Assembly: GCA_020852055.1 (NCBI GenBank)
Contig: JADZBP010000129.1
Coordinates: forward strand, 1 to 64,000
Reading direction: 5' to 3'
DNA from: Candidatus Latescibacterota bacterium
GTDB taxonomy: Bacteria; Latescibacterota; UBA2968; UBA8231
DNA: 64,000 nt
Part shown: one piece after another, positions 1-64,000 of the stretch
Layout of the letters: each line of letters starts with the position of its first letter
Numbering within the stretch: the first letter of the stretch is position 1
Notes under the pieces: model-generated
The model's database searches: none
Told to the model about the DNA's origin: nothing
Seen by the model: the letters and a program-made list of their open reading frames with translations, nothing else
Program-made: the position numbers and the translations under genes

Positions 1-342
1 GGTCTGCGCGCCCCCGAGTATGGGTTCGGCGATATTCTCAACGTGAAACGCGGCGCTCAGTTGGTGGGCGAGAAGATGCAATACGACGTGATCGCCGGCC
101 CGCTGGGACAGGCCGTGACCCACACCGAGATTCCGGTCTTCTTCTTCCTCGGCCGCCACGACTACACCACACCCGCGCCGCTGGCCGCGGCGTATTTCGG
201 GCAACTGAGCGCCCCGCTCAAAGGTCTGGTTTGGTTCGAGGACTCAGCCCACTTCCCCTTCTTCGAGGAACCTGACCGCTGCCGCTCCGAACTGGTCCAG
301 GCCTGGCAGATGGCCGACTCCTTCTGGGCGAGCCGCAGGTGA
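1..342 (+). CDS. alpha/beta hydrolase, C-terminal fragment (5' end outside window)
   Basis: Frame open from base 1; 'IPVFFFLGRHDYTTPAPLAAAYFGQL...LVWFEDSAHFPFFEEPDRC' carries the Asp and His regions typical of the alpha/beta hydrolase C-terminus. Confidence 0.8.
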   Translation, partial: GLRAPEYGFGDILNVKRGAQLVGEKMQYDVIAGPLGQAVTHTEIPVFFFLGRHDYTTPAPLAAAYFGQLSAPLKGLVWFEDSAHFPFFEEPDRCRSELVQAWQMADSFWASRR

Positions 343-374
343 AGGGCAGCGGGTCGCTCGCCGGGGCTCCGCGG

Positions 375-1259
375 TCAATCGCGCTGCAGCCAGCCCGGCA
401 ACTCCACGGACGCCGAGATCGCCCAGGCCCGCAGATAGAGCCCGGCGGTGAGGGCTGCCGCGGCGCGGGATCGTTCCTCGGCAAAGGCCCGCACCCGCGC
501 TGATTCCGGGTGGTCCAACTCCCCTTCCAACGCATAGACCGAATCGACCAGCCCGTTGCTGGCCTGCAACTGGGCCAGGATCAGGGGCATCAGACTGTCG
601 CCGGTGACCGGGGCCAGGCCTTTCGCCAGCTCTGCCGGGTCCAGCTTCAGCTTCTCCGGCAGGGCGTCCACCTTTTCGTGGATGCCACTGCGCGGGGATT
701 TTCCGTCCACCCCCGCCCGCCCGTCGTAGTGCAGCGTGGTGTGCAGGGGCTGGCACAGATCCTCGGCGTAGTGGGCCAGGTGGCCGGCGGCGGTCAGGCA
801 TTCGGACTGGACCAGGGTATTGGCCGGCCAGCGGCGGTGCTGGGCAAAGGCCAGGGCCAGCCTTTCGGTCCACTCGGCCACCGCGTAGGGCGCCGTGCCC
901 ACCTGGGCCGGGTCCTGGCCGGCGGCGGCGCAGAGTTTGAGGAAATCGTAGCGCTGGTCGGGCAGCGCCTTGCCGCCCAGCAATTCCAGATCGAGGAAAT
1001 GCTCACCGCGGCCGGCGCTGCGCAGGTGGCTCAGCGCCGGGTTGCGTTCGGCGTCCGGCACCGGCGCCAGGCGCGCCATCGCCTCTGCCCCCTGGCGGAA
1101 GAACTCGGGCATCTCCCCCGGCAGCGCCTGCACCGCGGCGCGGGTGATCAGGGCATGCCCCCCGGCCCACCAACCCCAGGCCGGCGCCCCGCAGGCCAGC
1201 AGGACCAGCCCCACTGCCCCGGCCCGGACCACCAACCAGTCCCTCCGATTTATCGCCAT
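375..1259 (-). CDS. S1/P1 nuclease / zinc-dependent phospholipase C-like secreted protein
   Basis: Signal peptide-like N-terminus (MAINRRDWLVVRAGAVGLVLLACGAPAWG), 'WWAGGHALITRAA', 'HLAHYAEDLCQPLHTT' His/Asp metal ligand pattern. Confidence 0.75.
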   Translation of the reverse strand: MAINRRDWLVVRAGAVGLVLLACGAPAWGWWAGGHALITRAAVQALPGEMPEFFRQGAEAMARLAPVPDAERNPALSHLRSAGRGEHFLDLELLGGKALPDQRYDFLKLCAAAGQDPAQVGTAPYAVAEWTERLALAFAQHRRWPANTLVQSECLTAAGHLAHYAEDLCQPLHTTLHYDGRAGVDGKSPRSGIHEKVDALPEKLKLDPAELAKGLAPVTGDSLMPLILAQLQASNGLVDSVYALEGELDHPESARVRAFAEERSRAAAALTAGLYLRAWAISASVELPGWLQRD

Positions 1260-1282
1260 GATGCACTCCTCATGTTTTTGGT

Positions 1283-1310
1283 TTGACACTTGGCTTCGGC
1301 CATATATGTT
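1283..1310 (+). promoter_or_regulatory. putative sigma70-type promoter for peroxiredoxin gene
   Basis: TTGACA at 1283-1288, 16 bp spacer, TATGTT at 1305-1310, about 40 bp before ATG at 1352. Confidence 0.45.
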
Positions 1311-1351
1311 AAGGACATCCTTTCCCACCACCAACCTCAGAGAGGTGTCCT

Positions 1352-1987
1352 ATGGCCATACGCCTCGGCGACGAAGCCCCCGATTTCTCGGCCCAGACCA
1401 CCGAAGGCCAGATCAACTTCCACCAGTGGATCGGCGATCACTGGGCGGTGCTCTTCTCCCACCCTGCCGACTATACCCCGGTCTGCACCACCGAGTTGGG
1501 CGCGGTGGCCAAACTCAAACCCGAGTTCGACCAGCGCGGGGTGAAGGTCGTCGGCCTGAGTGTGGACGCGGTGGATTCACACCTGGGCTGGATTCGGGAC
1601 ATCAACGAGACCCAGCAGACCACCGTCAACTTCCCCATCATCGCCGATCCGGAGCGCCGGATCGCCCAACTCTACGACATGATCCACCCCAACGCCCTCA
1701 ACAACATGACCGTGCGCTCGGTTTTTGTCATCGGCCCGGACAAGAGGGTCAAGCTGACCCTGACCTACCCCGCCTCCACCGGCCGCAACTTCGACGAATT
1801 GCTCCGGGTGATCGACTCCCTGCAACTGACGGCCAAATTCAGCGTCGCCACCCCGGCCAACTGGCGCGAGGGGGATGACTGCATCATCTCCCCCAGCGTC
1901 TCCGACGCCGACGCCGCCCAGCGTTTCCCCAAAGGCTTCCAGCGCCTCAAACCCTACCTGCGGGTGACCCCCCAACCTGACCGGTGA
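1352..1987 (+). CDS. peroxiredoxin (1-Cys/Prx6-type AhpC/TSA family)
   Basis: 'LFSHPADYTPVCTTELG' catalytic motif; long C-terminal domain typical of Prx6 class. Confidence 0.93.
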   Translation: MAIRLGDEAPDFSAQTTEGQINFHQWIGDHWAVLFSHPADYTPVCTTELGAVAKLKPEFDQRGVKVVGLSVDAVDSHLGWIRDINETQQTTVNFPIIADPERRIAQLYDMIHPNALNNMTVRSVFVIGPDKRVKLTLTYPASTGRNFDELLRVIDSLQLTAKFSVATPANWREGDDCIISPSVSDADAAQRFPKGFQRLKPYLRVTPQPDR

Positions 1988-2009
1988 CCTGGTACGGGGC
2001 AGGAACTGG

Positions 2010-2042
2010 CCGGGCGGGGCACACCCTGCCCGGTTTTTTTAT
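2010..2042 (+). terminator. rho-independent terminator downstream of peroxiredoxin
   Basis: ccgggcgggg-caca-ccctgcccgg stem followed by a T run. Confidence 0.9.
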
Positions 2043-2065
2043 TTTCTAGCGGATCGGAAGGAGGG

Positions 2066-3112
2066 ATGGAGATGGCCCGTCAGAAGAAGCTGCGTTTTGC
2101 GGTGTTGGGCATGGCGCACGACCACGTATGGAGCTTCGTCAAACACCCCCCCGAGGCCGCCCAGTTGGTCGGCGGGGCGGACCCGGACCCCGGCCTGCGC
2201 GCCCGCTTCGGCAAACAAACCGGCTGCCAGCAGCTCTTTGCGGATTACGAGGAGTTGCTCGATCAGGTGAAACCGGATGCAGCGGCGGTCTTCACCGCCA
2301 CCACGCACCACGCCGACCTGGTGGCGCTGTGCGCTGCCCGCGGCATCCATACCCTGATCGAAAAACCCATGGCCGCCACCCTGGAGCAGGCCGACCGCAT
2401 GGTCCTGGCGGCGCGCCGGGCCGGCACCCGCCTGATGGTCAACTGGCCCACGGCCTGGTCCCCCACCATCCACACCGCCCTGCGCCTGGTGCGCGAGGGC
2501 CGGATCGGCAAGGTGTGGCAACTGACCTGGAGGGGTGGTCATGCCGGCCCCGACCAGATCGGCTGCTCACCGCAATTCCAGGCCTTTCTCTTCGACCAGG
2601 AACTCAACGGCGCCGGGGCCTTCAACGACTACTGCGGCTATGGCGCGGGCCTGTGCCTGCTCTTTCTGGGGGGGCCGCCCCACAGCGTGGTGGGCATGGC
2701 CGGCCGGCTGGTCAAGACCCACCTGGCGGTGGACGACAACGGCATCCTGCTCCTGCGCTACCCCCACGCCATCTGCCGGCTGGAGATGACCTGGACCGAG
2801 GCCGTGTCGGGCCGGCCGGCCCACGACATCGTCCTCTATGGCACCGAAGGCACCCTGGTGATCGGCGCCGAGGTATGGCTCTACACCCGCAAGAAACCCG
2901 AGGGCAGTTGTGTGCCCCTCGACGACCTGCCCCGCGGCGAACGCGACCCCCTCGAGTATTTTGCCCGCTGCGTGCAGAAGGGCGAGGACCCGCAGGGCCT
3001 GTGTAACCCGGACCTGAGCCGAGCCACCCAGGAGATCATGGAAGCGGGCCTGCGTTCGGCCACCAGCGGGCGGGAGATCGCCCTGCCCATCGAGGACCAC
3101 TTCTTCCGCTGA
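2066..3112 (+). CDS. Gfo/Idh/MocA family oxidoreductase
   Basis: N-terminal Rossmann 'FAVLGMAHDHVWSF', 'HTLIEKPMAATLEQADRM' (EKP motif). Confidence 0.9.
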   Translation: MEMARQKKLRFAVLGMAHDHVWSFVKHPPEAAQLVGGADPDPGLRARFGKQTGCQQLFADYEELLDQVKPDAAAVFTATTHHADLVALCAARGIHTLIEKPMAATLEQADRMVLAARRAGTRLMVNWPTAWSPTIHTALRLVREGRIGKVWQLTWRGGHAGPDQIGCSPQFQAFLFDQELNGAGAFNDYCGYGAGLCLLFLGGPPHSVVGMAGRLVKTHLAVDDNGILLLRYPHAICRLEMTWTEAVSGRPAHDIVLYGTEGTLVIGAEVWLYTRKKPEGSCVPLDDLPRGERDPLEYFARCVQKGEDPQGLCNPDLSRATQEIMEAGLRSATSGREIALPIEDHFFR

Positions 3113-3120
3113 GCAAGAAC

Positions 3121-3155
3121 CGGCCCCCTGCGCCCGGCCAGGCCGCAGGGGGCCG
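3121..3155. terminator. strong hairpin between convergent genes (possible bidirectional terminator)
   Basis: Perfect 12 bp arms cggccccctgcg (3121-3132) / cgcagggggccg (3144-3155); no T tract. Confidence 0.45.
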
Positions 3156-3160
3156 TCGGC

Positions 3161-3538
3161 TCACCCGCAGGTGCCGTCCTTGCGCTGGTGCAGCCAGATA
3201 CGGTTCCCATCCGGGTCGGCGATCATCACCATATTACACACCGGCGTGTCGTGCGGGCCCGAAACCACCTGCACCCCCTTGGCCTGCAGTTCAGCCAGGC
3301 TGGCCTGCACATCCTCCACCGCCAAAGCCACTACCCCTCCCCCCTGGATGCCGGGCCGGGACGGGGTGCCATGGGGCGGACCGATCAGCGCCAGCGTCGT
3401 CCCGCCCACCGCAAATTCGATCCACTGCCCCTCGTAGTTTTCCTCGACGCTCAACCCCAGGATGCCGCAGTAAAAGGCCAGCGCCTTGTCCATGTCGGCG
3501 ACGCCGTACATGAAGAAATCCACCGCTTTGATCTGCAT
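3161..3538 (-). CDS. VOC family (glyoxalase/bleomycin resistance-like) protein
   Basis: 'FFMYGVADMDKALAFYCGILGL...MVMIADPDGNRIWLHQR'. Confidence 0.88.
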   Translation of the reverse strand: MQIKAVDFFMYGVADMDKALAFYCGILGLSVEENYEGQWIEFAVGGTTLALIGPPHGTPSRPGIQGGGVVALAVEDVQASLAELQAKGVQVVSGPHDTPVCNMVMIADPDGNRIWLHQRKDGTCG

Positions 3539-3571
3539 CTCGTCCTCCTTTTCAGGTGATGGTTGGCCGAC

Positions 3572-4777
3572 TCAGGCCCGGAGTGCCCGCCGCAGCGCCG
3601 CCCGAGCCCCGGCAGGTCGGGACTCGTCCACGAGCACCTCGCTGCAGCCGTGGTATGCGGCAAAGGCGCGCAACCGGGCCGCCAGCGCCGGGTAGAAGGC
3701 TTCGTCGGCCCGGAAGCCGGGCTCGAGGGCCAGCGCCTTCACCCGGAACACCCCTTCCCGCCTTTCGGCCTTGGGGTCGAGGCGGCCCACCAGTTCGTCG
3801 CCCCAGAGGATGGGCAGGGTGAAGTACCCGTACTGGCGCTTCGGTGCCGGGGTATAACATTCGATGCGATAGTCGAAACCAAAAAAGGCCGCGGTGCGCC
3901 GCCGGTCGATGACCAGATTGTCGAAGGGGGAAAGCAGGTGCAGCTGACGCCGCCGGGGCCGGGGCGCGCTGAGCAGCGGCTTGGCGGCGAAAAAGGCCTC
4001 CTTCTCCAGCCCTTCGATCTGCACGGCGACGGCCTCACCCGCCTCGCGCAACTCGGCCAGGGCCCGGGCCACCCGCCGGGCATCACTCAACCCCTCGTCC
4101 TTCTGTTTGGCGGTGGTCAACCCCAGGCTCTGCAGCGCCCGGCGGGCGACACAGCCGGCGCTTTCGTCGGCACGGGGCAACGAGGTGTCGAGCCCGGCCG
4201 GCAGCACCCGCTCGCTCAGATCGTACAGGCGCTGGAAATTGCGCCGGCGCGAGATCATGAGTTTGCCGGTCCAGAACAGGTACTCCAGCGCCCGCTTGGC
4301 CGGCTTCCAATCCCACCACGGCCCGCGCCCTTCGCCCTGGTCTTCGAAATCGGCGGTGCCCAGAGGTCCTTCGGCGGCAATGCGGGCCAGCACCTTTTTG
4401 GCGAGGGTGTGATTCTCGGCCAGCCAGTGGCGCGCCCGGTGCTCTTGGGCGTAGTAGCGGATCCTGGGCAGGTAGAACCGGTAGTCCCGCATCGGCAGGT
4501 ACGCCGCGGCATGGGCCCAGTACTCGAAGACCCGCCGGTCGCGGCTGAGCAGGTCGTCGAGGTAGCCGGCGGCGTACCCGGGAAAACGGGTCCAGATCAC
4601 GTGGTGGTGCGCCCGTTCGATCACGGCGATGGTGTCGATCTGCACGTACCCCAGGCGTTCGACCACCTGGGCCGCCCCTTCGGTCCCCGCCGGCAGTTTC
4701 CAGTTGCCGCCCAACCCCTGGGCCATCACCAGCAGACGGCGCGCTTCGGCGCGCGACAAAACCAGGCCCCCACTCAT
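3572..4777 (-). CDS. winged-helix protein of the YcaQ/AlkZ (HTH_42) DNA glycosylase family
   Basis: 'LSRAEARRLLVMAQGL...VVERLGYVQIDTIAVIERAHHHVIWTRFPGY', '...VFEYWAHAAAYLPM', '...NLVIDRRRTAAFFGFDYRIECYTP'. Confidence 0.85.
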   Translation of the reverse strand: MSGGLVLSRAEARRLLVMAQGLGGNWKLPAGTEGAAQVVERLGYVQIDTIAVIERAHHHVIWTRFPGYAAGYLDDLLSRDRRVFEYWAHAAAYLPMRDYRFYLPRIRYYAQEHRARHWLAENHTLAKKVLARIAAEGPLGTADFEDQGEGRGPWWDWKPAKRALEYLFWTGKLMISRRRNFQRLYDLSERVLPAGLDTSLPRADESAGCVARRALQSLGLTTAKQKDEGLSDARRVARALAELREAGEAVAVQIEGLEKEAFFAAKPLLSAPRPRRRQLHLLSPFDNLVIDRRRTAAFFGFDYRIECYTPAPKRQYGYFTLPILWGDELVGRLDPKAERREGVFRVKALALEPGFRADEAFYPALAARLRAFAAYHGCSEVLVDESRPAGARAALRRALRA

Positions 4778-6252
4778 GGGACCAGCTTCGGCAGCAGGGG
4801 GCCCTGCGCGCGCGGGCGGCCCACCAGCTGGGGCAGGTACCGGTCTAGCAACCAGACCACTGGCAGACACCCTGCCAGCGATAGCAGGGTAACCGCCGTA
4901 CATCCGAGCAGGATGATCCACGGGGTAGGTGGCAGGCCCAGGGCATGGACCATGGGCACATTGAGGAAGTCGAAGAAGATCCCGTTCAGCCCCATGAGCA
5001 CCAGGGAATGGCGGCCGACGTACTGGATGACCGACCAACTGGGCAGCAGGCGGGCCAGCCCGATGGCGGCCAGACACCCGAACACCGCCGTGACGGTGAA
5101 ATAGACCAGATCGCCGTGTTGGGAAAGGTTGACCAGCACCACCGGCTTGAAGATCCGCGAGCCCGGATTCAGGTCGAAGGTGAACCACAGGACCGCCGTT
5201 GCTCCCAGGAAGAGCAACCACCCCGACCACCTCCCCACGCCCCGGCTCAGCACCTCAGTGCGGCGCAGCCAGTACCCTCCCAGGTAGAAGGCATAAAGAA
5301 AGACACTCTCGCGCACGAACCAGATATCCTTCCCCCAGCCCTCCATGTCCCTCGTGAGCCACCAGCCGGCGGCGAAGAAGAGCGGCATGGCCAGGGCGAT
5401 GCGGCCGGGTGTCGGCAGGAACCGCACCATCAGGTAGTGGTAGAATTCGAGGGTGAAGAGGCAGATCAGGAACCACACCGGCACGTTGAACTCGGTGTAC
5501 CCTTTCAGGGTCATCAGGGCTTTGCGGCCCCAATCACCCAGGGGAGAGTCCTCGTCCTCGAACCATTCGGGGAAGCACACCCGAAAGTAGAGCCCGATCT
5601 GGAACCGCCGCACCTCGTCGGGGGAGGCCCCCGGCATACCCGCAGCCAATCGCTCCTGGTCTTCGGCGGCCACCTTGATGCCGGCCAGATCTGCGGCAGT
5701 GAAAAGACCGGGACGGGCCAACTCCTCGTTGAGGGCCTCGACCACCGCGTTGCGGCCCGTCTCGTCGAGGCTGTCCCCGGCCGCACAGCGGGCCAGCAGG
5801 GCCTGCGCCGGAGCGGGCAGCCCTTCCCAAAGGCGCCGGCGCGCCGGCGACTGCTCACCCTCGGCCGGTGGACTGAGGCGCCGGCCCAGGTCCGGCCAGT
5901 CGTCGACGTACTGTGCCTTCAGCCGTTCCGGTTCCCATCCCCCTTGGTCGAAAAGCGCGAAGAGGGGCATCAGCAACACCGAAAAGAAGAGCACCGGCAG
6001 CAGCCGCGAAGCCGCCTGCCGTTTCAGGAACGCACCGAGGGCCGGCAACTCGGGCGCGGTGCGGGCCAGGAAACCGGCCAGCACGATAAAGAGGGGCACG
6101 TGGAAGGCGTAGATCAGCTTCTGTTGTGCCAGGGCGGCCTGGTTGCCCAGATCGTAGACCCTTTCGACGAAATGCCCGTAGAAGATGAGAAACATGCCAC
6201 AGGCCTTGGCGGAGTCCAGCCACTCCAGGCGGGGACGCGCGGGGTGCTCCAT
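4774..6252 (-). CDS. acyltransferase-3 (OafA/YrhL-like) integral membrane acyltransferase with large soluble insertion
   Basis: 'RLEWLDSAKACGMFLIFYGHF' N-terminal motif, multiple hydrophobic segments; 4 bp overlap with downstream gene. Confidence 0.8.
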   Translation of the reverse strand: MEHPARPRLEWLDSAKACGMFLIFYGHFVERVYDLGNQAALAQQKLIYAFHVPLFIVLAGFLARTAPELPALGAFLKRQAASRLLPVLFFSVLLMPLFALFDQGGWEPERLKAQYVDDWPDLGRRLSPPAEGEQSPARRRLWEGLPAPAQALLARCAAGDSLDETGRNAVVEALNEELARPGLFTAADLAGIKVAAEDQERLAAGMPGASPDEVRRFQIGLYFRVCFPEWFEDEDSPLGDWGRKALMTLKGYTEFNVPVWFLICLFTLEFYHYLMVRFLPTPGRIALAMPLFFAAGWWLTRDMEGWGKDIWFVRESVFLYAFYLGGYWLRRTEVLSRGVGRWSGWLLFLGATAVLWFTFDLNPGSRIFKPVVLVNLSQHGDLVYFTVTAVFGCLAAIGLARLLPSWSVIQYVGRHSLVLMGLNGIFFDFLNVPMVHALGLPPTPWIILLGCTAVTLLSLAGCLPVVWLLDRYLPQLVGRPRAQGPLLPKLVP

Positions 6253-6641
6253 CTCGGTTTTCCTCGTTGCGGGGAGAGATCCGGCTCGGGGTTTCTACCC
6301 ACAAAGTAGGACAGAGCCGCAGCGCCAGAAAGAGCCCGCACCCACCCTGGCCCTCAACTCAACACCTCCCCCGAAACTCGTTGGCGAAGAACGGGGGGTT
6401 CAATCCCAGCTTTTCCTGATGGGCGGCCGAAACCCGCGCGATGATCTGCATGGTGGTGGATTGGGCCTCTTGCGCCGGCACCTGCGGCCCGAGGGGTCGG
6501 GATCGCAGCGACTGCGCCCCGGGGTACGGCCCTGAGGCGAACAGGGATGTCAGCCGCACCACCCAGCCCCCGGGTATAGCCATCCCGGCACGGTTTTCCA
6601 TCTGGCGGATCTCCTCGGTATTTTTGGCTCTGGGATGGACT

Positions 6642-7019
6642 TCAGATCTGCTGCCCGAAGCAGAAACACACCCCGTAGGGCTCGCGGGCAAAACAGACGC
6701 GGTACTGCTTGCCCTCGTGTTGATCCACCCGGATGGCCGTGGGCTCTATACCTTTGGCTTCAAGTTCCCGCCGCAGGCCCTCAACATCGGAGACCGCGAA
6801 GTAGCAGCTGGCCTGTTCGGGGTCCTGCCCGTTCTCGGCCAGGCCGATCCGCGCCTCGTCGCGCTGCAGCACCGCCCGCCCTTCCTCCCGGCTCACCAGG
6901 ACAAAACCCAGGACCAGGGTATAGTAGCCGATGGCCGGCCCCAGGTGTTTGACCGGCAGGTTGGCGACATCGGTATCGCCGATGGGGAAAGCCCCCTTGA
7001 AGTGCACGGTTCCGCTCAT
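6642..7019 (-). CDS. VOC family protein
   Basis: 'HLGPAIGYYTLVLGFVLVSREEGRAVLQRDEARIGLAEN...CYFAVSDVEGLRRELEAKG'. Confidence 0.75.
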   Translation of the reverse strand: MSGTVHFKGAFPIGDTDVANLPVKHLGPAIGYYTLVLGFVLVSREEGRAVLQRDEARIGLAENGQDPEQASCYFAVSDVEGLRRELEAKGIEPTAIRVDQHEGKQYRVCFAREPYGVCFCFGQQI

Positions 7020-7041
7020 CTCGCGCTCCGGTGTGGGGGGA

Positions 7042-7476
7042 TCAGAAAGGCAGTTCGGCGGCCACTTCCTCGACCGCCTCACCGGCAGCCGGGCGCGATT
7101 CCTGCCGGGCATAGGAAAGGTCCATCTCGGCCGGGCCGCTGGGGGAATCCAAAAGCTGCAGGTCGCTGACCACCACCTCGGTCATGTAGTGGCGCTGGCC
7201 TTTGACATCCTCCCAGCTGCGGGTCTGGAGTTTGCCCTCCACATAGACCCGGCTGCCGCGCCGCAGGTACTGGCCGGCGATCTCGGCCAGCCGGCGCCAC
7301 AGCACCAGCCTATGCCATTCCGTCCTTTCGCGGCGTTCGCCGCCCTTGTCGATCCAGGTGTCGCTGGTGGCGAGACTGACGGTGACCACCTGGGTGCCGG
7401 ACGGGGTGAAACGGGTTTCGGGATCGGCCCCGAGGTTGCCGAGCAGGATCACCTTGTTGACGCTGTTCCGGGACAT
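7042..7476 (-). CDS. ssb: single-stranded DNA-binding protein
   Basis: '[35 protein letters not shown]...[39 protein letters not shown]', acidic tail ending ELPF. Confidence 0.95.
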
Positions 7477-7606
7477 GGCGCTTTTCCTTTCTGCGCTTGG
7501 GGGGCACTGCGGGCGCCGAGTATCGGCGCTGTCCCAAAGTAATCGGGACGAAGGGCGCCCCTGTTACGATAATGCGGCATTTTGGTCGCCCGGGGTGGGC
7601 CCGGCA

Positions 7607-7804
7607 TCATTCTTCCGAGTCGGCGAGGAAACCCCGGCGCCGCTGGTGGTGCTCGCGCTTGCGGCTCTGTGGGGTGGCGATGCCGAACCGGCGACAGAGG
7701 CGGCCGAAACTGCCCGGGGCGATGCCCAGGGCCTGCCCGGCGTCGCGGTTGCTGGCGTACATCCGGGCGGCGCGTTCGATGCGTTCCTTGTCGATCTTGT
7801 TCAT
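7607..7804 (-). CDS. small helix-turn-helix-like basic protein (65 aa)
   Basis: 'IERAARMYASNRDAGQALGIAPGSFGRLCRRFGI' predicted HTH; located between ssb and an upstream promoter on the same strand. Confidence 0.6.
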   Translation of the reverse strand: MNKIDKERIERAARMYASNRDAGQALGIAPGSFGRLCRRFGIATPQSRKREHHQRRRGFLADSEE

Positions 7805-7821
7805 GGCTTCCTCCTCCCTGT

Positions 7822-8001
7822 TCAGGCGAGATGGTCGATGAAATGCAGGCTGGTGATGATCAGGATCCCGGCCAGCAGCGGCGGCCCCACCAGATGGGTC
7901 AACCGGGCCAGGCTGTACAACGCGCTCACCACCCCCACCGCGATGCCGTAGAGCAGCCCGTTTTCGGCCAGTTCCCGCCGCCAGGACTTGTGCTCTGCCA
8001 T
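7822..8001 (-). CDS. small membrane protein (59 aa), absent from the supplied ORF track
   Basis: My translation: MAEHKSWRRELAENGLLYGIAVGVVSALYSLARLTHLVGPPLLAGILIITSLHFIDHLA*; two hydrophobic segments, GGAGG-type RBS, directly downstream of a consensus promoter. Confidence 0.6.
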   Translation of the reverse strand: MAEHKSWRRELAENGLLYGIAVGVVSALYSLARLTHLVGPPLLAGILIITSLHFIDHLA

Positions 8002-8065
8002 GGGTGCATCCTCCGTGAAATGAGGTCCTGAGACCTTAGGTACGTACTGCGATTAGGTATACATT

Positions 8066-8094
8066 AGTATACTAAACGAATGTGCAGATGTCAA
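8066..8094 (-). promoter_or_regulatory. consensus sigma70 promoter with putative LexA-like operator in spacer
   Basis: On minus strand TTGACA - 17 bp - TATACT; spacer CTGCACATTCGTTTAG (8072-8087) nearly identical to that at 47219-47234. Confidence 0.75.
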
Positions 8095-8100
8095 GAAAAA

Positions 8101-8136
8101 AGAGAGGGCCGCGCTATTTTCTCCGCGGCCCTCTCT
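8101..8136 (-). terminator. rho-independent terminator of the 8165-9721 minus-strand gene
   Basis: Perfect 13 bp arms agagagggccgcg / cgcggccctctct, followed on minus strand by TTTTTCTT. Confidence 0.85.
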
Positions 8137-8164
8137 ACTTATTGATTATTAACGCTTTATAGGA

Positions 8165-9721
8165 CTAGTAATTCGCTTCGTAGACCACCAGGCGGTCCCC
8201 GGCGCAGATGGTGTTGTGGGCGATTTGGATCTCGTATACGGGTTTCAGGAAGGGGCACTCCCGGACCAGCTGGGGGTACCAGGTGGGCATGATCACCACG
8301 AAGGAGGGTTTTTCCTCGCTGAGCAGGCGCCGCACCCCGGCGTCGGCCGGCCCGCCCGCCGGCAGATAGGCCAGCGCCCCGGGCGTCACCAACCCGGTGG
8401 TGTCGAGCACCCGGCGGCGGGAGAAATAGGCGATGGCGCCCACGTCGTGGCTGGCGATCAGGGCCTCGGCCGGGGTGTTGCGCGCGAGCCAGCGGCCCAT
8501 ACTCACCTGCATGTCCTCGATATTGGTCACGTTCCAGCCGTAAAGCTGGGCGTACCCGGGCAGCCCCACCAACAACTGCAGGAAGACCAGCCCCCAGATG
8601 GCGGGCCTCCCCCAGCGCTGCAGGCGCCGCCAGACGGCAAAGTCGCGGCCCTCGGCCAGCAGTTCCCAGGCCCAGTGCAGGCCCAGCAGGCCCAGCAGGG
8701 TTAGCAGCGGGATCAGGTGCGCCGCGTACCGCCCGTGTTGGAAGAGCGCCCCTTTGAAAGGCGCCAGCATGCCGCGGAAGAGCGGGAAACTCACCACCAC
8801 CAGGAGCAGCAGCCACGAGGCGCTGCGCCGCCGCAGCACCGCCACCAGGCCCAGGGGGACCAGGCAGGCCAGCACCAGGTTGTTCTCGGCGCTGAAGGCG
8901 ACCAACTCCCGGGCCTGGAGCAGCGGATAGTAGAGCATGGTCTTGGCCACCCGCAGCCAGTCGCCGGCGGCCAGGGCCCCGGTCAGGCCGTAGGGGCCCA
9001 CCTTGGCGTAGAAGGTATTGGGGAGCGGTTTGCCCAGGGTCTGCAGATTGAAGGCGACGAAGGGCGCCAGCAGGCCGGCGTACAGCCAGAGATGCTTCCA
9101 GGGCAGGGGGTGCCCCAGCCGCCAGCGGTCGACCAGCACCAGGGGGAAGAGCAGCAGGCACTCGGGCCGGGCCAGGGCGGCCAGGGCCAGGGCGGCGGTG
9201 CCCCGGGGGCAGGGCGCTCCTTCGAGGGTTTCGAGATGCCGGCAGCATCCGTACAGCGACAGGGCGGTGTAGAGCAGCACCTCCATGCCCGACAGGCTAC
9301 CCCACACCAGGCGCGGGGTGAGCACCACCACCAGCCCCCCGGCCAGGGCCCAGCCGCGTTCGAGGTCCAGGCTGCGGCCCAAGCGCGCGGTCAATAAGCC
9401 GGCGAGCCATAGCAGGATGACCCCCAGCGCCTTGGCGCTCCACACCACCTCGAAGGGCAGCCAGTAGAGCAGCGCCAGCGCCAGGGTCCACAGCGGCGCC
9501 GTGGAGGCCGAAACCACCTCTCCGGGGTTGAAGGAGAAACCCTGGCCTTCGACCAGATTGCGGGCGAACTGCAGGTGAATCCACGCATCGTCGAGCGGAA
9601 AGCCCCAGCGGCCGGCCAGCACCTGCTCCTGCCAGAGGAAGAGCCCGGCAGCAGCCAGCACCGCCAGGGCCAGCAGCGCCGCTTCAGACCTGCGCCAGGA
9701 CATCCAGCAGGCGCTCCACAT
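8165..9721 (-). CDS. polytopic membrane glycosyltransferase-like protein (PMT/ArnT/AftB-like)
   Basis: 'WGFPLDDAWIHLQFARNLVEGQGFSFNPGE' DD motif after first TM; many hydrophobic helices; C-terminal soluble domain. Confidence 0.7.
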   Translation of the reverse strand: MWSACWMSWRRSEAALLALAVLAAAGLFLWQEQVLAGRWGFPLDDAWIHLQFARNLVEGQGFSFNPGEVVSASTAPLWTLALALLYWLPFEVVWSAKALGVILLWLAGLLTARLGRSLDLERGWALAGGLVVVLTPRLVWGSLSGMEVLLYTALSLYGCCRHLETLEGAPCPRGTAALALAALARPECLLLFPLVLVDRWRLGHPLPWKHLWLYAGLLAPFVAFNLQTLGKPLPNTFYAKVGPYGLTGALAAGDWLRVAKTMLYYPLLQARELVAFSAENNLVLACLVPLGLVAVLRRRSASWLLLLVVVSFPLFRGMLAPFKGALFQHGRYAAHLIPLLTLLGLLGLHWAWELLAEGRDFAVWRRLQRWGRPAIWGLVFLQLLVGLPGYAQLYGWNVTNIEDMQVSMGRWLARNTPAEALIASHDVGAIAYFSRRRVLDTTGLVTPGALAYLPAGGPADAGVRRLLSEEKPSFVVIMPTWYPQLVRECPFLKPVYEIQIAHNTICAGDRLVVYEANY

Positions 9722-10811
9722 CCCCGCTGCTGTTGTACAGGTGCCCCGAAACCCGCACCCGGCCGAACTCGCCCCAGACCAGCACCTGGTGTTTGGCCAG
9801 GGCCTGCTGCAGCCCCTTGGCGTCCTCGGCCAGGAAACAGGTATTGCCCGAGCGGGAGGCCCGGCGCGAGGGCGAGATCACCGTGCGCCCGGCTTTCTGC
9901 AGCCCCGCATCGATGTATTCGGAGAGGTTGCGGGCGTGCGCCTCGACCCGCTCCATGCCCAGGTCGAGCAGGATGCCCAGGGCCCGGTCGAGGAACATCA
10001 CCACCACCATCGCCGGATTGCCCGGCTCCAGTTTCTCCGGCATGGCCTTGACCGGCGCCTCGGGATGGCGCTCGGCGCCCTGGGCCGGCCACACCGCCAG
10101 GTTGTGCCAGCCGAAGGCGCTGTCCTCGATACGCGCCTCGGCCCGCTCGCTCAGGTACATGGGCGCCACGCCGTGGGTGGCCAGCATCCACTTGTAGGAG
10201 CTGCTGACACACAGGTCGGTGAGCCCGGCCCCCACCTGCACCACCCCCGAGGCATGGGTGGCGTCCACCGCCAACAGGGTGTCCTTGCCCTTGAGGCCGG
10301 CGGAGAGTTTGGCGATATCGAGGTCCTGACCGGTGTAGAAGCTGACCTGGCTCACCGCCAGCACCCGGGTCCGTTCGTCGACGGCGGCCAGCAGCTCCTC
10401 CTCGTCCACCTCCCAGTCCTCGTGGGCCACCATGCGCACTTCCACCCCCAGGGCGCGCAGGTTGCGCCAGGCGTACGCCACGGAGGGGAACTCGAGGTTG
10501 GTGGTGACCACATTGTCCCCCGGCTTCCAGTCCAGACCGCGCGCCAGCCAGCTCATGCCCTCCGCTGCCGAAGGCACAAAGGCCACCCGTTTGGCGGGCA
10601 CCCCCCACAGGCGCCCCATCTTTTCGCGGCAGGCCTCGCCGCGGGCGTAGACCAGCTGCCGGCCCGGATCGCCGCCGCTCTTGAGCTGGGTGAATTCGCG
10701 GTACACCTCGTCGTGGATCTTCAGCCAGGGGGACTCCCCCCCGGTGCACAGGTGGGTCACCCCGTCCAGGCCGACAAAAGCCTCGGGGGAAAGCAGTGGC
10801 TCGATCTTCAT
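9684..10811 (-). CDS. aminotransferase class V-fold PLP-dependent enzyme
   Basis: 'VVTTNLEFPSVAYAWRNL', 'LLAVDATHASGVVQVGAGLTDLCVSSSYKWMLATHGVAPMYL' (SSYKW PLP lysine). Confidence 0.88.
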   Translation of the reverse strand: MKIEPLLSPEAFVGLDGVTHLCTGGESPWLKIHDEVYREFTQLKSGGDPGRQLVYARGEACREKMGRLWGVPAKRVAFVPSAAEGMSWLARGLDWKPGDNVVTTNLEFPSVAYAWRNLRALGVEVRMVAHEDWEVDEEELLAAVDERTRVLAVSQVSFYTGQDLDIAKLSAGLKGKDTLLAVDATHASGVVQVGAGLTDLCVSSSYKWMLATHGVAPMYLSERAEARIEDSAFGWHNLAVWPAQGAERHPEAPVKAMPEKLEPGNPAMVVVMFLDRALGILLDLGMERVEAHARNLSEYIDAGLQKAGRTVISPSRRASRSGNTCFLAEDAKGLQQALAKHQVLVWGEFGRVRVSGHLYNSSGDVERLLDVLAQV

Positions 10812-12427
10812 GGCTGGCCTCCTCGCGGCAAACGCGCGCGCTCGATGATACGTCTGAAATTCTCTCCCAGGATCTTCTTCTTGCTCGCCAAAGGCAGATC
10901 CGCCCACACCACCCACCCCAGTTGCTGCCGGGGGTCGCGCATGGGCGCATCGGTGCCGAAGAGCACATGTTCGTCGTCGGTGGCGCCCACCAGATACTCG
11001 ACGATGCGGTTGCACACCGGGGTCAGGGTCAGTTCGGCGTACACGTTGGGGTGCTGGCGGATGCAGGCCGCCACCTCTTCGGCGAAATCGTAACTGCCCC
11101 CCGAATGGGCGATGACCCAGCTCATCTCGGGGAAACGCGCCGCCAGCCGGCCCACCGCCGGCACCCCGCCGGTGTGCGGGGCCAGGTGCAGCAGGGCGTA
11201 GAGCTGGTGCTGGTTGCCGAATTCCCACCAGGGGGTGAAACCCTCATCCTCGTAGGAGAGGTTCATGCGCACGTAGGGTTTGAGGCCGATGAACCCCTGC
11301 TGCACATGCCGCTTCTGGATCTCGGCGCCCATCGCCGCGCGGCTCATGTGGGTGGGATCGATGGTGGCCAGGCCGAGGATTTCGCCGCCAAAACGCTGCA
11401 TCGCGCGCCAGACGACTTCGTTGCCGTCCTCGGCGTCGGTGCAGACCGGGCCGTGCCAGCTCATCATGGCGATGCGGGATATGCCGCACCAGTGGTTCAC
11501 CTCCAGCATGCCCTCGGCGTCGCCGCGGTACATGATGTAGTTGCCCCCGGCCGCCTGACCCCCCTCGTGCAGGACGTGGGCGTGGGCGTCGAAGACCAAT
11601 ACCGATTGCGGCCGCCCGGCGCGGGCGTCAGCGACACATACGTCCTCGGGCCGGCGCGCCGGGGCTGGCGCTGCGGGTCCCTGGCCTTTGAGCAGCCGGC
11701 GCAGGTTCTCCCCGGCGATGCGGCGTTTGCTGGCCTCGGGCAGTTGGGCGTAGTCGACAAAGGTGCGCGCTGCGCCCGGCGACTTCTCCGTACCCCCGGT
11801 GCCGAAGAGCAGGCGTTCGTCCCCGAACTGGGCGGCGTACACCTCCAGCCCCCGGTTGATCTGGTACGCCGAGAATTCGAGGTGCAGGTTCGGGTGTAAC
11901 TGCATCAGGCGGTGCACGTGGCGCTGGTGCGGCCACACCGCGTCGGTGAGCAGCACCGGCAACTGCGGGTAGCGCCGCAACAGATCGTGGAAGACGGCGA
12001 AATAGTCCTGCCCTCCCACCCAACCAGGATCGACCAGGGTGAGGATTTTCGCTTCCTGCAGCGCCGCGAAGGTGGGGCCCATCACCTGCTCGTGCAGGGA
12101 GTAATTGCCCGGCACCAGGCGCACCGCCCGCACCCCGGCCTCTTCCATGGCCCGCAACATCTCCTCGGCGGTCCCGTACCAGTCGGGCTGGCCCAGGGGC
12201 AGGATGCTCCACACCGGAAAGAGCCGGCCCGGCGCCCTGGCGACCTCCGTACCCAGGCGGGCATTGCCGTAGAGCGGGTCATAGGAGTGGGCCAGCATAT
12301 GGCTGACCAGGGAACCGGCGACCTCGGCCAGGTCCAGGTCCTCCAGCCACTGCTCGGTGGACCAGCGGATGCGTCTGTGCTTCTGCGGCCGCTGGCCGAT
12401 CTTGGCGTTGCAGTCGAAGTAGAGCAT
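10808..12427 (-). CDS. tandem amidohydrolase-2 (TIM-barrel) protein, two domains
   Basis: C-terminal half 'VFDAHAHVLHEGG', 'WVIAHSGGSYDFAEEVA', 'VLFGTDAPMRDPRQQLGWV'; N-terminal half aligns by eye but lacks metal motifs. Confidence 0.85.
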   Translation of the reverse strand: MLYFDCNAKIGQRPQKHRRIRWSTEQWLEDLDLAEVAGSLVSHMLAHSYDPLYGNARLGTEVARAPGRLFPVWSILPLGQPDWYGTAEEMLRAMEEAGVRAVRLVPGNYSLHEQVMGPTFAALQEAKILTLVDPGWVGGQDYFAVFHDLLRRYPQLPVLLTDAVWPHQRHVHRLMQLHPNLHLEFSAYQINRGLEVYAAQFGDERLLFGTGGTEKSPGAARTFVDYAQLPEASKRRIAGENLRRLLKGQGPAAPAPARRPEDVCVADARAGRPQSVLVFDAHAHVLHEGGQAAGGNYIMYRGDAEGMLEVNHWCGISRIAMMSWHGPVCTDAEDGNEVVWRAMQRFGGEILGLATIDPTHMSRAAMGAEIQKRHVQQGFIGLKPYVRMNLSYEDEGFTPWWEFGNQHQLYALLHLAPHTGGVPAVGRLAARFPEMSWVIAHSGGSYDFAEEVAACIRQHPNVYAELTLTPVCNRIVEYLVGATDDEHVLFGTDAPMRDPRQQLGWVVWADLPLASKKKILGENFRRIIERARLPRGGQP

Positions 12428-12430
12428 CGT

Positions 12431-14521
12431 TCAGGCAGGGACCTCCAACCCCATCCGCTCCATGATATTGAATAACATACGCGTGAACTGCACATCCCGC
12501 CCCAGCACGTGGGAGGAGAGCACACTGCCGGCGGCAAAGACCAGCCCCTGCCCCGGCGCCTCGCGCAGGACCATCTCGCTGGCCATCTCGCCCTGGTACT
12601 GGTGGTTGTCGTAGTCGAGCACCGTCGAGCCGGGCAGCAAGGCGCGGGCGAGCACCGTGTCGGCCGGGTTGGCCGGGTGGGTCGGGTCCGGTTCGGGCCG
12701 GCCCGCCTGGTCCGGGTACCGGCTCAGGCCGGGCCGGCCACAACGGGCGTACAGGGAGGGCAGACTCAGGTCCGTCTCGTACCCGGCAGCCTGGTCGGCA
12801 AAGGGGAAGGCGGTCTGCACCCGCCGCGGCGCGGCAAAGGCCCAGTGGTGCGGCGCCAGCACCTCGTACCCGGCGCGCGGGCCGTCGAGGGGCGGGGTGG
12901 TCCAGCCGTTGCTCGCCCCGCCCAGCAGGCCCCACTCGGGATAACCCGCTTCGCGCATCGTCGCTCCGGGCTGCCCGTCGAGCTGGTGGTGGTGGGCGGC
13001 GTGGACCATGGGGTCGCAGGTGATGCCGGCCGCGGGCAGGCGCGCGTGTTTGCGCACCTCCATCACCCCGTTGCGCTGGTCCAGGCTCACCCGCCAGTAC
13101 GCGGTGTTGCCAGAGAGCGAGAGGATGTGTCCCCCGCGTTCGACGAAGCGCTGCAGCCGCTGATAGTGGTCGGCGGTCCAGTACTCGCTGTGGCCGGCGA
13201 AGGCCACCACCCCATACTGGTCCAGCAGCGAGGGATCGGCTTCCAGATCCCACTCGCTGTACAGGTCGTACTCGATCCCGTGGTGGTCGAGCCAGGCGTA
13301 GAAGGGCAATTCGAACTCCACCGTGGTCCGTTCCCACAACTCGCCCGTGGCCGGCCGCCCCACCCCGTGCAGGTGGCCGAGAATGGGGTACAGCGGATGC
13401 GGATGGTACGCCCCGTAGTCGTATTCGAGGTGGTCGAAGGGACGAAAGTTGTAGGCGATGCGGGTGTTGGTGGTGCTCAGGCACATCAAGCGGTTGCGGG
13501 GTTGCCGGGGCCGCACGACGAAATAGACATGCCGCACCTGGCCCGCCTCGTCGCGCAGGCGGATGGCGTACTGGCCGCTGGGCGCGTCGATGGGCACTGG
13601 CCAGGTCTGACTCACAGGCCAGCGGCAATCCACCAGCGCATCGGCCATCAGGCGGATGGCGTGGCCGTAGTCGGGATCAGCGGCCGGATCGTAGGTGTGC
13701 CAGTCGCTGTCGGTGGTGCGGGCCGGGCCGGGCACCATACGGATGGGATAGTTGACCGGCTGGCCGTGTCGTCCATTCGCCGAGACATCGCGGCAGGGCA
13801 GGCCGTGCTGGGGATCGAATTTCCAGTGGCCGGCGCAGGGGCCGGCGGGGTCGGTGCTCTTTCTCTCGCAACGCTCCGCGATCACTGCCGGCGCTAGGGT
13901 GTGCTCATAAAGCGTCGGCCCACACAGGTCTCCGGTGAAGAGGCTGCAGGTCTGCCCCTGCGCGTCGGCCAGCGCCCCCAGGCGCAACGGACCGCTCCCC
14001 GCGACAACGCCGCCTTCCCCCTCGGCCACCAGCCGGCCATCCAGGTACAGGCGCAGCCGCCCGCCCGCGCAACAGCCCGCGGCGTGGTGCCATTCCTTCG
14101 GGGTCGCCGATCCGCCGCTGACCTGCGTTTCGCCCACCGCCCAGCAGAGTCGTTCCCCCTCCAGCCACAACCCGAAACCGCGCTGCGAGATCAGCCCGCT
14201 CCGGGGGGATAGGGCGAGCGGCCGGAACCACAGTTCCACACTGAGGTCGGTCCCCCCCTCCAGGCCGCGTTCCACGTACACATAGCTGCCCCGGTGCACC
14301 GGCTGCGGCTTCACCTCGACCGGCGGCAGCACCGCGATCACCTCGCCCTGAGCCACCTTGTCCCCGCTCAGCCGCAACACCTCGCCCCGCACCGGGCCTT
14401 CCCCGCTGAGGCGCAGGTCCACGGCTTCGCCCGGCTTCACCCTCAGGCAGCGGCTGTAGGCGTGAAAACCCGGCACCCAGGAAGGTTGGTGCGGGGGGAG
14501 GAAGGCGAGGTCCTCAACCAT
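12431..14521 (-). CDS. N,N-dimethylformamidase large-subunit-like protein with LamG/concanavalin-like insertion
   Basis: 'RLMCLSTTNTRIAYNFRPFDHLEYDYG', 'ELPFYAWLDHHGIEYDLYSEWDLE', 'FAGHSEYWTADHYQRLQRFVERGGHILSLSGNTAYWRV'; central 'VERGLEGGTDLSVELWFRPLA...EWHHAAGCCAGGRLRLYLDGRL' LamG-like. Confidence 0.75.
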   Translation of the reverse strand: MVEDLAFLPPHQPSWVPGFHAYSRCLRVKPGEAVDLRLSGEGPVRGEVLRLSGDKVAQGEVIAVLPPVEVKPQPVHRGSYVYVERGLEGGTDLSVELWFRPLALSPRSGLISQRGFGLWLEGERLCWAVGETQVSGGSATPKEWHHAAGCCAGGRLRLYLDGRLVAEGEGGVVAGSGPLRLGALADAQGQTCSLFTGDLCGPTLYEHTLAPAVIAERCERKSTDPAGPCAGHWKFDPQHGLPCRDVSANGRHGQPVNYPIRMVPGPARTTDSDWHTYDPAADPDYGHAIRLMADALVDCRWPVSQTWPVPIDAPSGQYAIRLRDEAGQVRHVYFVVRPRQPRNRLMCLSTTNTRIAYNFRPFDHLEYDYGAYHPHPLYPILGHLHGVGRPATGELWERTTVEFELPFYAWLDHHGIEYDLYSEWDLEADPSLLDQYGVVAFAGHSEYWTADHYQRLQRFVERGGHILSLSGNTAYWRVSLDQRNGVMEVRKHARLPAAGITCDPMVHAAHHHQLDGQPGATMREAGYPEWGLLGGASNGWTTPPLDGPRAGYEVLAPHHWAFAAPRRVQTAFPFADQAAGYETDLSLPSLYARCGRPGLSRYPDQAGRPEPDPTHPANPADTVLARALLPGSTVLDYDNHQYQGEMASEMVLREAPGQGLVFAAGSVLSSHVLGRDVQFTRMLFNIMERMGLEVPA

Positions 14522-15320
14522 AGGGCCCCTTGGGGTGTTTTCCCAGCGCCCGCAGCAATCGTTCGTCCGCCCCTTCCAGCACGTGCTCTGGCATATGGTA
14601 GTTGAGGAAGGGATAGAAGCGCTGCGCCACCCAGCGCCGGCCCATGGCGTGCTGCAGCAGGTAGCGCACCCTCGTCGAGGTGTTGGGCGCTCCGCGGTGC
14701 CAGCACTGGCCGTTGTGCAGGTAGATGTCACCGGCCCGGCCCAGCACCGAGACCGGGCCCCGGCCCTCGAAACAGGGGGTGGAGGGGTCATCGGGGTTGC
14801 GGCCCGAATAGTGGGAACCCGGCACGAACTGGGTGGGACCGTACTCCTCGGCTTCGACGTCGGAGAGCAGGATCTGCACCGTCATGCGGAACACCGGCAG
14901 GCGCAGGCGCGGATCGTGGCGGGGGATCTCGGCGGGTAGGGGGATCTCCACCTCGTCGTCCACGTGGAAACGGTCGATGGCCTGGCCCTGGCCGTTGCGC
15001 ACCAGGTTCTGGGCAAAGAGGTGGCACTGGGGGCCCAGCACCGCCTCGCACAGGCCGATGATCGGCTCGCGCACCAGCAGGTTGCGGAAGAGCGGGTCCA
15101 GTTCAAAGAGGCGGACCAGCACGATCTCGCCGTAGCGCAGATCGGACTGGCCCACCGGGTGGGCGTCGAAGGCGCGATCCGCCCGCTCTCGCAGTTGGGC
15201 GCACTCCCCGGCGCTGAGGACGCCGGGCAGATAGGCAAAACCGTCGCGGTAGAAGCGGTCGAGCAATTCGTCGCGTTGCTCGGGCGGCAGGGGGTGTTCG
15301 GTTGGCAGCGGAGCGGTCAT
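14514..15320 (-). CDS. phytanoyl-CoA dioxygenase (PhyH) family protein
   Basis: 'RDGFAYLPGVLSAGECAQLRERAD', 'FHVDDEVE', 'VPGSHYSGRNPDD', 'NGQCWHRGAPNTSTRVRYLL'. Confidence 0.88.
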   Translation of the reverse strand: MTAPLPTEHPLPPEQRDELLDRFYRDGFAYLPGVLSAGECAQLRERADRAFDAHPVGQSDLRYGEIVLVRLFELDPLFRNLLVREPIIGLCEAVLGPQCHLFAQNLVRNGQGQAIDRFHVDDEVEIPLPAEIPRHDPRLRLPVFRMTVQILLSDVEAEEYGPTQFVPGSHYSGRNPDDPSTPCFEGRGPVSVLGRAGDIYLHNGQCWHRGAPNTSTRVRYLLQHAMGRRWVAQRFYPFLNYHMPEHVLEGADERLLRALGKHPKGPYG

Positions 15321-15403
15321 CGGGTGCCTTCCTGTGGGTGATCAGCGGGAATGCCGCCCAAAAGATAGACCACCCCCTTCCCCGCACGCAATCAAAACAC
15401 CCC

Positions 15404-18400
15404 TCAGGGACGCACCACCTGCTGCAGCGGCCCGCTGGCCTCCACCCGCTGGCCGGCGATGGTGGCGTTGCCCGGTTCGGCGAAGACCACCTCCCACTGG
15501 TTGCCGCTGTGCCGCAGCGCCCCGGCCCGGCCCTCGAAACGCAGCCCGTCCCCCTCCCACACGATGGGTTGGGCGGACAGGAAGGCGTAGTCGGTGCCGC
15601 GCGGGGTCTGCACCTTGACCCCTGCCCCGCCGGCGAGGGTCTCATAGCTTGGCCGCGCCTCCCCCGCCTTGCGCGGGTAGAGCACCGCCAGGAACCCCTT
15701 ACCCGCCTCCTGTTGAGCCCGCAGATTGGTCAGCACCTCCAGCCATTCTTTGTCCACCAGATAGGGCACTGAAGGGTGCGCCAGGAACCGGTTGGTATCC
15801 TGGCGGGTGGACCAGTGGGCCTGGACCGGTTCGGCCATATACACCTCCAACTCCACCCCGTAGCGGCTCTTGATGCGCGCCGGGCTGCTGCTGGTGTCCA
15901 CGGCTTCGGCCAGGGTCCAGATATTCCATTCTCCCGGCAGCGGCGACTCGGATAGGAAATCGTCGCGCAGCAGGAAGTAGTTGGGGGCCGCCGGGTCCGC
16001 ATCCTTGAGCAGGAGCACCTGGCGAACCCAGCGCTGGTCCGGGATGTCCACCCGCGGGATGGGGGTGTTGGGCGGCAGCGACACCGTGTGGTCGGCGCCG
16101 TAGATGCCCTGGGCCCGCTGCAACTGCTCGCCGCGGCTGTAGTCGGCGGCGGGCAGGGTGACGAAGGCGCGGTTGTGCATGGGGTAGTCATCGGTTTCGC
16201 CCTCGCCCTTGGTTTCACTGAAGCTCTCGGTGCCCAGGGCGTAGTCGCCCGGATCGCGCTCCAGCACTGCAACCCCCGGATCAGCGGCAGTGACCGGGCG
16301 GTGATTGACACAGGCGCGGTTGAAGTACCAGGCCCCCTGGAACAGCGGGGCATACTGCGAACCGAAGTGCAACACCAGGGGCGCACCCTTGGCATAGAGC
16401 ATGAAGGAACCCTGGTCGCCGTAATTGTAGTGCTCCACCCCTTCCCCGTGCCGGAAGGCCATCCAGGTCTCGTCGGCGGAGGGGAATCCCGAACGCAGCA
16501 CCGAGCCGAAGCCGGGATAGTTGACGCTGTGCAGGGCGGGTTGCTCGCCGGGTAGCGAAGGGTCGATGACCAGCCGGCTCATCTCGTAGTAGTCGGCCCG
16601 GCCCTGCTCGCGCCAGGCCCACATCATACGCGCCGAGAAGGCCGGGTCGGTCTGCCGGGTCAGCGCCCCCAGCCAGCCGGTGAGGGGCATGAACTCCCAC
16701 GAGCCATTGCCAAAGGCCGGCAGCACCCGCAGCGCCCGGCCCCCGGCGGCGAAGCGCGGGTCGGGCGGGGTGAGGATATCCACCAGGTATTCCCAGGTCT
16801 TTTTGATCCGCGGATCGGTGAAGAGGTCGGCGGTGCCGGAGATCTTCAGCGGCGCCGCGGCCTGGAAAAGCGGGTACATCGCCGCGTCCAGCTCGTAGTG
16901 GGGGCACTCGCGCCAGGCCCCCGAGGCCAGGACCATATCCCCGAGGATGCGCTGCCCCTCGGCCTGGCCCCGCGCCCGCCACGCCGCCGCCTCCGGGTGG
17001 GTGGGCAGCACCACCGAGGCCACCGCCAGATGGTGTTCCTGGCGGGGCGGCATGTTGGGGGTGCCCAGGTGCAGGCCGCTGCCCACCGGATGCCAGTCCG
17101 GGTCGGCGACCACCAGGGCCACGAAGGCGGCCAGGCGCTGCATCTCCTCCTGCTCGGCCGGTGTGGCCCCCGGCGCCGACATCGCCGCGTCGAAGCGCAC
17201 CAGCTCGATCATGGGCTGGGCGTTGTTGGGGGCCCAGTAATCCACGTACCCCCAGCGTTCGAGGATATCCGCCGCGTATTTCCGCAGGGCCGGCAGCGCC
17301 CCCTGGGGACCGTGCAACAACTCCTCCTCCAGCCGGGCGTCGGGCTGCAGGACATAGTGTTGGGGCAGACTCAAGGTGGGTTTCAGCGAGGACTCCCAAC
17401 CCGGATCATCCAGCGCCCGGCGGCGCAGCATCTCCAGCTCCCCCTCCTTCACATAGAGCCGCGGGTAACGCACCGCCGGCCCCGGCCACGACAGGGCCCA
17501 ATCCTTCACCTTGTCGAGGGGCAGGTCCGAGTGGCGCACGAGCTGCCCGGCCAGGGCCGAGAGTCCTGCGGCCGGGAAGACCTCCGCCTCCGTCGAGAGG
17601 AAAAACGCCCACTGCCGCCGGCTGGCGGTCCGGGGCCACCCGGCTTCGAGCCGGCCCGTGTAGTACGGACTCTTTGGATCGAGACCGTCGCGCAGCCAAT
17701 CCTGGTGCACGAAGAGCGGCAGGGCGAGCAGCAGGCCGCCATCGGCGCGGGTCTCGACGTAGGAGCCCATGGGGTTGCGCCACGAGCCAATCCGGCGGGG
17801 GAAGAAGCTGAGGGTCTGGCCGCCCTCCCCCTGGTGGAAGGTGGCCGTGCGCACCGTCTCGGGCCACCAGGTGGCGTACCCCAGCACCGACACCTCCCGC
17901 CGGTTCACCCCGTATTCGATGGCCCAGTCCTTGCCCGCCGCACTTTCTTTTTCCGCCGGCCGCGGCCGTCGGGGCAGGCCCTGGACCGCCAGCCGCTGGG
18001 GGGCAAAACCCGCCACCAGCGAGAACTCGAAAAAGGCCTGCTCCTGCGCCTCGGCCCCGGTGTCGAATTCCTCGCTCACCAGCACCACCGGCTGGCCGCG
18101 CACCAGCCGCACCGTCATCGCGTACCGCCCCGCGCTCAGCTCGTACTCGGTCCGCACCTCCGCGTACACCGGGCCGTCCGCCAGCAGGGTCGTCGTGCGC
18201 GCCCTCACCTGCACCGGCCCGGCCAGCCTCCCCTGCCCCAGCCACCGGCCCGCTGCCCCCCGCACCGCCAGCAGGGGCGCCGCAACCTCACCCATCACCA
18301 CCGGCACGGCAAAACGCTCCGCCCCCGGAGCGGGCAGGCGCACCGCCACCACCCCGGCATCCAGCACCAGGTTTTGCCCCTCTACCTGCGCCAGACTGCC

Positions 18401-18763
18401 GCTGACGCCGGCGCCGGGCTCGAGGGAATAAGCGACCGACCCGTCGGCCGGCAATTCCTCCACCACAAAGGACACCTCGGCCTTCCCGTCCGGAAGCGCC
18501 TGCACCTGCACCGGCACCGCCTGGCCCCCCGGTGGTCCGAGCAACCGGGCCGGCATCGGCACCTGCGCCGCCTCCACCTCATAATGCACCCATTCCCCGC
18601 GCCAGGTGTGGTGGAGTAGGTCCTTCAGATCGAAGCGCATCGTCGGCTCCTGGGCTGCTGCCCGGTGAAGGGGGAATTGCCCGCCGCCAAACGCCAGCAG
18701 CAGGGCCAGGGCGCGGCCCCACCGGCGCGGCCGGGGCCTGGGATAGGGCTCCAGTACCACCAT
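15404..18763 (-). CDS. large heparinase II/III-like (polysaccharide lyase-like) protein; start uncertain (18763 or 18640)
   Basis: 'PRLYVKEGELEMLRRRALDDPGWE', 'MAFRHGEGVEHYNYGDQGSFMLYAKGAPLVLHFGSQYAPLF' heparinase II/III-like C-terminal beta-sandwich motif. Confidence 0.65.
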   Translation of the reverse strand: MVVLEPYPRPRPRRWGRALALLLAFGGGQFPLHRAAAQEPTMRFDLKDLLHHTWRGEWVHYEVEAAQVPMPARLLGPPGGQAVPVQVQALPDGKAEVSFVVEELPADGSVAYSLEPGAGVSGSLAQVEGQNLVLDAGVVAVRLPAPGAERFAVPVVMGEVAAPLLAVRGAAGRWLGQGRLAGPVQVRARTTTLLADGPVYAEVRTEYELSAGRYAMTVRLVRGQPVVLVSEEFDTGAEAQEQAFFEFSLVAGFAPQRLAVQGLPRRPRPAEKESAAGKDWAIEYGVNRREVSVLGYATWWPETVRTATFHQGEGGQTLSFFPRRIGSWRNPMGSYVETRADGGLLLALPLFVHQDWLRDGLDPKSPYYTGRLEAGWPRTASRRQWAFFLSTEAEVFPAAGLSALAGQLVRHSDLPLDKVKDWALSWPGPAVRYPRLYVKEGELEMLRRRALDDPGWESSLKPTLSLPQHYVLQPDARLEEELLHGPQGALPALRKYAADILERWGYVDYWAPNNAQPMIELVRFDAAMSAPGATPAEQEEMQRLAAFVALVVADPDWHPVGSGLHLGTPNMPPRQEHHLAVASVVLPTHPEAAAWRARGQAEGQRILGDMVLASGAWRECPHYELDAAMYPLFQAAAPLKISGTADLFTDPRIKKTWEYLVDILTPPDPRFAAGGRALRVLPAFGNGSWEFMPLTGWLGALTRQTDPAFSARMMWAWREQGRADYYEMSRLVIDPSLPGEQPALHSVNYPGFGSVLRSGFPSADETWMAFRHGEGVEHYNYGDQGSFMLYAKGAPLVLHFGSQYAPLFQGAWYFNRACVNHRPVTAADPGVAVLERDPGDYALGTESFSETKGEGETDDYPMHNRAFVTLPAADYSRGEQLQRAQGIYGADHTVSLPPNTPIPRVDIPDQRWVRQVLLLKDADPAAPNYFLLRDDFLSESPLPGEWNIWTLAEAVDTSSSPARIKSRYGVELEVYMAEPVQAHWSTRQDTNRFLAHPSVPYLVDKEWLEVLTNLRAQQEAGKGFLAVLYPRKAGEARPSYETLAGGAGVKVQTPRGTDYAFLSAQPIVWEGDGLRFEGRAGALRHSGNQWEVVFAEPGNATIAGQRVEASGPLQQVVRP

Positions 18764-18815
18764 GCAAAGATCCTCCTGGTCAGAGATTGAGGGGGACGGA
18801 GGAGCATCCTGGCGC

Positions 18816-19715
18816 TCAACCACGCCTCGCCCCCAGCGCGGCCATGGCCGAGCCACTCACCACCATGCCCGCGCCTACCAGGCTGAGGGTGTTGAGGGAC
18901 TCGACAGCAAAGAGCTGCGGAAAAAACCGGGCCCAGGTCAGGGAGCCGGCCACGGTGATCAGCGGGGTCAGCGCCATCACCACACTGAAACGCGAGGCGG
19001 CCAGCCTCCCCAGGGTGGCGGCAAAACTCAGGTACGAGGCCAGGGTCATGAGGATACACAGCCCCAGCAACAACAGACCGGCGCCGTCGAAACCCACCAG
19101 TTCCCCCGGATGGCTGAGGGGCAGGAGCCCGAGGGAGCCGCCGGCGAAACAGACCATCAGCACGAAGTTGGCCGGCAGATCCCGCTGTAATTGTTTCTGG
19201 ATCAGCGCGTATACCGCCCACGAGGCAGCACAACCCACCGCCAGGGGCAGGCCCTGCGCCAGATCGCTGTCGCCGGAGCGCAACTCGCCGTACCGGTTGT
19301 TGAAGAAAAGCGCCAGACCCGCCAGCAGGAACAAAAAGCCGGCCCACTGCCGGACATTAAAACGCTCGCCGAAAACCAGCATGCCGCCGCCGAGCAGGAA
19401 CACCGGCGAGAGCTGGGTGAGCACCTGGGCGGCGCTGGGGGCCAGGTGATCGAGGGCCAGCAGGTAGAACACATAGTTGGCGGTCAGGGAGAGCATGCCG
19501 GCCAGCAGCCACCACCAGGTGCGCACAGGTACCTGCCGCCAGTCCACCCACCGCTTCCCGCCCCGCTGCATCAACGCCAGCGCGCCGGCCGTGACCGTCA
19601 ACCGGCACCAGGTCAGGGTATAGGGATCGAGGACCCCCAGCAGGTTCTTGAGCAGGATGGGCAGCGAGCCCCAGAGCAGGGCGGTGAGGCCGGCGAAGAG
19701 CAGGCCGGAGTTCAA
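18816..19715 (-). CDS. EamA/DMT family transporter (TTG start)
   Basis: About ten hydrophobic segments, 'LSPVFLLGGGMLVFGERFNVRQWAGFLFLLAGLALFF'; TTG start overlaps upstream TGA (TTGA). Confidence 0.85.
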   Translation of the reverse strand: MNSGLLFAGLTALLWGSLPILLKNLLGVLDPYTLTWCRLTVTAGALALMQRGGKRWVDWRQVPVRTWWWLLAGMLSLTANYVFYLLALDHLAPSAAQVLTQLSPVFLLGGGMLVFGERFNVRQWAGFLFLLAGLALFFNNRYGELRSGDSDLAQGLPLAVGCAASWAVYALIQKQLQRDLPANFVLMVCFAGGSLGLLPLSHPGELVGFDGAGLLLLGLCILMTLASYLSFAATLGRLAASRFSVVMALTPLITVAGSLTWARFFPQLFAVESLNTLSLVGAGMVVSGSAMAALGARRG

Positions 19716-20468
19716 CCGGCGCTCCGCAGCACGTCCTCGCTGAGCGCGGTGGGGCACCAGAACTTCTCGAGGTACTCCACCACCAGGCGGGTGCCCTCCT
19801 CGTGGCTGACGTAGGGGGGACGGGCCGGGTTGTACATGGCATCGGTCAGGTCGCGCAGCAGGGCCACCTGCACCCCCCATCGCACCATCTGTTTGATGGC
19901 AAAGCTGCGGTTGAGCACACACATATTGTGTATGCACCCCCAGGATCAGCAGCCGGCTGCGGCCCTGCCCGCGCAGGTAGCTGTAGACCTCCTGCCCCTG
20001 GTCCGAGATGCCGTCCTGGTCCTGATCGATATGGATGGCCGGGTGTTGCCGGCTCCACGCTTTGTGCCAGGTGGGCTCGCCGGTGTCGGTGCCGCCATCC
20101 GAGCCGTCCACTGGCAGAGGCGGGGCCTCGTGGGCGATGGGCTCGGGCGGCGTGAGGGGGGTGGCCGCCTGCACCCGCTGCCGGGCCGGGGTGCCCTCGT
20201 AGAAGGTCATGGTATCCGAAGGGGCGTGCAGGATGCGCACCCCCAGCTTGCGGGCGGCGCGCACCACCTGATCCATCCGCGGCAGCAGGGGTTCGAGGCG
20301 CTCGTTGGCCCCCCGGCTCCAGTGCCGGTCCCAGACGTCGCAGAGCAGCAGCGCGGTCTCATCCGCTGGCCACGCCTCCGGCTGCTCCACCACCTGCCAG
20401 ACCGTGCGCCCCCGCGCGTCCCGGGCCAGGGTCTGGCGGCGCAGTTGCAGGTTGAGCATCTCGCCCAT
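19712..20468 (-). pseudogene. isochorismatase-like cysteine hydrolase interrupted by a 1-nt frameshift
   Basis: N-part 'ETALLLCDVWDRHWSRGANERLEPLLPRMDQVVRAARKLG...LLILGVHT' in one frame; C-part 'MCVLNRSFAIKQMVRWGVQVALLRDLTDAMYN' in the adjacent frame. Confidence 0.75.
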
Positions 20469-20478
20469 CGCGGTCCCT

Positions 20479-21609
20479 CTATACTGGCGCCAGCAGGTTG
20501 CCCTGCAGGCTGAAGTAGTAGTCCCAATCGGCCGGGTGGCTCTGCCGGTCCGCCCCCCGGTCGATGAGCTGGCTGACCACATAATAGCGGCCATCCCCCA
20601 GGGGCACCATCGCCGGCTCGTCGGCCGGAATGGCCTGGGTGTGGTCGTCGAGCGGGGGCATCTCCAGCTCGCGCTGCCAGGTGCGGCCGCCGTCGCCGCT
20701 GCTGAACAACACGTTGAAGGTGCGCCGCTCCCGCTTGCGGTAGATCTCGAACCCCTTGTAGTTGCCCTCGCAGCCCACCACCAGCAAGAGCCGGCCGTCC
20801 TCCGCCTCCCACAGGTCGGGCATCTTGCCCTGCACCCCGGTGGACCACACCGGCGCCCAGGTACGCCCTTCGTCGGTGGAACAGGTCATGCCGAAGATCC
20901 GCCGCTGCGGGCCGGGCAGATCGCGGATGAGCGCCAGCCAGGTGCCGTCGCGCAGTTCGAGCAGGTTCATCTCCGAGGTCCAGCCCACGGGTACCGGCTC
21001 GAAGGGCCCCCAGGTCCACCCCTTGTCGCGCGACCGGAAAAAACCCGGTGAACCCTCGCTTTCCGTCGTCATCGAGAAATAGGTATAGGCCGGTAGCAAC
21101 AGTTCCCCGTTGTGCCGCTCGAGGAGCCGGCCAAAACGCATGATCCCCCCACCGGGTGGCGGACCACCCACCGCGATATTGGTCCAGGTCTGGCCGTGGT
21201 CCCCCGAGCGCAGGCAGTGGAGATGGCGGCGGTTGGCGCCCAGGTCGCCCAGCTCGTACATACCGATCACCCCGGCCTCGCCCCCCACCTCCGCTCCGGG
21301 GGGCTCCGCCTTCTTGGGCACCAGGCTGTAGAGGGCCGGCAGCAGCACGGTGCCGTCGCGCAGGGTCGCCATGCCCACACAGCAATTGATGGTGACCCGC
21401 GGGTCGGGCGAACGCCACAGGGTCTCCGGCCTGCTCCAGGTGCGCCCCTCGTCCGCCGAGCGCACCAGCTGCAATTCGCCCCCGCGCGGGAAGGGCTCCC
21501 AGCGGGTGGAGAAGGCACAGAGCAGCTCCCCCACCGCCGAACGGGTGAGGGCCGGCATGCTGGCCGGGGCAGCCGCCACCGGCACCCCGAACTCTACGCG
21601 GTAAGCCAC
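20479..21609 (-). CDS. sialidase/BNR-repeat family protein (probable GTG start)
   Basis: Repeated Asp-box-like 'SADEGRTWSR', 'SGDHGQTWTN', 'SRDKGWTWGP', 'STDEGRTWAP', 'SGDGGRTWQR'. Confidence 0.85.
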   Translation of the reverse strand: MAYRVEFGVPVAAAPASMPALTRSAVGELLCAFSTRWEPFPRGGELQLVRSADEGRTWSRPETLWRSPDPRVTINCCVGMATLRDGTVLLPALYSLVPKKAEPPGAEVGGEAGVIGMYELGDLGANRRHLHCLRSGDHGQTWTNIAVGGPPPGGGIMRFGRLLERHNGELLLPAYTYFSMTTESEGSPGFFRSRDKGWTWGPFEPVPVGWTSEMNLLELRDGTWLALIRDLPGPQRRIFGMTCSTDEGRTWAPVWSTGVQGKMPDLWEAEDGRLLLVVGCEGNYKGFEIYRKRERRTFNVLFSSGDGGRTWQRELEMPPLDDHTQAIPADEPAMVPLGDGRYYVVSQLIDRGADRQSHPADWDYYFSLQGNLLAPV

Positions 21610-21623
21610 CGGGATTCCCGGCC

Positions 21624-22511
21624 TCAGTTGCGCAGCCGAGCAGGCACACCCACCGGCTCGCCCTGGTGAAAAACCGCGGGAAAATGCGGGCCGGCCTCCG
21701 CCATGGGCGCCCCGTCGGCCAGGGTGACGAACTGTTTCATCGGGTGCTCGCCTTTGGCGTCGAAGCGGGCCTCGCCAGTCATGTAGTGGATGGCGATGGC
21801 GCGGCGCGGCCGCGGCGAACGGTTGGCGGGTGAACCGTGCCAGGTGAGGGAGTGGTGGAAGGAGACCTCCCCCTTGAGCACCGCCCAGGGCCGGGCCGCC
21901 ACCTGCTGGGTGGGTGCGTCCCTGGGCGGGGTATAGCCCTCCAAGCGCCCGAATTCCTCGCGCTGGGCCAGCTGGTGCTGGGTGCGCAGATAGTCCATCT
22001 GGTTGCCCCAGGTATGGCTGCCGGGCACCATCCACATACAGCCGTTCTCCTCGTCGGCATCGTCGAAGGGAATCCAGGCCGAGACCGGGGTCATGGGGCG
22101 GATGATGGGCCACAGCGGCGCGTCCTGGTGCCAGCGGGTGGTGCCGCCGTGGTTGGCGGGTTTGTACTGGATCTGGTCGTGCCAGACCTGCAGCTCCTGA
22201 TGGCCGGTGAGCTGGCTGATGCCTTTGACGATGGCCGGGTGGTAGATGAGCCGCTCGAAGGCCGGCGAGGCCTCCCAGATATTGACGATCTGCCAGACCG
22301 GATTGGGGCCTGGCTTGCCCTCGGTTCCCCCTCCGCTCAGGTCGCGGAAGAGCACCGGCGGGGTTTCCCCCGGCCCGAAGCCCTCCGGCCCCTTGGCCAT
22401 GATCGCCTCGAGGCTGTCCCGCAATTCGCCGACCTCGTCCTCGCTGAGCACCGGGCCTCCGTTGAGAAACCCCTGGTGGTGGAACTCTTCGATCTGTGCG
22501 GCCTTCAGCAT
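21624..22511 (-). CDS. phytanoyl-CoA dioxygenase (PhyH) family protein
   Basis: 'QIEEFHHQGFLNGGPVLSEDEVGELRDSLE', 'RWHQDAPLWPI', 'VPGSHTWGNQ', 'HHSLTWHGSPANRSPRPRRAIAIHY'. Confidence 0.9.
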   Translation of the reverse strand: MLKAAQIEEFHHQGFLNGGPVLSEDEVGELRDSLEAIMAKGPEGFGPGETPPVLFRDLSGGGTEGKPGPNPVWQIVNIWEASPAFERLIYHPAIVKGISQLTGHQELQVWHDQIQYKPANHGGTTRWHQDAPLWPIIRPMTPVSAWIPFDDADEENGCMWMVPGSHTWGNQMDYLRTQHQLAQREEFGRLEGYTPPRDAPTQQVAARPWAVLKGEVSFHHSLTWHGSPANRSPRPRRAIAIHYMTGEARFDAKGEHPMKQFVTLADGAPMAEAGPHFPAVFHQGEPVGVPARLRN

Positions 22512-22597
22512 GCTGCTCCTCCTGTGAGTGGGCTGGGGTTGATTGCCCAATTCTAACCATCTCGCCCGGCCCTGCCAAGGGGGCCGCCTGTGCCCCC

Positions 22598-23485
22598 TCA
22601 GCGCACGAACCACCGCAAGGGGCATCGCCACTCGGGCCGGCGGAAAGCCAGGGTGTACGGGTCGCAGATCATACCCTTCACCAGGCCGTCGGTGCGCACC
22701 AGCAGCCAGCCGTAGTCCCAGTTGCCGCTCTGGTACCGCAGCGGGATGGCCGGGGCCACCCGCACCAGAGGATGGGTGCCGGCGATGAAGAGCTGCTGGT
22801 CGGTGTAGTAATACCCGGAATGGGTCTGCACGAAGACCTCGTGGGGCGGCCCTTCGCCCAGGTCGGCGCCAAGCCCGCTCATCCCCACCTTGACCTCACT
22901 GCCACGGGCAAAGGCCCCGGCCAGGGCGGCCACCGAACCGGAAACCACCATGCCATCCGCGGCGGTGGCGCAGACCTCCTGCCATTCGTCGCGCACGAAG
23001 AAACGGAAGCGCCCGAAGTCGTAGATGAAGTTCTGGCTGGGGGCATTGGTCGTCCCGTCCCAATGGTCGAACTGGTGGTACCTGGGCATGTCCGCGCGCT
23101 CGGGCACCGGCGAGGCCCCGCGCGGCCCCTCGGCGGGCACCCCGTCCAGATGGAGCCGGGCGATAGCCTGGCTGCCGTCCTGGTTGTAGAGGAAGAGGGA
23201 CATCGAGGCCCGCGGTCCAAAGGCGTCGGGCAGGCCGATGGGCTGGCGCAGGGTCATGAAACCCGCCGCCCAGCGCTGATCCAACAGACAGGTGACGCGG
23301 AACTCGGCCACCTCCTCGATCAGTTCGGGACTGACCGAAGCTGTGTCGATGTGTTCGTTGTGCCGGAAGCAGGTGCCGATGCGCAGATCCGCCCCCCGCC
23401 CGATGGCCGCAGCCAGTGCCGCGGCGCTGCCGGCCACGGGCCGGCGCTGCTCGTCCAGTTCCAGAACACACTGCCATGTGACCAT
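22598..23485 (-). CDS. uncharacterised protein with internally duplicated beta-rich domain
   Basis: Long ORF in operonic context; two similar segments 'VAGSAAALAAAIGRGADLRIGT' and 'VSGSVAALAGAFARGSEVKVGM'. Confidence 0.7.
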   Translation of the reverse strand: MVTWQCVLELDEQRRPVAGSAAALAAAIGRGADLRIGTCFRHNEHIDTASVSPELIEEVAEFRVTCLLDQRWAAGFMTLRQPIGLPDAFGPRASMSLFLYNQDGSQAIARLHLDGVPAEGPRGASPVPERADMPRYHQFDHWDGTTNAPSQNFIYDFGRFRFFVRDEWQEVCATAADGMVVSGSVAALAGAFARGSEVKVGMSGLGADLGEGPPHEVFVQTHSGYYYTDQQLFIAGTHPLVRVAPAIPLRYQSGNWDYGWLLVRTDGLVKGMICDPYTLAFRRPEWRCPLRWFVR

Positions 23486-23497
23486 ACCAATCCCTCC

Positions 23498-24790
23498 TCA
23501 ATGGGGTTTGCGGCTCAGGCGCGCCCCCAGCCAGGCGCGCAGGGAAGGGGCGCCGGGATCGCGCAGGCCGGCAAAGGATACCAGGCTCAGGCCCACCAGG
23601 GCCAGGCTGCCGCCAAAAAAACACGGATAGGTGGGCAGGTGCCAGCCCTGCAGGAGATCCATGCCCCAGCCCGCCACCAGCGGGCTGGCCCCACTGGTGA
23701 GGCCGGACCAGGCGTAGAACACCGCCCAGTAGTCCACCCTTTTTTCCGGGGGCATCACCCCGGTAAAGAGGATGCGGTTGGCCCCCAGGCCCCAGCCGGC
23801 GCTCACCCCGGCGTACGCAGCCAGACCCAGCGCCCAGGCCTCGCTGCCGCGCGGCATCAACATCCAGCCCAGGGGCAAGAGGGCTGTGGCCGCCAGGCCC
23901 AGCAGCAGCACCGGTTTGCTGCCGAAGCGGTCTGCGGCCCAACCCCACAGGTAGTTGGAGACCAGGGTGCCCACCAGGGTGGCGTTGCCCAGCAGCACCA
24001 CGGTGCCGGCGTCGAGGCCGCCCTCCTCCTTGAGGTAGAGCGGCACAAAGGTGCCCCAGGCAGTGGTGGCCAGGGCAGCCAGCCCGGTGCCGGCCAGGTA
24101 GCGCCGGAAATTGCCGTCGCGCAGGGCCTCGGCCAAATGCTGGGCATGCACCCGCCCCCCCGGGGTTTGCGCCACCGGCCCGCCTCCGGGCACCGGCAGG
24201 GCGCAGAGCACCGAGGGGATGGCGACGACCAGGCCCACCCCCATCACCACCAGGTACTCGTCCAGGCCGGCCTGCCCGCCCAGCATGAACCCCGCCCAGG
24301 TGTTGGCCCCCAGCAGGCAGACCATGCCCACGGTGTTGGTGATGGCCTCGAACTTGCCCCGGACGTGGTTGGGCACCAGCTCCTGGTACCAGGGCCCGAT
24401 CCCGGTCTCGGCAATGGCCCGGCAGATGGCGTAGGCCAGCATGTTGGCGGCCACGAACCAGTAGGCCGCGTCGAGCCCGTACTGCCCCTTGACCCAGGGG
24501 GTGAGCAGCAGGAAGAGGGCGAAGAGCTTGCGGGTGCCGTAGAAGATCAGGAAGGTGCGTTTGAAGCCGAAACGGGCCACGGCCGGCGCCACGAAGAGGG
24601 AGAGCGGCGCCACCAGGTAGAGCACTGCGGTCAGGGCGCCGATGCGGCTCTTGGCCAGGCCCAGGGCCGCGAGGAAGAGTGGGAAAGGGGCGCCCAGCAG
24701 CAGGGCGTTGTACACCCGCGTCAGGGTGATGCGCGCGGTTTCCCAGGGCAGGCCCCGCAGCTTCTCGGCATCGGTGAGAGGGCGGCTCAA
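23498..24790 (-). CDS. MFS transporter (probable TTG start)
   Basis: About 12 hydrophobic segments; 'RFGFKRTFLIFYGTRKLF', 'NYLWGWAADRFGSKPVLLLGLAATAL' MFS loop motifs. Confidence 0.85.
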   Translation of the reverse strand: MSRPLTDAEKLRGLPWETARITLTRVYNALLLGAPFPLFLAALGLAKSRIGALTAVLYLVAPLSLFVAPAVARFGFKRTFLIFYGTRKLFALFLLLTPWVKGQYGLDAAYWFVAANMLAYAICRAIAETGIGPWYQELVPNHVRGKFEAITNTVGMVCLLGANTWAGFMLGGQAGLDEYLVVMGVGLVVAIPSVLCALPVPGGGPVAQTPGGRVHAQHLAEALRDGNFRRYLAGTGLAALATTAWGTFVPLYLKEEGGLDAGTVVLLGNATLVGTLVSNYLWGWAADRFGSKPVLLLGLAATALLPLGWMLMPRGSEAWALGLAAYAGVSAGWGLGANRILFTGVMPPEKRVDYWAVFYAWSGLTSGASPLVAGWGMDLLQGWHLPTYPCFFGGSLALVGLSLVSFAGLRDPGAPSLRAWLGARLSRKPH

Positions 24791-24797
24791 GATGCTA

Positions 24798-25847
24798 TCA
24801 GGCCGGCAGCACCTGGCGCAGCAGGCGCAGGTAGTTGCCGCCCAGGATGAGCGCCGCATCCGCCTCGCTGAACCCGGCCTGGAGCAACCCCTCGGTGAGA
24901 TAGGGCAGCACCGCCGTGTTGAAGTGGGTGCCGATGCCCACCCCCTGCACCCCCATCAGGTCCACCGCGTAGCGTATATAGGTGATGGTCTTCGCCAGTT
25001 GGTCCGCCGGCACCCCCGTATAGGGCTGCTCCCCGGCCGGCCGGCTGATGGGCGGCATGATGCCCAGCAGGCCGCCGCGGGCGGCCAGGGCCTTCATCAC
25101 CGCGTCCGTGGTGTTGCGCAGGGAGTCCTCGAGGGCGCGGGGATTGGAGTGGGAATCGATCACCGGTCTAGCCGAATTGTCGATGATGTCCAGAGCGCAG
25201 ACCTCATTGGTGTGGGCCAGGTCGATGAGGATACCGGCGCGGTTCATCTCCTCGATCAGGCGCAGGCCCAACGCGGTCATGCGCCCGCCCGAACGCACCT
25301 CGTCGCTGCCATCGTAGCCCAGTTCGCGGCCGCTCTGCCCCAGGGTGATCATGCGCAGGCCCAGGCGGGCGAACATGCGCAGCACCCCCGGACTGTCCCC
25401 GAACCAGTCGCTGCGGTTGGCCCCCATCAGCAGGGCCAGCTTGCCCTCCTCCCGCGCCCGGTCCAGATCCGCGGCCCGCCGCACCAGCAACACCTTGTCC
25501 GGGTGGGCCTCCACGTCGACGAGGAAGCGGTCCAGCACCGCCAGCACCAGTTGGGTGGGGTTCTTGATGATGCCGGAGAGAAACATCTGCTCGGGATCGG
25601 GCCGCCCTGCGCGGCGTTCGGGCTGGCTCTGCCACAGCGCGGCGAAGTTGTAGTCGTACTGGGCCGGCCCGCCCTTGCACATCACCACCGAGAGGCCCCA
25701 CTCCTTCAGTTTGACGAAGTCCCCCCGGCAGGAGGTGTCCTGGCGCTGGCCCAGGTCGATGTGGTCGAGCAGGAAGCGCGGATGGGTGAGATTGAGGCCC
25801 AGCAAGTCGCAGATGGGATGGGTGTGATGGAACTCGTCAGCCTTCAT
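24798..25847 (-). CDS. membrane dipeptidase-like (peptidase M19) protein
   Basis: 'HHTHPICDLLGLNL', 'GILIDLAHTNEVCALDII', 'RPVIDSHSNPRALEDSLRNTTDAVMKALAARGGLLGI', 'VGIGTHFN'. Confidence 0.85.
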   Translation of the reverse strand: MKADEFHHTHPICDLLGLNLTHPRFLLDHIDLGQRQDTSCRGDFVKLKEWGLSVVMCKGGPAQYDYNFAALWQSQPERRAGRPDPEQMFLSGIIKNPTQLVLAVLDRFLVDVEAHPDKVLLVRRAADLDRAREEGKLALLMGANRSDWFGDSPGVLRMFARLGLRMITLGQSGRELGYDGSDEVRSGGRMTALGLRLIEEMNRAGILIDLAHTNEVCALDIIDNSARPVIDSHSNPRALEDSLRNTTDAVMKALAARGGLLGIMPPISRPAGEQPYTGVPADQLAKTITYIRYAVDLMGVQGVGIGTHFNTAVLPYLTEGLLQAGFSEADAALILGGNYLRLLRQVLPA

Positions 25848-25854
25848 GTTTTCC

Positions 25855-27576
25855 TCAGCGATATTCGCGGTATACCTGCGATCCGGAACCGCCCACCAGA
25901 AAATCGAGGTCCGCGCCCCGGTCGGCCTGCAGCACGTGGTCGGTGTAGAGGCGGGCGTAGCCGCGCTCCTGGCGCGGGACCGGCAGGGTCCAGGCCCGGC
26001 GCCTTCGCTCCAGTTCCCCCTCGGGCACATCCAGGTGCAGGCGCCGGGCCGCCACATCCAGCTCGATGAAATCCCCATCCTGAACCAGGGCCAGGGGTCC
26101 ACCCACCGCCGCCTCGGGGGCCACGTGTAACACGATGGTGCCGTACGCCGTGCCGCTCATGCGCCCGTCCGAGATGCAGACCATATCGCGCACCCCTTTT
26201 TCGAGCAGTTTCTTTGGCAGGCTGAGCTTGCCGGCCTCGGGCATGCCGGGGAAGCCGCGCGGCCCGATGCCCTTGAGCACCAGCACGCAACTCTCGTCCA
26301 CCTCCAGGTCCGGGGCGTCGAGGCGGGCCTTGTAGTCCTCGATATCGGCGAAGACCACCGCCCGGCCGCGGTGTTTCATCAGCTGGGGCGAGGCCGCCGA
26401 GGGTTTGATGATCGCCCCGTCCGGGCAGAGGTTGCCGCGCAGCACCGCGATGCCGGCCGCCTCCCTGAAGGGCCGGTCCATGCTGGCGATCACCTCGCGG
26501 TTGTAACACTGGGCCCCGGCGTTGTTCTCACCCAGGGTGCAGCCGGTCACCGTCCGGGCGCCCCGGTCTAGTTCCTCCCCCAGTTCCTCGATCAGCGCCG
26601 GCAGCCCGCCGGCGTAGAAGAAGTCCTCCATCAGGTACTGGCCCGAGGGCATGAGGTTGGCCAGCAGGGGCAGATGGCTGCCCAGCCGGTCGAAGTCCTC
26701 CAAACACAGGGGCACGCCGATACGCCCGGCGATGGCCAGCAGATGCACGACGAAGTTGGTGGACCCACCGATGGCGGCATTGACCTTGATGGCGTTCTCG
26801 CAGGCGCTGCGGGTGAGCACCTTGGAGAGGCGCAAATCCTCGCGCACCATCGCGACGATGCGGTTGCCCGCCAGGTGCCCCAACCGGCGGCGGCGGGAAT
26901 CGGCGGCCGGGAGCGCCGCGCCACTGGGCAGGGTCAGGCCCAGGGCCTCCACCATACAGGCCATGGTGGAAGCCGTGCCCATGGTCATGCAATGCCCTTC
27001 GCTGCGCGAGATGGACCCCTCGGCCTCCAGGTACTCGGTCTGGCTCATGGTGCCGGCCCGCAGTTCGGCGGTGAAGCGGTACACGTCGGTGCCCGAGCCG
27101 ATGTCGCGGCCGCGGAACTTGCCGTTGAGCATGGGGCCGCTGGTCAGCACCAGGGTGGGCAGGTCCACGCTGCAGGCCCCCATCAGGCAGGCCGGAGTGG
27201 TCTTGTCGCAGCCCGTCAGCAGCACCACCCCGTCGAGGGGATTGGCGCGCAGGGTCTCCTCCACCTCCATGCTGGCCAGGTTGCGGTAGAGCATGGTGGT
27301 GGGTTTCATCAGGGTCTCGCCCAGCGAGAGCACCGGGAATTCGAGCGGGAAGCCGCCCGCCTCGTACACCCCCCGCTTCACCTGCTCGGCCAGGATGCGC
27401 AGGCTGGCGTTGCAGGGATTGAGATCGGACCAGGTATTGGCGATGCCGATCACCGGCCGGCCGGAAAACATCTGCTCGGGGTGGCCCTGGTTCTTGAGCC
27501 AGCCCCGCGCCACGAAGCCGGCCATGTCCTGCCGCTCGAACCAGCCGGCGCTGCGCAGTCCTGTAATCGGGTCCAT
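25855..27576 (-). CDS. IlvD/Edd family dehydratase, probably a sugar-acid (pentonate-type) dehydratase
   Basis: 'LRSAGWFERQDMAGFVARGWLKNQGHPEQMFSGRPVIGIANTWSDLNPCNASLR', 'LLTGCDKTTPACLMGA', 'CISDGRMSGTAYGTIVLHVAPEAAVGGPLALVQDGDFIELDV'. Confidence 0.9.
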   Translation of the reverse strand: MDPITGLRSAGWFERQDMAGFVARGWLKNQGHPEQMFSGRPVIGIANTWSDLNPCNASLRILAEQVKRGVYEAGGFPLEFPVLSLGETLMKPTTMLYRNLASMEVEETLRANPLDGVVLLTGCDKTTPACLMGACSVDLPTLVLTSGPMLNGKFRGRDIGSGTDVYRFTAELRAGTMSQTEYLEAEGSISRSEGHCMTMGTASTMACMVEALGLTLPSGAALPAADSRRRRLGHLAGNRIVAMVREDLRLSKVLTRSACENAIKVNAAIGGSTNFVVHLLAIAGRIGVPLCLEDFDRLGSHLPLLANLMPSGQYLMEDFFYAGGLPALIEELGEELDRGARTVTGCTLGENNAGAQCYNREVIASMDRPFREAAGIAVLRGNLCPDGAIIKPSAASPQLMKHRGRAVVFADIEDYKARLDAPDLEVDESCVLVLKGIGPRGFPGMPEAGKLSLPKKLLEKGVRDMVCISDGRMSGTAYGTIVLHVAPEAAVGGPLALVQDGDFIELDVAARRLHLDVPEGELERRRRAWTLPVPRQERGYARLYTDHVLQADRGADLDFLVGGSGSQVYREYR

Positions 27577-27739
27577 TGCTCTCCCCTCGCGACGGTGATC
27601 CAGGTCACGTAAAAAAACAACCGCGCATGTGCGGCGAGTCACATCCCCGCCCCGGTGTCGCGGCGATATTGAGAATATCAGCGCCGCCGCACACTTCCCC
27701 GGCACCGGCCGCGATCGACCACCTACGGGGAAAGGAGAT

Positions 27740-28354
27740 ATGAATATGAGCAAATTGAGCGCCCTGATCTTCGCCGCCGTGCTGGGCAGCGCCAGCCTGG
27801 CCACGGCCCAGCCCCTGGACACCCGCGGGCAGCTGGTCCGCTGCAATGACACCTACTTCGGCACCGGCGTCTACAGCACCTACTTCGGCGCCAACCCGGC
27901 CTGCGGTGGCGACCTTCTGGTCAGAGGGGATATCATCATCCTCGGCGTCCCCGCCCCCGTGCAGGTGAATGCCCAGGGCACCAGTGCGCTCAACCTCTAC
28001 GAAGTCTACTGGCTGCCCATCGGCGGGGATCCCACCAACAGCGCCGTCACCATCAAGATCGGCAACTTCCTCACCGACGCCGCCGGCAACGTCAGCACCC
28101 AGTTGCGCCTGATCAACGCCCCCATCGACGCCACCGGCCGACCAGTGGAGTTCACCTCGACCGTGGGCGACAAGAAGGACGCCGGCAACTTCCTGATCTT
28201 CAGCCGCGGGCCCTACGCCTTCGACACCAACGGCGACGGGGTCATCGACGACTACAACACCTCCGACCACACCGTCAACGGCACCGTGGCCAATCCACCC
28301 ACCACCCTGTCCAACGGCATGGTGCAGTTCATCTCCGGGTACGCCCGTCCCTGA
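27740..28354 (+). CDS. secreted hypothetical protein with EF-hand/dockerin-like Ca motif
   Basis: Signal peptide MNMSKLSALIFAAVLGSASLATAQ; 'DTNGDGVIDDYN'; RBS aaaggag. Confidence 0.7.
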   Translation: MNMSKLSALIFAAVLGSASLATAQPLDTRGQLVRCNDTYFGTGVYSTYFGANPACGGDLLVRGDIIILGVPAPVQVNAQGTSALNLYEVYWLPIGGDPTNSAVTIKIGNFLTDAAGNVSTQLRLINAPIDATGRPVEFTSTVGDKKDAGNFLIFSRGPYAFDTNGDGVIDDYNTSDHTVNGTVANPPTTLSNGMVQFISGYARP

Positions 28355-28416
28355 GGGGCGCCGAACCCGCTTCCGGTACCCAAGCTGGCGCAGGCCCGCC
28401 CTTGCTCCAGCGGCGA

Positions 28417-28450
28417 GGCCCTGGCCCTCCCTATGAGGGCTGGGGCCTTT
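28417..28450 (+). terminator. rho-independent terminator after the secreted hypothetical gene
   Basis: ggccctggccctc / gagggctggggcc arms (13 bp with two G-U wobbles) followed by TTTACTTT. Confidence 0.6.
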
Positions 28451-29147
28451 ACTTTGCCCCGGCGAAGTCGATGCGCACCTCGTCGAGCAGCACGTACCCT
28501 TCCGGCAGCCGCCCCCGCCACACCGGGTAGTCGCGCTCGGGCCGCAGCCGGTGCGGGTCCCCCACCAACGGCCCCATGGGAACGACGTCGAGGGGGTGCA
28601 GCACCAGCAGGATATCGGTGTTGACGTCGCCCAGCACCCGCTCCAGCGGCAGGACCCCGTAGTAGTCGGCCCGGTCGTGGCGCGAACCCAGGCAGGTCCA
28701 CTGCGCCGGGTCCGGGTCCAGGGTCACCGTCTGCTCACTCCACTCAGGGGTGACCTGAAAGGGCTTCCCGGTGAGCAGCCAGCCCGAACAGATACCTTCG
28801 TGCACCGCCTGGCAGAGCAGCACCAGTTGCGCCCCCTTGGCCTCCAACTCCCCTTTGAGACGCAGCGAGAAACGGGCGCCGAGGAAATTGGTGGGATAGC
28901 CGCCCTTGACGAAACGGTTCTCCCCCTCCACCTCGCGCTGATGTTCGCCGGGCCGGCCACCGGTGTTGAGCATGTAGAGCAGATTCAGGTACCCAGCCCC
29001 GGGTGGGGCGTGGTTGTAGTCGATCCACCAGGGGCTGCGGCTCAGGGCAGCGCTGTCGCGGACTTCCAGGGGTTTGGGGCCGGCCGCGTTGCTGATCCAG
29101 CCGTACCAGCCGCCCGGTCCCTCGTCGAAACCTTCGCGGTACACCAT
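28449..29147 (-). CDS. uncharacterised protein, predicted beta-sandwich/carbohydrate-binding-like
   Basis: ORF in tight series with downstream and upstream genes; 'EGFDEGPGGWYGWISNAAG...YVLLDEVRIDFAGAK' resembles a CBM-like jelly roll; 1 nt gap to next gene. Confidence 0.6.
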   Translation of the reverse strand: MVYREGFDEGPGGWYGWISNAAGPKPLEVRDSAALSRSPWWIDYNHAPPGAGYLNLLYMLNTGGRPGEHQREVEGENRFVKGGYPTNFLGARFSLRLKGELEAKGAQLVLLCQAVHEGICSGWLLTGKPFQVTPEWSEQTVTLDPDPAQWTCLGSRHDRADYYGVLPLERVLGDVNTDILLVLHPLDVVPMGPLVGDPHRLRPERDYPVWRGRLPEGYVLLDEVRIDFAGAK

Positions 29148-29148
29148 C

Positions 29149-30459
29149 TCATCCTCCGATCTGGGCCACCACCTGGTGCACGGTGGCGGCGATGCGGTCC
29201 TCCACGTCCCCGGCCCAGCGCCAGGCCGGGCGGCCGTACTCGTCCAGGTGCGGGCCGCCCTCATATCCGCCCTCCTCCCACACCCGCCGCGAGGGCATGT
29301 ACGCGGCCATGTCGTTGGTGTAGCCGCAGACCCAGGCCCGCGTGCCGTATTCGGCGCGGAAACGCAGGGAATAGTCCACCACCGCCTCGCCGCCCAGGCC
29401 GATGAGCAGCAGTTCCCCGCCCAGCCCCCAGGCCTGCACCGGATAGGGGTAGGAGGTGGGCAACTGCACGCCGGTGGAGATCAGTCCCAGCATGCGTTTG
29501 GCCCAGCGCGCATGCAGAGCACTGGGGCCATCGGCTACCGGCTGTAGGTTTTCGGGGGTGACCAGGTCCGTGTAGGCGAGATCGACGAACGCGAAGGCGG
29601 TCCGCAGACCACCGCTCACGGCCTCCATGGGCCGCGCCAGCACCTCGGCCACGGACTCAGCCAGCATCCGTCCATACTTCTCGCACAACGCCACCTGTCG
29701 GCGCGGCAGGGGGTTCTGGTCCGCCCCGCAGGTGTTGAAGAACATCGCCGCCGTGCCCGGATACTGCGCCTCGAGGTCGAGCTGAGCAAAGCCGGGATAG
29801 TCACCGCACCACTGGGTGAAGCTGAGGGTGGTCGGATGGCAGGCGTACCCGAACAACAGCCCGCGCAGTTCCTCCCCCTCGCCCCGGATGGCCAGCACCG
29901 GCACGTAGTGGTCCACTACTCCTTTGAAAGGAATGCCCTCGGCCAGCAGGCGCGGCACCTCGGCCTCGGGGTTCTCGCGGCGGTTCACCGCAAAGGTGCA
30001 GCGCCCCTCGCCGCGTTCCAGGCGCGCCGGCTGCAGGTCGGCCAGCGCCTCCCCCACCGCCGCCACCGTCTGGTCCTCGAACCACACCGAGTACTCGGCC
30101 ACCAACTGGCGCTGCTCCTCATCCAGCGGATAATAATCGACCAGGTCGTCCTCGAGGATGGGGCCGCAGTGGTTGTGGGAGAAGGTGAGCATGAAGTCCG
30201 CCCGCGCCAGCCCAAAGGCCCCCGCCAGTTTGGCGTAGAGGCGCTCGTAGATGGTCTTGGACATGCCCATGTGGTCGGTGGTGGCCAGCACCACCCGTTT
30301 GCCGGCGGCATCCTCCAGGACCAGCACCTTGAGCCAGAGGTCGTGCAACTTGCCCTCCGGCGCGCGGCGGGTGCCGTACCCGGCCAGCCAGACCGGCGTC
30401 TGCGGGGTGATCACCCGCCGGGCCAGCCCGACTCTCCATTCATCAGTCCTGGTCTTCAT
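29149..30459 (-). CDS. neutral/alkaline non-lysosomal ceramidase-like protein
   Basis: 'VGLARRVITPQTPVWLAGYG', 'LTFSHNHCGPIL', 'FGYACHPTTLSFTQWCGDYPGFAQ', 'FFNTCGADQNPLPR'. Confidence 0.88.
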   Translation of the reverse strand: MKTRTDEWRVGLARRVITPQTPVWLAGYGTRRAPEGKLHDLWLKVLVLEDAAGKRVVLATTDHMGMSKTIYERLYAKLAGAFGLARADFMLTFSHNHCGPILEDDLVDYYPLDEEQRQLVAEYSVWFEDQTVAAVGEALADLQPARLERGEGRCTFAVNRRENPEAEVPRLLAEGIPFKGVVDHYVPVLAIRGEGEELRGLLFGYACHPTTLSFTQWCGDYPGFAQLDLEAQYPGTAAMFFNTCGADQNPLPRRQVALCEKYGRMLAESVAEVLARPMEAVSGGLRTAFAFVDLAYTDLVTPENLQPVADGPSALHARWAKRMLGLISTGVQLPTSYPYPVQAWGLGGELLLIGLGGEAVVDYSLRFRAEYGTRAWVCGYTNDMAAYMPSRRVWEEGGYEGGPHLDEYGRPAWRWAGDVEDRIAATVHQVVAQIGG

Positions 30460-31645
30460 GGTAGCGCCAGCCTTTCTCGGGGGCGATAACGAAGTGCTCC
30501 ACCAACTCGGCCGGCAACTCGATACCCATGCCGGGCCGCTCGGGCAGGGCCACGGCCCCGTCGACGATAGGGAAGAAGAGTTCCTGCATGGCCTGGCGCA
30601 GCGGGGACCAGTACACCTCCGCAGGAGCGGACTCGAAGATGGGGGTGATCGGCGAATAGGCCGCCAGGTGCACCGAGGCGGCGCCCAGCAGGTGGGTGGA
30701 CCAGTTGCCCGGGCAGACCAGGGCTCCGCGCGGCTGGGCCAGCTCGACGATGCGTTTGGCCTCGGTCAGACCGCCGCAGGTGGTCATGTACGGCTGGGCC
30801 ACCTGCACCCCGCCCCGGTCCATCAGGTCGAGAAATTCCCAGCGGCTCACCGTGTGTTCGCCGGCCGCCAGCGGAATGGGCGAGCGGGAAGCCAGTTTGG
30901 CGTACGCCTCCATCGAGTCCACCGGGAAGGGGGTCTCGAAGAAGAAGATGTCGTGCTCCACCAGGCACTCGATGGTGGCCAGGGCCGTGCCCACGTCGTT
31001 CCACAGATACCCCACGTCCACGGCCAGGGTCACCTCCGGTCCCACCGCCCTGCGGGTGAGGCGCGCCAGCTCGACGATGGTGGCCGGGTCCTGATACATG
31101 GGCTCCACCTTGAAGGCCCGGTATCCCAGCTCCCGCAGTTTGACCACCCGTTCCACCTGCTGGCGGAGCACACTCTCGCGATCCCAGAGGTCGGAGATGA
31201 TGGTGCAGTACGGCACCACCTGCCGCCCTTCGCTAGGGCGCCAGATCTGGTGCTGGGCCCGTTCCGCCCCGCCCAGCAACTGGTACACCGGCCGTTTGAG
31301 CATCTTGCCGTACAGATCCCACAGGGCCACGTCCACCGCGCCCAGGCAGATGATGGCCCAACCCCGCCGGTTGCCGTGCAACATGCTGTTGTAGAGCTTG
31401 GTCCACAGCCGCTCCGGGTGCGTGACCTCCTCCCCCACCAGTTGCCGGCCGTACAGGGACTCGGGGCCGTCGAGCACGGCGCGGGCCACCCCCGGCGGCA
31501 CGGTGAAGATCTCCGAGAGGCCGGTCAGACCCTCGTCGGTGTGGATACGCACAAAGGCCAGGCCGTGGATGCGCGAGGCGTCCACCTTGCCCTGCGGCTC
31601 AGGATCGCCCAGCACAAATACCTCGCTGCGGGTGATTTTCATCAC
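30443..31645 (-). CDS. enolase-superfamily (mandelate racemase/muconate lactonizing-like) enzyme 1
   Basis: 'FVRIHTDEGLTGLSEIF', 'VDVALWDLYGKMLKRPVYQLLGG', 'YRAFKVEP', 'VDVGYLWNDVGTA', 'FFFETPF'. Confidence 0.9.
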   Translation of the reverse strand: MMKITRSEVFVLGDPEPQGKVDASRIHGLAFVRIHTDEGLTGLSEIFTVPPGVARAVLDGPESLYGRQLVGEEVTHPERLWTKLYNSMLHGNRRGWAIICLGAVDVALWDLYGKMLKRPVYQLLGGAERAQHQIWRPSEGRQVVPYCTIISDLWDRESVLRQQVERVVKLRELGYRAFKVEPMYQDPATIVELARLTRRAVGPEVTLAVDVGYLWNDVGTALATIECLVEHDIFFFETPFPVDSMEAYAKLASRSPIPLAAGEHTVSRWEFLDLMDRGGVQVAQPYMTTCGGLTEAKRIVELAQPRGALVCPGNWSTHLLGAASVHLAAYSPITPIFESAPAEVYWSPLRQAMQELFFPIVDGAVALPERPGMGIELPAELVEHFVIAPEKGWRYHEDQD

Positions 31646-31653
31646 TTTGCCTT

Positions 31654-32841
31654 TCAGATGATGGCCAGGGCCTGGCCTTCGAGCTGGTCCCAGTCCGGCT
31701 CAGGGGGCCGCTCGGGGCTCCAGGCGATGGACAGGTACCCTTCGTCCACCACCACCCGGCCCAGGCAGTCCAGTTTGGCGTCGGGCGGCAGGGGCTGCAG
31801 CTGATACACCGCTTCGTAGAGCGGATCGTTGGCAATGGCCAGAATCACCTGCGGATTTCCCCCGTGCACCTGCACCCCGAAGCTCTCGGCCAGGTGGGCC
31901 AGCTTCACCTGGCCGGTGATGCCGATGCCGCGTTGGCGCAGGATATCGATGGCCTGCAGGGCCAGGTACGGGGCCGCATTGAAGGGCTGGCCACCGATGG
32001 CCCCGATCCACTCCAGGGCCAGGATGGGCAGGTCGAGGCTGTCGCTCAGCTTCTTGAGGCCCAGCAGGTCGTAATCTTGCAAGGGCTCCTCCATCCAGAC
32101 ATAGTTGCACTGCTCCAGCACCCGGCCGATGCGGATGGCCTCATCCACAGTGTAGGATTCCACCGGGTCGTGCAGGAGCAGGAAGTCCTCGCCCAGGGCG
32201 GCGCGCAGCTCGCGGGCCAGCTCGCTGTTGCCCTTCACCCCGCGGTAGGAGTGGTCCTTGCAGCCCTTGAAACCCTCCGCCTTGGCGCGCAGCCCGTCGG
32301 CCACCAGCTCCTCGATGGTATAGCCGCCGATATTGCGGTACGCCGGCACCTGTTCGCGACAGGCGCCCAGGAGTTTGTAGATGGGCAGGCGCGCATGGCG
32401 GCTGGCCAGATCCCAGAGCATGTTGTCCACCATGTCGAGCGGTTGCCGGCCCGTGTAGAAAAAGCGTTGGGCGTACCACAGGCGCTGCCAGATGAACTCG
32501 CGGTCAAAGGCATCCACCCCCACCAGCATATGGGCGATTCGCGCCTTGAACTGCCGGGCCTGCCATTCCAGCTCCTCCTGGCTGAAGCCGCTGCCAAAGG
32601 AGGTGTACGCGTCGAGCGGCCCGTCGGTGAGCAGACGCAGGGTGGCGGTGTAGGTGGGCTGCTGCTCGCCCAGGTACTCGACCACCTCCTCGGGGCGCTC
32701 GGCGCGGAAACCCAGGGCATGGGTGAAGAGCCCCGATTCCCCCGGCGGCACCGGCTCGATGGTGCCCAGCCCGCGGTTGGTGGCCTGCCGGCGGCCCGGC
32801 GGCCCGGGCTGGATGTAGATCCTGGCTTCCTTGATCAGCAT
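31654..32841 (-). CDS. enolase-superfamily enzyme 2
   Basis: 'VDNMLWDLASRHARLPIYKLLGACREQVPAYRNIG', 'FKGCKDHSYRG', 'LLHDPVESYTVDEAIRIGRVLEQCNYVWMEEPL'. Confidence 0.88.
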   Translation of the reverse strand: MLIKEARIYIQPGPPGRRQATNRGLGTIEPVPPGESGLFTHALGFRAERPEEVVEYLGEQQPTYTATLRLLTDGPLDAYTSFGSGFSQEELEWQARQFKARIAHMLVGVDAFDREFIWQRLWYAQRFFYTGRQPLDMVDNMLWDLASRHARLPIYKLLGACREQVPAYRNIGGYTIEELVADGLRAKAEGFKGCKDHSYRGVKGNSELARELRAALGEDFLLLHDPVESYTVDEAIRIGRVLEQCNYVWMEEPLQDYDLLGLKKLSDSLDLPILALEWIGAIGGQPFNAAPYLALQAIDILRQRGIGITGQVKLAHLAESFGVQVHGGNPQVILAIANDPLYEAVYQLQPLPPDAKLDCLGRVVVDEGYLSIAWSPERPPEPDWDQLEGQALAII

Positions 32842-32854
32842 TGCTCCGTCCTCC

Positions 32855-33883
32855 TCAAATCACCCGCTCGGTGTGTTTCTCCACCGCCGCCCAGTCCAGC
32901 TCCACCCCCAGCCCCGGCCCGGTGGGCACCTCCACGTATCCGGCGGCGATGTGCAGCGGATTGCGGATGAAGGGCTCGCCGCCCAGCGACCCCAGCTTCC
33001 AACCCTCGAAGAAGCGGCAGTTGCGGATGGCTCCCAGCACGTGGGCGTGTACGAAACCGTGCATCACCCCCACCGAGGTCACCTCGCAGTTGAGGCCAAA
33101 GGCCTCGGCCAGGCGGGCGATCTTGAGCAGATCGGTGATGCCCCCGCGCCAGGGGATGCTGGCCCGCACGATGTCCACCGCCTGCTGGGCCACCAGCTGC
33201 GAGGTGGAGAAGGCCGACCCCGGCAGGTACTCGGCGGCGGCCACCGGCACCTCCAGCTCGGCGCTGAGTTTCTTCAGCCCCATCAGGTCGAAGTCCCGCA
33301 GGGGTTCCTCGAACCAGGTGTACTCGCATTCCTCCAGCACCCGCCCCACCTTGAGGGCGTCCCGGTAGAGATAGTTCTGCACGCAGTCGTGCATCAGGTG
33401 GAAGTCCGGCCCCACCGCCTGGCGGGTAGCCCGCGCCACCCTGGCCATCACCTCGGCGCCGTGGTAACAGTGGTCCTTGTACCCGAAAAACCCCTCCTCC
33501 CGCGCCTGGACCGCGTCGCGGACAAAGTCGTCCACCGCCGGCAGGTTGGGGCCGCTCTTGTACACCGGCAGCCGCTGTCGGAACCCGCCGATCAGGCGGA
33601 AGACCGGCAACTCCACCGCCTTGCCGGCCAGGTCCCACAGCGCCACATCCACATGCCCCCGCACCGCGTGCGGCAGATAGGCGAAGCGGTCGAGACGCAG
33701 CAGCTCCTGCCAGAGCCGCTCGTGGTCGTGCGCCTCCTGTCCGATGAGGGCCTGGCGGCAGGAGGCCTGGATCAGGTTGGCCGAATTGGCATCCACCCCC
33801 AGGCACCAGCCCTCCAGCCCCTGGTCGGTGATCAGGCGCAACAGCCCCATGGGTTGGTGGATCTTCAGCTCGGTGATCTTCAT
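32855..33883 (-). CDS. enolase-superfamily enzyme 3
   Basis: 'GHVDVALWDLAGKAVELPVFRLIGGFRQRLPVYKSG', 'FFGYKDHCYHG', 'LMHDCVQNYLYRDALKVGRVLEECEYTWFEEPL'. Confidence 0.9.
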   Translation of the reverse strand: MKITELKIHQPMGLLRLITDQGLEGWCLGVDANSANLIQASCRQALIGQEAHDHERLWQELLRLDRFAYLPHAVRGHVDVALWDLAGKAVELPVFRLIGGFRQRLPVYKSGPNLPAVDDFVRDAVQAREEGFFGYKDHCYHGAEVMARVARATRQAVGPDFHLMHDCVQNYLYRDALKVGRVLEECEYTWFEEPLRDFDLMGLKKLSAELEVPVAAAEYLPGSAFSTSQLVAQQAVDIVRASIPWRGGITDLLKIARLAEAFGLNCEVTSVGVMHGFVHAHVLGAIRNCRFFEGWKLGSLGGEPFIRNPLHIAAGYVEVPTGPGLGVELDWAAVEKHTERVI

Positions 33884-34842
33884 GGTTTCCCGCCTTGCGC
33901 TTGGGCACCGCGCCGTGCAAAGACCCGCGCCGGGTTGGCGACCAGGAGCTGCTGGAGCTGCTCCTCGCTCACGCCGCGCTGCCGCAGCAGCGGCACAAAG
34001 ACCTCCAGCACGTACCCGTACCCTTTGCCACCGGCGTATTTCAGGTGGCGCAGGGAACAGATGTCCGCCGAGAGCAGCACCTGGGCGCCGAACCCCTCCT
34101 TCACCAGGGCCGCCACATTGTCGGCCCGCACCCATTCGGGCTGGTAGTCGAGGTAGCCGATATTGTCCACCTCGATATAGACCCCCTTCTCGGCCAGGGG
34201 CAGCAGATGATGCACCCCGATGCGGTCCCCCAGGTGCCCGATGATCACCCGCCGCAGGTCCGCGCCGAACTCCTGCAGCATGGCGATCTGCTCCAGGGCC
34301 AGGGTGCCCCAGCGGGTGGTGTGGGTGGTGATGGCCACCCCGGTCTGCGCCTGGGCCAGGGCGGCGGCGCGGAAGACCCGCTCCTCCGCCGGTTTGACGA
34401 AATGCCGGCCCGTGCCGATCTCGCCGATGAACCCGGCGCGCACCCCGGTATCCCCCACGCCGACCTCGATCTCGCGGACCAGCAACTCGGCCAGTTCGCG
34501 GCTGGTGCGCTCGGCGACGATCTCGGGATAGCCGAACTCGCGGTACCAGCCGCAGCCCATCAGGATATTGATACCGGCGCGTTCGGCCAGGCGGACCAGC
34601 GCCTCCGGGTTGCGCCCGATCTCGTCGAGGGTCACGTCGCAGATGGTGCGCCCCCCGCGGCTGGTGAACTCCTGCACCTCGCCGGCGATGAGGTCCTCGT
34701 CGTCGATCACGTACTCGTAGCTGGGGTAGTGGTCCATGGCGTCGAGGAAGAGGTGCTCGTGGGTGTAGGTCAGCCCCATCTGCTCGGGACGGATCGCACC
34801 CAGCACGGTGATCACCTCCCGAGATTCCGGCTCACTGCTCAT
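33880..34842 (-). CDS. phosphotriesterase-family (aryldialkylphosphatase-like) metal hydrolase
   Basis: 'MGLTYTHEHLFLDAMD', 'GFIGEIGTGRHFVKPAEERVFRAAALAQAQTGVAITTHTT', 'RVIIGHLGDR', 'QVLLSADIC'. Confidence 0.9.
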   Translation of the reverse strand: MSSEPESREVITVLGAIRPEQMGLTYTHEHLFLDAMDHYPSYEYVIDDEDLIAGEVQEFTSRGGRTICDVTLDEIGRNPEALVRLAERAGINILMGCGWYREFGYPEIVAERTSRELAELLVREIEVGVGDTGVRAGFIGEIGTGRHFVKPAEERVFRAAALAQAQTGVAITTHTTRWGTLALEQIAMLQEFGADLRRVIIGHLGDRIGVHHLLPLAEKGVYIEVDNIGYLDYQPEWVRADNVAALVKEGFGAQVLLSADICSLRHLKYAGGKGYGYVLEVFVPLLRQRGVSEEQLQQLLVANPARVFARRGAQAQGGKP

Positions 34843-35065
34843 GGGTCTCTCCCCTTTTTCTGGCTTTGAGGAGGCCGCCCGCCACCCCTGCCCACCGCCT
34901 CCCAACGCCAAGGACGGCGATCACCAGGGGCGGGCCGCCACCGGTCTGGCTCCCAAAAAAGCACCTGCCCGGCCCGCGTGTCAAACGCGGCGCCGCTGCT
35001 TGACACCGGTAGGGGATGGATGTTTTGTATGTTCGGCACCCACCATCCAGAGGGAGGTTCACACC

Positions 35066-36583
35066 TTGCCGGTGAAACTGTCCAGCACCCACCTCGCCGC
35101 CGTCAGTCGCCGCCGGCGCATCTACGTCAACAACGACGTGGGCTACGGCCCACCCATGGGCCCGGAAGCGAGTGCCATCGAGCCCGCAGACTGGGTGTCG
35201 GCGCGCTTCAGCGCCTTCGCGCAGCCAGGGTCCCAGGTCGATGCCGTCGGGTGGTGCCTGGACGAGGGCAATATCGCCGCCTATGCCAGCGCGGTGCTGC
35301 CCGAACTGGCCTACCCGACCCTGCTTCGCTGGCGCCAGGCCGGCACCGACCTGGCCGAGGTGATCGTCGCGGAGAGCCACCGCCGCGGCCTCGAGGCCTT
35401 CTGGGAATATCGCCTGAACGGGGCCGACCGGGAAATCGATGTCTCCACCCCGGCGCGGCACCCGTTGAAGGACGAACATCCCGAATGGCTGCTTCCCGGC
35501 AGCTGGTGGAAACCGGGGTTGTGGAACTTTGCCGTGCCGGAGGTGCGGCAATACAAGCTGGCCATCCTGAGGGAGGTGGCCGAGCGGTACGACCTGGATG
35601 GCCTCAACCTGGACTTTGGCCGCCACCCGCCCTATCTACCCGCCGGGCACCAGTGGGAACACCGCGAGGCGCTGACCGACTTCGTCTGGCAGGTGCGGCA
35701 GATGCTCCAGGGGGTGGCCGAAACCCGCAGGCGGCCCTTCCTGCTCGCCGTGCGGGTGGCCGATACCGTGCCCGGTTGCCATTTCGACGGCATGGACATC
35801 GAGACCTGGGTGCAGCGGAACCTGATCGACCTGATCGTCATCGGCACCCGTTCCATCCAGGTCGATCTGGCCGGCTTCCGGCAGCTCGCGGCCGGCAGCC
35901 ACGTCAAACTCTATCCCTGCATCGACCAGCACCACTCCCCCGACGGGTACCACGCCGTCGCGGACCCCCGCTTTCTGCGCGGGGTGGCGGCCAACTGGTG
36001 GCACCAGGGGGCGGATGGCATCGCCGCCTTCAACTTCTGGAACGAACTGCCCGAGTTCCTGCCAGTGGGCGGCACACCGGGCCCGATGTGGGAAGGCCAG
36101 TCGGTCCACGCCCTGGCGTATACAGAGATGGGCGATCCCACCCGGCTGGCGGGCCTCGACAAACACTTCGTGGTGGCGCGCCGGTACGGCGGCGGCTTCT
36201 ACAACCGACTGGGTTATCGCTGGGACGACTACCTGAACCTGAACCATCAGGCCCCGCTGCCACTGGTGCTGGGCGCCGATCCCGCCTGGGTCGAGGTGTA
36301 CGTGGCCGACCCGGTGGAGGACCACGCCGCCCAGGTGGCAGGGCTGGAACTGCAATTGTTGCTCTCGGCCGCGATTGCCCCCGAACACCTGGAGGTCAAA
36401 TTCAACGGGGTCCGGCTCCAGCCCCCGGTGCAGACGGCGGCGTGGTTGAGTTATGGCCTCACCCCACGGCAACTAACCCCGGGGCGCAATCTGCTGGCGC
36501 TGAACTGGCTCGGTCCGGTCGGACCCGAGCCGGCCGTCTCGCTGGAAAAGGCCGAGGTACATGTGGCCTACCGCCGCGAGTAG
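35066..36583 (+). CDS. family-10-like glycosidase/TIM-barrel protein (probable TTG start)
   Basis: 'RRIYVNNDVGYGPPMGP', 'VAERYDLDGLNLDFGRHPPYLPAGHQ' (DGxxLDF GHL10-like motif); gggagg RBS before TTG at 35066. Confidence 0.7.
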   Translation: MPVKLSSTHLAAVSRRRRIYVNNDVGYGPPMGPEASAIEPADWVSARFSAFAQPGSQVDAVGWCLDEGNIAAYASAVLPELAYPTLLRWRQAGTDLAEVIVAESHRRGLEAFWEYRLNGADREIDVSTPARHPLKDEHPEWLLPGSWWKPGLWNFAVPEVRQYKLAILREVAERYDLDGLNLDFGRHPPYLPAGHQWEHREALTDFVWQVRQMLQGVAETRRRPFLLAVRVADTVPGCHFDGMDIETWVQRNLIDLIVIGTRSIQVDLAGFRQLAAGSHVKLYPCIDQHHSPDGYHAVADPRFLRGVAANWWHQGADGIAAFNFWNELPEFLPVGGTPGPMWEGQSVHALAYTEMGDPTRLAGLDKHFVVARRYGGGFYNRLGYRWDDYLNLNHQAPLPLVLGADPAWVEVYVADPVEDHAAQVAGLELQLLLSAAIAPEHLEVKFNGVRLQPPVQTAAWLSYGLTPRQLTPGRNLLALNWLGPVGPEPAVSLEKAEVHVAYRRE

Positions 36584-38249
36584 CAGGAACCATGACCGCT
36601 TCGATCGCGGCCCTGCCAACGCGGCTATCTTGATCCTCCTCCTCCTCTGCCTGTTGGCTGCCTGCAGCCCGACCCCTCCCTCCGGGCCGCCGGTGCAATT
36701 CACCGAGGTCACCGGCGAAGCCGGCATCGATTTTGTGCATTACAACGGCGCCCAGGGGGAGTACTACTACGTCGAGACCTTTGGTTCGGGGGCGGCCTTC
36801 TTCGACTACGACGGCGATGGCTGGCAGGACCTCTTCCTGGCCAACGGCTCTTTCCTCTCCGGCCAGCGGCCCGCCTCGCCGCCCACCAGCCACCTCTATC
36901 ACAACCAGCGGGACGGCACCTTTGGCGACGCGACCCGCGCCACCGCGATCGGCCACCAGGGCTACGCCATGGGCTGCGCTGCCGCCGACTACGACGAGGA
37001 CGGCGACCAAGATCTCTTTCTCTCCTGTTTCGGCCCCAATGCGATGTACCGCAACGACGGGGGGCGTTTCGCCGAGGTGGGCCGCCAGTTGGGGGTGGAC
37101 GATCCGCGCTGGGGGGTCAGCTCCGGTTTCCTCGACTACGACCTGGACGGCGACCTGGACCTCTTCGTGGTCAACTATGTGGACCCCTCCTTTGAACAGA
37201 ACCCGGTGTGTGTGCAACAGGGCATCCGCTCCTACTGCGAACCCACGGTCTACGAACCCACCCCCGACCTGCTCTACCGCAACGAGGGCGGCGGCCAGCG
37301 CTTCAGCGAGGTCAGCCAGCAGGCCGGCATCACCCTCAAAGGCCGGGGCCTGGGCGTGGTCTTCTTCGACTACGACCTGGACGGGGACACCGACATCTAC
37401 GTGACCAACGACGGCATGATGAATTTCCTCTACCAGAACCAGGGCGGCCACTTCAGCGAGAAGGGCCTGCAGGCCGGCGCCCGCTTCAACCGCGACGGCC
37501 AGGCCATGGCCGGCATGGGGGTGGACCTGGGCGACCTCGACAGCGACGGCAACCAGGATCTGGTGGTGGCCAACTTCTCCCGCGAGACCAACACCCTCTT
37601 CCACAACCTGGGCCAGGGCCGCTTCGAGGACCTGACCCCCCGCGCCGGCCTGGCCGAACCCTCGTACCTGCAACTGGGTTTCGGGGTCTGTTTCCTCGAC
37701 TATGACGGCGACATGGACCTGGACCTCTTCGTCGCCAACGGCCATGTGACCGATCGTATCGCCGACCTCGACCCTTCCCTCTCCTATGCCCAAACCAACC
37801 AGCTTTTTCGCCAGGAGGGGGACCTGCGTTTCACCGATATCTCCGCCGCGGCCGGAGCCAGCTTTGCGGTAAAAAACGTCGGCCGCGCCGCGGTGCAGGC
37901 CGACTACGACAACGACGGCGACCAGGACCTGCTGGTCACCACCGAAGGCGGCCCGGCCCGCCTGCTGCGCAATGAGGGGGGCAACCGCGCCCACTGGCTC
38001 TCGGTGGCGCTGGTGGGCAAGGCCCCGCGCGACGCCCTGGGGGCCCGGGTGACAGTGGAGGCTGGCGGGGTGCGCCAGGTGCGCGAGCGCCAGTCCGGCC
38101 GCAGCTACCTGGCCAGCCACGACCCGCGCCTGCACTTTGGCCTGGGGGAAAACACCCGCGCCCGGGTCGAGGTGCGCTGGCCCAGCGGCCAGGTGCAGCA
38201 GGTGGGCGAGGTGGCCGCTGACCAGTTCCTGACCCTGGAGGAGCCCTGA
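36561..38249 (+). CDS. FG-GAP/VCBS repeat lipoprotein with C-terminal ASPIC/UnbV-like domain
   Basis: Lipobox 'LLAACSP'; repeated 'FFDYDGDGWQDLFLANG', 'DYDEDGDQDLFLSCFG', 'DYDLDGDLDLFVVNY'; end 'ARVEVRWPSGQVQQVGEVAADQFLTLEEP'. Confidence 0.92.
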   Translation: MWPTAASSRNHDRFDRGPANAAILILLLLCLLAACSPTPPSGPPVQFTEVTGEAGIDFVHYNGAQGEYYYVETFGSGAAFFDYDGDGWQDLFLANGSFLSGQRPASPPTSHLYHNQRDGTFGDATRATAIGHQGYAMGCAAADYDEDGDQDLFLSCFGPNAMYRNDGGRFAEVGRQLGVDDPRWGVSSGFLDYDLDGDLDLFVVNYVDPSFEQNPVCVQQGIRSYCEPTVYEPTPDLLYRNEGGGQRFSEVSQQAGITLKGRGLGVVFFDYDLDGDTDIYVTNDGMMNFLYQNQGGHFSEKGLQAGARFNRDGQAMAGMGVDLGDLDSDGNQDLVVANFSRETNTLFHNLGQGRFEDLTPRAGLAEPSYLQLGFGVCFLDYDGDMDLDLFVANGHVTDRIADLDPSLSYAQTNQLFRQEGDLRFTDISAAAGASFAVKNVGRAAVQADYDNDGDQDLLVTTEGGPARLLRNEGGNRAHWLSVALVGKAPRDALGARVTVEAGGVRQVRERQSGRSYLASHDPRLHFGLGENTRARVEVRWPSGQVQQVGEVAADQFLTLEEP

Positions 38250-38250
38250 A

Positions 38251-39018
38251 ATGGACGCACTGGAACGATACACCGCCAAGGGCCACTTCGAGGTGGAGGG
38301 CTGGCTGTGGCCGGGGGCCGTCCAACTGCTCACCGCCCTGGCCGGGCTGCAGCGCGAGTTCGGGGTGCGGGGCGGGATGGGCGAGATCGGCGTCCATCAC
38401 GGCCGGCTCTTTATCTTGTTACATCTGCTCAGCGCCGGGGACGAACGCAGCGCCGCCTGGGACCTTTTCGAGGACCAGGATCAGAACGTCGACGCTTCGG
38501 GCCGGGGGGACTACGCGCGGCTGCAAGCCAACCTGAAAACCCACGGCTGCGACCTGGGGCGCATCGAGCTGATCAAGGCCAACTCCACGGCGCTGGACAG
38601 CGGGCAGGTGCGGGCGGTGCTGGGGGGCGGGGCGCGGCTCTTTTCGGTGGACGGGGGCCACACCGCGCCGCTGACCTACGGGGACCTGCAGACCGCCAGC
38701 GGCACCCTCGCCGAGGGGGGCATCCTCATCCTCGACGACTTCTACAACGAGCAGTGGCCCGAGGTTGCCGAGGGGGCCCTGCGTTTCCTGCTCGACCACC
38801 CGGAGACCCTCTTCCCGGTGGCCATCGGCGGCAACAAGGTCTGCTTCACCCACAGCGCCACCTGGGCCACCCGGTACCAGGAGGCCCTGTCCCGCTCGGG
38901 ACCGGGGGCGCACAAAGGCGCCGAACTCACCGGCAACCCCGTGCTGGTCTTCCGTTTTCCCCAGCACCGCGGCGGCCTGGGCCGCCTGCTGCGCCGGCTC
39001 TACCGTTTGGGCCGCTAG
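38251..39018 (+). CDS. class I SAM-dependent methyltransferase-like protein (Methyltransf_24 type)
   Basis: 'GMGEIGVHHGRLFILLHLLS', 'LFSVDGGHTAPLTYGDLQTASGTLAEGGILILDDFYNEQWPEV'. Confidence 0.75.
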   Translation: MDALERYTAKGHFEVEGWLWPGAVQLLTALAGLQREFGVRGGMGEIGVHHGRLFILLHLLSAGDERSAAWDLFEDQDQNVDASGRGDYARLQANLKTHGCDLGRIELIKANSTALDSGQVRAVLGGGARLFSVDGGHTAPLTYGDLQTASGTLAEGGILILDDFYNEQWPEVAEGALRFLLDHPETLFPVAIGGNKVCFTHSATWATRYQEALSRSGPGAHKGAELTGNPVLVFRFPQHRGGLGRLLRRLYRLGR

Positions 39019-40493
39019 GGACCGGTATCCCGCAGGATACGCAGCACCAGGTCGTGCTCGAAGGCCGGCACGCCCAAACGGATCATGCTGCCGCCCCGCA
39101 GATAATGCCAGGGCGAATAGAGCCCGGTGGCCGGCGAGTAGCAGGCCGTCCGGTACCAGCCCATGGGCAGATCGAACATCAGCTTGCCCTCGATGGGTTT
39201 GCCCGCCCCGATCTCTTCCACCTCCCGCCCGTCCGCCAGGTAGATGCAGTAGTCATTGCCCGGCACCCCCAGCACCACCTCGACGGTGTGGGCCGGCTGC
39301 TGCTTGAGGAAGCCCTCCAGCGGCCGGGCCGCCACCAGATCGATGGAGTGGATGAACTCGGACAGGTGCCCGATCCAGGCGCGGATATGGCGCTGGGACT
39401 CGGGGGTGCCGGCCTCGCGGCCTGGCACCAGCGAGAAGTCGATATAGTCGTAGTGCGCCCCGCACATCAGCGCCATCCACGCCCGCTTGCGGTGGATGGT
39501 CCAGCCCACCGGGTCGCGGTACTGGCTGGCGGCGTTGTCCTCGTCGAGGTTGAGCGGCTTGGGCAGCGGATAGGCGGCCAGGCAATAGTCGCGCAGCTCG
39601 CGCAGCTTGAGTTGCTTGCCCATGAAAGCGCCCAGGTCGTAGGTCTGCCCGCGCACCGCGGTGCTGGGCAGGGGGTGGATATTGACCACCTCGAAGGGCG
39701 AGCCGGCGGCAAAGGTCTCGTCGGCGGGCTGGAAGAAGGGCGCCCAGGTGAAGGCCTGCTGGCCGGCGATCAGATGCCTGGTCCCCCGCTCCTCCTCCAC
39801 CTGCCGCACCACGGCGGCCAGGGCCGCCTGCCACTGATCCACCTCGGCCGGGTCGGGGTTGTCCGGGTTGTCGGTGGGGGCGTTGCCGCCCGGTTCGTTG
39901 CAGATCTCGTAGAGGATATGGTCGTAGTGGCAGGTCTCCTCGACGATCTTGCGCACGTGAGCGCACTGATAGCCGAAGAGCCGGACGTGGCGCTGCGACA
40001 TGTACTCTGGCCAGTGCATCTGATCCAGCCCGTTGACATTGTTCTGGGGATTGAGCGGGTTGAGGGCCCAGATGTGCTCCCCGTAGGTGTTGCTCAGCAA
40101 TACGACCTCGACGATGATCCCGTATTCGGAACTCAGCGAGAGGAAGCGGTGCAGGCGCTCGAAGAACTCGGGGTTCCACTGCTCCAAATCGTACTTGGGT
40201 TCCCCGTCCAGGGCCTTGCCCGGCCCGGTGCGCAGGAAGGGGGCCACGTAGTCGGGGGTTTCCGGCTTGCAGGAGGAATAGGGGTTGGTGGCCGACTGCA
40301 GCTCGCGGAAGAGCATGAAGAGCCGGCTGAGGGTCTGCCGGCGCAGCGCGGCGTCGGCCAGGTACGGCTCGAAGCGGAAGGCCCGGTTCATCACCGCGCC
40401 GTAATGCTCGGTGGCGCAGACCAGCACCCGCGGCTTGCCGCGAAACTCGAAGAGCCGGGGATTCTTGGGATGGATACGAAGGGGGGGGGCCAT
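39015..40493 (-). CDS. glycoside hydrolase (beta/alpha)8-like protein (cellulase-like)
   Basis: 'HILYEICNEPGGNAP' catalytic E-x-x-NEP-like motif, 'VNIHPLPSTAVRG', 'LNLDEDNAASQYRDPVGWTIHRKRAWMALMCGAHYDYIDFS'. Confidence 0.7.
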   Translation of the reverse strand: MAPPLRIHPKNPRLFEFRGKPRVLVCATEHYGAVMNRAFRFEPYLADAALRRQTLSRLFMLFRELQSATNPYSSCKPETPDYVAPFLRTGPGKALDGEPKYDLEQWNPEFFERLHRFLSLSSEYGIIVEVVLLSNTYGEHIWALNPLNPQNNVNGLDQMHWPEYMSQRHVRLFGYQCAHVRKIVEETCHYDHILYEICNEPGGNAPTDNPDNPDPAEVDQWQAALAAVVRQVEEERGTRHLIAGQQAFTWAPFFQPADETFAAGSPFEVVNIHPLPSTAVRGQTYDLGAFMGKQLKLRELRDYCLAAYPLPKPLNLDEDNAASQYRDPVGWTIHRKRAWMALMCGAHYDYIDFSLVPGREAGTPESQRHIRAWIGHLSEFIHSIDLVAARPLEGFLKQQPAHTVEVVLGVPGNDYCIYLADGREVEEIGAGKPIEGKLMFDLPMGWYRTACYSPATGLYSPWHYLRGGSMIRLGVPAFEHDLVLRILRDTGP

Positions 40494-40503
40494 GGGCTTC
40501 GCC

Positions 40504-41136
40504 TTATTTGCCCGCGTATTTCACCGAACAGCCGTAGGGCGGGGTACTGGGCGCGGGTACGGGCTGGCCGGCCAGCAGGGCGTCGAGGGCCTGCCGCACG
40601 TAGTTCTTCGCTTTGGGGATCTCGTCCGGGTCGGCGCTGGGGATATCGTCGATGCCCCCGGCATAGACCAGCACCCCGCCGGGGTCGATCACGTACATAT
40701 GCGGCGTGGTTTTGGCCCCGTAGGCCCGGCCCACCCGGCCCTCGGGATCGGTCAGGTAGTGGGTGGCCCTGGACCGGTGCTCGGCGATCTGTTTTTTCAG
40801 CTCCTCCCCCTCGAAATGGCCTTGCTTGCCCGGCGCCGAGGAACAGACCGAGAGCCAGACCACCCCTTTGCCGGTGTACTCGGCCTGCAGGCCCTGCATA
40901 TTGCCGGCCCCGTAGTGTTTTTTGACAAAGGGGCAACCGAAGTTGACCCATTCGAGGACCACAAATTTCCCCTTGAACTCGGTCAGAGTGCGTTCCTTGC
41001 CCTCGGCGTCCTTGAGGCTGAACTCCGGCGCCGTTTTGCCCACCACCGCCTGCGGCACCGCCGCATCCTCGGCGGCACAACTGGCCACCAGGGTCAGGGA
41101 AAAGGCCAGGATCGACAACAGGTGGGGCCGTTTCAT
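40504..41136 (-). CDS. secreted thioredoxin-fold (redoxin/AhpC-TSA) protein
   Basis: Signal peptide; 'VVGKTAPEFSLKDAEGKERTLTEFKGKFVVLEWVNFGCPFVKKHY'. Confidence 0.88.
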   Translation of the reverse strand: MKRPHLLSILAFSLTLVASCAAEDAAVPQAVVGKTAPEFSLKDAEGKERTLTEFKGKFVVLEWVNFGCPFVKKHYGAGNMQGLQAEYTGKGVVWLSVCSSAPGKQGHFEGEELKKQIAEHRSRATHYLTDPEGRVGRAYGAKTTPHMYVIDPGGVLVYAGGIDDIPSADPDEIPKAKNYVRQALDALLAGQPVPAPSTPPYGCSVKYAGK

Positions 41137-41156
41137 CTCTTCCTCCTGAGCAGGGG

Positions 41157-43631
41157 TTATTTGCTGAGCACCATCTTGCGGGTCTGGGTCCAGCCCGGCC
41201 CGCTCAACCGGCACAGGTACACCCCGTTGGCCAGGGCGCCGGCATCGAAGGCCACCTGATGCAGGCCGGCTTGGTGCGGACCTCCGGCCAGCAGCGCCAC
41301 CCGTCGGCCCAGCAGGTCGAAGATCTCCAGGCGGATCGTTCCGGCCGCCGGCAGGGCAAAACGGATCAGGGTGGCGCCGTTGAAGGGATTCGGGTAGTTC
41401 TGCTCCAGCCGCAGGGCCGAGGGGACCACCTCCGGTTCCGCCGCCACGGCGGTGGGCCGGCCCAGCGACTCGATCCAGGCGCGGACCAACCCCGCCGCTT
41501 CCTGATCCACCCGGTTGCTGGCCAGGGGCGGCATGCGAAAACGGCCCAGGTCCAGCAGGCGCAGGTAGAGCACCGAGGAGTCCGGCGCGCCGGGCCGCAA
41601 CAGACTCGCGCCCCTAACCCCCAGATCCCCCGCCTCGGGCAGGGCGTCGAGCAGGCCGGTGGCCGCCAGAGGGGTAGCCTGCCGCAGATCCAGGCCCCCC
41701 CGCCCCGTGCCTTCGGGACGGTGGCAGTGGCTGCAGTTGGCGTCGAGATAGGAGCGGGCGCGCTGGCCCAGGTCCGGGTCAGCCGAGAGCGGTTCGCTCA
41801 GGCGCGGCCAGGCGGCCTGCACCGGGCCGATGTCCTCGGTGAAGAGCCCGAGGTGATTGAGGGTGCGCAACTGGTTATCCCGCGCCCGGCCGTAGTCGTA
41901 TTGCCCGTTGAGCTGGCCCGTGCGCACCCCCAGCACATGGCCGGCGGCCTCGGTGTGGCAGATCCCGCATTCGACCCGGCTGGGGAAATAGTATTCGTGT
42001 ACGTAGGACCCGCCCGGAACCGCCGGGTCGGTGATGGTGAAGGGTTGCGTGGTGCTGCCGGCCAGGAGGGTGGCGTCGGTGCCTTCGGGGTTCCACTGAT
42101 AACTGAACCCGTCCCATTCCTCCCCCTCATCCCGTTTGACCAGCAATCGGGTCTCGACGATACGCCGGCTCGCCGGCTCGCCCCGCTCCAGCTCGAGATA
42201 GAAGTTCTTGACCAGCACCGCGCCGGGTGGGAAACCCCAGTTGCCCTCCGCCGAGAAGGTGATCTGGCTGGTGCCGGGCAGGGCCAGGAACCGCGTCTTG
42301 TACGCCCCGTCCGACCACAGCGGCGAATTCACCCCGTAGGGGATCAGCCCCGGCGCCGGAGCCTGGGTCTGCAGGTCGCTGAATACCCCGCTCTCGGAGA
42401 GCCGTTCCGGGATTTGCCCGGCTGGTTGCGCGGGGCCGCGTTCCTCGAAGGTGTAGAGGCGCCCATCGATGCCCAGCACATAGAGCTCGCCGGCCTCGTC
42501 CTCTCCAAAGCTGGTGATGGGTGAGGGGCTCTGGGCGATGAGCCGCTGCTGGCTGACCTGGCCCTGGTCGTAGCGCAGACCCCAGATCTGCTGCGACACA
42601 TAGTCGCCGTACACGTAGACCCCGGCCAGCCCGGTCAGCCGGGTGCCGCGGTACACGTATCCCCCGCTGATGGACTTGCCTTCATTATGGCTGTATTCGA
42701 CTATGGGCAACTCGAGACCGGTGGTGTCGCAGTTGGCCGCCGGGTTGAAGCAGTGGAACCCTTCCATGCGGTTCCAGCCGTAGTTGCCGCCCCGCTCGAT
42801 CAGGTCCACCTCCTCCCACTTGTTCTGCCCCACGTCCCCGGCCCACAACTGCCCGGTGAGCCGGTCGAAGCTGAAGCGCCAGGGATTGCGCAGGCCCCAG
42901 GCCCAGATCTCCTCGCGCCAGCCCTCGGTGTTGCCGGCGAAGGGATTGTCGGCGGGAATGGCGTATTCCAGTTCACCCTGGGTGTGATCCACGTCGATAC
43001 GCAGGATATCCCCCAGCAGTTCGGTGCGTTTCTGGCCGTTGCGGTACTGGTCGTCGGCCCCGCCTCCGTCCCCCAGCCCGATGTAGAGATAGCCGTCCGG
43101 GCCAAAGGCGAGCTGGCCGCCGTTGTGGTTGCCCGCCGGCTGTTTCACCTCGAGCAGCACCCGCTCACTGGCCGGGTCGGCAGTATTGGGATCGGTCGAG
43201 ACGCGGAATTCCGCGAAGCGCGAGTAGAGATTGCCGTAGGTATAGTAGACGAAGAAGCGGCCGTTTTCGGCGTAGCGCGGATGGAAGGCCAAGCCGAGCA
43301 GGCCGGCCTCGTTGGGGCCGTCGTTGACCTTGCCCCGCAGATCGAGGAAAATCCGGTCCAGTCCATCCGCCAGCACGCGGATGGTGCCGGGCTGTTCCAC
43401 CACGAAGACCCGACCGCTGCCGTCCCCGGCGTGGGTCAGGTACACCGGCCGGGTGAAGCGCGAAGTGGCAAAGACCCGGCGCAGGTCCATCTCGGCCAGC
43501 GAGTACCCCGCGCTGCGGACGCGCAGGGAGGTAAGGGGCACCCGCGCCTCGAGGCCGTAGGGCGCCTGGCCACGGCCGAGGGTGGCGGTGGCCAGCAACA
43601 GGAGCAGGACACGGCAGAGCAGGCTCTTCAT
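41157..43631 (-). CDS. secreted PQQ-dependent sugar (sorbosone/glucose) dehydrogenase-like protein fused to a di-haem c domain and a T9SS-type sorting tail
   Basis: 'RVFVVEQPGTIRVLADG', 'NHNGGQLAFGPDGYLYIGLGDGGGADD', 'WRFSFDRLTGQLWAGDVGQNKWEEVDLI'; CGICH and CSHCH; 'RLEQNYPNPFNGATLIRFALPAAG'. Confidence 0.9.
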   Translation of the reverse strand: MKSLLCRVLLLLLATATLGRGQAPYGLEARVPLTSLRVRSAGYSLAEMDLRRVFATSRFTRPVYLTHAGDGSGRVFVVEQPGTIRVLADGLDRIFLDLRGKVNDGPNEAGLLGLAFHPRYAENGRFFVYYTYGNLYSRFAEFRVSTDPNTADPASERVLLEVKQPAGNHNGGQLAFGPDGYLYIGLGDGGGADDQYRNGQKRTELLGDILRIDVDHTQGELEYAIPADNPFAGNTEGWREEIWAWGLRNPWRFSFDRLTGQLWAGDVGQNKWEEVDLIERGGNYGWNRMEGFHCFNPAANCDTTGLELPIVEYSHNEGKSISGGYVYRGTRLTGLAGVYVYGDYVSQQIWGLRYDQGQVSQQRLIAQSPSPITSFGEDEAGELYVLGIDGRLYTFEERGPAQPAGQIPERLSESGVFSDLQTQAPAPGLIPYGVNSPLWSDGAYKTRFLALPGTSQITFSAEGNWGFPPGAVLVKNFYLELERGEPASRRIVETRLLVKRDEGEEWDGFSYQWNPEGTDATLLAGSTTQPFTITDPAVPGGSYVHEYYFPSRVECGICHTEAAGHVLGVRTGQLNGQYDYGRARDNQLRTLNHLGLFTEDIGPVQAAWPRLSEPLSADPDLGQRARSYLDANCSHCHRPEGTGRGGLDLRQATPLAATGLLDALPEAGDLGVRGASLLRPGAPDSSVLYLRLLDLGRFRMPPLASNRVDQEAAGLVRAWIESLGRPTAVAAEPEVVPSALRLEQNYPNPFNGATLIRFALPAAGTIRLEIFDLLGRRVALLAGGPHQAGLHQVAFDAGALANGVYLCRLSGPGWTQTRKMVLSK

Positions 43632-43773
43632 GGGGGGAAGCTACGGAGATTTTTGTGTAGATTCAAGATATGAGCCTATCCGAAGACCTGCTTTGCCGGC
43701 GAGCCCGAGCGAAAGCAGCGCAGCCCAAATGGTGTTTTCGGCTAGGCTCTATATCCCCCTCAGGAGGTGCCCT

Positions 43774-45810
43774 GTGCCCGTCGTCCTTCACGTCTCCCCC
43801 ACTGGTTCCGACACCTGGTCCGGCTCCCTGCCCGAAGCCAATGCCGCGGGCACCGATGGCCCGCTGGCCACCCTCGAAGCAGCCCGCGATCTGCTGCGCC
43901 GCACCCCGCATCCCGAAGGGGCCACCGTCTTTCTGCGCGGCGGCATCTACCGCCGCACCCAGGCCTTTGCGCTGGAGGCACAGGACGGAGGCACCGCCGC
44001 CGCGCCGGTGGTGTACCGCGCCTGGCCCGGCGAAAAACCCCGCCTGTTCGGCGGCGCGATGCTGGAACACTTTGCCCCCGTGCAGGACCCCGCCGTGCTG
44101 CAGCGCCTCGCCCCCGAAGCCCGCGGCCAGGTCCTCGAATGCGACCTGAGCGCCTACGCGCCCCTCGCCGGCCTGTGCTCCCGCGGCTTCAGCCGGCCCA
44201 CCACCCCCTCCCATCCCGAACTCTTCTTCGCCGACCAGCGCATGGAACTGGCCCGCTGGCCCAACGAAGGCTTCGCCCTGATCAAAGGCGCGGCCGCCTT
44301 CCACCAGGAGGGCGACGGCCACGGCGGGGAGCTGGGCATCATCGAGGCCGGCTTCCACTACGAAGGCGACCGCCCCACCCGCTGGCAACACCAGCGCGAC
44401 GTGTGGCTGCACGGGTACTGGGCCTGGGACTGGGCCAACACCTACGAGCAGCTCGACTCCTTCGACCCGGCCACCGGCCTGCTCCGCACCCGCCCGCCGC
44501 ACGGCATCTACGGCATCAAGGCCGGCCAGCGCTTCTACTTCCTCAACGTGCTCGAGGAGCTGGACCGGCCCGGCGAGTATTACGTGGACCGCGAGCAAAA
44601 CCGCCTCTATTTCTGGCCGCCGGCTGGCCTCGACGCCGGTGAGGCCGCCCTCTCCCTGCTGGCCGAGCCCCTGCTGCACCTGCGCGGGGTCTGCCACCTG
44701 CGCTTCGAGGGGTTGGGCCTGGAATACAGCCGCGGCCTGGGGGTGCAGATCGAGGGCGGCAGCGAGGTGCAGCTCTGCGGCTGCACCCTGCGCCACCTGG
44801 GCAATTTCGGCGTCATGATCGACGAAGGCCGGGGCCACCAGGTGCTCAGTTGCGAACTCTACAGCCTGGGCGACGGCGGCATCCGCCTCACCGGGGGCAA
44901 CCGCCAGACCCTGGAGCCGGGCGGCCACGTGGTGCACAACAACCATATCCACCACCTGGGCCAGTGGTCGCGCTGTTACCAGCCAGGGGTGCTGCTGGGC
45001 GGGGTGAGCCATCGCATCACCCACAACCTCATCCACGATGGGCCCCACTGCGCCATCCTGCTCAACGGCAACGAGCACCTCATCGAGTGCAACCATATCC
45101 ACCATGTCTGCCAGGAAACCGGCGACGTAGGCGCCTTTTACATGGGCCGCGACTACACCGAGGCCGGCAATGTGATCCGCCACAACCTCTTTCACCACAC
45201 CCAGGGCTACGGCATGGGTTCGATGGCGGTGTACCTGGACGACTGCGCCAGCGGCGCGCGGGTGTACGGCAATGTCTTCTATCAGTGCACCCGCGCCGCC
45301 TTTGTGGGCGGGGGCCGCAACAACCGCATCGAGAACAATATCTTCATCGAGTGCCAGCCCGCGGTGATGATCGACGGCCGCGGCCTCGACCCACGGGCAG
45401 TATGGCAGGATATGGTGTACAAGACCATGCGGGAGCGGCTGGAGGCTATGCACCACCACCAGCCGCCCTATAGCGTGCGGTACCCGGACCTCAAACAGCT
45501 CGACCGCTATTACCAGGAAAGCGCCGGCAAGGGCATTCCCCCGGAGGGCAACATGGTGGCCCGCAACATCAGTGTGGGAGGGGAATGGATGGTGGTCCAC
45601 TGGCACGCCCAACCCGAGTGGGTGGCGGTGCAGCACAACCTCGTCGACGAGGACCCGCACTTCGTGGACCCGGCGGCGCTGGACTTCCGCCTGCGCGAGG
45701 ATTCGCCGGCCTACGAACTGGGCTTCAAACCCATCCCCTGGGAACGCATCGGGCTCCAGGTGGACGAATGGCGCGCCACCTTGCCGGCGGAGAATACCCT
45801 CAGGCCTTAG
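43774..45810 (+). CDS. right-handed parallel beta-helix repeat protein (GTG start)
   Basis: AGGAGG RBS at 43762-43767; 'HVSPTGSDTWSGS', 'NNHIHHLGQWSRCYQPGVLLGGVSHRITHNLIHDGPHCAILLNGNEHLIECNHIHHVC' repeats. Confidence 0.9.
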   Translation: MPVVLHVSPTGSDTWSGSLPEANAAGTDGPLATLEAARDLLRRTPHPEGATVFLRGGIYRRTQAFALEAQDGGTAAAPVVYRAWPGEKPRLFGGAMLEHFAPVQDPAVLQRLAPEARGQVLECDLSAYAPLAGLCSRGFSRPTTPSHPELFFADQRMELARWPNEGFALIKGAAAFHQEGDGHGGELGIIEAGFHYEGDRPTRWQHQRDVWLHGYWAWDWANTYEQLDSFDPATGLLRTRPPHGIYGIKAGQRFYFLNVLEELDRPGEYYVDREQNRLYFWPPAGLDAGEAALSLLAEPLLHLRGVCHLRFEGLGLEYSRGLGVQIEGGSEVQLCGCTLRHLGNFGVMIDEGRGHQVLSCELYSLGDGGIRLTGGNRQTLEPGGHVVHNNHIHHLGQWSRCYQPGVLLGGVSHRITHNLIHDGPHCAILLNGNEHLIECNHIHHVCQETGDVGAFYMGRDYTEAGNVIRHNLFHHTQGYGMGSMAVYLDDCASGARVYGNVFYQCTRAAFVGGGRNNRIENNIFIECQPAVMIDGRGLDPRAVWQDMVYKTMRERLEAMHHHQPPYSVRYPDLKQLDRYYQESAGKGIPPEGNMVARNISVGGEWMVVHWHAQPEWVAVQHNLVDEDPHFVDPAALDFRLREDSPAYELGFKPIPWERIGLQVDEWRATLPAENTLRP

Positions 45811-46852
45811 CCAGGACCTGGCCGGCGTACCGCCGGATCTCGCTGTGGGGGGGATGGTATTGGGCGGCCACGGCGGCGAGGATCACCTCGCGCCGGGCCT
45901 GGCGCTGGCGCACGGGCAGATCGAGAACGATATCCTCGACGTCGTGAGGGCCGATGCGCCAGTGGCCGCACACCGCCCCGCTGAACTGCCCGTCGATGAG
46001 CAGGTACTGGAGCACCTCGCCGGGGAACTGCTCCTTGAGCTGGCGCTGGTGGGTCTTCACCAGGGGGTCGGCTTTGTGCAGCATAAACACGCTCGATTCA
46101 AGCCCCCGCGGCACCAACGCCTGATCCTCGGCCCCCATCCAACCCTCACCCCAACCCTTCACCGCGTGGCGCCGCACCTCCCCCGCTGCCGCCAACTGCT
46201 GCAGGAGCCGGCCGACCTTTGACGCCGGCCACTGCGACCAGTTGCAGACCTGGGCGGTGCTCAGCCACACCTGGGAGCGCAGCAGGCGTTCGACCACCTC
46301 AGCCGCTGCCTGCTCCCAGCTGCACGCCTCCAGATCCACCTCGGGCCATGCGGAGGCGAACAAACCGAAGGGCCGTTCCCAGTTGTCGTCCTCCTGCTCC
46401 TCGGCGACGAGGAAGGCCTGCTGCAACCGGTGCAGGGCAGGCATCAGTTCCTTGTGCCGCACCCCGCTCTCGGCCGCCAGTTGCCTCGGGGACAAAGGGC
46501 CTTCGTACTTGAGGGTCTGGAGGATCTTCTCGTGCACCGGCAACAGGCGCGGCAGGGGCCGGCGGAAGGCCGCGCCGTATAGGCCCAACTCCTCGGCCAG
46601 CACGTAGCCGATATTGCCGCCCCAGAAACGCCCCTTCACCAGGATGCGTTCTGCCCGCCAGCGATCGGCCAGCGCGCCGTTGTCGAAGAGGCTGCGATGC
46701 ACCAGACGCGGGGGTGCCCCGGGCCGGGAGAAGTGCACCGGGGCCACCGGCTGCAAGGCGGCTACCAGGCGCTGATAGGCGGCCTCGTCGGCCAGCGGTG
46801 GGGTCAGCCCCTGGCGTTCGAGCCGGTGGGCCAGTACCGTCGTCGCCTCCAT
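45800..46852 (-). CDS. winged-helix DNA-binding protein of YcaQ/HTH_42-like superfamily
   Basis: 'RPLPRLLPVHEKILQTLKYEGPLSPRQLAAESGVRHKELMPALHRLQQAFLVAEEQ', 'QVWLSTAQVCNWSQWPASKVGRLLQQLAAAGEVRRHAV'. Confidence 0.65.
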   Translation of the reverse strand: MEATTVLAHRLERQGLTPPLADEAAYQRLVAALQPVAPVHFSRPGAPPRLVHRSLFDNGALADRWRAERILVKGRFWGGNIGYVLAEELGLYGAAFRRPLPRLLPVHEKILQTLKYEGPLSPRQLAAESGVRHKELMPALHRLQQAFLVAEEQEDDNWERPFGLFASAWPEVDLEACSWEQAAAEVVERLLRSQVWLSTAQVCNWSQWPASKVGRLLQQLAAAGEVRRHAVKGWGEGWMGAEDQALVPRGLESSVFMLHKADPLVKTHQRQLKEQFPGEVLQYLLIDGQFSGAVCGHWRIGPHDVEDIVLDLPVRQRQARREVILAAVAAQYHPPHSEIRRYAGQVLAKA

Positions 46853-46855
46853 GGC

Positions 46856-47140
46856 TCAGGCTGCCCGGCTGGCCCGGCTGGCGCCCAGTTGCTGCAACCA
46901 GCAGGCCTCGTACTGGGCCAGGGCCTCCCGCCAGGCCGCCCTTGAGGATTCACCCCGCGCCACCTGCCCGGCAACCTGGTTCACCCGCCGGGCCGCGGCG
47001 AGCACCTCGGGCTGGCCGGCAAAATCGGCCATCGGAGTACCCCCGAAGGCCCGTCGCACCCGGTTGATCACCACACTCAACTCCGCTGCCAGACCGGCCA
47101 GACACCCGCTGCCGGCCCCTTTCTTGCTGCCGCTGCCCAT
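46856..47140 (-). CDS. small protein of unknown function (94 aa)
   Basis: ORF with strong RBS (GGGAGGTGCGCCATG), 3 nt upstream of the winged-helix gene and downstream of a promoter. Confidence 0.6.
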   Translation of the reverse strand: MGSGSKKGAGSGCLAGLAAELSVVINRVRRAFGGTPMADFAGQPEVLAAARRVNQVAGQVARGESSRAAWREALAQYEACWLQQLGASRASRAA

Positions 47141-47212
47141 GGCGCACCTCCCGGGGAAAGGCCGCCCCGGGGGAGGGGCGGCCAGAGGATCTGTGCCGCG
47201 CTGTGCAGAGGA

Positions 47213-47241
47213 GTAATACTAAACAAATGTGCAGTTGTCAA
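47213..47241 (-). promoter_or_regulatory. sigma70-like promoter with putative LexA-like operator in spacer
   Basis: On minus strand TTGACA - 17 bp - TATTAC; spacer CTGCACATTTGTTTAG (47219-47234), 15/16 identical to 8072-8087. Confidence 0.7.
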
Positions 47242-47285
47242 GACCTGGGCAAACCCGTGCCCATCTCCATTCCAACTAATTATTT

Positions 47286-50138
47286 TTATTTATCTTGCTC
47301 GCCCTGAAATCCTTCGGGGAAGAGGCATACCTTCACGTAGTTCTGCTGGTTCAGGTACTGGCGGGCCGCCGCCTGCACCGAGGCCGGGGTCAGGCCCTCC
47401 ACCAGGGTATCGTAATCGAGGACCTGGCGCGGATCGGTGCCGTGTACATAGGCCGACTCCAGGGCTTCGAGCCAGAAGTTGTTCTCCTTGACATCCACCT
47501 CGCGCTGGCGGCGCTGCATCTCCCGCACCTTTTCCACCTGACGCGGGTCCGGCCCCCGCTTTTTCAGGCTGTCCATCTCGGCAAACACCACCTTCGTCAA
47601 CTCGGCCACCCGCTCCGGGGCGCAGCCAAAACCCACGGCCAGATGGTATTCCTCGCGCGGGTAATGGGAGGCCGAGGCATTGACACTCACCCCGTAGGTG
47701 CCGCCCAGATCCTCGCGCAGCACCTCCCGCAATTTGATGTTGAGCACACTGGCCAGGGCGTTGAGGTCGTAGATATGCTGGCGCTCCCAGGCCATCGGCC
47801 CGCTGAAGACCAACTGGGTCAGGCTTTTGGGCTCGATACCCTTGTACACCGCCGCTTCCACCACCCCTTTGGGGGTTTCGATGCCCAGGTCGCGCCACAG
47901 CTCCCGCCTTCCCCGGGCCGGCAGGCCGCCCAGATAACGCTGGGCCAGGGGCCGCACCTCGTCGAGGGTGAAGTTGCCCACGAGAAAGAAGGTGAAATCA
48001 GAGGCGTCGGCGAAGCGGTCGCGGTAGATGCGCAGCGAGCGGCCCAGGTCCATCTCCCCCAGCAGCGCCTCCGACCAGGGCCTGGCCCGGTGGTGGTGCT
48101 GGGCCAGGATCACCTGCAGCGAATCGCGGAAGGCGGTTTCGGGGCTGGCGCTGCGGTTCTGCAACATGCCCTCCAGCCAACCGCGGTACGCCGCGTAGGC
48201 CGTCGAATCCTGGCGCGGATGGGTCATGTAGAGATAGATCAGCTGGAACATGGTTTCCAGGTCGTCGGGTGAGGCCCGGCCCGAAATCCCCTCCTCCAGG
48301 CCCCCGATCCACGGGGAGACCTCCACCATCTTGCCGGCCAGCAGCTTCTGCAGTTCCACCTGGCTGAAGCGGCCCACCCCGCCCTCCTTCACCACCGCAT
48401 CCGCGGTCACCCCGGCCACGTATTCGGAGTCGGCAACCAGGGAATGGCCGCCCGGACTGTAGGCGGTGAAAAGCACCTCGTCGTTCTTGAAGTCCGTGGG
48501 TTTGAGCACCACCCCCACCCCGTTGCCCAACTGCCAGGCCGTCAGCCCCAGCTCGGGGATCTCGCGGGTGGAGACGATGGGCGCCGGGGCGGGCAGGGAA
48601 TCGAGCAGGGTCGCGCCGGCCGCCAGGTCGCGGTACGGCTCGACCTTTTTCTTCTGCACCCGAGCGAAGACCGCCTTGAGCTGAGCCTCGGTGGGCAGGG
48701 CCAGGCCTTCCTTTTCGGGCAGGCTCGCCACCACCACCAGGTTGCGGTTCCCCTCCCAGTTGCGGGCCAGGGCCTCGACCTCTTCCAGGCCGATCTGCGG
48801 CAGGAAGGTCTGGTAGATGCCGTACTCGTACACGATTCCGGGGATCGGCTCCTCTTCGAGGAAGTACCGCAGGTACTCGTCGGCAAAGTCCCCCGACTCG
48901 CTCTTCTCGCGCTCACGATAACTCTGCTCGATGCTGCGCAGCAACTCCTTCTTCTCGCGTTCCAGCTCGGTGGCGGTGAAGCCGTGCTGCTGCACCCGCC
49001 GGCACTCGGTCAACAGGGCCGTCAGCCCGGCTTCCAGTCCGTCGTCGGCCACGGTGGCGCCCAGGAAGTGGCACTCCTTGGTGCGCACCAGCAGGTCCAC
49101 GCCGGCGTAGGCCGAAAGGAAGGGCGGATTCTCAGCCACGCTCAGCTCGTAGAGGCGCCGGTTGAGCATGCCCTGGTACAGCGCCTCCACCAGGTACTGC
49201 CGGTAGCCACCGACGGTCTGGTGCGCCTCGACATCCTTCTTGAAGTAGAGCGCCACACTCGAACCGGTGGCCTCCGGATCGGCGGCGATGGAGAAAAGCG
49301 GCTGCTCATGGTCGGGAACCGGGGCCAGGGGCGCGGTGATGGGTGCGGCGGAGGCCGGCAATTGCCCCAGGTAGGTGCGGGCCAACTCCTCCACTTGCTG
49401 AGGATCGAAGTCCCCCACCGCCACCAGGGCCATCAGTTCGGGCCGGTACCAACGCCGGTAGAACTGCAGCAGATCCTCGCGCCCAAAGGTGTCGAGCACC
49501 GCCTTGGCGCCGATGGGCAGCCGGGTGGCGTAGCGCGAATCCTTGAGGATCACCGGCAGTTGCCGGTCGAGCAGGCGTGCCTCGGCGCCCCGGTTGCCCC
49601 GCCATTCCTCGATCACCACTCCCCGTTCCTGATCCACCTCCTCGGCGTCGAAAGACACCCCCCCGGCCCAGTCCTGCAGGATCTGGAAACCCTTCTCCAT
49701 CACCCCGGCATTGTCGGTGGGCACCTGCAGCATATAGACGGTCTCGTCGAACCCGGTGTAGGCATTGAGGTCCGCCCCGAAACGCATGCCCACCGACTCG
49801 AGGTAATCGACCAGTTCCTGCTTGGCGAAATGCTCGGTGCCATTAAAGGCCAGGTGTTCGATGACGTGGGCCAGGCCCTGCTGCCCGTCCTCCTCCAGCA
49901 CCGAGCCGGCCTTGACCACCAGGCGCAGCTCGGCGCGGCGCTCGGGCCGCGGATTGGCGCGGATGAGATACTGCAGGCCGTTGTCGAATTTGCCCACTTT
50001 GACCTGGGGATCTACCGGCAGGCGCTGGTCCATCAATGGGGTGATGTCAGGCGGAACCTGGCGCCGGGGCCCGTGCGCGACGGTGCTGCAGCTGGACCAG
50101 AGCAATACCGCGCCGAGCCACAAGGCGATTGATCTCAT
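47286..50138 (-). CDS. M16 family (insulinase/pitrilysin-like) zinc metallopeptidase lipoprotein
   Basis: 'GLAHVIEHLAFNGTEHF' HxxEH motif; lipobox-like 'LLWSSCS'; two peptidase/inactive halves. Confidence 0.92.
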   Translation of the reverse strand: MRSIALWLGAVLLWSSCSTVAHGPRRQVPPDITPLMDQRLPVDPQVKVGKFDNGLQYLIRANPRPERRAELRLVVKAGSVLEEDGQQGLAHVIEHLAFNGTEHFAKQELVDYLESVGMRFGADLNAYTGFDETVYMLQVPTDNAGVMEKGFQILQDWAGGVSFDAEEVDQERGVVIEEWRGNRGAEARLLDRQLPVILKDSRYATRLPIGAKAVLDTFGREDLLQFYRRWYRPELMALVAVGDFDPQQVEELARTYLGQLPASAAPITAPLAPVPDHEQPLFSIAADPEATGSSVALYFKKDVEAHQTVGGYRQYLVEALYQGMLNRRLYELSVAENPPFLSAYAGVDLLVRTKECHFLGATVADDGLEAGLTALLTECRRVQQHGFTATELEREKKELLRSIEQSYREREKSESGDFADEYLRYFLEEEPIPGIVYEYGIYQTFLPQIGLEEVEALARNWEGNRNLVVVASLPEKEGLALPTEAQLKAVFARVQKKKVEPYRDLAAGATLLDSLPAPAPIVSTREIPELGLTAWQLGNGVGVVLKPTDFKNDEVLFTAYSPGGHSLVADSEYVAGVTADAVVKEGGVGRFSQVELQKLLAGKMVEVSPWIGGLEEGISGRASPDDLETMFQLIYLYMTHPRQDSTAYAAYRGWLEGMLQNRSASPETAFRDSLQVILAQHHHRARPWSEALLGEMDLGRSLRIYRDRFADASDFTFFLVGNFTLDEVRPLAQRYLGGLPARGRRELWRDLGIETPKGVVEAAVYKGIEPKSLTQLVFSGPMAWERQHIYDLNALASVLNIKLREVLREDLGGTYGVSVNASASHYPREEYHLAVGFGCAPERVAELTKVVFAEMDSLKKRGPDPRQVEKVREMQRRQREVDVKENNFWLEALESAYVHGTDPRQVLDYDTLVEGLTPASVQAAARQYLNQQNYVKVCLFPEGFQGEQDK

Positions 50139-50254
50139 TCCTGTTCTCCGTTGAACGTATACGTTTGCCGCGTTGGATTGAAGATAAGAGCGCGGCCCCG
50201 AACCGGGTAGTGATTCCGGGGTCTGGCCAGCTAGAGCGGGAGGATTGCCGCGGT

Positions 50255-51199
50255 TCAGGAAATGGCGGGAGGCTGCAGGGAGGCAGCCAGTGATCGGATC
50301 AGGTCTGATTGGGCAAGGCAGCCGCGCCAGGTCTCGGGGATACCCTCGACGCCGTAGTAGGCCCCGGCCAGTTGCCCGTAGATGGCGGCGGTGGTATCGG
50401 CATCGTGGCCCAGGTTGGCTGCCAGCAGCGCGCCTTCGGCAAAGGAGGAGGAATGATGAAAGGCCCACAGCGCCGCCTCCAGCGACTGCACCACGTAACC
50501 CGTGCCGGCGATGTCGGGCGGCATCCGCTGGCGGAAGGACCCGCCGGCGATCTGGTCGATCTCCGGGCAGAGTGGCTCGCGTTCCCAGAGCCCGGCGACC
50601 GGGCTGAAACGGGCGGCGAGCAGCATCTCCTTGCTGATGCCCTGCAATGCCCCCAGGAGCAACCCGCCAAAGTAGCGGCAGGCATCGAGGCAGGTGAGGG
50701 CCCCGTGGGTGGTCCGCGAACTCTCGGCACCGCGGGCGATGGCCGCAACCGGGTCGGCGGCAAAGAAGAGCGCCACCGGGGCCAGGCGCATCAGGCTGCC
50801 GTTGCCGGCACTGCGCGGATCGGTGGCGCCGGCATAGGGATCAGCGGTGCGGGCAAAGCGGTCGAGGGCGGCCGCCACGGTGTTGCCGATATCGAAACAC
50901 CTGCCGGTGCTGCTGAGATACCCTTCCCGCCGCCAGCGCTGGTACCGCTGCATCTGGTCGCCGGCGTCGAAGCCATGGCAGGCGATCAGGCTTTCGGCCA
51001 GGCACAGGGCCATGGAGGTGTCGTCGGTCCATTGCCCTTTCTTCAGACCAAAGGGACCGCCCCCGGTGATGTCGCTCACCGGCGGGAAGCTGCCCGGCGC
51101 CTTGAACTCCACCGCCGTGCCCAGGGCATCGCCGGCGGCCAGACCCAGCAGACAGCCTTCGTAACGCGAACGCCCGCTGATCGTCGATCCTCCCGCCAT
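50255..51199 (-). CDS. ADP-ribosylglycohydrolase family protein
   Basis: 'YEGCLLGLAAGDALGTAVEF', 'GQWTDDTSMALCLAESL', 'NLGHDADTTAAIYGQLAGAYYG'. Confidence 0.93.
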   Translation of the reverse strand: MAGGSTISGRSRYEGCLLGLAAGDALGTAVEFKAPGSFPPVSDITGGGPFGLKKGQWTDDTSMALCLAESLIACHGFDAGDQMQRYQRWRREGYLSSTGRCFDIGNTVAAALDRFARTADPYAGATDPRSAGNGSLMRLAPVALFFAADPVAAIARGAESSRTTHGALTCLDACRYFGGLLLGALQGISKEMLLAARFSPVAGLWEREPLCPEIDQIAGGSFRQRMPPDIAGTGYVVQSLEAALWAFHHSSSFAEGALLAANLGHDADTTAAIYGQLAGAYYGVEGIPETWRGCLAQSDLIRSLAASLQPPAIS

Positions 51200-51268
51200 T
51201 GCCGGACTACCCCTCCTGCTGCGTATTTTTGGGCGCCCGCCGGCACCCCGATTTCAATGGCTGGTCGC

Positions 51269-51949
51269 TCATGCCTCCGTCCCGGCGGGAAGCAGGTCGG
51301 CGTAGGCGAAACCGCTGCGCTCAACCACCTCGCCCACCACCACCGGGATGGGGTGGGTGAACATCGGCCCGCCCACCACCACGGTGTGGATCTCCCCGTT
51401 CTCGCCGCAGGGATCGGCGCCGGCGGGGAGCTCGGCCAGCAACTGGCGCGACCACCGCCGGCCCGCGCAACTGGCCGGCAACTGCTTGAGATCGACGCTG
51501 CTGACATAGGCCTCGACCCCGGCGTCCAACATCTGCCCGGCCAACTGGTCGGTGGGTATGCCCCAAACCGGAAAGATGGGTTCGATACCGGTGCCGCGCA
51601 GCTTGTCCTCGCGGTACTGGCGCACCTCCTCCAGATACAGGTCGCCAAAGGCGATAGACTCCACCCCCGCCGCCAGCGCCCCGTCGATAAAACGCTGCAT
51701 ACGCGCCGCGTATTCCTCGTGCGGGCACTGGTCGGGGATGTCGATGGTCTGCAGGGGCAGGCCGGCAGCGGCAGCCTGGAGGCGCAGCAGGGCAGCGCGG
51801 GTGCCGTGCATGGACACCCGGTCGAAACGCTCGTTCATCACCGTGAAGAGCCCCGCCACTTCGACGGCCGGGTCCTGGCGCAGCAGGTGCAGCGCCCAGG
51901 CGCAGTCCTTGCCACTGCTCCAGCTCAAAAGGGTCTTTTTTGCCATCAC
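51269..51949 (-). CDS. Dph6-like ATP-dependent amidoligase (diphthine-ammonia ligase family, PP-loop)
   Basis: 'LLSWSSGKDCAWALHLLRQDP' PP-loop; 'GVESIAFGDLYLEEVRQYREDKL'; 'CGENGEIHTVVVGGPMF'. Confidence 0.9.
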   Translation of the reverse strand: MMAKKTLLSWSSGKDCAWALHLLRQDPAVEVAGLFTVMNERFDRVSMHGTRAALLRLQAAAAGLPLQTIDIPDQCPHEEYAARMQRFIDGALAAGVESIAFGDLYLEEVRQYREDKLRGTGIEPIFPVWGIPTDQLAGQMLDAGVEAYVSSVDLKQLPASCAGRRWSRQLLAELPAGADPCGENGEIHTVVVGGPMFTHPIPVVVGEVVERSGFAYADLLPAGTEA

Positions 51950-52090
51950 CTGCCTCCTTGGATTCGGCCTGTTTACAGGGGGCCAAGATACTCAGGGGGC
52001 CGCCCCGCGGCAAACCCGCCGACCCCTTTCTTGCCCCTCCTGCGGCAGTACCCTATCCTAGCCAGCCTCAACCCCCGAAAGGAAAACAAC

Positions 52091-52966
52091 ATGGCCGAAC
52101 TCGAACGCCGCCGGCTGGGCAGGACCGGCATGACCCCCAAGGCCCTGGGACTGGGCTGTGCCTTTTTTGGCGGCACCAACGTCAGCGACCAGGAAGCCGT
52201 GGATGGCATCCGCCACGCCATCGAACTGGGACTCGACTACCTCGACACCTCCCCCCTGTACAGCGAGAGCGAGCGGCGCGTGGGCCTGGCCCTCGAAGGG
52301 GGCTGGCGGGAGCGGATCTACCTGCAGACCAAGACCGGCACCCACCCGGAGAAGCGGGGCGACTATTCGGCGGCGGCCACCCGCTGGAGCGTGGAGAACA
52401 GCCTGCGCCTGCTCAAGACCGATTACCTCGACGCGGTGCTCATCCACGACCCGCCCGCCATCGAGACCCCGCTGGCCGCCGGCAACGCCCTCGACGAGCT
52501 GCTCAAGATGAAGGAAGCGGGGATCATCGGGCATATAGGGCTGGGGGTGCGCCAGCACGAGTTCCACCGGCAGGCCATCGAGACCGGCCACATCGAGATC
52601 GTGCTCAGCTACCTCGACTACACCCTGCTCGACCAGTCCGTGGCCAGCACCACCCTGCCCCTGGCCCGCCAGCGCGGGGTGGGCATCATCCTGGCCAGCG
52701 CCCTGGGCATGGGTCGCCTGGCCGGCCCCGAACCCGACGCCCAAGCCGAACCCCGCGCCCACGCCATGTGGGCCTGGTGCCGGCAGCGCGGCATCGACAT
52801 CCGCCACCTGGCCCTGCAGTTCGTGCTGGCCGCCCCCATCGACGGCATCGCCATGTCGGGCCCCTGCACCCGCCAGCAGGTCGAGGAGGTGTACGCGGCA
52901 GCCACCGCCGAGGTGCCCCCCGAGGTATGGGGCGACTTCAAGGCCGAGTTCGGCGTGGGCCTCTAG
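52091..52966 (+). CDS. aldo/keto reductase
   Basis: 'RRRLGRTGMTPKALGLGCAFFGG', 'GLDYLDTSPLYSESERRVGLALEG', 'LKTDYLDAVLIHDPP'. Confidence 0.93.
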   Translation: MAELERRRLGRTGMTPKALGLGCAFFGGTNVSDQEAVDGIRHAIELGLDYLDTSPLYSESERRVGLALEGGWRERIYLQTKTGTHPEKRGDYSAAATRWSVENSLRLLKTDYLDAVLIHDPPAIETPLAAGNALDELLKMKEAGIIGHIGLGVRQHEFHRQAIETGHIEIVLSYLDYTLLDQSVASTTLPLARQRGVGIILASALGMGRLAGPEPDAQAEPRAHAMWAWCRQRGIDIRHLALQFVLAAPIDGIAMSGPCTRQQVEEVYAAATAEVPPEVWGDFKAEFGVGL

Positions 52967-53515
52967 ATGAACTGGTCCCTGCTCTTGATGGACTTTGTGC
53001 CGCTGCTGGTCTTTGTGGTGGTCGACAGCCTCAGCAACACGCGGCGGGCGGTGGTCTGGGCCCTGGCCGTGGCCGGCCTGGAACTGGTGTGGGAGTACGG
53101 CTATTTCGGCGAGATCGATGAGTTCTCCGTGGGTTCTGCCCTGCTCATCGTCGCCTTCGGCGGCCTGGCCCTGCGCTACAACAACGCCCTGTTCATCAAA
53201 TTCAAACCTGTGGTGCTCAGCCTCTTCACCGCCCTGGCCCTGCTGATCACCTGGGGCCTGGGCAAACCCCTCCTGGTGACGGCCATGGACCGCTACAGCC
53301 AGGCCCTGCCCGCCCAGATGCAGCAACTGGCCCACCAGCCCCGCATGCAGCAGATCCTGACCACCGCTTCCCTCTACCTGGGGATCGGCTTCCTGCTGCA
53401 CGCCGGGGTGGTGGCCTGGGCCGCGCTGCGCCTGGGCAACTGGGGCTGGCTGCTCACCCGCAGCGGCGGCGCTTATCTGATGATGTTTGTCGCCATGTGG
53501 CTGGCCTCCCGCTGA
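52967..53515 (+). CDS. integral membrane protein (intracellular septation protein A-like)
   Basis: ATG follows stop of aldo/keto reductase directly; multiple TM segments; 'DFVPLLVFVVVDSLSNTRRAVVWALAVAGLELVWEYGYFGEID'. Confidence 0.65.
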   Translation: MNWSLLLMDFVPLLVFVVVDSLSNTRRAVVWALAVAGLELVWEYGYFGEIDEFSVGSALLIVAFGGLALRYNNALFIKFKPVVLSLFTALALLITWGLGKPLLVTAMDRYSQALPAQMQQLAHQPRMQQILTTASLYLGIGFLLHAGVVAWAALRLGNWGWLLTRSGGAYLMMFVAMWLASR

Positions 53516-53520
53516 GGCAA

Positions 53521-53549
53521 AAAAAAAGGCGGGAGCCCTCGCTCCCGCC
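53521..53549 (-). terminator. rho-independent terminator for minus-strand L,D-transpeptidase gene (possibly bidirectional)
   Basis: ggcgggag-ccctcg-ctcccgcc with a run of A on the left (U tract on the minus-strand transcript). Confidence 0.75.
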
Positions 53550-53571
53550 CGTGTCTCGCCCAATCAGGTTT

Positions 53572-54687
53572 TCAGAATCGCGATTCAGCCATGGCCGCCT
53601 TGGCGTCCCAGGCCCCGACGATGGTCACCGGGGTATTGATGCCCACCGTGCGGAAAACCTCGTCCATGTCGGGGTTGGCCAGGGCCACACAGCCGGCGGT
53701 CCAATCCTGCCCCCGCCCGCCGCCCGAGTGGATCTGGATGGCAAAACCGGGGCTGGCCCCTTTGCGGATCTTCCCTTTGCGTTTGGCCTCGGCGATACGC
53801 CGCAGATCATCGGCATTGGGGTAGTTGAGATCCAGGGCCTTGTGACCGTCGGCCCGCTGGCGCTTGCCGATGATCCGGTACTTGCCCTCGGGGGTGACCT
53901 TGTCACCCGAGGTGCTCTTCTGGGCCATCCAGTTGGCGCCCAAATCGGCCTCGTAGCGCTTCTTCAGCCGGCCGTCGTAGTACAGGTAGCAGGTATGGTT
54001 GCTCTTGTCGACGATGAGCGCATAGCCATTCTGGCGCGCCGAAACCTCGACCGTCTCCTTGGCCCACCTGCCCCACCGGTCGCGGTTACCCTGCAGGTAG
54101 GCCGAGATGTATTTGCCGGCGTTCTGCCGCACCCGGTTGACGATCTCCGAAACCTCCTGGAGCTTCTGGTCCGCCGGGTCCAATTCCCCCTTCTGCAACT
54201 GGTCGCCCGCCACCTGAAGGGTGAGTTCGGCCTTGGTCAGACGCCGGAACTCGGCCCGCCGCGAGGGAATGCCGCGGGTGCTCTGGAAGGCTTCCTTGAG
54301 ATTGCCGGTGATCTCCTTGAGGTCCCCCTGCAGTTTCTCCTGGCGGGCCTTGCGCGCCTCGAGGGCGGCGGTGGCAGCAGCCTGGGCCTGGTGCGAGGCA
54401 GCCAAGGCGGCGGAGAAGGCGGGGGTATAATCCCGCATCGGCTCGAACCATTCCCCCTGCTCGCTGCGGATCTTGCGGAAAGAAGCGTCGAGGGAATCCT
54501 TGGCCGCCTCCAGCAACTCAGGGGCGTAGGTGGCCGCACCTTCCTCCTCGGCGAAGACAATGTCGCGGTTGGCGATTTCCAGAGTGTGTTTGGGTGGCAC
54601 GGCGCAGGCCGACAGGCAGGCGCCAGCGACGAGCCCGACCCAGGCGTAACGGGACGACAGGATAGACGATGGCATGGGGATCTGCAT
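53572..54687 (-). CDS. L,D-transpeptidase (YafK/ErfK-like) lipoprotein with helical N-terminal region
   Basis: 'LIVDKSNHTCYLYYDGRLKKRYEADLG...TPEGKYRIIGKRQ', 'IQIHSGGGRGQDWTAGCVALANPDMDEVF' (HxxGG/GCVAL motif); lipobox 'CLSAC'. Confidence 0.9.
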   Translation of the reverse strand: MQIPMPSSILSSRYAWVGLVAGACLSACAVPPKHTLEIANRDIVFAEEEGAATYAPELLEAAKDSLDASFRKIRSEQGEWFEPMRDYTPAFSAALAASHQAQAAATAALEARKARQEKLQGDLKEITGNLKEAFQSTRGIPSRRAEFRRLTKAELTLQVAGDQLQKGELDPADQKLQEVSEIVNRVRQNAGKYISAYLQGNRDRWGRWAKETVEVSARQNGYALIVDKSNHTCYLYYDGRLKKRYEADLGANWMAQKSTSGDKVTPEGKYRIIGKRQRADGHKALDLNYPNADDLRRIAEAKRKGKIRKGASPGFAIQIHSGGGRGQDWTAGCVALANPDMDEVFRTVGINTPVTIVGAWDAKAAMAESRF

Positions 54688-54806
54688 GTTGAGACGGATC
54701 GAGAAAGGGGTCTGTGGGGATACTTTGATGCATGAATCGAGGGGTATGGTCTAAGGTAAAAGGGAGGGCCCCGAATGTCAAAGGCTTTTACCGGCGATTG
54801 CCCCTA

Positions 54807-56813
54807 TCAGGCGCCGACCCACCTGAAAGCCTCCTCCCGGGCCTGCAGCATCAGCGTCTCGTCGCGGGCCAGGTCGGCGATCGCCAGCTCGGAAAGCCCC
54901 GCCTGGCGCAACCCCAGCACCTCGCCGGGGCCGCGCAATTCCAGGTCGCGCCGGGCGATCTCGAACCCGTCCTGGGTCTGGCACAGGACCTGCAGGCGTT
55001 CGGTCTCCTCGGCCGCCTGGCTGCCGGCGATCAGGATACAGTAAGACTGCGCCGGCCCCCGCCCCACCCGGCCCCGCAGCTGGTGTAGCTGGGCCAGGCC
55101 GAAGCGCTCGGCGTGCTCGACGATCATCACCGAGGCGTTGGGCACGTCCACCCCCACCTCGACCACCGTGGTGCAGACCAGCGCCTGGATCTGCCCGTCC
55201 TTGAACGCCCGCGCCACCCGGTTCTTCTCCTCGGCGGGTAGCTGCCCGTGCAAAAGGCCCAGCGCGAAGCCGCCCAGCGGGCCGGCCTGGAGCTGGGCCA
55301 GCCCCTCGCTGGCCGAGGTCACCGCCAGCTGCTCCGACTCCTCGACCAGGGGGTAGACGATATAGGCCTGGCGGCCCTCGCGGAGCTGGGCCGCGGCGAA
55401 CTCGAGGATCTGCGGCCGCCGCTCCCCCCCGCGCAGGGCGGTGCGCACCGGCTTGCGCCCCGGCGGCAGCTCGTCGAGGGCCGAGCTATCCAGGTCCCCA
55501 TACAGGGCCAGGGTCAGGGTGCGCGGGATGGGAGTGGCGGTCATCACCAGCAGGTGCACTCCGGGCCCCTTGCGCTGCAGTTCCTCGCGCTGGGCCACCC
55601 CGAAACGATGCTGTTCGTCGATCACCGCCAGCCCCAGACGCGCAAACTGCACCCCGGTCTGAATGAGGGCATGGGTGCCGACCACGATGGGGGCCTCCCC
55701 CGAGGCAATGGCCGCCAGGGCCTGCCGCCGCCGCGCTGCCGGCAGACCGCCGACCAGCAGCTCGACCCCCACCCCCAGGGGGCCAGTCAGGGCCGCGAGG
55801 GTGGCGGCGTGTTGCTCGGCGAGGATCTCGGTGGGGGCCATCAGGGCGGCCTGGAAACCGGCCTCCACTGCCTGGAGCATCGCCCCCAGTGCCACCAGGG
55901 TCTTGCCCGATCCCACGTCGCCCTGCAGCAGTCGGCTCATCCGCACCGGCTCTGCCAGATCGGCGGCGATCTCCCCCAGCACCCGCTGTTGCGCCCCGGT
56001 CAGCGCAAAAGGCAGGCTGGCCCGCAGCGCTGGCACCAGGCGCTGGCTGCGGGGCATGGGAGGCGCCTGCCCTGCCTCCCGCCGGGCCCGCCGTCCCCGG
56101 GCCAGGCGCACCTGGAGGGTATAACACTCGTCGAAGGCCAGGCGGCGGCGGGCCTGCGCCATGGCCTCCCAGCTGGAAGGGAAGTGCACCTGCCGCAGGC
56201 AATCACCCAGTTCGGCAAGGCCCAGGCGCTGGCGCAGTTCGGCGGGCAGAGGGTCCTCGAGGCCGGCGGCGAACTCCTCGAGGGCGGCGTGCATCAGCCG
56301 GCGGAACCCGCGGTTGCGCAGACCCTTTTCCTTCATATCGGCGCTGGTGGTGTAGAGCGGGATGATGCCGCCGGTGTGCAGCAGTTCCGGCTCGCCGGCA
56401 TTGGCGACGAACTCGCATTCGGGGTGGGTGATCTGCAGTCGGCCCTGGAAGTGCTCCACCTTGCCGCTGAGAGCCAGCAAATCCCCCTCGGCAAAGTTGC
56501 GCTGCAGGTACCGGGCGCCCTGGAACCACACGCAGGCGATCTCCTCGGTGCCGTCCTCCACGATCAGCACGAACCGGGGCCGGGCGCCGGGGATGAAGCG
56601 CTTCTGTCGCACCTGCCCGATGAGGGTCACCTCCTGGCCGGCGGGGACCTGGGCGATGGGCACGATGCGGCTGCGATCCAGGTAGCGCCGCGGCAGGTGG
56701 TACAGCAGGTCGGCAATGGTGTGGATGCCGGCTTCCCCCAGGACCGCCGCACGGCGCACCCCCACCCCGCGCAGCTCCGAAACCGGGCTTTCCAGTCCTG
56801 TTTTTTCCTTCAT
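54807..56813 (-). CDS. recG: ATP-dependent DNA helicase RecG
   Basis: 'LLQGDVGSGKTLVALGAMLQAVEAGFQAALMAPTEILAEQH', 'VIDEQHRFGVAQRE', 'MTATPIPRTLTLALYGDLD', 'LHQLRGRVGRG'. Confidence 0.97.
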   Translation of the reverse strand: MKEKTGLESPVSELRGVGVRRAAVLGEAGIHTIADLLYHLPRRYLDRSRIVPIAQVPAGQEVTLIGQVRQKRFIPGARPRFVLIVEDGTEEIACVWFQGARYLQRNFAEGDLLALSGKVEHFQGRLQITHPECEFVANAGEPELLHTGGIIPLYTTSADMKEKGLRNRGFRRLMHAALEEFAAGLEDPLPAELRQRLGLAELGDCLRQVHFPSSWEAMAQARRRLAFDECYTLQVRLARGRRARREAGQAPPMPRSQRLVPALRASLPFALTGAQQRVLGEIAADLAEPVRMSRLLQGDVGSGKTLVALGAMLQAVEAGFQAALMAPTEILAEQHAATLAALTGPLGVGVELLVGGLPAARRRQALAAIASGEAPIVVGTHALIQTGVQFARLGLAVIDEQHRFGVAQREELQRKGPGVHLLVMTATPIPRTLTLALYGDLDSSALDELPPGRKPVRTALRGGERRPQILEFAAAQLREGRQAYIVYPLVEESEQLAVTSASEGLAQLQAGPLGGFALGLLHGQLPAEEKNRVARAFKDGQIQALVCTTVVEVGVDVPNASVMIVEHAERFGLAQLHQLRGRVGRGPAQSYCILIAGSQAAEETERLQVLCQTQDGFEIARRDLELRGPGEVLGLRQAGLSELAIADLARDETLMLQAREEAFRWVGA

Positions 56814-56940
56814 ATTGGCTAAGATGGTGTTATATATGAATGCGACACTTGGTATCAAATAGTACTAATTATTTCCCCGTTTTTGCCGATCCATAGGAAT
56901 GTAAGGCTTTGGTGAGGAGCGCAAACGAGGAGATTGTGAG

Positions 56941-57762
56941 ATGAAGCCTGCCTGCCGCACCCCTGAATTGCCCGACCCCCTGCAGATCGGCACCCGGTTC
57001 CTGCTGTCTTTCGAGGGCACCGAAGCCGCTGGCCCCCCATACCACGGCCGGCTCCAGGACCTGAGCGCGGACGGCAGCCTGTGTATCGACGCCCCGGCTC
57101 ATTTCCAGCCACTGCGGGGTACTCAGGTGACCCTGCAGAGCCTGGATGCGGTGAAGTACCGTTTTTCCACTGAGGTCATCGGCTACAACCGGCTCCAGGG
57201 CCGGCTGCCGGTGCTGCTGGTCAAACCACCCCGGCGCATCGAGGCGCAGGCCCCGCCCCGGCCCCGCTCGCGCTCGGCCTTCCGCATCGCCGCCGCACTG
57301 CGGGTGGATACCACCTGGACCGAGGACGACCGCAAGATCAGCGCCCACGGGGTGGTCGCCAATCTCAGCGGTGGCGGGGCCCAACTCTTTCTGCGCCGAC
57401 GCCCGGCAGCCAGCACCCTCACCCTCGAGATGGCGCTGCCCCAGGGTTTCATCGAGGAGGCCGCCCGCCGGCAGCTCACCCGCAACGGTCCCACCCTGAC
57501 CAGCACCGCCCTCTACCGCGAGCTGTTCCGCAACACCTGCGAGCGGATACGCCGTTCCTTTGCCGAGCTCCAGGCACGGATCGTGCACGTGGAGACGCGG
57601 CAGACTCAGCAGGGGCCGGTGTACGGTCTATCCCTGGCTTTCGCCGCCCCTCACGAAGGCTGTTTCCGCCTGGTCAGCTACCTGGAGCGGCAGGCCATCC
57701 GCAAAGGGGTGACCGGTGATCCCGGCGCCCGGGCCAATCCCTCGCTGGCCAAGGTGGCCTGA
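56941..57762 (+). CDS. PilZ-domain protein (YcgR-like flagellar brake architecture)
   Basis: N-terminal beta-domain 'IGTRFLLSFEGTEAAGPPYHGRLQDLSADGSLCIDAP', then 'RSRSAFRIAAALRVDTTW...GVVANLSGGGAQLFLRR' (RxxxR...N/D-x-S-x-x-G PilZ motif). Confidence 0.75.
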   Translation: MKPACRTPELPDPLQIGTRFLLSFEGTEAAGPPYHGRLQDLSADGSLCIDAPAHFQPLRGTQVTLQSLDAVKYRFSTEVIGYNRLQGRLPVLLVKPPRRIEAQAPPRPRSRSAFRIAAALRVDTTWTEDDRKISAHGVVANLSGGGAQLFLRRRPAASTLTLEMALPQGFIEEAARRQLTRNGPTLTSTALYRELFRNTCERIRRSFAELQARIVHVETRQTQQGPVYGLSLAFAAPHEGCFRLVSYLERQAIRKGVTGDPGARANPSLAKVA

Positions 57763-57769
57763 AAATCGA

Positions 57770-57804
57770 CCGCCCCGCCGGCAGCTGCTGCTCCGGCGGG
57801 GCGG
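57770..57804 (+). terminator. strong GC hairpin after the PilZ gene (terminator-like, weak T tract)
   Basis: Perfect 12 bp arms ccgccccgccgg / ccggcggggcgg. Confidence 0.5.
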
Positions 57805-57886
57805 CCATTCAACTTGACAACGGCGCTGGGCCGGGTGTACCTTTACTCACCCCCCAAAATCCCCTTCCAGCCCAACCCGAGGTCAG

Positions 57887-58366
57887 ATGGCTGCTCCCCG
57901 CACCAGTTTTGCCCAATACCTCCTCGGTTCGATCTCGCTGGAACGGCCGCCCTTTTTCTATGCCTATGGCGGCATGTGGCTGCACCTGATGGTGGGTGCC
58001 ATCCTCGTCCCCTTGCTCTCGCTGCCTTTCCTCGGTTCGCTCAGTTCCCTGCTGATCGCCAGCCTCAGCCTGGGCATCGTCGTCTATGCCGTGCTGGCAC
58101 GCGAATACGGTCTGCTGATCAACCTGCTTTCGTACGGCCTCTCCCTGGCCCAACTCACCCCGCTCAAGGCCGACCACGGCCCGCTGATGGCGGTGGCCAT
58201 CCTCCTGGCCATGGCCTCCTGCTACCTGATCCTCAGCCAGCAGTACCGCCGCTACATCAAGGAGGTGTTCGGCGACGAACACGGCATCCCGATGTGGATC
58301 ACCGGCATCATCCTCCTGGTGATCATCATGCTCTTCCTCTACGGCCTGAACCTCGTCAACTCCTAA
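57887..58366 (+). CDS. polytopic membrane protein (Yip1-like?)
   Basis: 159 aa with several TM segments; TTGACA-18-TACCTT upstream at 57814-57843; convergent with mraY. Confidence 0.6.
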   Translation: MAAPRTSFAQYLLGSISLERPPFFYAYGGMWLHLMVGAILVPLLSLPFLGSLSSLLIASLSLGIVVYAVLAREYGLLINLLSYGLSLAQLTPLKADHGPLMAVAILLAMASCYLILSQQYRRYIKEVFGDEHGIPMWITGIILLVIIMLFLYGLNLVNS

Positions 58367-59469
58367 CGGATCTTTAGCGTCGCCAGCCCGCACAAGGCGA
58401 GGATGCCGGCCACGATCCAGAACCGGGTGACGATCTTGGTGTCGGCCAGGCCCTGGGCCTGGAAATGGTGGTGCACCGGCGAGCGGTAGAAGAAGCGCCG
58501 GCCCAGCCACTTGATCCCGATCTTCTCCTGCACCAGCACCGAAAACGCCTCCCCCACGAAGATCCCGCCCACCATCAGGAACAGGAACTCCTGCTTGATC
58601 AGCACCGCCACCGTGCCCAGCAGTCCGCCCAGGGCCATGGAGCCGGTGTCACCCATGATCACGTTCGCCGGGTAGGAATTGAACCAGAGGAAACCCAGGC
58701 AAGCGCCAAAAACGATGGAGCAGATCACCGCCACCTCGCCCACCCCCGGCATAAAGGGATAGATCAGGAACTCGGCGATACGGATATTGCTGCACACGTA
58801 GGCAAAAACCCCGAAGACCGCCACCACAAAGGCCACCGGCACGATGGCCAGGCCGTCGAGGCCGTCGGCGAGGTTGACCGAGTTGGAGATGGCGATCACC
58901 GTGAAGATGGTGAAGGGCACATACCCCCACGACAGGTTCAGCACCGGCGTCTTGAGGAAGGGCAGGTACAACTCGGTGGCCAGACCGGCAGGCACCGGCG
59001 AGGTGTTTTCGAGCACGTAGAAGATGCCGAAGACCAACCCGTAGGTGAATTGCAGGATCAGCTTGGCCCGTTCCGAAAGACCCCGATCGCTGCTGCCGTA
59101 GCGGACCTTCATGTAGTCGTCCACCGCCCCCAGCCCCGCGAACCAGGCAAAGCCGCCCAGGCACCACAGGACAAAGGGGTTGTAGAGCTTGCACCACAGC
59201 AGCGCGGCCAGCAGCACAGCGGTGATGATCAAACCGCCGCCATAGGTCTTGGTCTGGGGATCACCGGCAGGAAAATGAGCGTAGCTGCGCACCACATCCC
59301 GCTGGCCGCTGCGGTAGAAGTGCAGAATGAGCCGGCCGCCGAAAAGGATGGTGAAGAGCAGGGCGGTGATGGCCCCGGCGATGGCGCGGAAACTGATGGA
59401 GTTGAGCAGGCGCAGGAAGGACAGGGCCTCGAAGTGGTCGAAGAGATAGGTGCCCAGGTAGTAGATCAC
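58363..59469 (-). CDS. mraY: phospho-N-acetylmuramoyl-pentapeptide-transferase
   Basis: 'VDDYMKVRYGSSDRGLSERAKLILQ', 'NSVNLADGLDGLAI', 'ANVIMGDTGSMALGG', 'RSPVHHHFQAQGLADTKIVTRFWI'. Confidence 0.96.
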   Translation of the reverse strand: MIYYLGTYLFDHFEALSFLRLLNSISFRAIAGAITALLFTILFGGRLILHFYRSGQRDVVRSYAHFPAGDPQTKTYGGGLIITAVLLAALLWCKLYNPFVLWCLGGFAWFAGLGAVDDYMKVRYGSSDRGLSERAKLILQFTYGLVFGIFYVLENTSPVPAGLATELYLPFLKTPVLNLSWGYVPFTIFTVIAISNSVNLADGLDGLAIVPVAFVVAVFGVFAYVCSNIRIAEFLIYPFMPGVGEVAVICSIVFGACLGFLWFNSYPANVIMGDTGSMALGGLLGTVAVLIKQEFLFLMVGGIFVGEAFSVLVQEKIGIKWLGRRFFYRSPVHHHFQAQGLADTKIVTRFWIVAGILALCGLATLKIR

Positions 59470-61475
59470 ACGCCCTCCTTGGCGAGCAGGTTTACCTCGG
59501 CGACCAGCTGCCGCAGGTTTTCCTTGAGGGGAAACTCGGGTTTGAAATAGGGCGACATCGCCAGGATCTGGTCCATACGCTCATTGACGGCCAGCGCTTC
59601 GAGCACCCGGCGCTGGAGCAGCCGCCGCAGGGTGGACACCACCTCCTGGCGAAACTGCCAGTTGGGGTGGAGGTAGAAAGCCTGCAACCGATCCAGCACC
59701 TGGGGCCGCACCGCAATGGCGCCCAGCGCCCGCAGGACCTGCACCACCACCCCGGACCGGGCATCGCCGAGGCGCTCGAGCAGCGCCTCCTCCAGCGCCT
59801 CACTGGCGGGGAAGAGTTCGCCGATAATCTGGGCGGCGGCGGCGCGCACCTCGAAATAAGGGTCCTCGCGCAGGGCCCGCAGCAAGGCCTCCTCCACCAC
59901 CCCGTCGGCCACCCGCAAGAGGCGGATGCCGTGCTCGACGATATTGCGCCGCAGGATGCCCACATGGATGAAATCCCCGCCGCTGCAGCGCCGCAGCCAG
60001 CTGGCCCGGCGGCGGTCTCCCAGCATGGCCAGCAGCAGGGGCAGCCGCTCGCGGTACTGGAGCTGGCCCACCAGCTTGATGCCCACGCTGCGCCGCCCCA
60101 GCGGGATCTCGTACCAGCCTTCCGAGGCCAGCAGGCGGTCGGCCTGGTAGCGCAGATAGGCCAGTTCGCCGGCCTCGAGGCGCTCCACCCCGCCGGTCTC
60201 GCGCAGGCGGCGCTGCACGTGGCGCAGCAGGGTGTTGGGGTCACCCGGCAGGCCCGGCGGGCGCTCGGGAAACTCCAGGCTCAGCGGCGCCGGCCGGCGG
60301 CCCTGGGTCAGGTCCTCGATCTCCCGGAGAATCAGTTCCAGGCTGTCGCGGCGCACCGCGGCCCGGGCAGCCTCGCTCATGCGCTGCCGCCGCTCCGGCG
60401 CGGCGAGTACTTCCAGCACCTGGCAGGCCAGGCGCTGCCCGTCGAGGCGCGACACCACCTGCCCTTCGGACCAGAAGGCCTCCTGGTAGAGCACCTGGGC
60501 CGCCCCTGCCTGCTCCAGCTCGCGGGCGTTGAGCGCCTGATGGTCCTCGGCGGCGGTGACCAAGGGCACGATCAGCGAGGGCAAGCCGCAGACGCAGATC
60601 TCGGTCAGGGTGCCAGCCCCGCCCCGGCAGATCACCAGGTCGGCGGCGGCATAGGCCTCCTGGATGTCCTCCATATATTCGAAACAGCGGTACCAGGCGC
60701 TGGTGTCGCCGGTGATACCCTGGGCCTCGAGCTGCCGCCGGGTATCGGCCACCGCCCGGTAGTCATCCCCCTCGTAGCGGCCGGTGATGTGCAGCACCAG
60801 CAGATCCGGCTCCTGGCGCCAGCGCGGCAACGCCTCGACCACCGCCTCGTTGATCGCCCGCGAGCCGCCCGAACCGCCAAAGGCCAGCACCACCCGCGCC
60901 GCGGCCGGAATGCCCAGCCGCTGACGGCTCGCCTCGCGGCGGGCCTCCAGCACCTCGCGGCGGACCGGGTACCCCACCACCGCCACCCGCCGCATCTCGA
61001 ACCAGCGCCCGGCCTGTTCGAAGGCCACGCCGATGCGGTGCGCCAGACGGCCTCCCAGCTGGTTGAGCAACCCCGGATAGGCGTTGGGCTCGTAGAGGAA
61101 GATCTTGGCCCGCGAGAGTCCCAGTTTGCCCAAGAGACCAGCGGCCAGCACGATGGGCGCACTGACGTAACCGCCGGTGGCGATGATCAACTGGGGCCGG
61201 AAACGCAGCAGGATGAGGACCGCCTTGAGCATGCCCAGGGCCAGCACGGCGGCAAAGAGCAGCAGCGCCCCCGGAGAACGCGAGCGGGGGAAGGGCCGCG
61301 AGCGGACGAAGCACAGCGGGTAACCGCGGTTGGGCACCACCCGCGCCTCGAGCTTGTCGCGCGCCCCGACATAGAGGAACCGGGCCTCGGGCTGGGCCAG
61401 CCGGAGTTCGTCGGCAATGGCCAGCGCCGGGTACACGTGACCGCCTGTCCCACCACCGGTGAGCAGGTATCTCAT
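59466..61475 (-). CDS. murG: MurG (UDP-GlcNAc undecaprenyl-PP-MurNAc-pentapeptide GlcNAc transferase) with HEAT-like C-terminal extension
   Basis: 'YLLTGGGTGGHVYPALAIADEL', 'IIATGGYVSAPIVLAA', 'FGGSGGSRAINEAV', 'CRGGAGTLTEICVCGLPSLIVPL'; then about 300 aa of helical repeats. Confidence 0.92.
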   Translation of the reverse strand: MRYLLTGGGTGGHVYPALAIADELRLAQPEARFLYVGARDKLEARVVPNRGYPLCFVRSRPFPRSRSPGALLLFAAVLALGMLKAVLILLRFRPQLIIATGGYVSAPIVLAAGLLGKLGLSRAKIFLYEPNAYPGLLNQLGGRLAHRIGVAFEQAGRWFEMRRVAVVGYPVRREVLEARREASRQRLGIPAAARVVLAFGGSGGSRAINEAVVEALPRWRQEPDLLVLHITGRYEGDDYRAVADTRRQLEAQGITGDTSAWYRCFEYMEDIQEAYAAADLVICRGGAGTLTEICVCGLPSLIVPLVTAAEDHQALNARELEQAGAAQVLYQEAFWSEGQVVSRLDGQRLACQVLEVLAAPERRQRMSEAARAAVRRDSLELILREIEDLTQGRRPAPLSLEFPERPPGLPGDPNTLLRHVQRRLRETGGVERLEAGELAYLRYQADRLLASEGWYEIPLGRRSVGIKLVGQLQYRERLPLLLAMLGDRRRASWLRRCSGGDFIHVGILRRNIVEHGIRLLRVADGVVEEALLRALREDPYFEVRAAAAQIIGELFPASEALEEALLERLGDARSGVVVQVLRALGAIAVRPQVLDRLQAFYLHPNWQFRQEVVSTLRRLLQRRVLEALAVNERMDQILAMSPYFKPEFPLKENLRQLVAEVNLLAKEGV

Positions 61476-61613
61476 CAGGGTACTCCAGGGGACTAACAGG
61501 GGGGTCGGGAGAGGAAAAAGCTGCAGCACGGGAGGGTATCGGGGCCCGTGTCCCAATAATAGGCACAAGTCCCACGGCGGACAAGCAGCGCGCGGCGCGG
61601 TGGGCCGCAGGCC

Positions 61614-62360
61614 TCAGATCGCTTCCACGGCGCCGGCCGGCACCCAACCGCTCAGGCCGCCGGGCAGGCGCACCAGCAGCCACTCCCCCTCGCTGCGGAT
61701 CAGCGCCAGGCGGGTGCCCTCGTGCACGACGAATACCGGGGTCTGCGCGGGATCGGGGGCGCTGCGGGCGCTGACCTCGGCGGCGATCACCACGGCCTGG
61801 GCCTGGGCCTGGCCGTAATACCGGGCGCCCAGGTAGATGCCCGCGATCACCGCCAGACACAGCGCGCCGGCAAAGAGGCCCAGGCGCCACCAGGTCCCCC
61901 AGGTCCGCTGCCACAGGCGCCATCCGCCCAGCCCGCAGGCCGCCAGAAAAACGAGGCTGAAGACCAGGCTCAACTCGTCGAGGGTGGGAAAGAGGTACAC
62001 CTCCTCCAGCCACTGCCCCACCCCGCCGGCCGGGCCGGTCTGGTCGAGCCGCAGCCCCTCGGCAAAACGCAGGTTGGCGAGCAAGTCGGCGTCGCGCGGG
62101 GCCAGGCGCCGGGCCCGTTCGTACCAGAGCACGGCCTCGCCCAGCCGGCCCGCCTTGAAGCAGGCGTTGCCCAGGTTGTAGTACACCTGCGGATCGGCGA
62201 TGCCGGCGGCCACCACCGCGAGATACGACTCCCGCGCCTGGGGGTACTCGCCCTGGCGGTAGTGTTCGTTGCCCTGGTTGAAGGCCGCCACGGCCGGGCC
62301 CTGCCCCAGCGCCGCCGACACCCAGACCAGCCATAGGCCGATGGCCAGCAGCCCCCTCAT
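61614..62360 (-). CDS. BatE-like TPR + SH3 domain membrane protein
   Basis: 'NQGNEHYRQGEYPQARESYLAVVAAGIADPQVYYNLGNACFKAGRLGEAVLWYERARRLAPRDADLLANL' TPR; C-terminal SH3-like 'ALIRSEGEWLLVRLPGGLSGWVPAGAVEAI'; overlaps BatD-like gene. Confidence 0.85.
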   Translation of the reverse strand: MRGLLAIGLWLVWVSAALGQGPAVAAFNQGNEHYRQGEYPQARESYLAVVAAGIADPQVYYNLGNACFKAGRLGEAVLWYERARRLAPRDADLLANLRFAEGLRLDQTGPAGGVGQWLEEVYLFPTLDELSLVFSLVFLAACGLGGWRLWQRTWGTWWRLGLFAGALCLAVIAGIYLGARYYGQAQAQAVVIAAEVSARSAPDPAQTPVFVVHEGTRLALIRSEGEWLLVRLPGGLSGWVPAGAVEAI

Positions 62361-64000
62361 GCCTGTTGCTCCAGCGCCGCCATCAATTCGGCGGCCCGCG
62401 CCTCGACCTGGGCCATCTCTTCGCGGGTCTGGGACCCGGAGGCAAAACGCGCGAAATCCCCGGCCGCCAGCAGTTCCTCGACCTGCTGCACCAGCGCCTC
62501 GGGCACCCCCTTTTCGGCGAGCAGTTGGACGCGGACCGGGCTGGTGAGTCCAGCAGCGGGCCTTTCGAGCCGGTCGGCCAGCAGCGCCAGTAGGGCCCGC
62601 TGGATCTCGGCGTGGAAGGCCGGGCTGTCCCCCTGCTCCCGCAACCGGGCCGCCAGGCGCAACCGGTCCCCCGCTTCGCCGCGGGCGCGGCGCCGGCGGA
62701 CCAGCGCCACGTCCCCCTCCAGGCGGTCGCGGCGGCGGCGGTGGAGCAGCAGGCCCAGACCGGCCAGCGGCACGAGGGCCTGGAACCCCCAGAAGAGGGC
62801 GCTGCGGTGCAGTTGCACGGGCGGCGAGAACACCTGCAGATCGGGTTTGATGGCGCGCAGGTCCTGGCCCAATGGCAGGACCGGGCGCGGTACGCCGGCC
62901 GGGCCGGCAGCCAGGTCCGGGGCCAGGCCGCCCTGCACCTCCAGGCGGATGGGCGAAGACTGCAGGGTGCGATACTGGCCCTGGGTCGGATCGAAGAAGG
63001 CGAACTTGACCGGCGGGATCTCCTGCGCGCCGCCCCGCTGCGGGATGAGGATGTACTCAAAACGGCGGGTGCCGCCGAAACCGGCCTCCTCCACCTTCTC
63101 CTCCGACTCCGACTTGGGCTCGTACACGGTGAAGCCCGGCAGATTGCCCAGGTCCGGGGCCTCGATGGCGTTGATATTCCCCTCGCCGCTGATCTCCACC
63201 TTGAGGGTCACCGGGTCGCCGGCAGCCACGGTGAGGGGCTGGACCTTGGCCTGGAGGGTGTAGCGGCCCACCGCGCCGCTGAACTGGGGCGGCCTGCCGG
63301 TCTGCGGCAGGGGCAGCACCTCGATGCGGAGCGGGTCGCAGGCCACCACCACTGCCTGGCCCCGGCCGCCAAAGGGGTCGTCGAGGAAGTCCCAGACACT
63401 CGTCCGTCCCCGCTGCTGCACCAGCTTGCACGAGATCGCCAGCGGCGACACCTCGTGTACGCCGTCGCCGGTGGGATAGAGCGCCATCAGGCGCAGAGGC
63501 GCCACCTGGAAGTCCGCCCCATTGATGGTCTCCACGTGCGACTTGAGCTGCTGGGCGACGTAGAGTTCCTTGGCCCAGAAGCCGGCGTAGTCGGGCACCT
63601 CCTTGAAGCCGACGCTGGTGATGGGGTAGCGGTAACACAGTTGGTATTCGAGGACCACCTGCTGGCCGACATAGACCTTCTGGCGATCGGCCCGGACCCG
63701 CACAAAGAGGTGGTCCTCCAGCTCCTGGCCCTGTGCCCCGGCGGCGCCCTTGCCGCCCGCCGGCTGACGGGCGGTGCCGGGGAGGATCTCCAGCGCGATG
63801 GCCTTGGTCTTATAAACCTCCCCGTCCAGTTCGATGCGGGCCGGGCCCAGGCTCAGCTTGCCGGTGTGGCGGGCGGTAAGGGAATAGGTCAGTTCCCGCG
63901 TGAAGGTGGTGTGGAAGTTGACCATCTCGACCCGGGTGCTGATGGCGGGGCCCTCGACGTAGAAATCCCCCAGATCCAGCTCCGGAGCCGGCACGTGGGA
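62357..64000 (-). CDS. BatD-like (oxygen tolerance) protein, 5' end outside window
   Basis: 'LDLGDFYVEGPAISTRVEMVNFHTTFTRELTYSLTARHTGKLSLGPARIELDG', 'YVGQQVVLEYQLCYRYPI'; C-terminal TM; 4 bp overlap with BatE-like gene. Confidence 0.88.
   Translation of the reverse strand, partial: SHVPAPELDLGDFYVEGPAISTRVEMVNFHTTFTRELTYSLTARHTGKLSLGPARIELDGEVYKTKAIALEILPGTARQPAGGKGAAGAQGQELEDHLFVRVRADRQKVYVGQQVVLEYQLCYRYPITSVGFKEVPDYAGFWAKELYVAQQLKSHVETINGADFQVAPLRLMALYPTGDGVHEVSPLAISCKLVQQRGRTSVWDFLDDPFGGRGQAVVVACDPLRIEVLPLPQTGRPPQFSGAVGRYTLQAKVQPLTVAAGDPVTLKVEISGEGNINAIEAPDLGNLPGFTVYEPKSESEEKVEEAGFGGTRRFEYILIPQRGGAQEIPPVKFAFFDPTQGQYRTLQSSPIRLEVQGGLAPDLAAGPAGVPRPVLPLGQDLRAIKPDLQVFSPPVQLHRSALFWGFQALVPLAGLGLLLHRRRRDRLEGDVALVRRRRARGEAGDRLRLAARLREQGDSPAFHAEIQRALLALLADRLERPAAGLTSPVRVQLLAEKGVPEALVQQVEELLAAGDFARFASGSQTREEMAQVEARAAELMAALEQQA

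What the first reader, a model, noticed from the sequence alone, without database searches (positions are those of the whole stretch)
59466..61475. MurG with a ~300 aa HEAT-like C-terminal extension, translationally coupled to MraY
The first ~370 aa contain all typical MurG motifs. The same ORF continues without a stop through a further ~300 aa containing HEAT-like helical repeats ('VVEEALLRALREDPYFEVRAAAAQIIGELF', 'EEALLERLGDARSGVVVQVLRALGAIAV'). Canonical MurG is about 350-370 aa. The 3' end overlaps mraY by 4 bp (ATGA), so the lipid I and lipid II enzymes look co-translated. A HEAT platform fused to MurG could scaffold MraY, MurJ, FtsW or a cytoskeletal partner.
Basis: partly seen in the sequence, partly recalled or inferred. 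Interest (0 to 1): 0.75.

Follow-up and report, generated by a model that had tools for sequence, protein, structure and literature searches.

The report
MurG fused to MraY-linked HEAT adaptor
In this bacterium the enzyme that finishes the cell-wall building block (MurG) is permanently joined to a helical adaptor that, across many distant bacterial lineages, is almost always encoded directly in front of the preceding enzyme (MraY) and in one lineage is also fused with the lipid II flippase (MurJ), which suggests a built-in assembly line for lipid II.

Summary
Window 59466-61475(-) encodes one 669-aa protein: MurG (1-385), short linker, HEAT solenoid (about 413-669). It is the only MurG found in this genome and lies directly before mraY. 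It is not an assembly error: full-length copies occur in 21 of 25 genomes of the family (two more are split by contig ends), including two single-contig assemblies, and the HEAT part is under purifying selection.

The extension belongs to a HEAT family, not described in the papers searched, whose constant partner is MraY. Of 30 outside-phylum genomes carrying it, 28 have it immediately upstream of mraY. It occurs as a stand-alone gene, as murG/HEAT/mraY in three genes, as MurG-HEAT, beside murJ, or as a MurG-MurJ-HEAT triple fusion (three genera). HEAT-linked MraYs form one side of a 100/100 branch, opposite all dcw-cluster MraYs tested, which lack HEAT. Stand-alone HEAT-mraY lineages branch nearest the dcw MraYs; MurG fusion looks like a later, single event.

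Best reading: the HEAT domain is a MraY-docking adaptor that tethers MurG (sometimes MurJ) to MraY, so lipid I passes on to lipid II synthesis and flipping. Binding itself is inferred. Correction: the overlap with mraY is GTGA, not ATGA.

The parts
60321..61475 (-). MurG (lipid II synthase) domain, residues 1-385 of the fusion; only MurG found in this genome
   Evidence: PF03033 4-148, PF04101 195-373, TIGR01133 3-383; E. coli MurG 1f0k E=1.8e-35; single hit in own genome
60240..60320 (-). linker, residues 386-412
   Evidence: low-confidence stretch between the two folded domains in the full-length AlphaFold model
59469..60239 (-). MraY-linked HEAT solenoid, residues 413-669 (family signature RNxGVK, GFxRRN, DPYxEVR, FxPxFPLK)
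   Evidence: PF13646; AlphaFold2 helical solenoid pLDDT 88; alignment A3 of 39 homologues; dN/dS 0.18-0.43
59466..59468 (-). stop codon TGA of murG-HEAT
58363..59469 (-). mraY, 368 aa, HEAT-linked lineage of MraY; GTG start overlaps murG-HEAT by 4 bp (GTGA)
   Evidence: TIGR00445 274.5 bits, cut-off 192; tree
59474..59480 (-). AAGGAGG, likely ribosome-binding site of mraY, inside the end of murG-HEAT
   Evidence: read directly
61483..61486 (-). GGAG, likely ribosome-binding site of murG-HEAT
   Evidence: read directly

Best explanation
The extension is a family of HEAT-repeat adaptors whose constant partner is MraY, the lipid I synthase. It most likely docks on a cytoplasmic face of a distinct MraY lineage. 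In this lineage it is fused to the C-terminus of MurG, the lipid II synthase, so that MurG is held at the membrane next to MraY and takes lipid I directly. In some phyla MurJ, the lipid II flippase, is encoded next door or fused into the same chain, extending the relay to export. Shown: the fusion, its conservation, the HEAT fold, the link to mraY, the single clade of fused MurGs, the triple fusion. Inferred: physical docking on MraY, and that its benefit is substrate hand-over.
For: (1) HEAT lies immediately upstream of mraY in 21 of 22 outside-phylum genomes in the first sample and 28 of 30 overall; HEAT stop and mraY start lie between about 20 nt of overlap and an 11-nt gap in the outside-phylum loci read. 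(2) The link holds where MurG is not fused: stand-alone HEAT-mraY pairs in G018, G250, G105, G382, G140, G282; in each a single MurG over or near the canonical type lies elsewhere. (3) 33 HEAT-linked MraYs against 19 dcw-located MraYs: one branch, 100/100 support, 100% of bootstrap trees; no HEAT-family hit in the dcw loci. (4) In a single-contig relative (G050) the dcw cluster is otherwise kept but mraY and murG are cleanly absent from it. (5) murJ / murG-HEAT / mraY neighbours in two phyla; MurG-MurJ-HEAT triple fusion followed by mraY in three genera. (6) One MurG in the own genome and in each of 13 other genomes checked, so the fusion is the working enzyme. (7) AlphaFold2 HEAT solenoid; purifying selection on the HEAT part.
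Against: No interaction was computed or measured (no multimer prediction available). Gene neighbourhood and fusion show functional association, not contact. In G144 and G420 (one family) MurG-HEAT is not next to mraY, so adjacency is not strictly required. Two Latescibacterota families (f3, f4) manage with murG in the dcw cluster or elsewhere and a divergent MraY without HEAT. Sequence conservation alone does not locate the docking face.
Confidence: 0.66

Rival explanations
1. The HEAT domain is a membrane or lipid adaptor: it binds anionic lipid, undecaprenyl phosphate or lipid I and so concentrates MurG and MraY at the same membrane patch, without touching MraY directly.
For: MurG is a peripheral membrane enzyme (established knowledge); several near-invariant residues of the HEAT family are Arg/Lys/Asn (K84, R127, N128, R161, R226 in A3).
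Against: It does not explain why the domain follows one MraY lineage and is absent beside every dcw mraY tested, nor why it exists as a separate gene coupled to mraY where MurG is elsewhere.
Confidence: 0.15
2. The HEAT domain regulates MraY activity (sensor or inhibitor/activator of the first membrane step), and fusion to MurG mainly fixes stoichiometry or couples the regulation to the next step.
For: Stand-alone HEAT with only mraY in the lineages nearest the dcw MraYs; altered conserved positions in HEAT-linked MraYs, for example N to R at residue 20 and mostly A for T in the NLTDGLDGLA motif.
Against: No sensor or ligand domain in the extension; a HEAT solenoid alone does not suggest signal input. 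Repeated association with MurG and MurJ suits assembly better.
Confidence: 0.13
3. The arrangement is an inherited or transferred cassette: murG-HEAT-mraY travel together because they were once fused and co-transcribed, and the HEAT domain serves something unrelated, such as a cytoskeletal or divisome partner.
For: MurG tree: fused MurGs of distant families form one clade, while G018 keeps the native dcw MurG of its class, so the cassette probably moved or was retained patchily. MurG in E. coli and B. pertussis is reported to join larger complexes (PMC2170320, PMC6420597).
Against: HEAT stays coupled to mraY even where murG is absent from the locus and lineages are very divergent (15-35% identity of HEAT).
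Confidence: 0.05
4. Assembly or frameshift artefact joining two genes.
For: None.
Against: 21 full-length homologues without stops in the family, including single-contig genomes, and fusions in many other families.
Confidence: 0.01

Closest known systems
Canonical MurG (TIGR01133; E. coli MurG 1f0k/1nlm)
   Same: Two GT28 Rossmann domains, Gly-rich loops and catalytic-region motifs aligned over most of the enzyme
   Different: About 280 extra C-terminal residues forming a HEAT solenoid; gene outside the dcw cluster, directly before mraY; scores just below the equivalog cut-off
MurG as oligomeric scaffold with Mur ligases in Bordetella pertussis (PMC6420597) and MurG complexes in E. coli (PMC2170320)
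   Same: MurG as part of a multi-enzyme peptidoglycan precursor complex
   Different: There MurG itself is the scaffold for soluble Mur ligases; here a dedicated HEAT domain tied to MraY (and MurJ) is added
HEAT-repeat proteins (PF13646/PF02985; alphaRep 3ltj, PP2A-A 1b3u, CpcE/CpcF 5n3u)
   Same: Stacked helical hairpins, D..VR-type repeat motif
   Different: Family-specific motifs (RNxGVK, GFxRRN, FxPxFPLK); profile scores 149 bits or more in members against 56 or less for other HEAT proteins
MglA, the alternative MurG of Kitasatospora (PMC8092295)
   Same: Lipid II synthase encoded outside the dcw cluster
   Different: MglA is additional to a canonical dcw MurG; here the fusion is the only MurG

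Membership tests
MurG (lipid II synthase) | N-terminal PF03033 and C-terminal PF04101 domains | tested here: met
   91.1 and 107.5 bits, both over cut-off
MurG (lipid II synthase) | Score over the TIGR01133 equivalog cut-off | tested here: not met
   232-235 bits against 250.25; the other fused MurGs checked also fall below. 5 of 14 well-known control genomes' best hits are also below it (four of them archaeal), so this marks a divergent branch; the enzyme assignment rests on the domains, motifs and being the only MurG
MurG (lipid II synthase) | Gly-rich loops and catalytic-region motifs aligned with E. coli MurG | tested here: met
   GGTGGH, TGGYVSAP, GGS.G, CRGGAGTLTE aligned; core residues invariant through 32 fusions
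MurG (lipid II synthase) | Only MurG of a genome that has the other peptidoglycan genes | tested here: met
   one hit in own genome; dcw genes and ftsZ present
MurG (lipid II synthase) | Transfers GlcNAc to lipid I | not testable with these tools
   needs biochemistry
HEAT repeat | Pfam HEAT match over cut-off | tested here: met
   PF13646 35.4 bits, cut-off 27.7
HEAT repeat | Stacked antiparallel helix pairs | tested here: met
   AlphaFold2 pLDDT 88.1, pTM 0.80; top Foldseek PDB matches are HEAT/ARM solenoids, TMq about 0.5, E about 1e-3
MraY-linked HEAT family (proposed here) | Immediately upstream of mraY | tested here: met
   4-bp overlap; 28 of 30 outside-phylum genomes
MraY-linked HEAT family (proposed here) | MraY partner lies in the HEAT-linked MraY group | tested here: met
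   100/100 branch
MraY-linked HEAT family (proposed here) | Physical contact with MraY | not testable with these tools
   no multimer prediction offered

The most novel reading that the evidence does not exclude
A previously undescribed, widely spread adaptor family builds a fixed MraY-MurG(-MurJ) lipid II assembly complex in which lipid I and lipid II are handed from enzyme to enzyme to flippase; it replaces the dcw-cluster mraY/murG arrangement and evolved stepwise: HEAT with MraY, then MurG fused on, then MurJ inserted.
Probability: 0.5. Interest if true: 0.85.

Novelty: new variant of a known kind. Interest (0 to 1): 0.74.

Why it matters
Whether lipid I and lipid II are passed between MraY, MurG and MurJ in a complex or diffuse in the membrane is an open question; complexes have been reported, but a dedicated structural adaptor was not found in the papers searched. 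Natural MurG-HEAT and MurG-MurJ-HEAT chains, encoded next to mraY, offer ready-made, covalently organised constructs for cryo-EM and reconstitution. The HEAT-linked MraY lineage also differs at conserved positions from dcw-type MraYs.

Tried and rejected
Assembly artefact: rejected. Second canonical MurG in the genome: none. Enzymatic HEAT protein (deoxyhypusine-hydroxylase or lyase type): the most conserved residues are Y, E, R, K, N, D, with no repeated His-Glu pairs, and Foldseek gave only generic solenoids. Apparent extra N-terminal domains in L140/L141 look like out-of-frame read-through of upstream DNA. Viral structures: nothing. Paper searches for MurG with HEAT: no relevant paper. A first gene call missed mraY in some loci because antisense frames scored higher; tblastn corrected this.

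Full report
WHAT IS THERE. The minus-strand ORF 61475-59466 encodes 669 residues without a stop. Residues 1-385 are MurG (PF03033, PF04101, TIGR01133), aligning with E. coli MurG, Gly-rich loops and catalytic-region motifs included. Residues about 413-669 are a HEAT solenoid: PF13646 over its cut-off, AlphaFold2 pLDDT 88.1 and pTM 0.80 for the extension with a 39-row alignment, pLDDT 89.7 and pTM 0.84 for the full chain; the best PDB matches are HEAT/ARM solenoids, at modest scores. It is the only MurG found in the genome.

NOT AN ARTEFACT. Of 64 genomes of the phylum, family f1 (25 genomes) has the full-length fusion in 21; two more are cut by contig ends, and the two without a match are 75-76% complete. 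Two of the 21 are single-contig assemblies. Named relatives are labelled Latescibacterota, or carry Gemmatimonadetes-type labels that the genome grouping contradicts. Between the window and four same-genus genomes dN/dS is 0.15-0.19 in MurG and 0.18-0.43 in the HEAT part: the extension is maintained by selection, somewhat less strictly than the enzyme.

THE EXTENSION IS A FAMILY WITH MraY AS ITS CONSTANT PARTNER. A second family of the phylum (f10) carries a 700-aa MurG-HEAT; G018 (f2) has an ordinary MurG inside a dcw cluster that lacks mraY, and a separate 296-aa HEAT protein directly before its mraY. A profile of the extension found the family far outside the phylum (a second sample with a better profile). 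In one search members score 149 bits or more and all other HEAT proteins 56 or less. In the first sample 22 outside-phylum genomes carry it and in 21 mraY follows immediately; with the later genomes the count is 28 of 30. Both exceptions (G144, G420) belong to one family whose relative G285 keeps the pair. Architectures: HEAT alone + mraY (G018, G250, G105, G382, G140, G282); murG / HEAT / mraY as three genes (G118, G167, G398); MurG-HEAT + mraY (most); murJ next to murG-HEAT + mraY (G016, G211); MurG-MurJ-HEAT in one 1312-1324-aa chain + mraY in three genera (G377, G388, G389; PF03023 MurJ 301 bits in G377).

TREES. MraY: 33 HEAT-linked against 19 dcw-located sequences are separated by a single branch with 100/100 support, found in all bootstrap trees. 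Most of the dcw sequences were taken among those most similar to a HEAT-linked MraY, so near relatives were not avoided. The lineages nearest the dcw side carry stand-alone HEAT genes (G250, G105, G382, and G167 with separate murG), then G282 and G140; the fused ones lie further in. If the root lies on the dcw side, pairing of HEAT with MraY came first and fusion to MurG later. MurG: all 25 fused MurGs plus the adjacent unfused one of G118 form one supported clade (SH-aLRT 99, quick method), consistent with a single fusion; the MurG of G018 groups with the native dcw MurGs of its own class. So f1's cassette was either acquired by transfer or kept patchily, and G018 seems to hold only the HEAT-mraY half. 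In G050 (f1) the dcw cluster reads ftsI-murE-murF-ftsW-murC-ftsQ-ftsA-ftsZ with no room for mraY or murG.

MECHANISM. Shown: fusion, fold, conservation, coupling to mraY, association with murJ, one MurG in the own genome and in each of 13 others checked. Inferred: the HEAT solenoid docks on MraY. The argument is that it stays beside mraY when MurG is elsewhere, follows one MraY lineage and is absent from dcw loci, and that this lineage differs from dcw MraYs at positions conserved in each group. Fusion to MurG, and to MurJ, would then hold consecutive enzymes together so that lipid I is turned into lipid II, and lipid II flipped, on the spot. Rivals (lipid adaptor, MraY regulator, hitch-hiking cassette) are listed with their tests; none is excluded by sequence data alone.

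LITERATURE. MurG complexes and a MurG scaffold for Mur ligases are reported (PMC2170320, PMC6420597); an alternative MurG outside the dcw cluster is known (PMC8092295). No relevant paper found in the open library connects MurG or MraY with HEAT repeats; most subscription papers could not be searched.

Noticed in passing
L130 9272-10726 (G191) and L129 2415-3866 (G327): MraY of one HEAT-linked family carries an in-frame insert of about 80 residues rich in cysteine after residue ~160, probably in a non-cytoplasmic loop.
   Followed up: partly
L042, L043, L045 (dcw clusters); L121-L125 (mraY): Latescibacterota families f3 and f4 have no mraY in the dcw cluster and only a very divergent MraY (about 30% identity) elsewhere, with no HEAT gene nearby: a third solution in the same class.
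   Followed up: partly
window 58363-59469: MraY of family f1 reads KTYGGG where other MraYs, HEAT-linked or not, mostly read GTPTMGG.
   Followed up: no
window 61614-63994: A TPR-SH3 protein and a BatD protein lie directly upstream of murG-HEAT; this Bat-type neighbourhood is kept in relatives (L003, L126, L127).
   Followed up: partly
L004, L005, L008: Public records named Gemmatimonas phototrophica, Gemmatimonadetes or Gemmatimonadaceae belong to the window's own family by the genome grouping, whose other named members are Latescibacterota: probable mislabels.
   Followed up: no
window 56941-57762 and 57887-58366: A PilZ-domain protein and a conserved 159-aa membrane protein without Pfam match face mraY convergently; the order is kept in same-genus relatives.
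   Followed up: no
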